From contig MNTU01000022.1 in assembly GCA_001917125.1 (NCBI GenBank), positions 1-26,894 of the forward strand: DNA of 26,894 bases, in the 5' to 3' direction. Of this stretch, positions 1 through 26,894 are shown in pieces. Numbering within the stretch: position 1 is the first letter of the stretch; each line of letters begins with the position of its first letter. This stretch comes from Azospirillum sp. 47_25 (GTDB lineage: Bacteria > Pseudomonadota > Alphaproteobacteria > RF32 > CAG-239). Under the pieces are notes generated by a model. That model ran no database searches and was not told where the DNA came from. It was given only the letters and a program-made list of their open reading frames with translations. The translations under genes and the position numbers were made by a program.

Positions 1-42
1 GGAAACAAGGCATAAGGCAATGCCGACGGGAAGTACATTCAT
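1..42 (-). CDS. 5' end of a gene leaving the window (hydrophobic N-terminus)
   Basis: Only the first 14 codons are visible, reading MNVLPVGIALCLVS on the minus strand. The start is supported by a TGAGGTG Shine-Dalgarno-like run six bases upstream and by a consensus promoter about 40 bases further up. The hydrophobic start fits a signal peptide or a first membrane helix. Nothing can be said about function. The promoter and ribosome site, rather than the short peptide, carry the call. Confidence 0.5.
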   Translation of the reverse strand, partial: MNVLPVGIALCLVS

Positions 43-83
43 AATACACCTCATACATATAACTAGACCAAAGCTTAACTCTT

Positions 84-112
84 ACTTTATCAGATTTGCT
101 AAACTTTGTCAA
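84..112 (-). promoter_or_regulatory. Sigma70-type promoter of the truncated left-end gene
   Basis: On the minus strand TTGACA (112-107) and TAAAGT (89-84) are separated by exactly 17 bases. Transcription would start near 77 and leave a leader of about 35 bases with a ribosome site before the ATG at 42. Confidence 0.6.
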
Positions 113-163
113 TACAATATGAGCAATGAGGTTTATTGAGACTAACGAAGCTAAATATTTGGA

Positions 164-195
164 TATAAAAAAAAGCCCCTCCAAAGAGGGGCTTT
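164..195 (-). terminator. Intrinsic terminator after the GalU-like gene
   Basis: A 10-bp perfect stem, AAAGCCCCTC with GAGGGGCTTT (172-181 and 186-195), has a four-base loop. On the minus strand it is followed by a run of T. It lies about 25 bases past the stop codon of the GalU-like gene. Confidence 0.85.
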
Positions 196-218
196 CCGGA
201 AACAAATCCGCTTTGCCG

Positions 219-1106
219 CTAAACCAGCATGGTTTTCAGCAACTCGCAGGTATAAGCCCGCAAATCAGCATCTTCCATTAAACTGAGCTTGATATTGGAA
301 CGTTCCAAATCTTTGTTGGTTCCGCAGTCAAAACGCAACACGTCACACAACACGCCGGTCAGCTTCATTCCGCGTTGCGCCGCCAGTTCCATCGCATCGG
401 TTAAATTAATTTCCCCGTTCGTTCCCTTGCGAACTTCCGGCAAAATCTGCATAATTTCATTCGGCAGAATATACGGCCCCATACTGGCATAATTGGAAGG
501 AACGTTTTCCAGAGCCGGCTTCTCAACCAGCCCTTTGGCTCTGACAACGCGTCCGTCGCGAACCGCTCCGACCAAAGCACCATATCGAACCATTTGCTCG
601 CGCGGAAATTCCATGATATTTTCCACCATGCCGCCTTCTTTTTCATAGACATCCAGCAGCTGTTTCAAAACGCCGTCGCCATGCAGATTGATATAAACGT
701 CATCCGGCCACATAACAATAAAATCGCGGTCGCCGACAACATCCTTCGCCATCAGAATAGCATGGCCGTTTCCTTTCGGTTCGGCCTGTTCGGCAAAAGA
801 AAACTTCATCCCTGCGGGAATAACCTCTTGAACCGCTTTCAGCAAATCAAGCTTGTTTTTCTCACGCAGATGATTTTCAAGCCAGGGATAAGGGGAAAAA
901 TAAGATTCAAACAAATGCTTGCAGGACTGGTCGCTGTAAATAAAAACCACTTCCTTAATTCCGATTTCGGCACAGGCATTAACCGCATATTGAATAATCG
1001 GCAGACTGTGCAAAGTCAGAAACCCTTTGTGCAGAGCCTTGGTTGCCGGCAGATTTCTGGTTGACAAACCGGCCACGGGAAGGATACAGACTTCAGGCTT
1101 TCTCAT
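219..1106 (-). CDS. galU: GalU-like UTP-glucose-1-phosphate uridylyltransferase, divergent
   Basis: A 295-residue sugar-nucleotide transferase close to the usual GalU length. GalU makes UDP-glucose from UTP and glucose-1-phosphate in the cytoplasm for envelope polysaccharides. Visible family marks are VAGLSTRNLPATKA (11-24), PKGNGHA (110-116), WPDD (133-136, the metal-binding aspartate region), VEKP, GEINLTDAM near 233 and FDCG near 260. Several positions depart from the usual pattern: GLSTR replaces GxGTR, and KALHKGF replaces KAIPKEM, so the usual Glu is Gly. The substrate may therefore differ from that of textbook GalU. It has its own promoter and terminator, so it is probably monocistronic. 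A GGAG ribosome site precedes the ATG by about nine bases. The family assignment is firm; the exact substrate is inference. Confidence 0.8.
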   Translation of the reverse strand: MRKPEVCILPVAGLSTRNLPATKALHKGFLTLHSLPIIQYAVNACAEIGIKEVVFIYSDQSCKHLFESYFSPYPWLENHLREKNKLDLLKAVQEVIPAGMKFSFAEQAEPKGNGHAILMAKDVVGDRDFIVMWPDDVYINLHGDGVLKQLLDVYEKEGGMVENIMEFPREQMVRYGALVGAVRDGRVVRAKGLVEKPALENVPSNYASMGPYILPNEIMQILPEVRKGTNGEINLTDAMELAAQRGMKLTGVLCDVLRFDCGTNKDLERSNIKLSLMEDADLRAYTCELLKTMLV

Positions 1107-1149
1107 TATCGCTTACTCCAAAAATAATTATTGTTGAAACAATGGCTGA

Positions 1150-1177
1150 ATTGTAGCACAAAAAAACGATTCCACAA
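1150..1177 (-). promoter_or_regulatory. Promoter of the GalU-like gene (extended -10)
   Basis: Minus strand: TTGTGG (1177-1172), a 16-base spacer and TACAAT (1155-1150), with TG one base upstream of the -10 box. It lies between the AsmA stop codon and the GalU-like start, implying separate transcription. Confidence 0.5.
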
Positions 1178-1217
1178 GGGTAATCATCCCTCTTCAACAA
1201 CTATTGTTTTTGGTCCT

Positions 1218-4200
1218 TTATTGCTTGATAACTACCCCGCTGGCCTTAGAAATCGAGCCGCTGGCTTTGCGTACGATTCCTTCTTTTGTCGGCTTTTCCG
1301 CCGCCGGTTTGTTTTCGGTTTTAACGGTTCCACCCGGTTTGGAAATGCCGCTGTAAGATTTCTCTTTAGAAAAGTCCAAAACCTTGACCGGTTCCTCGTT
1401 CTTCAGTTTTTCAGACTTCTCGATGTCCTCAATATCGCGGACAATCGTTTTGTTTTTGCCCGTCGAAGCGGAAATCTTGCCGATATTCTCCTGAACCTTT
1501 TTCGCCATTTCCGCAGCCTTAACACGCTCCCGGTAAGACTGTTCTTCCAATCCGACGGACTCTGCCGTATAGTCCAGCAGGCGCTTAATGCTCTCGTCCA
1601 ATGAACCGCTGTCTTTAATAATATCCTCTTTTGTCGTTTTTATCTTTTCGAGGAATTTTTCCAGCTCTTCGGCGTCAGTCGAATTTTGAACCGCAATATA
1701 TTCCTTGGCCGTATTGCTGTTGGCACCATCAATCGCCAGCAGATAATTTTCAATATCCTGCTTCAACTGGTTCACCAGTTTATCGTCATCGAGATTATAA
1801 TCAGTTTTGATTTTGGCCAGACGCTTCGGAAACTCCACAAACTTATCGCGATAGGCATTCGACTTTTCCTTTGACTGGTTATAAATATCAATAACCTGAT
1901 TATACAGATCATTAATCTGATATTTCAGGTCTCCGACATATATTGCCGCCGCCTGCTCTTTCAAAGCCGGAATTTTTTTGCCGTAAACTTCATTCCGTTT
2001 GGCCAGTGCCTGAGGCAGGCTTTCATCAAATTCCTGCGTCAGCCCCAGCGTAAAGATTTCTTCTATGCCGCTTGAAGTCTTATCAATTTCGTCTTTCAAA
2101 GTCGCATACTGATTTTTGGCTTCCTCGCTCACTGCCGCCGCGCTGCGGACATCATATTCGGCAATAACCTCCTGCTCTAACTGGCTCTTAATTTGCCGCG
2201 CCTGCTGCTGCTGAATATCCATCAGATGCCGCAGATGTTCCGCCCGGGCCTGCTCCGCCGCTTGCTTGTCGGCCTCTTCCTTTGCCACCGCCGCATCATA
2301 AATATCGGTAATCGGCTTGACATTTACCGACAGCTCCGGCGCCGCCATTCCCCCGTTCAGCGTAAAGTCAAATCCGGGAAGTTTAGGCAGTTCCGGCAAC
2401 GAAACCTTATAGGTTGAAACCATATCCCATGTCTCCAGATTGCTCTCGTCCTCAACGCTGACTTTCACCTTGGGCGAAACGAATTCCGCATCGCCGAGTG
2501 TAATTTTTCCTTTGTTAAAGACGGCTTTGGCCTTAAAGGTATCAAACACGGTTTCGCCGCTTTGCAGGCTCTCCCGCGCCAGATTGGCCAACCCTTCCGA
2601 ACGGTCGCGCCGGCTCAGGTCATCGGTCAGTTTCAGCCAATCCCAGCCCTTGACAACCGGACGGAAAACATCAAGCGAAACTTCACCTCTGGCGCCGGTA
2701 ATCATCTCGTCAACCGAAGCGGCCGGCATTTCCAGCTTTCCTCCGGCATTAAACTGCCCCGAACGCAGACCGTAAACTTTGCCGCTCCAGTAACTTCCGT
2801 CAACTTCCTGATCCCGCACCGCAAAGTTCAGCGCCAGCTCCGGCTTTTTCAGCAATGCCAGCTCTGCCTGTCCGTTGATGCTGCCGTTATTCAGCCCGGC
2901 AGTAAAACTGTTGAGCTTAATTTTGTCATCTTTCACTTCAAGTGCCAGTTCCGCATTTTTGAAAGTATAACTCTTCCAGATCAGATCTCCGACGGTAAAC
3001 TTCCCGCTCAGCGTAAATGTCTTGTAAAAATCATAGTTGAGCTTCGTTTTATCCCAAAACGGCCGGGCAAGGAAATCGGCCTCATCCGTGCCGCCGCCCT
3101 GACGCAAAGCAATGGCGGCATTGGCCGGACCGGCAGCCTTTGTTCCCTTGTTATAGAAAAAACGCTCCGGCTCAAATCTCGTAATCGCCAGCTCAGTCAC
3201 GATGTTCGGCTTGGCACCGCTCTTGTCAACCCAAAGCGTGCCCTTAAAGTTATTGGCCCCGACAAAAGCATTCATATCCGTCAATTTAAAAATATTGCTG
3301 TTTCCGGCCAGCCTGCCGCTCAGGCTGAACAGCCCCAGGGCATAGCTCTTCGGGCTGTAATCCAAATTCAGTGCATTAACAAAAGCAACAAAGTCAGGCG
3401 CTTTAAAATCCAGATCGCCGTTCAACAGATAACCGCTTTTGCTGTTGCTTATCTGCCCGCTGTACACAATATCCCAGCTGCCCAGTTTAGAAATAACTTT
3501 CATTGCCGCACGGTCCAAATCGCCGGTAACGATTCCCTGCGAACTGAACTGCTGCAAATCTTTCAGATTAATTCCCGGCTTGGTGAATTCAAACTTATTA
3601 ATGAAAGAATCAAAATTTTTGGTCTCGACACTGTACTTCAGATTTGTCACCTGCGGCTCTTTTCCGAAACCGCGCAGTTCACCTTCCGCCGTCAGACTCG
3701 AATTGGCAATGCTGCCGATGGACAGCTTGCCGATATCCATCACTCCCTGAGACAATTTGAAGTTAAACATCGTATTCTCAAAAGGCACGTTCTCATAAAT
3801 ACCCAAATCCAGCGAACCCCTGAAATCGACATCTACGTCATTCAGCAATCCCAAACGGGCAAAACGATAGGCCATCCGTTCTTTCAACGATTTGTCGAGT
3901 TCTTCCTTCGGCAGACCCGGCAAATAATTGTCAAAGTTAATGCTGTCGGATGTCAGTGCCAGATAATATTGCGGCCGTTCGCTGCGGATAATGCCGGCCT
4001 CGCCTTTGAAAACCGTTTTATCCAAAGTCAGCTCAAACGGAGAAATCTTAACATTATGCAAATTGCCGGCAATGTCGGCTTTTCCGACGGCACGACGATA
4101 AGTCGAAGGAGCAACCGGATTAACTTCATATCCCAGCCAGGAAAGAAATTTCTGCAAATCGTTCGTTGAAGCTTCACTTTCCAGATTATAGGTCAGCACC

Positions 4201-5462
4201 TCGTCATTGGAAAAAACGTCGCCTTTCAGACTGGCTTCGGTTTCGCCGGGAAAGACGCCGCTTAATTCGCGGATATTCAGATTATTGTCGGCATAATCCG
4301 CACTCAAAACAAAATCTCGGATATTCTGCCCGTTATATGTCGTCTTAATCGCTTTCAGATCTGCCAAAATGTCAAAATCGAACTGCGGCGCATAAACCGC
4401 CTCCGGCTTTGACTGTTCGGTCAGAGCTTCCTTAAGCAAAGCCACCCACGGCGTCAAATCCAAATCGGTCATATTAAACGCCATCTCAATCTCTCGGCGC
4501 TCATCCGGTTGGCTTCCGTCAATTACGAACTCGTTTTCAAACAGCGGAATCAAAATATTTCCCGCTCCGGCGGAAGAACCGAACTTAACCACGATGTTCG
4601 ACATGTTTATCCGCGTTTTGTTGGTATCGAGCTCCAAAGACAAAGCCAGCGGATAGTTAAGATTGGCATTCAGTTCCTGATTAGGCAGCGTACTGTCGAA
4701 AAATTCCTTAAATTTTTTGGATTCGACAATAATATTGCCGTTGACCGCATCATTCTTCAACAGCACCGTTCCGTCAAAACGCAGATAAGACTGCGAAGCC
4801 GGCTGATTCAAAACAAAATTGACCGAGGTGGCAAAACTTTCCGAAAACTGCCCCAGCGAAATGGCAAACCCCTCCGGATTCTTATCTTTAACGTAACTGC
4901 CCTCAATACGATACGGACCGAACACGCTTTCGGCAATCACTTCGCCGTTCAGATTGTCCAGATGCGTATTAATGCCGTGTTTTTCATCTTCAAAGTTAAC
5001 TTTGGCTTTTTCCAGCGTTACGCTGTCGAGCGAAATTTCCACATTTTCCAGATTGCTTTTCTGAGCTTCGGTCAGCGGCGTCTGCCAGTTAAGCTTTCCG
5101 CCCGGCATAACCTTAAACCAGACTTCCGGCTCCTGCAGCGACATCATCTTAACCTCAAAATTGCCTTGCAGCAGCGGCCCCAGTGCCAAATTGGCAATCA
5201 GACGCTTAATCGTTGCCAACGGCTTGTCAGATTCCTCTCCCTCGGGATTATACACCTTGATATCGGTCGCCGTCAGATAAGGCGACGGCAGCAGCGAAAA
5301 ACTCACCGGTCCTTCGAAAACCACGCGCTTGCCGGTAATGTCATTGAATTGTGCGGCAATTTTGTCTTTATGCTGATTCCAGTCAATCGTAGAGATATAA
5401 ACAAATATCCCGCCGGCGGCAAGAGCCAAGACAACCCCAAAAATCAACAACACTTTCTTCAC
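1218..5462 (-). CDS. AsmA-like envelope protein with long C-terminal coiled coil
   Basis: A 1414-residue protein starting MKKVLLIFGVVLALAAGG, one membrane helix followed by a periplasmic body. The start is a GTG at 5462 because AGGAGAA sits five bases upstream; an ATG 19 codons further up has no such site. The early segment (TGKRVVFEGPVSFSLLPSP) and a region near residues 870-1050 with GQAELALLKKPELALNFAV and FDFTLNGGMAAPELSVNV are typical of AsmA and related repeating-beta-groove proteins, which are tied to phospholipid transport and outer-membrane homeostasis. Residues from about 1050 to the end (roughly 364) are charged, Gln/Glu/Lys-rich and predicted coiled coil, ending in a Lys/Ser/Gly-rich tail; ordinary AsmA proteins lack this. 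Its size is larger than AsmA (about 600) and nearer the TamB/YhdP scale. The specific paralogue is not determinable. Confidence 0.85.
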   Translation of the reverse strand: MKKVLLIFGVVLALAAGGIFVYISTIDWNQHKDKIAAQFNDITGKRVVFEGPVSFSLLPSPYLTATDIKVYNPEGEESDKPLATIKRLIANLALGPLLQGNFEVKMMSLQEPEVWFKVMPGGKLNWQTPLTEAQKSNLENVEISLDSVTLEKAKVNFEDEKHGINTHLDNLNGEVIAESVFGPYRIEGSYVKDKNPEGFAISLGQFSESFATSVNFVLNQPASQSYLRFDGTVLLKNDAVNGNIIVESKKFKEFFDSTLPNQELNANLNYPLALSLELDTNKTRINMSNIVVKFGSSAGAGNILIPLFENEFVIDGSQPDERREIEMAFNMTDLDLTPWVALLKEALTEQSKPEAVYAPQFDFDILADLKAIKTTYNGQNIRDFVLSADYADNNLNIRELSGVFPGETEASLKGDVFSNDEVLTYNLESEASTNDLQKFLSWLGYEVNPVAPSTYRRAVGKADIAGNLHNVKISPFELTLDKTVFKGEAGIIRSERPQYYLALTSDSINFDNYLPGLPKEELDKSLKERMAYRFARLGLLNDVDVDFRGSLDLGIYENVPFENTMFNFKLSQGVMDIGKLSIGSIANSSLTAEGELRGFGKEPQVTNLKYSVETKNFDSFINKFEFTKPGINLKDLQQFSSQGIVTGDLDRAAMKVISKLGSWDIVYSGQISNSKSGYLLNGDLDFKAPDFVAFVNALNLDYSPKSYALGLFSLSGRLAGNSNIFKLTDMNAFVGANNFKGTLWVDKSGAKPNIVTELAITRFEPERFFYNKGTKAAGPANAAIALRQGGGTDEADFLARPFWDKTKLNYDFYKTFTLSGKFTVGDLIWKSYTFKNAELALEVKDDKIKLNSFTAGLNNGSINGQAELALLKKPELALNFAVRDQEVDGSYWSGKVYGLRSGQFNAGGKLEMPAASVDEMITGARGEVSLDVFRPVVKGWDWLKLTDDLSRRDRSEGLANLARESLQSGETVFDTFKAKAVFNKGKITLGDAEFVSPKVKVSVEDESNLETWDMVSTYKVSLPELPKLPGFDFTLNGGMAAPELSVNVKPITDIYDAAVAKEEADKQAAEQARAEHLRHLMDIQQQQARQIKSQLEQEVIAEYDVRSAAAVSEEAKNQYATLKDEIDKTSSGIEEIFTLGLTQEFDESLPQALAKRNEVYGKKIPALKEQAAAIYVGDLKYQINDLYNQVIDIYNQSKEKSNAYRDKFVEFPKRLAKIKTDYNLDDDKLVNQLKQDIENYLLAIDGANSNTAKEYIAVQNSTDAEELEKFLEKIKTTKEDIIKDSGSLDESIKRLLDYTAESVGLEEQSYRERVKAAEMAKKVQENIGKISASTGKNKTIVRDIEDIEKSEKLKNEEPVKVLDFSKEKSYSGISKPGGTVKTENKPAAEKPTKEGIVRKASGSISKASGVVIKQ

Positions 5463-5502
5463 GCGCGTTCTCCTGCGAAAATGTGAACAGATAAAATAAT
5501 CT

Positions 5503-5531
5503 TTGCTAAATCTAAACAATTTTCCTATAGT
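5503..5531 (+). promoter_or_regulatory. Promoter of the cdd-punA-deoC-deoA operon
   Basis: TTGCTA (5503-5508), a 17-base spacer and TATAGT (5526-5531) lie 46 bases before the cdd start. A second CCTATAAT copy follows at 5537-5544, so an alternative -10 is possible. No operator could be identified. Confidence 0.45.
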
Positions 5532-5576
5532 ATAAACCTATAATCATTAATAAAACTTTTAAGGCATATTTGCAAG

Positions 5577-5978
5577 ATGAACACCGTCCGAGATTTACAC
5601 GCTGCCGCCTGCCAAGCTTTTGAACGGGCTTATGCCCCCTACTCCGGCTTTAAAGTCGGCGCCGCAGTTTTAGACGATTGCGGCCACATCAGCCGCGGCT
5701 GTAATGTTGAAAACGTTTCTTACCCCTGCGGCACCTGTGCCGAAGCCGGCGCCATTGCCGCAATGATTGCCGGCGGCGGCAAAAAAATCAGGGAAATTCT
5801 GATTGTCGCCGACAGCAGGGAACTGATTAAGCCCTGCGGCGCCTGCCTGCAACGAATTGCCGAATTTGCCGCACCGGAAACGCCGGTTCATCTGGCTGAT
5901 TCCCAAAACGTCCGCCAAACCTTCAAATTGTCCGACCTGCTGCCGCAGGCCTTCAACGCTGAGGAGCTTTCCGAATGA
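5577..5978 (+). CDS. cdd: Cytidine deaminase
   Basis: A 133-residue homotetrameric-type cytidine deaminase, converting cytidine and deoxycytidine to uridine and deoxyuridine. Landmarks are APYSGFKVGAAVL (20-32), GCNVENVSYPCGTCAEAGAI (41-60) and PCGACLQ (86-92). Cys54, Cys87 and Cys90 are the expected zinc ligands and Glu56 the proton shuttle. CAEAGAI departs from the commoner CAERNAI, but the catalytic residues are intact. It is the first gene of a four-gene nucleoside catabolic operon, and its stop codon overlaps the next start (ATGA, 5975-5978). The ribosome site is weak (AAGG about a dozen bases upstream). Confidence 0.95.
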   Translation: MNTVRDLHAAACQAFERAYAPYSGFKVGAAVLDDCGHISRGCNVENVSYPCGTCAEAGAIAAMIAGGGKKIREILIVADSRELIKPCGACLQRIAEFAAPETPVHLADSQNVRQTFKLSDLLPQAFNAEELSE

Positions 5979-6781
5979 TACAGAAAATCGCCGCCCAAAT
6001 CCGCAGTCTCATCGGCCGCCGCCGCCCGGAAACTGCGATAATCCTCGGCTCAGGCCTCGGAGCCCTTGCTGATGAAATCACCGATCCCGTAAGCATTTCC
6101 TACGCCGACATCGACGGCTTTCCGCAAAGCACCGTTCAAGGGCACGGCGGAAAATTAATCATCGGCCGGCTGGAAAACAAGGAAATTCTCTGCATGCAGG
6201 GGCGCTTCCATCTTTACGAAGGACACAAACCCCAGGTAATTAACACGGTTATCAAAGCCTTTCAGCTGCTGGGAATAAAAAATTTAATCGTCACCAATGC
6301 CGCCGGCTCGCTCAATCCCGAATTTGCTCCGGGTTCGCTGATGCTGATAAAGGATCATATCAATTTCAGCGGCACAAATCCTCTGATCGGCCCCAACGAT
6401 GACCGCTACGGACCGCGTTTTCCCGGCATGGCCGACGCCTATACGGCCGAATGGCGCCATAAAATCAAAGAACTGGCTGCCGAACGGAATATTCCGCTCA
6501 ACGAAGGCGTCTATCTGTGGGCGCTCGGCCCCTGCTTTGAAACCGCGGCCGAAATCAAAATGTTTCGGCTTCTCGGCAGCGACGCCGTCGGTATGTCCAC
6601 CGTGCCCGAAGTTATCTGCGCCGCCCACTCCGGCATGAAAGTGCTGGGTATTTCCGTCATCACCAACTACGGAACCGGAATGAACCACAGCATGCCCAGC
6701 CATGAAGAAACCCTGCGCGAAGGACAGAAAGCCGCTGCCGATTTAACCGCACTCATCAAAGCCTTTATCGGAGAACTGTAA
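5975..6781 (+). CDS. punA: Purine nucleoside phosphorylase, trimeric type
   Basis: A 268-residue phosphorylase that splits purine (deoxy)nucleosides with phosphate into base and (deoxy)ribose-1-phosphate. The low-molecular-mass PNP signature is complete: ILGSGLG (23-29), GHGG (57-60), GRFHLYEGH (76-84), TNAAG (107-111), GPCFET (185-190), MSTVPEV (207-213) and VITN (228-231). Glu178 and Asn231 match the base-binding Glu201 and Asn243 of human PNP, which favours 6-oxopurines. It overlaps cdd by four bases and has GAGGAG eight bases before its ATG. The name punA is used for the family; xapA-like specificity cannot be excluded. Confidence 0.93.
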   Translation: MIQKIAAQIRSLIGRRRPETAIILGSGLGALADEITDPVSISYADIDGFPQSTVQGHGGKLIIGRLENKEILCMQGRFHLYEGHKPQVINTVIKAFQLLGIKNLIVTNAAGSLNPEFAPGSLMLIKDHINFSGTNPLIGPNDDRYGPRFPGMADAYTAEWRHKIKELAAERNIPLNEGVYLWALGPCFETAAEIKMFRLLGSDAVGMSTVPEVICAAHSGMKVLGISVITNYGTGMNHSMPSHEETLREGQKAAADLTALIKAFIGEL

Positions 6782-6782
6782 A

Positions 6783-7517
6783 ATGGACGACGTTACCGCT
6801 GCCAAAATTCTCATCGGCTGCCTGGATCTCACCTCTTTGGGCGACCACGACACCGAATACCGGATTGAAGACTTGTGTGCCAAAGCCGATACGCCGTACG
6901 GGCACGTTGCCGCTGTCTGCATCTGGCCGCAGTTTATTCCGCTGGCCAAAAAGAAACTCAAAAAAACACCTGTCAAAATTGCCACCGTTGTCAACTTTCC
7001 CCATGGAGGTTCCGACTTTGCCAAACTGCGCCATGAAATCAGGCAGGCTTTAAAAGCCGGCGCTGATGAAATTGACGCCGTTTTTCCGTATCACGATTTT
7101 CTTGAAGGCAATCTTGACGTCTGCGACCGTTTCCTTGATACCGTAACCGAAACCTGCGGCGAAACCACCACCAAAATCATTCTTGAAACCGGAGAATTGG
7201 CAAAAGCTTCCCGAATTGCCGAGGCAACCCGCCTGTGCCTTAACAAAGGTGTCGGCTTTATCAAAACTTCAACCGGGAAAACGCCGGTTTCCGCCACACC
7301 GGAAGCGGCCAACATCATTCTCGAAACCATTGCCGCCTCCAGACGAAAAGCCGGTTTCAAAGCCAGCGGCGGCATCCGCATGATTGACGAGGCAAAAAAA
7401 TATCTGACCCTCGCCCAAACCGTTATGGGCAGCGGCTGGATAAGCCCCGAACATCTGCGCATCGGCGCCAGTTCACTGCTCGACAATCTGCTGCAAACCA
7501 TCAAACAGGGATATTAA
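6783..7517 (+). CDS. deoC: Deoxyribose-phosphate aldolase
   Basis: A 244-residue class I aldolase cleaving 2-deoxyribose-5-phosphate to acetaldehyde and glyceraldehyde-3-phosphate. Motifs are VKIATVVNFPHG (64-75), EIDAVFPY (96-103), KIILETGEL (131-139), FIKTSTGK (159-166) and GFKASGGIR (191-199). Lys161 is the Schiff-base lysine, with Lys193 and Asp98 as the proton relay, equivalent to Lys167, Lys201 and Asp102 of the E. coli enzyme. It starts one base after the punA stop codon, with GGAGA eight bases upstream, so translation is probably coupled. It is the last step for the sugar released by the phosphorylases of this cluster. Confidence 0.96.
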   Translation: MDDVTAAKILIGCLDLTSLGDHDTEYRIEDLCAKADTPYGHVAAVCIWPQFIPLAKKKLKKTPVKIATVVNFPHGGSDFAKLRHEIRQALKAGADEIDAVFPYHDFLEGNLDVCDRFLDTVTETCGETTTKIILETGELAKASRIAEATRLCLNKGVGFIKTSTGKTPVSATPEAANIILETIAASRRKAGFKASGGIRMIDEAKKYLTLAQTVMGSGWISPEHLRIGASSLLDNLLQTIKQGY

Positions 7518-7519
7518 AA

Positions 7520-8833
7520 ATGCTGCCACAGGAAATTATTCGCAAAAAACGCAACCGCCAACCTTTGTCTGCCGATGAAATTTCCGAATTCATCAAAGGC
7601 ATAACCGACGGAAGCATTATGGATGCCCAGACGGCAGCCCTCACCATGGCCGTTTTTCTCAACGGGCTGAATGCCGACGAAACCGTCGCCCTCACCATGG
7701 CCATGCGCGATTCCGGCGATGTGCTGGAATGGAAAGGATTTGACGCGCCGATTGTTGACAAACATTCCTCCGGCGGGGTCGGCGACAAAGTCAGCCTGAT
7801 GCTGGCACCGTTGCTGGCAGCCTGTGGCGTTTATGTGCCGATGATTTCCGGACGCGGGCTCGGCCACACCGGCGGCACACTCGATAAATTCGATTCCATT
7901 CCCGGTTACAAAACTATGCCGGACAACGATCTCTTTCGCCGCACGGTTAAAGAAGCCGGCTGTGCCGTCATTGGCCAAACCGGAAATCTGGCACCCGCCG
8001 ACAAAAGAATCTACGCCATTCGCGATGTCTGCGGTACGGTTGAATCAATTGAACTGATTACCGCCTCAATCCTCTCTAAAAAACTGGCCGCGGGACTGGA
8101 ATATCTGGTTATGGATTTAAAATGCGGCAACGGCGCTTTTATGGATAACATTGAAGACGCCCGCAAACTTGCCCGCTCCATCGTCAAAGTAGCCAACGGC
8201 GCCGGAACCAAAACTTCTGCTCTGATTACCGACATGAACCAGGTTCTCGGCCGCACCGTCGGAAACGCACTGGAAATGAAAGAAGCCGTCGATTTTCTCA
8301 AAGGTGAAAATGTCGATTCGCGCCTGGCCGAAATTACCCTGGCCCTATGTGCCGAACTGCTCGTTAACGCCCGACAGGCCGCCACGGAACAGGAAGCACG
8401 CACCAAACTGCAAACGGCCTGGCAAAACGGACAAGCGCTCGAACATTTTGCCCGCATGGTCACGCTGCTCGGCGGTCCGGCCGACTTCTGCGACCGCCCG
8501 CAGAACTATCTGGCTCGGGCTGCCGTTATTCGCCCCGTTTTTGCCGACGAACCGGGATATGTCTCCGCCATGCAGACCCGAGACATAGGCCTTGCCTTGA
8601 TAAAACTGAAAGGCGGACGCATCCGCAGCGATCAGAAACTGGATTACGCTACCGGCTTCAGCGAATTTTGCCAACGCGGAGATTATCTGGACGCTCAACA
8701 CCCGATTGCACTGATTCACGCTCAATCAGAAGACGACTGCCGGCAAGCTGCCGCCGACTTGAAAGCGGCGGTAAAACTGGCATCGGCACAGCCATCGCTT
8801 ACCAACCCGATAATCGAAAAAATCAGTGCATAA
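7520..8833 (+). CDS. deoA: Thymidine phosphorylase
   Basis: A 437-residue pyrimidine nucleoside phosphorylase, the usual DeoA length. It converts thymidine (and deoxyuridine) to base and deoxyribose-1-phosphate. Motifs run from QEIIRKKR at the N-terminus through AMRDSGDVLEW, VDKHSSGGVGDKVSL (phosphate-binding loop), the family signature SGRGLGHTGGTLDKFDSIPG, LAPADKRIYAIRD, ITASILSKKLAAG and DMNQVLGRTVGNALE. The starting residues match E. coli-type DeoA rather than archaeal AMP phosphorylases. It starts two bases after deoC and ends just before a strong terminator, so it closes the operon. Confidence 0.96.
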   Translation: MLPQEIIRKKRNRQPLSADEISEFIKGITDGSIMDAQTAALTMAVFLNGLNADETVALTMAMRDSGDVLEWKGFDAPIVDKHSSGGVGDKVSLMLAPLLAACGVYVPMISGRGLGHTGGTLDKFDSIPGYKTMPDNDLFRRTVKEAGCAVIGQTGNLAPADKRIYAIRDVCGTVESIELITASILSKKLAAGLEYLVMDLKCGNGAFMDNIEDARKLARSIVKVANGAGTKTSALITDMNQVLGRTVGNALEMKEAVDFLKGENVDSRLAEITLALCAELLVNARQAATEQEARTKLQTAWQNGQALEHFARMVTLLGGPADFCDRPQNYLARAAVIRPVFADEPGYVSAMQTRDIGLALIKLKGGRIRSDQKLDYATGFSEFCQRGDYLDAQHPIALIHAQSEDDCRQAAADLKAAVKLASAQPSLTNPIIEKISA

Positions 8834-8834
8834 T

Positions 8835-8864
8835 AAAAAGCCGGCATAACCGCCGGCTTTTTAT
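8835..8864 (+). terminator. Intrinsic terminator after deoA
   Basis: An 11-bp perfect stem, AAAAAGCCGGC (8835-8845) and GCCGGCTTTTT (8852-8862), has a six-base loop and starts one base past the deoA stop codon. It separates the first nucleoside operon from the transferase gene downstream. Confidence 0.9.
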
Positions 8865-8870
8865 TAACTT

Positions 8871-8898
8871 TTGACCGTCGTTCTAAAACGATTATACA
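8871..8898 (+). promoter_or_regulatory. Promoter of the phosphoethanolamine-transferase-like gene
   Basis: TTGACC (8871-8876), a 16-base spacer and TATACA (8893-8898). The leader would be about 85 bases and AT-rich, with no clear hairpin or strong ribosome site. Confidence 0.45.
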
Positions 8899-8990
8899 AA
8901 AAAATCAACTGTCTTCATATTTAGTATTTACTTTAAATTTTTATTACGATAGATTGCAAATATTACAAAAAATCAATTTGCGACTTTATC

Positions 8991-10589
8991 ATGACTATCA
9001 AAATACCTTTCAAACGACCCGCGGCTTACTGGTCTCTGCTTTTTTTCTATCTTGCCTTTCCGATTCTGGCTTCGGTTATTATAGAAACCGAAACCCATTT
9101 GACCAAACGGATAATCTATAACCTGATTTCCGCTTTCGGATTGCTGCTCCCTTTTGCCCTGCTGCCGCGCCGGCACACAATTCTGCTCATCCTCTACATT
9201 TTCGTTTATATCATTTACTGGCTCAACATCTGCCATCTGTCCATTTTCCATTGCCCGCTGCTTTCCCAGTCGGTTCAGATTATACTTGATTCCAACATTC
9301 GGGAAATGAAAGAATTCGTCATTAACTTCGGCAGCGACAGCGGCTTCGGTTTTTTAATTCTTTACACGGCCGTCATTCTGCTGACTTTTTTCATCCGCAG
9401 CAAACTGCATTACGCGCCCGGCTATTCCAAAAAACTGATTTTCTACTGCTCCGTCGCCTTGCTGTTTGCTGTCAGCAAAGGGTTTCACCAACAGCAATAC
9501 AGTCGTTATCAACTGGTTCCCTACCGGGTAATTGCCAGCACGATCGATTATTATAAAGACATCTACAATCTGATTCGGCTGCGGCAGAAACATCAAATTC
9601 CTGTTATAACCGGGCTGAAGTCCCGTTTTCCTCAAAACCGGGCGGAAACCTATATTGTCGTCATTGGTGAATCCGCCGCCAGAGAACATCTGGGCTGCTA
9701 CGGTTATAACAGGAACACCACACCTTTCAGCTCCGGGATTCTGAAACCCTATATTTTTACCAATGTTACTTCACCGCACGCATCCACCATGCTTTCGCTG
9801 CGCGATACATTGACCTTTGCCCGTAAAGACAACGTCTCCGAAGGCCTGCGCCATGGCTCGCTGATAAACATCTTCAATCAGGCAGGATTCAAAACTTTTT
9901 GGATTTCCAATCAATTTTCACGCGGTTACCATGACAATATGACCAGCGTTCTCGCTCATGATGCCAAGGTGGTCAACTTTATCAATAACAGCGACAAAAG
10001 CTACATTACCGAAAAACTGCGCGACAGCCATTATGACGAAAAGCTCCTCTCCCCGATTCGTCAGGCTCTGCGGGATCAGGCTCACAAAAAAATCATCTTT
10101 GTTCATCTCGGCGGCAGCCACACGCCTTACAGTTACCGCTTTCCCGAACAATTCGACTTCTTCCGCGAAAACAATCAAAACGCATTCACCCGCGAGTTCG
10201 ACGATTACGACAACAGCATCCGTTATACGGACTTTGTTCTCGCCGAAATTATTAAAGAAATTGCCGCCTTGAAAGAGCAGGCCTTTGCCCTTTATTTCAG
10301 CGACCACGGCGACGACGTCGGCCTTGAGGCGGAAAGCTGCCATTGCCACACCACCAATCCCGCCCGCCAAACCGAACCGATGTTTGAAATTCCTTTTTTG
10401 TTATGGACAAACAAAGCCTACGGAAACGCGAATTCATCTCTGATATCATCGCTTCCGCAATATATTGACAGACCCTTTGTCAACCATAACCTCATTCATT
10501 CGCTTCCAACTCTGGCCGGACTGAGTTTTGACCTTCAAGACGACACAAAAAATCTGTTTAGCGATAAATTCATCCCTGAACAGCCTTGA
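8991..10589 (+). CDS. Inner-membrane phosphoethanolamine transferase, sulfatase fold
   Basis: A 532-residue EptA/EptB/CptA-like protein. Five hydrophobic helices (about 13-33, 43-60, 62-80, 118-136 and 148-163) precede a periplasmic alkaline-phosphatase-fold domain. Metal and catalytic motifs are VVIGESAAREHLGCYGY (223-239), HLGGSHTPY (372-380) and FSDHGDD (436-442). Family members move phosphoethanolamine from phosphatidylethanolamine onto lipid A, core heptose or glycans. The nucleophile position holds Ser228 where EptA-type enzymes have Thr, and DHGDD replaces the common DHGES; both changes are conservative. The acceptor cannot be told from sequence. It lies between two nucleoside operons with its own promoter and is functionally unrelated to them. 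Confidence 0.85.
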   Translation: MTIKIPFKRPAAYWSLLFFYLAFPILASVIIETETHLTKRIIYNLISAFGLLLPFALLPRRHTILLILYIFVYIIYWLNICHLSIFHCPLLSQSVQIILDSNIREMKEFVINFGSDSGFGFLILYTAVILLTFFIRSKLHYAPGYSKKLIFYCSVALLFAVSKGFHQQQYSRYQLVPYRVIASTIDYYKDIYNLIRLRQKHQIPVITGLKSRFPQNRAETYIVVIGESAAREHLGCYGYNRNTTPFSSGILKPYIFTNVTSPHASTMLSLRDTLTFARKDNVSEGLRHGSLINIFNQAGFKTFWISNQFSRGYHDNMTSVLAHDAKVVNFINNSDKSYITEKLRDSHYDEKLLSPIRQALRDQAHKKIIFVHLGGSHTPYSYRFPEQFDFFRENNQNAFTREFDDYDNSIRYTDFVLAEIIKEIAALKEQAFALYFSDHGDDVGLEAESCHCHTTNPARQTEPMFEIPFLLWTNKAYGNANSSLISSLPQYIDRPFVNHNLIHSLPTLAGLSFDLQDDTKNLFSDKFIPEQP

Positions 10590-10614
10590 CCTGAACTTTT
10601 CTCCCGATTAAGAT
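10586..10614 (+). promoter_or_regulatory. Promoter of deoB-pgeF overlapping the upstream stop codon
   Basis: TTGACC (10586-10591) and TAAGAT (10609-10614) are 17 bases apart. The -35 box contains the TGA stop of the preceding gene. The predicted transcription start, near 10621, sits right at the GAAGGAG ribosome site, giving a very short leader. Confidence 0.5.
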
Positions 10615-10634
10615 AGCCCAGAAGGAGAAAACAA

Positions 10635-11828
10635 ATGGCACGGGTATTTATATTTATGATGGATTCGTTCGGTATCGGCGGCGCGCCTGATGCCGCCGCT
10701 TTCGGCGACGAGGGAGCCGCAACCTTTGAGCATATTGCCGCCGCTTATCCGAATTTAAACATTCCCAATCTTTTAAGCCTCGGCCTGGCAAAAGCCGCCC
10801 ATGAAGCTTCGGGACTGAACATAAATCTGTCCCCGGTTTCAGCTCAGGCGTTAAACCTGCCGGCAGCTTACGGCCATATGAAAGAAATCAGCCGCGATAA
10901 AGATACCGTCTCCGGACACTGGGAAATGGCAGGCCTGCCAAATTTGCAGGGCTGGGGACATTTCAAACCCGACTGCCCGTCTTTTCCGCAAGAACTGATC
11001 GAACAAATATGCCGTGACGCCGAACTCGACGGCATCCTCGGCAACAAAGCGGCTTCCGGCACCGTCATCATTCAGGAACTGGGCGAAGAGCACCTGCAAA
11101 CCGGACGTCCCATCTGCTACACCTCTGCCGACAGCTGTTTTCAGATTGCCGCTCACGAAAAACATTTCGGGCTTGAGAAATTATACCGGCTCTGCGAAAT
11201 TGCCTATAAACATGTACAGCCCTACCGCATCGGACGTGTCATTGCCCGCCCCTTTATCGGAGAAAAAAGCGGCGAATTCACCCGCACCACCCGCCGTCGC
11301 GACTACGCCGCCCAACCTTTCGGCGACACCCTGTTGGATAAAGCTTTGGCTGCCGGACGAAAAGTTTATGCCGTCGGAGCCATTAATGATATCTATGCTC
11401 ATCGCGGCATCAGCAACCCCGTTCATGCCACCGAACTCCCCGGCTTATGGGACGCCACGCTCAAGGCAATGACCGAAGCCCCGGACGGTTCGCTGGTCTT
11501 TACCAATTTTGAAGATTTCGACATGTATTACGGTCACCGCCGCAATGTTGAAGGCTATGCCCGCGCTCTGGAATATTTCGATTCGCGCCTGCCGGACATT
11601 CTGCCTTGCCTGAAGCAGGACGACGTTTGTTTCATCACCGCCGACCACGGCAACGATCCCTCTTATAAAGGAACCGACCATACCCGGGAACAGGTTCCGG
11701 TTCTGATGTTCGGCCGCGGAATACGGCCGCGCAGCCTCGGCCAAAGAGAAACTTATGCCGACCTCGGACAGACTGCTGCCGACATACTGCAGCTTCCGCC
11801 GTTGGCCGCGGGAATCAGCTTCCGATGA
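10635..11828 (+). CDS. deoB: Phosphopentomutase
   Basis: A 397-residue metalloenzyme interconverting (deoxy)ribose-1-phosphate and (deoxy)ribose-5-phosphate, linking the phosphorylases of this cluster to DeoC. Motifs are MMDSFGIGGAPDA (8-20, first metal Asp10), KDTVSGHWEMAG (89-100, Thr91 at the phosphorylated position), NDIYAHRGI and ITADHGNDPSYKGTDHTRE with the remaining Asp and His ligands. Length and motif order are typical of DeoB. AGGAG lies seven bases before the ATG. The stop codon overlaps the next start (ATGA), so the pair is co-transcribed. Confidence 0.96.
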   Translation: MARVFIFMMDSFGIGGAPDAAAFGDEGAATFEHIAAAYPNLNIPNLLSLGLAKAAHEASGLNINLSPVSAQALNLPAAYGHMKEISRDKDTVSGHWEMAGLPNLQGWGHFKPDCPSFPQELIEQICRDAELDGILGNKAASGTVIIQELGEEHLQTGRPICYTSADSCFQIAAHEKHFGLEKLYRLCEIAYKHVQPYRIGRVIARPFIGEKSGEFTRTTRRRDYAAQPFGDTLLDKALAAGRKVYAVGAINDIYAHRGISNPVHATELPGLWDATLKAMTEAPDGSLVFTNFEDFDMYYGHRRNVEGYARALEYFDSRLPDILPCLKQDDVCFITADHGNDPSYKGTDHTREQVPVLMFGRGIRPRSLGQRETYADLGQTAADILQLPPLAAGISFR

Positions 11829-12583
11829 GTTACGGCGCTCCCAACCTTCCGGCTGACAAACACTTTTTCTTTGACCGTCACGGCGGTGTTTCCGCCGGCA
11901 AATATGCCAGCCTGAACGGCAGCATCAAAAGTGATGACGACAGAGAAAACGTGCTCAAAAACTTTGCTTTGGCCGCCGCACATTATCACTTGCCGTTTGA
12001 ACGTCTGGCTATCGTTCGCCAGGGAACGACAAACCATGCCGTTTTTATCAGTCAACCCGAACGTTGGCAGCAATTTGCCGACGGCATGGTAACCGATATT
12101 CCCGGCATTATTCTCACTCTTCGCACGGCCGACTGCTGCCCGGTTTTGTTTTATGACGCCCGCAACCGGATTATCGGCGCCGCCCATGCCGGCTGGCGCG
12201 GCGCCCTGTACGGCATTATTGAAAACACGCTGCAGCTCATGCTGGAACACGGAGCGGAAAAAGCAAACATTGCCGCGGCCCTCGGCCCCTGTCTGCAGCA
12301 GCAGTCCTTTGAATGCCGCTCCGATATGCGGAACGAATTTCTCCGGCAGGACACCTCCTTCGAACAGTTTTTCATTCCCGCCTCCAACCACGGCTGCTTC
12401 CGGTTTGATTTGGAGGCCTTTGTCATCAGACGGCTGCAAAATTTCGGCCTTACGGATATTTCCGCTTCGTCAATCGACACCTACCGCAGCGAAGACTATT
12501 TCAGCTACCGCCGCAACACCCACCGCGGCCTGCTGAACAGCCGTTATGACTACCCTACCCACTTATCAACCATAACCCTTTAA
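11825..12583 (+). CDS. pgeF: PgeF/YfiH multicopper-polyphenol-oxidase-family protein (LACC1 family)
   Basis: A 252-residue protein with the family blocks HGGVSAGKYASLN (19-31), LRTADCCPVLFYD (99-111), AAHAGWRG (119-126) and GPCLQQQSFEC. Members were long called laccase-like. LACC1/FAMIN and bacterial YlmD-type homologues are zinc enzymes with purine nucleoside phosphorylase and adenosine deaminase activity; PgeF/YfiH has also been linked to peptidoglycan precursor editing. Cys104 and His121 match two of the catalytic Cys/His set. The expected QxH is RQGT here (65-68), with His71 three residues later, so the third ligand is uncertain. The start overlaps deoB, placing it in a nucleoside-degrading transcript and favouring the purine nucleoside role. 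Confidence 0.85.
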   Translation: MSYGAPNLPADKHFFFDRHGGVSAGKYASLNGSIKSDDDRENVLKNFALAAAHYHLPFERLAIVRQGTTNHAVFISQPERWQQFADGMVTDIPGIILTLRTADCCPVLFYDARNRIIGAAHAGWRGALYGIIENTLQLMLEHGAEKANIAAALGPCLQQQSFECRSDMRNEFLRQDTSFEQFFIPASNHGCFRFDLEAFVIRRLQNFGLTDISASSIDTYRSEDYFSYRRNTHRGLLNSRYDYPTHLSTITL

Positions 12584-12647
12584 TATCTTTCCTTTTCCGC
12601 AAAATCCGGCTAAACTGAAAACAGTTTGTAACTTTTGAGATAAATAA

Positions 12648-13814
12648 ATGACCCCTCTCGGAAAATTAACCCTTGCCGTCATCGGCCTCCGCTTGTTCGG
12701 CGCCGCCGGTTTCTTATGGGGCATGTTCTTCGGCCATGTCCTGATTGACCGAACCTTGGTAAAAACCATTATCAAGCAGAAGTTCAGCCAACTTGACGAC
12801 ACCATCCGTCTGATGCTTCCTTTCCGTTTTTACCGCTCTTATAACTATCTGATTGAACATGTGCTGGGCAAACTCTGGGGCGTTATTCTCGGCGGACTGA
12901 CTTTCGGCTGGGTCGGCGTCGCGGTTCTCGGTATTCTCGGACATCTGTTGTTTGACTGCCAAAAATGCAAAAGTTGCAAAGAATGGCGCTACGCTTTTGA
13001 AGACTTTTGGAATGTCAACCTCGGCAAAATTTTCGGCGGTTTAATCGGCTTCACCTGCAAAAGCAAACTTCTGCTGTTCATCGGCGTTATTCTCGGTTTC
13101 TTTTTTGACTCTTTTCGTTTGGAAGGCGGGCTCCGCACCAAACTCAAACTCGGCCCTGTTCTCAACTTCTGGTCTAAAATCAATCCGCTGAAACTGGCTC
13201 TGCGCTCACAGGAAGCCCGCGATGTTTCCTTCGTGCAGTCAATGGCCGGCTTAGCGGCAAAAATATCCAAAGCCGACGGCGCCGTCAGCGAAAACGAAAT
13301 CCGCACCTTTAAAAAACTGTTCAACACCGACAAAAATCCCAAAATCGCCCGCATTTTTAACGAAGCCAAACAAAGCACCGCCGGTTATCAGGCTTACGCG
13401 AAACAGCTGAAAATTCTCTCCCGCGATAATCTGGACATGAAAGAAAGCATTATCGAAAATCTGTTTAAAATTGCCGTGGTGGACGGTGAGATTTTAAGCG
13501 ATGAGATGGAAATGCTGGAAGATATCGCCAATATCATCGAACTTCCGCAGGGCAACTATACCATCATCAAAGACCGTTTTGTCTTCAAACCCTCAAACGA
13601 AACGCTTCAGGATTACTACGAAGTCCTCGGCGTCTTTTACAATGCCAGCGACAAAGAAATCAAACGCCGTTGGAAAGAGTTAATCAACCAATATCATCCT
13701 GACCTGGCTCAGGCCAAAGGCGCCTCCGCCCGGGAAATTGAAGCCTGCACTCTGAAAATGGCGGAAATCAACAACGCCTACGAACATATCATTAAAAGCC
13801 GCCAGGCCGGATAG
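12648..13814 (+). CDS. DjlA-like membrane co-chaperone with TerB and J domains
   Basis: A 388-residue protein. The C-terminus (about 321-383) is a J domain, DYYEVLGV to NAYEHI with HPD at 350-352, which stimulates DnaK-type ATPases. The middle (about 194-305) resembles TerB/DjlA helices, with KADGAVSENE and VVDGEILSDEME. The N-terminus holds three copies of a glycine-rich membrane motif at 4-34, 73-103 and 125-154, each starting LGK(L/I) and ending FFGHVLID, ILGHLLFD or ILGFFFD. E. coli DjlA has one such motif. After the second copy lies CQKCKSC (104-110), a CxxCxxC cluster that could bind metal. It is probably an inner-membrane protein with a cytoplasmic J domain and the first gene of a three-gene transcript. 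A weak GAGA site precedes the ATG. Confidence 0.82.
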   Translation: MTPLGKLTLAVIGLRLFGAAGFLWGMFFGHVLIDRTLVKTIIKQKFSQLDDTIRLMLPFRFYRSYNYLIEHVLGKLWGVILGGLTFGWVGVAVLGILGHLLFDCQKCKSCKEWRYAFEDFWNVNLGKIFGGLIGFTCKSKLLLFIGVILGFFFDSFRLEGGLRTKLKLGPVLNFWSKINPLKLALRSQEARDVSFVQSMAGLAAKISKADGAVSENEIRTFKKLFNTDKNPKIARIFNEAKQSTAGYQAYAKQLKILSRDNLDMKESIIENLFKIAVVDGEILSDEMEMLEDIANIIELPQGNYTIIKDRFVFKPSNETLQDYYEVLGVFYNASDKEIKRRWKELINQYHPDLAQAKGASAREIEACTLKMAEINNAYEHIIKSRQAG

Positions 13815-13825
13815 GATAATGATAA

Positions 13826-13975
13826 ATGTCACAAACAGCACCTGCAATAATCCTTTCAACGGTTGAAAGAGAAGATTGGAAATTTAACGAGGCAGATAAG
13901 GCTCGTTCTGCAGCGCGCAGAAGCGGAGCGTACATATTGGTACATGAGCATTCGAGCACGGGAGAACAACCTTAG
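13826..13975 (+). CDS. 49-codon reading frame: original radical SAM gene start interrupted by a palindromic element
   Basis: ATG at 13826 has AGGATAAT upstream, 12 bases after the djlA-like stop. The product begins MSQTAPAIILST and ends SSTGEQP. Its stop TAG abuts the ATG of the radical SAM gene, in the same frame. That gene begins MSVKSTIILST, so IILST occurs twice, encoded by the perfect 16-bp direct repeat CAATAATCCTTTCAAC (13845-13860 and 13992-14007). The simplest reading is that this is the native 5' end of the radical SAM gene, followed by an inserted element of 147 bp (49 codons) that supplied a stop, a new GGAG site and a new ATG. It may still be translated as a short coupled leader peptide. 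Independent function is unsupported. Confidence 0.5.
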   Translation: MSQTAPAIILSTVEREDWKFNEADKARSAARRSGAYILVHEHSSTGEQP

Positions 13976-14007
13976 ATGTCCGTTAAAAGTACAATAATCC
14001 TTTCAAC
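13845..14007. repeat. 16-bp direct repeats framing palindromic element A
   Basis: CAATAATCCTTTCAAC is present perfectly at 13845-13860 and 13992-14007, offset by 147 bases (49 codons). This fits a duplication made during insertion. The left copy also forms part of the 17-base palindrome CTTTCAACGGTTGAAAG (13853-13869). Confidence 0.75.
13883..13987. repeat. Palindromic in-frame repeat element, copy A
   Basis: Outer arms TTTAACGAGGCAGATAAGG (13883-13901) and CCTTAGATGTCCGTTAAA (13970-13987) pair imperfectly. Inside are GCTCG/CGAGC and TTCTGC/GCAGAA pairs. The core (13927-13948) reads AGCGTACATA, TTG, GTACATGAG, and matches copy B at 19 of 22 bases. GAGGCANATA on the left and TAGATGNCC on the right are also shared with copy B. 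The ATG in the right end is the present start codon of the radical SAM gene. Confidence 0.7.
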
Positions 14008-15340
14008 CATCAATGCCCGCTACTCGCACACCGCTTTCGGCCTGCGATATCTGAAAGCCAATCTGCATGAATTTGAAAAAGACTGTGAAATAATGGAATT
14101 CAGCCATGATCTCACGGTGCAGGAAGTTGCGGAGGCAATTATTTCCCGGCGGCCGGATGTTGTAGGCCTCAGCTGCTATATTTGGAATATTGAAGATCTG
14201 CTGCGGGTGGCCGAAATCATCAAAGCCGTTCTGCCGCAAACGCTGTTGATTTTCGGCGGACCGGAAGTTTCCTACGAATATGATGAATTTCTTCCCCGCT
14301 GCGACTATCTGATTAAAGGTGAAGGAGAATACGCGCTTTATCACCTGTTACAAGCATGGCAAAAAAACGAACTTCCCGCAACCAAAGTTCTGGAAGAACC
14401 GGTTTGCGACGTAAACAGTCTTAAGCTGCCTTATTACCTTTATTCCGACGAAGACATCGCCCACCGCCTGATTTACGTTGAAGCGACCCGAGGCTGTCCC
14501 TTTACCTGTGAATTCTGCCTGTCTTCGCTGTCTCGCGGCGTTCGGGAATTTGACCTCGACAAATTTCTGCACGAAATGGATATTTTAATCACCCGCGGCG
14601 TTAAACAGTTCAAATTCATTGACCGAACCTTCAATCTTAAATTCGCCAACGTCAAAAAAATCCTCGAATTTTTCAAAGCCCGCTGGCGGGAAGGAATGAT
14701 TCTGCATTTTGAAATTTTTCCTGACAAACTCAACTCACAAATGCTGGAAGAAATCAAAAACTTCCCCGCCGGCGGATTACACCTGGAAGCCGGCGTGCAA
14801 ACCTTTTACGAACCCTCATTAAAAGCGATTTCCCGCCGACAAAACGAAGGCCAAACCCTCGCCAACTTAAAATTTATCAGCGAGCAAACCGGTGCTGCCG
14901 TCCATGCCGACCTTGTCGCCGGACTGCCGCATTCCACTTTTGCCACGTTTGCCGAAGACTTCGACAAATTATTTGCCTCCCGTCCCGCCGAACTGCAAAT
15001 AGGCATTTTAAAACGCCTGCGCGGCGCCCCGATTGACCGTCATACACAGAATTTTCAAATGATTTATTCCCAATATCCGCCCTATGAAATTATGCAAACT
15101 TCAACCATGAGCTACGCCAAACTTCAGCAAATCAAACGCTTGGCTCGTTATTTTGACATTTTTTACAACGCGGGAAATTTCCGGAAAGAAACCGGCTGCC
15201 TGACGACTTTCGCTGACTGGCTGGACTTCAGCAATTACATCTGGACAAACTACCGCCAAACGCATAAAATATCCCTGAAACGTCAAGCTGAAATTTTAAA
15301 GGATTACCTTGATGCGCGAAGAGCCGCTGCCCTACTTTAA
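13976..15340 (+). CDS. B12-binding-domain radical SAM protein (DUF4080-like)
   Basis: A 454-residue protein. Residues about 5-140 form a Rossmann-like cobalamin-binding-type domain (VVGLSCYIWN, IFGGPEVS, CDYLIKGEGEYAL). The radical SAM core follows with RGCPFTCEFC, a CxxxCxxC cluster at Cys174, Cys178 and Cys181 that binds 4Fe-4S and SAM, then LHLEAGVQTF and ADLVAGLPHST strands. The C-terminal part resembles DUF4080. No DxHxxG motif is seen, so B12 binding may be base-on or absent. Substrate unknown. The present ATG is in the palindromic element and has GGGAGAAC about 11 bases upstream. The original start was probably 13826. It overlaps the amidase gene by 29 bases. Confidence 0.88.
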   Translation: MSVKSTIILSTINARYSHTAFGLRYLKANLHEFEKDCEIMEFSHDLTVQEVAEAIISRRPDVVGLSCYIWNIEDLLRVAEIIKAVLPQTLLIFGGPEVSYEYDEFLPRCDYLIKGEGEYALYHLLQAWQKNELPATKVLEEPVCDVNSLKLPYYLYSDEDIAHRLIYVEATRGCPFTCEFCLSSLSRGVREFDLDKFLHEMDILITRGVKQFKFIDRTFNLKFANVKKILEFFKARWREGMILHFEIFPDKLNSQMLEEIKNFPAGGLHLEAGVQTFYEPSLKAISRRQNEGQTLANLKFISEQTGAAVHADLVAGLPHSTFATFAEDFDKLFASRPAELQIGILKRLRGAPIDRHTQNFQMIYSQYPPYEIMQTSTMSYAKLQQIKRLARYFDIFYNAGNFRKETGCLTTFADWLDFSNYIWTNYRQTHKISLKRQAEILKDYLDARRAAALL

Positions 15341-16055
15341 CGAACGGGAAACCCCGATAGATATGATTGTTTTGCATTGCAGCGCTTACGATGTTGAAAC
15401 AATCATTCATTACATGCATGAATATCAGCTGAGTGCCCATTACATTATTGATGAAAAAGGCGAAATGACCAAATTGGTCGATGAATCCAAACGCGCCTAC
15501 CATGCCGGAACAGGTTTCTGGCGCGGCGAAGACCGCAGCCCGAACGCCCGCTCCATCGGCATTGAACTGGTCAATTTCAGCCTCGGACAAGAAACCTACG
15601 CTCCGCAACAAATTGACACGCTGCTCAACTTTTTGCCGCCCCTCATCGGCAAATATAATATCCGCCCGGAAATGATTGTCGGTCATTCGGACATTGCGCC
15701 GCTCCGCAAAGCAGACCCCGGCAGAGCTTTCCCCTGGGAACGGTTGGCCAATGCAGGCATCGGCCTGTGGTATCAACTGAGCAATGCTGAAAAAATCCCC
15801 TCAGACGACCTTGAAGAGTTGTTGCGCCTCATCGGTTATGATACCCGCACACCACAGACCGTGTATGCTTCAGCCTATGCCTTTTGCCGTCGCTTTGCCC
15901 CGCAGTTTGTAGCGGCGGATCCCGATATCAAACATCTGGTTGACCATATCCTGCCCGAAAACTTTGACTTTATTGATAACGCCAAATTCAGACAAACCCT
16001 CAAAGCCGTCGCTTATACCTATTCAGGGAACCAAGAAAGTAATCCGTTATATTGA
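15312..16055 (+). CDS. N-acetylmuramoyl-L-alanine amidase, Amidase_2 (AmiD/AmpD-like)
   Basis: A 247-residue zinc amidase that cuts the bond between N-acetylmuramic acid and the stem peptide. The catalytic domain shows IVLHCSA (zinc His near 22), SAHYIIDEKGE, AYHAGTGFWRG, RSIGIELVN and VGHSDIAPLRKADPG (second zinc His and substrate contacts). The C-terminal 75 residues resemble the small helical peptidoglycan-binding region of AmiD. There is no signal peptide or lipobox, unlike AmiD, so it may work in the cytoplasm on recycled anhydro-muropeptides like AmpD. ATG 15312 is chosen over TTG 15309 because AAAGGA lies eight bases before it. It overlaps the radical SAM gene and is last in the transcript. 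Confidence 0.9.
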   Translation: MREEPLPYFNERETPIDMIVLHCSAYDVETIIHYMHEYQLSAHYIIDEKGEMTKLVDESKRAYHAGTGFWRGEDRSPNARSIGIELVNFSLGQETYAPQQIDTLLNFLPPLIGKYNIRPEMIVGHSDIAPLRKADPGRAFPWERLANAGIGLWYQLSNAEKIPSDDLEELLRLIGYDTRTPQTVYASAYAFCRRFAPQFVAADPDIKHLVDHILPENFDFIDNAKFRQTLKAVAYTYSGNQESNPLY

Positions 16056-16110
16056 GATCATCGTTTTAATGGCATCTTTACCCAATAATTCTCCCGCTCT
16101 GAACAAAAAC

Positions 16111-16150
16111 AAGGGTGACAATTAACTGTAAGACATTGATTATCACCCTT
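16111..16150 (-). terminator. Hairpin between convergent genes
   Basis: AAGGGTGA (16111-16118) pairs with TCACCCTT (16143-16150). On the minus strand the stem is followed by a T-rich stretch (TTGTTTTTGTTC), so it probably ends the toxin-like transcript. It may also slow transcription from the amidase side. The long internal loop makes it imperfect. Confidence 0.5.
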
Positions 16151-16163
16151 AAATAATTAAAAC

Positions 16164-17927
16164 TTACAAATCATCTTCCTCCTCATTGGTATTTTTTTCA
16201 TCCTGCTTCGGAAGAGGAGATTGATAATCTGCCCGAAGATAAGACTTAATTTCCTCCTCTTTGTCTTCTTTCAGATGATTAAAGGCTGATGTCGTTTTTT
16301 CGCCAATCTCATTATCTTCTTTCAAAATTTCATAATCAGCCATTTCCTGACCGATTCGGTTGAGGCCTTTCTGCAAAAAAAGCCCGCTGTCTACAGGATG
16401 AACAGCCGCCATAGTCTGCTGCAGTTTATCCCGAGTAAAAGGTTTACCTCGGCTATTTTCCAAATTCGTCGCCAAACCGCCATAGCCGATGCTCTGTTTA
16501 ACCCGTGTCAAACCATAACGGCTCAAAGCCTCTTTCATACGAGAAGCGGTTTTTTGTCCTAACACGCCATCTTCTTTAAGTATCTCACCGTCTTCAAATG
16601 AATTCAATCCTTTCTGCAAAGCCGTCACGCCCCACGGAGATGCCTGACGTGCAACTTCGCGATAAGCCTGACTTAAAGAAACATTCCCGCTCAATTGTAA
16701 CTCACCGGTTTCTTCTGCCGGCTGTCTTTTAGATTGCGGTTCAATTTGTTTTCCAAACTCATCTCTTTTCACTGCTTCAGTTCCGTAATAATTGTCATAC
16801 CACTTCCTTTGAACCTCATCAGCTTGCTGCTTTCGCCGCATATCCTGATTTTCATACAGAAAATAACGCATACCGTTTTTTAGTTCATTTTCGCTGATAT
16901 GCTCCACCGGTTTGTAGAGCATATCTTCATACGGATTATTATTTTTCTGCAATTCCTCAAAAATAGATTTTTCCTTCACAGACATCTCTTTCTGTTTCGT
17001 TTCCTGTTCGACAAACCGTCCTTTATCAGGCAGAGTTGTTATAAATTCACCTTTAGACACCGGTGTAAGCGCAGCATAATTCCTGTCCGCTTTCTGAGGC
17101 AGATTAATCCGGGTACCTTCTCTCAGACTCATATTTTCGTTGATGCCCGAATAAACCGTGTTTATCCTTGCATTACGCTGTAATTCTTCTGCCAAATCTT
17201 TTTGCGAGACACCATTCCGCTTGGCAACCCACGCCAGATCCTCGCCGGCTCTGGCCTTCACACTCCGCGTCTCCATATCCTCAAATTTATAGCGCCGCAA
17301 AATTTCACGGTTTTCCAGAATTTCCCGCTGCAAATCTTCTTTCGTCAGCTTATCCCCGTATTTCCGATAAAGTTTAATCCCCAAGTCAACCATCGGTTCA
17401 TCTTGATCATCAAACATAAACTTCTTTTCTTCAATCATTTTTTGTAAATCACGCCCTAAATCATCAATCCGAGCTCCGCCTTTGGTTATCCAATCATTAT
17501 ATCCGGCTGCAGCCAAAGTATATCCATAGGAAATATTTCCCCAGAAATCATGATCATAAAGATACTCCCCATCTCCGGGAAGTTTAACGCCAAACACCAC
17601 CGGCTGCCGTCCTGACGAACTCACCTCATCCCTGCGGTAATAGCTTGGCAAAATTTCTTTCATCACCGGCTTATGATCCCATACTCCTCTGCGCTCGCCG
17701 TCACTGGTGGAATTACGATAAACTTTCACCAAGTTTTTTACATCCTGCGTCATCAGCTCAAAAGGTCTTATGAGAAGATTATTCCAGCTGTTTTCATTAT
17801 TATCCTCGCGCATTCTTATAATTTCAGGATCATTATGCCGTGACATCATATCCTGATAAACACGCTCTAAGGCTTTTTCATAGTCTTCTGAATCTGTTTC
17901 GCCGGCTTTGACAACATTATTTCTCAT
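16164..17927 (-). CDS. Multidomain protein: toxin-44-like domain, LysM-like segment, peptidoglycan-binding-like repeats
   Basis: A 587-residue hydrophilic protein without a signal peptide or membrane helix. Residues about 55-160 contain RRGVWDHKP (79-87) and YDHDFWGNISYGYTLAAAGYN (124-144), which resemble the conserved core of polymorphic-toxin domain Ntox44 (WDxK, then GNxxYG and a GA-rich end). Residues about 223-277 look like a LysM domain, ending LREGTRINLP. Two similar repeats near the C-terminus, ALQKGLN...ILKEDGVLGQKT (about 436-461) and FLQKGLN...ILKEDNEIGEKT (about 517-544), resemble small peptidoglycan-binding or hydrolase-associated modules. The tail is acidic. A GGAGG site precedes the ATG. 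The locus is AT-rich with an unusual leader. A cell-wall-targeted toxin or lytic effector is inferred; the domain call needs a profile search. Confidence 0.55.
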   Translation of the reverse strand: MRNNVVKAGETDSEDYEKALERVYQDMMSRHNDPEIIRMREDNNENSWNNLLIRPFELMTQDVKNLVKVYRNSTSDGERRGVWDHKPVMKEILPSYYRRDEVSSSGRQPVVFGVKLPGDGEYLYDHDFWGNISYGYTLAAAGYNDWITKGGARIDDLGRDLQKMIEEKKFMFDDQDEPMVDLGIKLYRKYGDKLTKEDLQREILENREILRRYKFEDMETRSVKARAGEDLAWVAKRNGVSQKDLAEELQRNARINTVYSGINENMSLREGTRINLPQKADRNYAALTPVSKGEFITTLPDKGRFVEQETKQKEMSVKEKSIFEELQKNNNPYEDMLYKPVEHISENELKNGMRYFLYENQDMRRKQQADEVQRKWYDNYYGTEAVKRDEFGKQIEPQSKRQPAEETGELQLSGNVSLSQAYREVARQASPWGVTALQKGLNSFEDGEILKEDGVLGQKTASRMKEALSRYGLTRVKQSIGYGGLATNLENSRGKPFTRDKLQQTMAAVHPVDSGLFLQKGLNRIGQEMADYEILKEDNEIGEKTTSAFNHLKEDKEEEIKSYLRADYQSPLPKQDEKNTNEEEDDL

Positions 17928-17942
17928 ATTCCTATTCCTCCA

Positions 17943-17969
17943 TAAAAAAATCCGTCATTTATGACGGAT
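17943..17969 (-). terminator. Second terminator-like hairpin directly before the toxin-like gene
   Basis: The 9-bp perfect arms ATCCGTCAT and ATGACGGAT (17950-17958 and 17961-17969) are followed on the minus strand by seven T. The ribosome site GGAGG starts two bases past the T run. No complete gene precedes it on that strand, so it lies in the leader of the toxin-like gene. Confidence 0.7.
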
Positions 17970-18012
17970 AAAAAACACAAACAACAAAACCCCGAATTAC
18001 TATTCAGGGTTT
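17970..18012 (-). terminator. First terminator-like hairpin in the toxin-like gene leader
   Basis: AAACCC-GAAT (17987-17997) pairs with ATTC-GGGTTT (18002-18012), with one mismatch inside the stem. On the minus strand it is followed by a U-rich stretch ending in six T. With the next hairpin it forms a tandem pair. Confidence 0.55.
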
Positions 18013-18042
18013 CAGGCACACTTATAGCAAGTGGCAATTCAC

Positions 18043-18071
18043 ATTATAAAAGAAAAATATCCTCGCGTCAA
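18043..18071 (-). promoter_or_regulatory. Near-consensus promoter facing the toxin-like gene
   Basis: Minus strand: TTGACG (18071-18066), a 17-base spacer and a perfect TATAAT (18048-18043). It is among the strongest promoter matches in the window. Confidence 0.65.
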
Positions 18072-18125
18072 GAATAAATTCCTAAAACTCAGAATAAAAA
18101 TTTTTAAAGAAATTTTCATTTTCTA

Positions 18126-18154
18126 TTGAATTATCAATTAACTTCTTCTATAAT
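18126..18154 (+). promoter_or_regulatory. Promoter of membrane protein copy 1, probably leaderless
   Basis: TTGAAT (18126-18131), a 17-base spacer and TATAAT (18149-18154). The ATG at 18161 lies six bases after the -10 box, where transcription would start, so the message probably has no leader. No ribosome site is present. Confidence 0.6.
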
Positions 18155-18160
18155 CTTTTT

Positions 18161-18649
18161 ATGACTGATACAAAAATTAAACTCTCCATCCCCGAAATAC
18201 TGCTGCATTTGGTGCTGCTGGCAGGCGCTTTTTGGTTTTTTACCTCTATTCTGAGATTCGTCATCGGCGATAAAAACGATAAACAAATTTTGATAAACAT
18301 CATATTTTTCTTAGAAGTGACGCTGGCTTTCTATTTTATACCTCTCAAACACCCGCTGAAAACAAGTAAATTTGGTTTCACATTGACTGTACTGGGCAGC
18401 ATCTTAAATATATATATCATGATTTTTTCCGCATATCTCACAATAAATCTTGTAAAACCTCGCCCACATTATCCATACTTTGAATTCGTCTACAATTTAA
18501 TGCCCCTGTTATTATGTCTGCCTCTGCTCACTTACATATCCGGTTTTATTAACAAAAAACTTTTTTATACCCTGACCAAAATCATATTTACCAGTTTTAC
18601 CATGGCACTTCTTTTCTCTCTGGGATACCTCGTCAAGATATATCTATAA
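18161..18649 (+). CDS. Four-helix membrane protein, tandem copy 1
   Basis: A 162-residue hydrophobic protein of no recognised family, starting MTDTKIKLSIPEILLH. Hydrophobic stretches near 15-37, 46-62, 72-97, 110-126 and 135-158 suggest four or five membrane helices. Conserved blocks shared with copy 2 are FYFIPLKH, LLLCLPL and TY(I/L)SGFI(N/D)KK. It is AT-rich, unlike the housekeeping genes nearby, which suggests transfer. After its TAA the frame still reads YAALQNLNPHPRI before a second TAA; copy 2 has that tail as part of its protein. It lies head to head with the toxin-like gene. An immunity role is only a hypothesis. Confidence 0.7.
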   Translation: MTDTKIKLSIPEILLHLVLLAGAFWFFTSILRFVIGDKNDKQILINIIFFLEVTLAFYFIPLKHPLKTSKFGFTLTVLGSILNIYIMIFSAYLTINLVKPRPHYPYFEFVYNLMPLLLCLPLLTYISGFINKKLFYTLTKIIFTSFTMALLFSLGYLVKIYL

Positions 18650-18698
18650 TACGCCGCCTTGCAAAACCTTAACCCTCATCCCCGCATATAATTTCTTA

Positions 18699-18726
18699 TT
18701 GCACTTTAAATTTTAATCTTTACACT
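18699..18726 (+). promoter_or_regulatory. Promoter of membrane protein copy 2, probably leaderless
   Basis: TTGCAC (18699-18704), a 16-base spacer and TACACT (18721-18726). The ATG follows six bases later at 18733 with no ribosome site, the same layout as copy 1. Confidence 0.45.
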
Positions 18727-18732
18727 AAACTG

Positions 18733-19257
18733 ATGACTGATACAAAAATTAAACTCTCCATCCCCGAAATACTGATGCATTTAGGGTTGCTGACAGTCGT
18801 TTTTTGGCTCTTTGCTTGTTCCCTGAGTTTTTTCATCGAAACGGAAAATCCTCAAAATTTATTAATACTTTCCACCGAAGTAACCCTCACCTTTTATTTT
18901 ATACCTCTAAAACACACGCTGAAGCCCAATAAATTTTTGTTCGCATTTACTGTGCTATTCAGCACCTTAAATATATTTGTCGTTTTTATCTCCTTATTTC
19001 TTGCAATCCATAATATAACACCTTATCCGCATTCTCCATATGAAGAATGCTTATTTAATTCAATACCGCTTCTTTTATGTCTTCCCCTGTTCACTTATTT
19101 ATCCGGCTTTATTGATAAAAAACATTTTTATACTCTTGCCGCAATTATATTTACCAGTTCTATCTTAGCGTTTGCACTTTTTCTCTCTTTGGATTTCGAC
19201 TCAGAAACATATGAATACGCCGCCTTGCAAAGCCTTAATCCTCATCCCTGCATATAA
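18733..19257 (+). CDS. Four-helix membrane protein, tandem copy 2
   Basis: A 174-residue paralogue of the preceding gene, offset by 572 bases. The first 14 residues are identical (MTDTKIKLSIPEIL), and FYFIPLKH, SIPLLLCLPLFTYLSGF and IIFTS are shared. The middle has diverged: it lacks about six residues near 40-55 and carries YPHSPYEECLFN where copy 1 has YPYFEFVYN. Its C-terminus runs 12 residues longer, through YAALQSLNPHPCI. No ribosome site is visible; the start is set by the conserved N-terminus and the promoter. Function unknown. The duplicated, diverged pair beside a toxin-like gene is typical of immunity genes but also of other fast-evolving membrane proteins. Confidence 0.7.
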   Translation: MTDTKIKLSIPEILMHLGLLTVVFWLFACSLSFFIETENPQNLLILSTEVTLTFYFIPLKHTLKPNKFLFAFTVLFSTLNIFVVFISLFLAIHNITPYPHSPYEECLFNSIPLLLCLPLFTYLSGFIDKKHFYTLAAIIFTSSILAFALFLSLDFDSETYEYAALQSLNPHPCI

Positions 19258-19303
19258 TTATCGGAATATGTAAGCGCGTTATTTTATCAATAAAAAAACC
19301 TTA

Positions 19304-19765
19304 TCACACAAACTTCATCGCATCCAGCACACCCTGCAGAATATAAGCGGCCGCTCCGGCATCCAGCGACTTTTTGCGTCTGGCTCGTGACAAATCCGCC
19401 TCTTTAATCATCATGCTTTCAACCGCGGAAGAAGACAGCCTTTCATCCCAAAAAAAATAAGGCAAGCCGGTCGCCTCGGCCACACGCTCCGCAAACTTAC
19501 GCACTTCCCGTGCCGTTTCGCCCTCTTCGCCGTTCATCTGCAGCGGCAAACCATAGACTATACCGCCGATTTCCTTTTCGGCAATAAGCTTCTTAATTTC
19601 CGCCAAATCGGCCGCCATATTGCTGCGACTGATAATTTTATATGGCGTCGCCGTCATTAACAACAAATCGGAAACCGCCGCTCCCAGCCGTTTGGAACCG
19701 TAATCAAACCCCAGCAGTGCCCGATACGGCGGCAACCCGGCCTTAAACTCTCGTAATGTCACCAT
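19304..19765 (-). CDS. ruvX: RuvX/YqgF putative pre-16S rRNA nuclease
   Basis: A 153-residue RNase H-fold protein needed for 5' maturation of 16S rRNA and formerly called a Holliday junction resolvase. Conserved elements are GFDYGSKRLG (19-28, Asp21), GIVYGLPLQMNGEEG (68-82), FFWDERLSS (104-112, Asp107/Glu108) and SLDAGAAAYILQG (133-145, Asp135). Length is typical. GGAG lies six bases before the ATG. It is divergent from tolB. Confidence 0.93.
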   Translation of the reverse strand: MVTLREFKAGLPPYRALLGFDYGSKRLGAAVSDLLLMTATPYKIISRSNMAADLAEIKKLIAEKEIGGIVYGLPLQMNGEEGETAREVRKFAERVAEATGLPYFFWDERLSSSAVESMMIKEADLSRARRKKSLDAGAAAYILQGVLDAMKFV

Positions 19766-19789
19766 ATTTCTCCTTATCCGTTAAAATTT

Positions 19790-19817
19790 AGCCTAACCTA
19801 AAATAAAGATTAGTCAA
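19790..19817 (-). promoter_or_regulatory. Possible ruvX promoter
   Basis: Minus strand: TTGACT (19817-19812), a 16-base spacer and TAGGCT (19795-19790). The -35 is good and the -10 weak. Confidence 0.35.
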
Positions 19818-19853
19818 ATTTATTTTTAGAACTATTTATAGTCTTTCTGATAA

Positions 19854-19884
19854 TTGATTATTAATATTCTCTGTTTAATATAAT
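19854..19884 (+). promoter_or_regulatory. Possible tolB promoter
   Basis: TTGATT (19854-19859) and a perfect TATAAT (19879-19884) lie upstream of tolB, but the spacer is 19 bases, longer than ideal. The leader would be about 30 bases. Confidence 0.35.
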
Positions 19885-19921
19885 CCCTAACTGAAACCCC
19901 CTTTCTAAATGGTGAAAAATA

Positions 19922-21226
19922 ATGAAACTCAAATACTTATTAGCCCTGGCTTTATGTCTGGTCTGGTCGCCTGCCAAAGCCGAACTGCAAATTGACGTCA
20001 ACGGCGCCATGCGCGACCCGCTGCCGGTGGCTTTCCCTGAAATGATCCACGAAGGATTCTTTCTCGGACAAACCGGCAACAAAATCCGTGACGTCGTTAT
20101 CGCTGACCTTGAACGCTCCGGTCTGTTCCGGATTATTCCCGAAGGCAGCTACATTCAAACCCTCACCTCAATTAACGAACAACCCAACTTCGTTGATTGG
20201 AAGGCAATTAACGCCCACGCCTTGGTTCAAAGCGCCATAACCGAAGTTGACGGCAATCATCTGCGAATTGAATTTCGCCTCTGGGACATTTATGCCCAGA
20301 ACCAGCTTAAAGGGCAGTCTTTCACCACCACAAAAGACAACTGGCGCCGCGTGGCCCACGTGATTGCCGATGCGATTTATGAACGCCTGACCGGTGAAAA
20401 AGGCTACTTTGACACCCGTATTGTCTATGTTTCCGAAACCGGCCCCAAAACCAAACGCACCAAACGTCTGGCCATTATGGATCAGGACGGCGAAAACCAT
20501 AAATTTCTTACCTCCGGCGCCTCTATGGTACTGACACCGCGCTTCTCGCCGAACCTGCAAAAGGTAACCTACATGTCTTATGCCGGCAACACGCCGCGGG
20601 TTTATATTCTTGACATTGAAACCGGACGGCAGGAACTGCTCGGAAACTTCCCCGGCATGACCTTTGCACCGCGTTTCTCGCCGGACAGCAGCAAAGTCGT
20701 CCTCAGTTATGCGTCCAACGGCAAGAGCGACATCTATGAAATGGACCTCAAAAATCGCCGCAGCAAACAACTGACTTCCGGCAATTCGATTAACACTTCA
20801 CCGAGTTATTCTCCCGACGGTTCGCAAATTGTCTTTAACTCCGACCGCGGCGGTAACCAGCAGCTTTATGTCATGAATGCCGACGGCAGCGACGTTCACC
20901 GCATCAGTTTCGGCTCCGGACGCTACGCAACCCCGGTCTGGTCTCCGCGCGGCGACTATATCGCCTTTACCAAAATGGCCGGCGGCCAGTTTTACATCGG
21001 CGTTATGTACCCTGACGGCTCCGGCGAACGCCTGCTGGCCAGCGGTTTTCTGGTCGAAGGGCCGACCTGGTCGCCGAACGGCCGTGTTCTGATGTACTTC
21101 CGCCAGGACAACAGCACCGCTTCTCCGGTTAAGCTCTACTCCATCGACCTGACCGGATATAACGAACGGCAGATTGTTACGCCGGGCGAAGGTTCCGACC
21201 CGGCATGGTCGCCGCTCCTGCCCTAA
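19922..21226 (+). CDS. tolB: Tol-Pal system protein TolB
   Basis: A 434-residue periplasmic protein, the usual TolB length. The N-terminus [20 protein letters not shown] is a signal peptide with an AKA cleavage site before ELQIDV. An alpha/beta domain (about 25-165) has [12 protein letters not shown] and [27 protein letters not shown] pieces. It is followed by a six-bladed propeller with repeated [18 protein letters not shown] and [10 protein letters not shown] blade motifs. TolB bridges Pal and the Tol inner-membrane complex during cell division. The usual neighbours tolQ, tolR, tolA and pal are absent: ruvX lies upstream and divergent, and a strong terminator follows immediately, so the gene stands alone. 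GGTGA before the ATG is a weak ribosome site. Confidence 0.96.
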
Positions 21227-21232
21227 ACCAAT

Positions 21233-21264
21233 AAAAAACCTTCCCTTTTTCGGGAAGGTTTTTT
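21233..21264 (+). terminator. Intrinsic terminator after tolB
   Basis: A 13-bp perfect stem, AAAAAACCTTCCC (21233-21245) and GGGAAGGTTTTTT (21252-21264), has a six-base loop and starts six bases after the tolB stop codon. Confidence 0.92.
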
Positions 21265-21265
21265 A

Positions 21266-21293
21266 TTGCCTTTAACTTGGCGTATGATATTCT
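21266..21293 (+). promoter_or_regulatory. Possible HAD gene promoter
   Basis: TTGCCT (21266-21271), a 16-base spacer and TATTCT (21288-21293). The start would fall near the GGGAG ribosome site at 21301. It is a weak match, but a promoter is needed here because the tolB terminator lies just upstream. Confidence 0.3.
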
Positions 21294-21312
21294 CTTGCCA
21301 GGGAGAAAATCT

Positions 21313-21948
21313 ATGCCTGTAATCAAATACTGCATCTGGGATGTTGGCAACGTTATCTATAATTACACGCTTGAACCGGTTCACGACTGGTGCGAACGGC
21401 GCACTGCCGACCGGGAGACCTTTCTCCGCAACAAGGGAAAATTCAGCTATAACGACTATATGAAAGGTCTGGTTCCTTACGCCGAACTGTGCCGTCAACT
21501 CTGTGATTTTTATGCCGTTCCCTACCACAAAGACTATGCAATCGAACTCAACCGGGCTTTCCGCGTCGGCATTAAAGATTATTTTCCTCAAACCCGGCAA
21601 ACTCAGGAAGAATTGCAACAGCGGGGAATAGCCAACTGCATTCTCTCCAATGCCCTGCCGGTCCTGGCCGGAGACAACAAAGCCGCGGACATAATTCCTC
21701 CGGAAAGACAGTTTTGCTCCTTTGACCTGGGACTGCTGAAACCCGATCCGGAAATCTACCGCCGCGTACGCGAAAAACTGGGCTGCCGCTTTGAAGAACT
21801 CATCTTTGTCGATGACAAGCCCAAAAATACCAAAGCCGCCGCCGAATTAGGCATACACGCCGTCACCTTCAACCCGCAAACCATTATTGGGGATATACGC
21901 AAGATTATCTCTCCGCAAAAAATGCCGCATCAAACAAAATCAAGATAG
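21313..21948 (+). CDS. HAD-superfamily phosphatase, YihX-like
   Basis: A 211-residue HAD subfamily IA hydrolase. Motif I is IWDVGNVIYNY (8-18), with nucleophile Asp10 and the DxGN form seen in YihX. Motif II is CILSNALP, motif III LLKPDPEIY and motif IV FVDDKPKNTKAA, so the catalytic set is intact. YihX dephosphorylates glucose-1-phosphate, but HAD substrates cannot be set by motif alone. ATG 21313 is preferred over upstream candidates because GGGAG lies seven bases before it. Confidence 0.85.
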   Translation: MPVIKYCIWDVGNVIYNYTLEPVHDWCERRTADRETFLRNKGKFSYNDYMKGLVPYAELCRQLCDFYAVPYHKDYAIELNRAFRVGIKDYFPQTRQTQEELQQRGIANCILSNALPVLAGDNKAADIIPPERQFCSFDLGLLKPDPEIYRRVREKLGCRFEELIFVDDKPKNTKAAAELGIHAVTFNPQTIIGDIRKIISPQKMPHQTKSR

Positions 21949-21995
21949 AACTAACATAAGCTCGTAAAGTCCGGAAAAATAAGGCCGCCGTATCA

Positions 21996-22020
21996 TTAGT
22001 GTCACATCATCCGACACTAA
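21996..22020. repeat. 8-bp inverted repeat downstream of the HAD gene
   Basis: TTAGTGTC (21996-22003) and GACACTAA (22013-22020) form a perfect stem with a nine-base loop. It may end the HAD transcript, but no T run follows. It adjoins palindromic element B. Confidence 0.5.
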
Positions 22021-22025
22021 CTTGT

Positions 22026-22149
22026 AAAAGCTCGAAGAATGAGGCATATAGTAAGAAATAAAGGCGGAAGTACCGCAGCGTACATAAACGTACATGAGGA
22101 AACTTCCGACCTGAAATTTCTGTACTAGATGACCATTATACGAGCTTTT
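22026..22149. repeat. Palindromic in-frame repeat element, copy B
   Basis: The ends AAAAGCTCG (22026-22034) and CGAGCTTTT (22141-22149) are exact inverted repeats. Further pairs run inward: TAGTA/TACTA, AGAAAT/ATTTCT and CGGAAGT/ACTTCCG, so the whole 124 bases can fold into one long imperfect hairpin. The core (22077-22098) reads AGCGTACATA, AAC, GTACATGAG, as in copy A. A frame from ATG 22039 encodes AAYINVHE and stops at TAG 22126, the same frame and conserved TAG as copy A. The right end touches the lepA stop codon. Confidence 0.7.
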
Positions 22150-23954
22150 TATTGGTCGCCGATGCGCAACGCCTCAATAAACGCCGACTGCGGCACCTCT
22201 ACCTTACCGAACTGACGCATCCGCTGCTTGCCTTTTTTCTGCTTATCCAAAAGCTTGCGTTTACGGGTCACGTCACCGCCGTAACATTTTGCCGTAACAT
22301 CCTTGCGCAGGGCTGAAATCGTTTCGCGGGCGACCACTCGTCCGCCGATAGCCGCCTGTATCGGAATTTTAAACAAATGCCGCGGAATCAAATCCTTGAG
22401 ACGTTCGCAAATTTGCCGGCCGCGGGATTCCGCTTCGCTGCGGTGGCACAGAAAAGCCAAAGCATCCACCGGCTCTTCGTTAATCAAAATCTGCACTTTA
22501 ACCAAATCAGAAGGATGATAGCCGACAAGCTCATAGTCAAAGCTGGCATAACCGCTGGTAATTGACTTCAGACGATCGTAAAAATCAAAAACGATTTCAT
22601 TCAGCGGAATTTTATAAACCACCATCGCCCGATTGCCGACATAAGTCAAATCTTCCTGCTCGCCGCGGCGCTCGGTGCAAAGTTTCAGCACCGCCCCCAA
22701 ATACTCGTCCGGCACCAGAATTGTCGCCTTAACCCAAGGTTCTTCAATACTGGCAATGGTTGACGGATCCGGCATATCGGCAGGATTATGCAGTGTAATT
22801 TGATTGCCGTTGCTCAAATTGATTTTATAGGCAACCGACGGTGCCGTCGTAATCAAATCCAAATCAAACTCGCGCCCCAGACGCTCCTGAATAATTTCCA
22901 TATGCAGCAAGCCCAAAAAGCCGCAACGGAACCCCAGCCCCAAAGCGGCGGAATTCTCGTTCTGATAGTCAATGCTGGCATCATTCAGTTTCAGCTTTGC
23001 CAATGCGTCTTTCAAATTGTCATACTGACTGCTGTCCACCGGAAAAATCGAACAGAACACCACCGGTATGGAAGGTTTAAACCCTTTCAGGGGCTCGGCG
23101 CAAGGCTGCCGGTTATCCGTAATCGTATCCCCGACGCTGCAGTCGCTGACACTTTTGATACTTGCGGTAATAAAACCGACTTCACCGGGATACAGAGCCT
23201 CAACATCTTGCATCTTCGGCGTAAAAATACCTACCTTGTCAATTGAATAAACAGCATTGTTAGACATCATGCGAATTTGCTGCTTTTTACGCAAAACGCC
23301 GTCTTTCACCCGCACCAGAATAATAACGCCCAGATAAGAATCATACCAGCTGTCAATCAGCAAAGCCTGTAAAGGTTTGTCGGCATCACCCTGCGGTGCC
23401 GGCAAATACTTGACAATGCTTTCCAGCAGCTCGGGCACGCCTAGCCCCGACTTGCCGGAAGTCTCAACCGCATTGGACGTATCCAGCCCGATAACATCTT
23501 CAATCTGTTTCTTAACCCGCTCCGCATCGGCCGACGGCAAATCAATTTTATTCAAAACAGGCAGAATTTCGTGATTATTATCAATCGCCATATAAACATT
23601 GGCCAGCGTCTGCGCTTCCACCCCCTGCGTGGCATCCACCACCAGAACCGACCCTTCGCAGGAAGACAGGGAACGCGAAACCTCATAAGAAAAGTCCACA
23701 TGTCCCGGAGTGTCTATCAGGTTAAGCTGATAGGTTTTGCCGTCCTGCGCCTTATAATTCAAACGCACGGTCTGCGCCTTAATGGTAATGCCCCTTTCCC
23801 GTTCTATGTCCATGGAATCCAAAATCTGATCCTGCATTTCGCGTTTCTGCAAACCGCCGCAGTATTCAATAATCCGGTCGGCCAAAGTGGACTTGCCGTG
23901 ATCAATATGGGCAATAATCGCAAAGTTTCTGATTAAATCCAAATTTGTGGTCAT
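22149..23954 (-). CDS. lepA: Elongation factor 4 (LepA)
   Basis: A 601-residue translational GTPase, normal LepA length. G motifs are AHIDHGKST (15-23), RGITI (54-58), DTPGHVDF (81-88) and NKID (near 135-138). The LepA-specific C-terminal region contains [20 protein letters not shown] and ends [23 protein letters not shown]. LepA acts on ribosomes during initiation, assembly or stress-stalled elongation. The start ATG follows a weak GAGA site. The gene ends directly at palindromic element B, which may also serve as its terminator. Confidence 0.98.
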
Positions 23955-23993
23955 TTTATCTCTGATATCCGTTTAAACTTTAATTTACATACA

Positions 23994-24022
23994 TAGATAG
24001 AGGATAAATTTATTTTAAGCAA
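23994..24022 (-). promoter_or_regulatory. Possible lepA promoter
   Basis: Minus strand: TTGCTT (24022-24017), a 17-base spacer and TATCTA (23999-23994), about 40 bases before the lepA start. Confidence 0.3.
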
Positions 24023-24029
24023 TATAATA

Positions 24030-24058
24030 TTGATTATATCAGAAAAAATGCTTATACT
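24030..24058 (+). promoter_or_regulatory. Promoter of the GNAT gene
   Basis: TTGATT (24030-24035), a 17-base spacer and TATACT (24053-24058). Transcription would start near 24065, just before the GGGAGG ribosome site. Confidence 0.5.
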
Positions 24059-24087
24059 GAAAACAGGATAACAGCGGGAGGGTTGCC

Positions 24088-24525
24088 ATGAGAAAGATGA
24101 TTGACATAGACTTCGGATCTTCACGTTATGATGAATTGGTCGAACTCCGCTATAAAATTTTGCTTGAACCGCTGGGGCTCAAATTTCTGGACCATCACCG
24201 CGCCAAAGAAGCCAACTATCTCCACATCGGCTGCATTGAATGCCTCGATGACAAACTGGTCGGCGGACTGATTCTTGCACCGGTCAATGACGAAGAAATC
24301 CGCCTGATGCAGGTGGCTGTTGATACTCGTTATCAGGGAGAAGGCATCGGCCGCGATCTGGTCAAATATGCTGAAAAGCGCGCCCGTGAAGCCGGTTACG
24401 GCAAAATTGTCATGCACGCCATGCTTTCCGTCGTCCATTTTTATGAAAAAATGAATTACAAACAGGAAGGCGATATCTTTGAAGAAAACGGTATCACCTT
24501 CGCCAAAATGGTCAAAGAGCTTTAA
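24088..24525 (+). CDS. GNAT-family N-acetyltransferase
   Basis: A 145-residue single-domain acetyltransferase. The acetyl-CoA pyrophosphate loop is RYQGEGIGRDL (81-91), preceded by the LMQVAV strand; HAMLSVVHFYEKMNY (110-124) is the C-terminal motif B. The substrate is unknown; the overall shape is close to ElaA-like and YjcF-like small GNATs. GGGAGG lies seven bases before the ATG, the gene has its own promoter and it is closed by a strong terminator, so it is monocistronic. Confidence 0.88.
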   Translation: MRKMIDIDFGSSRYDELVELRYKILLEPLGLKFLDHHRAKEANYLHIGCIECLDDKLVGGLILAPVNDEEIRLMQVAVDTRYQGEGIGRDLVKYAEKRAREAGYGKIVMHAMLSVVHFYEKMNYKQEGDIFEENGITFAKMVKEL

Positions 24526-24527
24526 TC

Positions 24528-24558
24528 TGAGGCCTCCGCAACGGAGGCCTCATTTTTT
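24528..24558 (+). terminator. Intrinsic terminator after the GNAT gene
   Basis: An 11-bp perfect stem, TGAGGCCTCCG and CGGAGGCCTCA (24528-24538 and 24542-24552), has a three-base loop and is followed by six T, directly after the stop codon. Confidence 0.93.
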
Positions 24559-24581
24559 GTCTATTTACCGTCAATTTTTGA

Positions 24582-24609
24582 TTTACATTTAACAATTATC
24601 TGTTATGAT
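24582..24609 (+). promoter_or_regulatory. Promoter of the helical hypothetical gene
   Basis: TTTACA (24582-24587), a 16-base spacer and TATGAT (24604-24609). A start near 24616 excludes the ATG at 24605 and supports the ATG at 24644. Confidence 0.45.
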
Positions 24610-24643
24610 AAGTCATGCGAATCATTTGAGCGGCAGGATAAAA

Positions 24644-25525
24644 ATGGCTGAAACCGAAAAATCCTTAAGCAAAGAACAAATCTTCAGGCAAGTTAAACAA
24701 CTCTGCATGAAAGCTGACTTTGCGCCTTCCCGCCGGTTAATCTGCCAAGCCGCAGGTCTCACTCCGCCCGACCCCATGAAAATCAGCCGCGCTTTTATCC
24801 GCGGCCAAACCCAAAATAAAATCGTTCACCAAATGCTGGACATTGAGCAGGCCTTCGCCCGGCTCCGCAAAACTTTTTCCGGTGACGAACCGGACGAAAA
24901 CGAGGCTCAGCTCACGGCTCAAAATCTGGAAAACATCCTCCCCCTGATGTCAAACAATCAGGAAAGGCTTTTCGTCAGATACTGGATTGACAACTGCTAC
25001 GGCTACCTGACCGACATCACTCCGGAAAAACGCCTGGAAAACATCAATGAAATAATTAATTTAATCCCTAAAGGGAAAAACGATTCCCTGCTGTATTCCT
25101 ACAGCCTGCTCGTTAAAGACCTGAACATATCCGCAGCCGACAAATACCATACCGTCAAAAAGGCCTATCAAAAAACCAATAAACAAGAGCACCTTTCCCG
25201 GCACTATAAAGAACTGCTGAACAAAACAGGCAAAAACTATTACTATGTATTGTGCAATACGGCCTCAGATGCAAACACCCCTTACAAACAGCGTTGCAGC
25301 GCCGTTTACGATGCGGTCGATGTCCTTAAAGACATAAAGTACAGCATGTCATACAAATGCCGTGCCCGCATAGAACTGCTGAACGCTCTCGAAAAACTTC
25401 AGCAACGTCAGAATGACGCCAAAGGCATGCAGAAAACTTTTCTGCTCCGAAGAAAATATATTAATCATCTCAACAACATCAACCGGCTTTTTCCCAACCC
25501 TGCCGACGAGTATTATTACCGCTGA
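24644..25525 (+). CDS. Hypothetical helical cytoplasmic protein
   Basis: A 293-residue protein of no family I recognise. It has no signal peptide or membrane helix. The sequence is rich in charged residues with regularly spaced Leu and Ile and reads as all-helical, possibly repeat-like in its second half (YKELLNKTGKNYYYVL, ALEKLQQRQNDAKG). An N-terminal stretch, SRRLICQAAGLTPPDPMKISRAF (about 26-48), could be a small helix-turn-helix-like unit, but this is weak. The start at 24644 is supported by AGGA about seven bases upstream. GC content matches the housekeeping neighbours. It converges on the glycosylase-like gene. Confidence 0.7.
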   Translation: MAETEKSLSKEQIFRQVKQLCMKADFAPSRRLICQAAGLTPPDPMKISRAFIRGQTQNKIVHQMLDIEQAFARLRKTFSGDEPDENEAQLTAQNLENILPLMSNNQERLFVRYWIDNCYGYLTDITPEKRLENINEIINLIPKGKNDSLLYSYSLLVKDLNISAADKYHTVKKAYQKTNKQEHLSRHYKELLNKTGKNYYYVLCNTASDANTPYKQRCSAVYDAVDVLKDIKYSMSYKCRARIELLNALEKLQQRQNDAKGMQKTFLLRRKYINHLNNINRLFPNPADEYYYR

Positions 25526-25543
25526 GCATTTAAATTTCGGCGG

Positions 25544-25945
25544 CTAATTCAGCCGAAAAGTCGGATGTGCTTCAACCTTCTCCACCTGTGAAGTCTCGTT
25601 CCACTTTTCCCGGTCACGCAGTTTCAGCTTGTCGCGCAAATGTTTCATCTCAAAAATTAAATCCTGCGGTCGCACCGGAATTTCATAATCTTCAAAATTC
25701 GGATAAATAATTTTTTCATGGCTGAATTTATATCCTCTGCGGGCACCTTCCGCCGCCACAAAAGATAAGTACGAACCAATCGCTTTCAACGGATTCTCCG
25801 CCTGCCGAAACTGCTGCCATATCGGATTGCTCAGCTTAACATCAAGCTCGCCGTTCAAAACCTTTTGAGCCAGCAGGCCCTCACGCCACAATGAGATTAG
25901 CCCCTGTTTGTCCAGATACTTGGGATGAACCGTCCATAAACTCAT
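25544..25945 (-). CDS. Pyrimidine dimer DNA glycosylase-like protein (PF03013-type)
   Basis: A 133-residue protein beginning MSLWTVHPKYLDKQGLISLW, then REGLLAQKVL. The (L)W(S/T)xHPKYLDxxGLxxLWREGLLAQKVLxG pattern is the hallmark of the bacterial family related to phage T4 endonuclease V, which removes UV-induced pyrimidine dimers with a nucleophilic N-terminal amine. Arg21-Glu22 matches the T4 Arg22-Glu23 pair. Residue 2 is Ser, small enough for Met removal, as with Thr2 in T4. The start at 25945 is preferred over one eight codons upstream because AGGAGG lies six bases before it. DNA-repair activity is inferred from the family; many bacterial members are uncharacterised. Confidence 0.75.
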   Translation of the reverse strand: MSLWTVHPKYLDKQGLISLWREGLLAQKVLNGELDVKLSNPIWQQFRQAENPLKAIGSYLSFVAAEGARRGYKFSHEKIIYPNFEDYEIPVRPQDLIFEMKHLRDKLKLRDREKWNETSQVEKVEAHPTFRLN

Positions 25946-25971
25946 AGTCCCCTCCTTTGAATGTTCCATGA

Positions 25972-26000
25972 GTCATATAATCCTGGATTCTGAAATTCAA
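25972..26000 (-). promoter_or_regulatory. Possible promoter of the glycosylase-like gene
   Basis: Minus strand: TTGAAT (26000-25995), a 17-base spacer and TATGAC (25977-25972). Transcription would start near 25965, which fits the ATG at 25945. Confidence 0.35.
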
Positions 26001-26076
26001 CCCCCGCCAAACTTTTTAGAATTGACAAAATTGCCAAATATGATAAAAAACATCATAACTTTTAATTATTTAGATT

Positions 26077-26427
26077 ATGGATATACGAAGAGAAAAGCAG
26101 ATTATTGCTGCGATTGCTAAAGAGTTTCAAAATCAGAACAACACTCTGAAAATCCCCGTTCCCGCGGATGAAGTCGAACAAACCGCCGTTGACCTTGCCG
26201 ACAGCCTTTCCATGAAATTGTTCATCCATTCCGGACGCAACGGAGAAGCAGCCTTCATCGGCCGACGGAAAATATGCCTGAAACTTAAGCAGGAACTGGG
26301 CGGCAGCATCAAACGCCGCGGCGTTTACACCGTATGGAGCGGAATAAACCGGGCTAACCGTGCCCTGGATATTATCAACGCCGTCCTGCAGGAAGAAATT
26401 GACGCCACCCGCAAAAAGAACCAATAA
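26077..26427 (+). CDS. Small hypothetical basic protein
   Basis: A 116-residue soluble protein of no recognised family. The N-terminal half is helical (EKQIIAAIAKEFQNQ). The middle has a strand-like segment with SGRNGEAAFIGRRKICLKLKQ, and the end is a long charged helix (INRANRALDIINAVLQEEIDATRKKNQ). Codon use and GC match the chromosomal genes, and a strong terminator follows the stop codon, which supports a real gene. No ribosome site precedes the ATG at 26077. A TTGACA at 26022-26027 has no well-spaced -10. Confidence 0.6.
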   Translation: MDIRREKQIIAAIAKEFQNQNNTLKIPVPADEVEQTAVDLADSLSMKLFIHSGRNGEAAFIGRRKICLKLKQELGGSIKRRGVYTVWSGINRANRALDIINAVLQEEIDATRKKNQ

Positions 26428-26440
26428 TCCTGCTGCCATA

Positions 26441-26477
26441 CAAACACCGCCTGACAACAGACGGTGTTTGTTTTTTT
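26441..26477 (+). terminator. Intrinsic terminator after the small hypothetical gene
   Basis: CAAACACCG (26441-26449) pairs with CGGTGTTTG (26462-26470), with a further CTG/CAG pair inside, followed by seven T. Confidence 0.9.
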
Positions 26478-26494
26478 GACGGAGAAAGCTTTTC

Positions 26495-26894
26495 TTAAAA
26501 TGGTGCTTCGCAGACAAAAGAACCGGCTCTGGTTAAATCTCCACAAAAGTTATATAATGATGTTTCAGATTGACACCAGCCACTTCCTGAAGATGTGTGA
26601 ACAGCGCATTCGTCAATAGCACTATTTCCTTTTAGTAATTTACAAGCACTACTGGCTGTTGCCAATGTCCAATTTAACCCAGCTACACTTTTTCCATTAC
26701 AAATGGTATTAGCCTCTGTTGCAGAGGCCGTTCCTCCTGTAAAAGCCACAGTTCCATGCTGTCCAGTACTGTCAACTTTTACAATAGTCCCTACCGCAAC
26801 ACCGTCTTTAACATAAGTGTCTCCGACTTTATAGGTAGTTGTAGGTGTTGTGTCTCCGGCAATTTTAGCCAGCGTGTTTACGCAACGAAGTACG
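26495..26894 (-). CDS. C-terminal part of a cysteine-containing surface-protein-like product (cut by window end)
   Basis: The frame is open from the window edge for 132 codons to a TAA at 26497-26495, so the start is missing. The visible part begins VLRCVNTLAKIAG, continues through a Thr-rich linker, YKVGDTYVKDGVAVGTIVKV and DSTGQHGTVAF, and ends with several Cys (NTICNGK, SACKLL, DECAVH, GWCQSE, NFCGDL, FVCEAPF). The GVAVGTIVKVDSTGQHG block resembles repeats found in bacterial secreted or surface proteins of the DUF1566 type. The many cysteines and small polar residues suggest a secreted, disulfide-bonded fold. A shorter GTG start inside is unnecessary because the frame runs through. Family and location are inference. 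Confidence 0.65.
   Translation of the reverse strand, partial: VLRCVNTLAKIAGDTTPTTTYKVGDTYVKDGVAVGTIVKVDSTGQHGTVAFTGGTASATEANTICNGKSVAGLNWTLATASSACKLLKGNSAIDECAVHTSSGSGWCQSETSLYNFCGDLTRAGSFVCEAPF

Follow-up and report, generated by a model that had tools for sequence, protein, structure and literature searches.

The B12-binding radical SAM gene with a DUF4080 domain in the window, by which we mean the whole stretch of 26,894 nucleotides analysed here, probably carries at about codon 12 a sense-oriented copy of a non-autonomous, MITE-like palindrome from a large alphaproteobacterial family related to the Rickettsia element RPE1, and translation would stop within this copy and restart directly behind it, with the element serving as the new leader and providing the new start of the gene. 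There is an insertion at this gene start, it belongs to a family of conserved and covarying hairpins, and kindred copies lie in frame in core genes. The features concerned are as follows.

12648 to 13814, plus strand: djlA-like gene directly 5′, with TerB and DnaJ domains (Pfam)
13826 to 13975, plus strand: 49-codon ORF (MSQTAPAIILST...STGEQP) and its TAG; the first 12 codons are the old gene start, orthologous to the start at four related loci (L001-L004)
13845 to 13860, plus strand: 16-bp direct repeat, first copy
13861 to 13991, plus strand: inserted segment, 131 bp between the repeat copies, missing from 15 of 15 related loci
13861 to 14008, plus strand: full palindrome, its right arm including the second repeat copy (fold -52.9 kcal/mol, z -6.95)
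13879 to 13990, plus strand: conserved palindromic element (covariance model R1, 103.9 bits, the window copy being among the 7 training sequences)
13925 to 13949, plus strand: core hairpin GGAGC-GTAC-ATATTG-GTAC-ATGAGC with a GGA/GA internal loop
13960 to 13964, plus strand: GGGAG, possible ribosome site judged from sequence only, 11 nt 5′ of ATG 13976
13973 to 13975, plus strand: TAG, where the element has its conserved TAG (present in 77 of 121 aligned copies)
13976 to 15340, plus strand: B12-binding radical SAM gene with DUF4080 domain from the downstream start, 454 aa; the 98% identical protein P0001 has the same start
13992 to 14007, plus strand: 16-bp direct repeat, second copy, encoding the gene's own IILST
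22031 to 22143, plus strand: second superfamily element, intergenic (R1, 47.8 bits, E 5.6e-12)

The insertion at the start of the radical SAM gene

The sequence CAATAATCCTTTCAAC forms a perfect 16-bp direct repeat (13845-13860 and 13992-14007, spacing 147 bp), and chance would give about 0.001 perfect 16-mers repeated within 200 nt at the composition of the window. Both copies encode IILST in one common frame. ATG 13826 opens a frame of 49 codons (MSQTAPAIILSTVERED...STGEQP) that ends at the TAG at 13973-13975, which is followed by ATG 13976. The repeat, its offset and shared frame, and the positions of the upstream ATG, the TAG and the downstream ATG, all of them part of the original prediction, were thus confirmed in the sequence. 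The upstream djlA-like gene scored 115.1 bits with the NCBIfam DjlA model, below its cutoff of 162.

Searches of 152 related genomes, including the six genomes of a first contig scan, gave 15 related loci at E <=1e-100. By eye, the end of the djlA-like gene overlaps the radical SAM start or precedes it by at most about 20 bases at all 15, and none of them (0/15) contains the inserted segment. In four of them, L001-L004 (81% identity), the protein starts with MSQ[AT][AS]PKIVLSTINAR and the DNA at the old start reads ATGTC[AG]CAA..., matching the upstream start of the window. As the segment is lacking at 15 of 15 loci and the starts in L001-L004 match, ATG 13826 predates the downstream start, and what separates the repeats was inserted. 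The predicted palindromic insertion, in frame and at a gene start, is therefore borne out, and the uninterrupted starts free of the segment that an alignment with relatives was expected to uncover are those of L001-L004. In a side observation, the radical SAM gene of L004 (L016) has one internal TGA, such that its frame ends after 237 aa; this is possibly a sequencing error or a pseudogene.

The upstream frame does not behave as a conserved gene, as the single match found for it bears the same element peptide, and a Pfam scan of the 49-codon ORF gave no match. The claim that the insertion breaks the gene holds for the insertion and not for the protein, which from ATG 13976 comprises 454 aa compared with 455 in L001-L003 and keeps the whole domain. 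Likewise, the intervening DNA is palindromic and supplies the TAG, the ATG and the GGGAG, although the limits given for the palindromic element need revision, the conserved part being 13879-13990. Folding of 13861-14008 produces an outer stem GGTTGAAAG/CTTTCAACC whose right arm is the downstream repeat copy, and the z-score is -6.95 for this stretch versus -2.59 for 13861-13991. Inverted, the gene's own CAAT...CTTTCAACC nearly equals the left arm, GGTTGAAAG...ATTG, indicating that gene sequence serves as the right arm of the outer palindrome.

The second element of the window, at 22031-22143, is flanked by a HAD-IA gene and lepA and differs in its outer part from the copy at 13879-13990; the fold of 22025-22150 has a z-score of -9.23. 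Elsewhere in the window, two small adjoining ORFs that look membrane-protein-like (18161-18649 and 18733-19257) are identical to one another in stretches at the start and close to the end, joined by 16-mer repeats at 18161-18187/18733-18759 and 18648/19214, and are probably a tandem gene duplication, judging by these stretches.

A family of covarying hairpins and its copies inside genes

When the segment was used in a BLAST search, 40 of 153 genomes from the related order had matches at E <=0.001, and the middle of the segment was also found in enterobacterial intergenic DNA, in the dnaN-recF gap and downstream of glnA. The core pattern GGAGCGTAC N3-9 GTACRTGAGSA was present in 49 of 152 related genomes, compared with 0 of 152 for the reversed control pattern. 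Alignment of seven copies, that of the window and six others, left 35 of 118 columns invariant and gave a consensus hairpin of 40 pairs, 19 of them with compensatory change. The covariance model R1, built from these seven copies with the window copy included, matched at E <=0.001 in 116 of the 152 genomes of the related alphaproteobacterial family, in a search with stricter filters and at most 25 candidates scored per genome. In 50 aligned R1 matches, an alignment that was fitted to R1 and hence leans towards the structure, 90.0% of the cells were paired versus 67.9% after shuffling, covariation reached 0.527 versus 0.158 (0 of 500 shuffles as high), and 35 of the 40 pairs had changed on both sides, while structures slid by 1-3 columns left 28-45% paired. 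The GA-type internal loops are the conserved parts of the element and the stems vary; a conserved G-U pair is among the RNA-type covarying pairs. For the outer arms, copy-specific complementarity was 6.78 of 12 versus 5.52 when shuffled, some of which is accounted for by tandem arrays.

Short, dispersed and multi-copy (116/152 genomes), with inverted arms and no transposase gene, the element has the characters of a MITE. Outside the alphaproteobacterial family its occurrence is patchy, with a looser pattern in 9 of 289 sampled genomes of the class and the control in 2. No match was obtained in viral contigs for either of two exact patterns, nor in the 152 genomes for the left-end pattern with up to three mismatches, and an Rfam search of 13500-14400 returned a chance-level snoRNA match alone (17.4 bits versus 60).

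The event had been called unusual, and it is not a one-off, since kindred copies occur inside and at the starts of other genes. In the core-pattern set, limited to copies with 450 nt of flanking sequence on each side, open frames of 130 codons or more contain 9 of the 93 copies. A higher-scoring set from the top of the R1 list comprised 121 aligned copies from 92 sources, of which 87 have 300 nt or more of sequence on either side. Open frames of 150 codons or more span 33 of these 87 (19 sense, 14 antisense), counts that are not of independent events, the in-gene copies being partly kin, and that include frames which are probable non-genes or leader-only (L184, L191, L208, L153, L231). Copies in truA are placed just 5′ of GAGRTDAGVHA (L155, L157-L159, L167 and L176; L158 is above the NCBIfam truA cutoff and the rest were named by eye), and eight are at the start of hemW (L049, L168, L179, L187, L188, L201, L202 and L207; L202 above the hemW cutoff, the rest by eye). 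Antisense copies occur within hemW (L205, L206 and L213, the gene named by eye) and uvrC (L164 by Pfam, L165 and L177 by eye), and further copies in the iron-hydrogenase large subunit (L193 by Pfam, L194 by eye). For copy L058, ftsY was the best match yet below its cutoff, because the contig ends inside a second element copy. Several in-gene copies are tandem, and the Pfam domains UvrC RNase H and Fe-hydrogenase were each matched in two stretches, in one carrier each.

Comparison of the truA region, covering 30 of 138 truA loci, revealed several states of the insert: G100 (L263) has none, G004 and G003 (L241, L242) have the right-end element peptide alone, G001 and G002 have one full copy plus the right end, and G132 has two copies. 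The remnant in L241/L242, which are from two close relatives, looks as if the remainder had been lost between direct repeats. The loci L011 and L012 are arrays, and for this reason there is no clean empty site for their elements. We also observed, by eye, in-frame copies at the ends of or inside flotillin-like, ParA-like and MutL-like genes in G308. We infer that coding DNA can accommodate the family because reading frames running through the element are often open.

With regard to the route of entry, G308 (0.9 Mb) contains 85 core-pattern matches, and its related units measure 141-145 bp with the ends GG[AG]CCTCTTTC/GAAAGAGGTCC. Four complete copies there (11 loci, L130-L140) have 3-bp duplications (ATT, ACA, TAT and AGT), compared with the 16-bp direct repeat of the window, and L059, L067, L068 and L080 have no target duplication by eye. 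Candidate routes are insertion guided by homology, synthesis by fold-back, and a transposition event whose duplication is unusual. In P0121, a 68-aa ORF on a 740-bp contig, the peptide is the same from LSTVERED on but is preceded by another N-terminus, which matched Pfam MmgE_PrpD_N weakly (E 0.15); the P0121 host gene was found in 0 of 128 related genomes in a search run without a positive control, and P0121 may come from another organism or from a misjoined contig. A protein search for longer fusions to the element peptide gave none at E <=10.

Stop codon, proposed restart and competing explanations

At the position of the window's TAG, the 121 aligned copies have TAG in 77 cases and CAG in 27. 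Sense copies in long open frames have CAG in 18 of 19, the one TAG being that of L191, whose frame lies ahead of a dehydrogenase-like gene; antisense copies in open frames have TAG in 11 of 14, and copies outside long open frames have TAG in 44 and CAG in 5 of 54, a contrast that is partly built in by the filter, as an in-frame TAG copy cannot sit in a long open frame. Since an in-frame TAG closes the frame, the contrast is expected from selection or from filtering and is no independent proof. It does show that the TAG is part of the element and is missing from copies that are translated through. The window copy, a sense copy, retains the TAG and has ATG directly after it. ATG is found at the next position in 24 of the 121 copies, TAG plus ATG in 16, and TAG plus ATG, GTG or TTG in 30; among non-enterobacterial copies whose right side is complete, 19 of 110 have TAGRTG 3′ of the core, versus 3 of 113 and 5 of 111 control stretches. 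The idea that TAG-ATG is a general reset module is weakened by its presence in 16 of 121 copies, which makes it recurrent but not universal.

Ribosomes starting at 13826 would end at the TAG after 49 codons. Restart would then take place at the adjoining ATG 13976, aided by the stop-start adjacency and GGGAG, or initiation could occur directly from GGGAG. A leader ORF of 49 codons followed by reinitiation would be the result, and the enzyme would be essentially full-length, with the element and its hairpin becoming the 5′ leader of the gene and supplying its new start. From the reading frames, stop and restart likely yield essentially full-length enzyme. Were the TAG read as sense, a 50-residue extension would arise, as in hemW of several relatives.

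P0001 (98% identical; 997 member sequences listed) starts with MSVKST, exactly as the downstream ORF does, and P0002-P0008 (85-89% identity) start with M[ST][VAD][NK]C.I[IV]LATINAR and begin just as far from the domain as the downstream ORF. The tree places the window and P0001 together with P0002-P0006 (support 88/92), and the neighbouring forks relative to L001-L004, P0007 and P0008 are not settled. The M[ST][VAD][NK]C starts of P0002-P0008 are close to the ATGTCCGTTAAA end of the element, and going by them the start shift may be older than the window lineage. Either the insertion is old and these starts are element-derived, or it is recent and the likeness is due to chance; a recent insertion is favoured by the perfect 16-bp repeat, and an old one by the start common to the window and P0002-P0008. 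An insertion ancestral to the clade of the window and P0001-P0008, with M[ST]V/A-K/N-C/S derived from the element and the 16-bp identity kept or restored by exchange between copies, is the same explanation with a different age, and we regard it as quite possible, if short of probable: the nearness of the P0002-P0008 starts to the ATGTCCGTTAAA end and the grouping with P0002-P0006 (88/92) speak for it, but after so much divergence one would not expect the repeat to be still perfect over 16 bp in upstream DNA free of constraint.

Other explanations depart further from a mobile element that has reset the gene start. The hairpin might act at the RNA level as a regulator in the 5′ leader, the split ORF being incidental, in keeping with the strong RNA-type covariation including the conserved G-U pair and with the location of 54 of 87 copies, or 84 of 93 in the broader core-pattern set, outside long open frames. 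We nevertheless consider this unlikely in view of the in-frame copies within truA, uvrC and hemW and the lack of an Rfam match at 13500-14400, and much the same pairs would be expected from single-stranded DNA. Metagenome misassembly, in which a repeat copy was misjoined into the gene start, would fit with the tendency of dispersed repeats to break assemblies and with P0121, which joins the same peptide to another N-terminus on a 740-bp contig; it is very improbable, as P0001 on a different contig starts at the element-derived ATG, the repeat keeps the frame and the flanks are in order. Finally, the two start-like copies in one frame could be read as a tandem duplication of the gene start by slippage, with no mobile element involved, yet elements dispersed over unrelated loci share homology with the 112-bp middle, which contradicts this reading and makes it hardly credible.

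Relation to RPE1, ERIC and other palindromic repeats

Rickettsia palindromic elements are characterized, in the excerpted account of PMC10969869 (citing Ogata et al. 2000), as sequences of about 150 bp located in frame in unrelated protein genes. The family described here resembles RPE1 in that palindromes lie in frame in unrelated alphaproteobacterial protein genes and some of the peptides exceed the RPE1 cutoff (NCBIfam TIGR01045, curated at 30 bits). A hemW carrier with three tandem copies scored 62.8 bits, a G308 copy 43.5 and the ftsY carrier 30.0, and truA (19.7) and a truA piece (20.8) were below the cutoff. The window peptide gave 13.2 bits (E 0.064, residues 29-46 on model positions 16-33, in the same register), also below it, and five further peptides, two of them in-frame sense peptides, gave no match (an Fe-hydrogenase piece, a second hemW start, antisense pieces of hemW and uvrC, and P0121). 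A six-frame RPE1 search had matches at E <=0.001 in 14 of 152 genomes and over the cutoff in 1 of 152, with controls at 0 of 14. By their peptides, part of the members are thus recognisably RPE1-like, and the window copy is tied to RPE1 through other copies. The comparison with RPE1 was made at the level of the peptide profile. Whereas in-frame insertion into protein genes, as known for the Rickettsia elements, is found in the family at large, the window copy is in frame but has the TAG. Unlike RPE1, the window copy brings a stop and then an ATG at a gene start, and the family is used in frame on both strands and in tandem.

Among the relatives outside the family are the enterobacterial dnaN-recF/glnA repeats, whose core is 84-86% identical over about 49 bp and which match R1 over its full length (E 2e-11 to 1.3e-10); unlike the window element, they are intergenic where observed and have other ends. 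In L008/L009 (Klebsiella, Salmonella record), the dnaN-recF element at about 2473-2578 is likewise a full-length R1 match. A 115-bp Salmonella repeat family, Sal-1, is mentioned in PMC2267715. ERIC/RU-1 and other repeats have been reported as fusions to ORFs (Delihas 2007, PMC2759123, excerpted text), and as excerpted there ERIC/RU-1 resembles the window element as a MITE-like palindrome of about 127 bp with the core GGAGC-stem-loop-stem-GTGA (GGAGC...ATGA in the window). A 515-kb Salmonella record contains the ERIC core GGAGCNTAC..GTANGTGA seven times and the control not once, and the copies include TTAC/GTAA as well as GTAC/GTAC stems. Unlike our element, four ERIC-type loci (L087, L113, L115 and L118) had no R1 match at E <=1; L117, which is ERIC-like with a GTAC stem, matched R1 at E 0.0024.

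YPAL/RU-2 and RU-3 are also small palindromic repeats fused to ORFs, but by eye the RU-2 and RU-3 sequences printed in the excerpted PMC2759123 do not have the GGAGCGTAC core. The Coxiella elements QMITE1/2 are MITEs that overlap ORFs, at times in frame, and differ from the window element in size and ends; according to the excerpt of PMC5896051, none affects the 5′ end of genes of known function. BoxC/triplex repeats were rejected on the motif CCCTCNCCC...GAGGG printed in the excerpt of PMC4666352, and integron attC sites were dropped since by eye the end boxes do not hold across copies. A literature search over titles and abstract starts, with few subscription papers, covered RPE, ERIC, YPAL and other MITEs and found nothing on the element outside Rickettsia, and searches with core fragments as letters returned unrelated papers alone. 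The literature searched yielded no account of the spread in these alphaproteobacteria, of the tandem and two-strand use or of the stop-restart at a gene start.

We put forward, tentatively and with less conviction than an ancestral insertion, that the window element, RPE1, the enterobacterial dnaN-recF/glnA repeats and ERIC are branches of a single proteobacterial superfamily whose defining feature is a strand-specific hairpin with GA-type internal loops that is recognised in trans. In alphaproteobacteria it might act as an exon-like module, inserted in frame into core genes on either strand and expanding or contracting in tandem, and copies with TAG-ATG might reset the start of their host gene. 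In-frame selfish palindromes are best known from Rickettsia, and the present copies form a much larger natural collection, which includes empty sites, remnants and tandem arrays and is linked to RPE1 by its peptides and to enterobacterial repeats by its structure. With this collection, the tolerance of conserved proteins to hairpin DNA, the loss of the element's stop codon, a common origin of RPE and ERIC, and the replacement of a gene's translation start by a mobile element all become testable.
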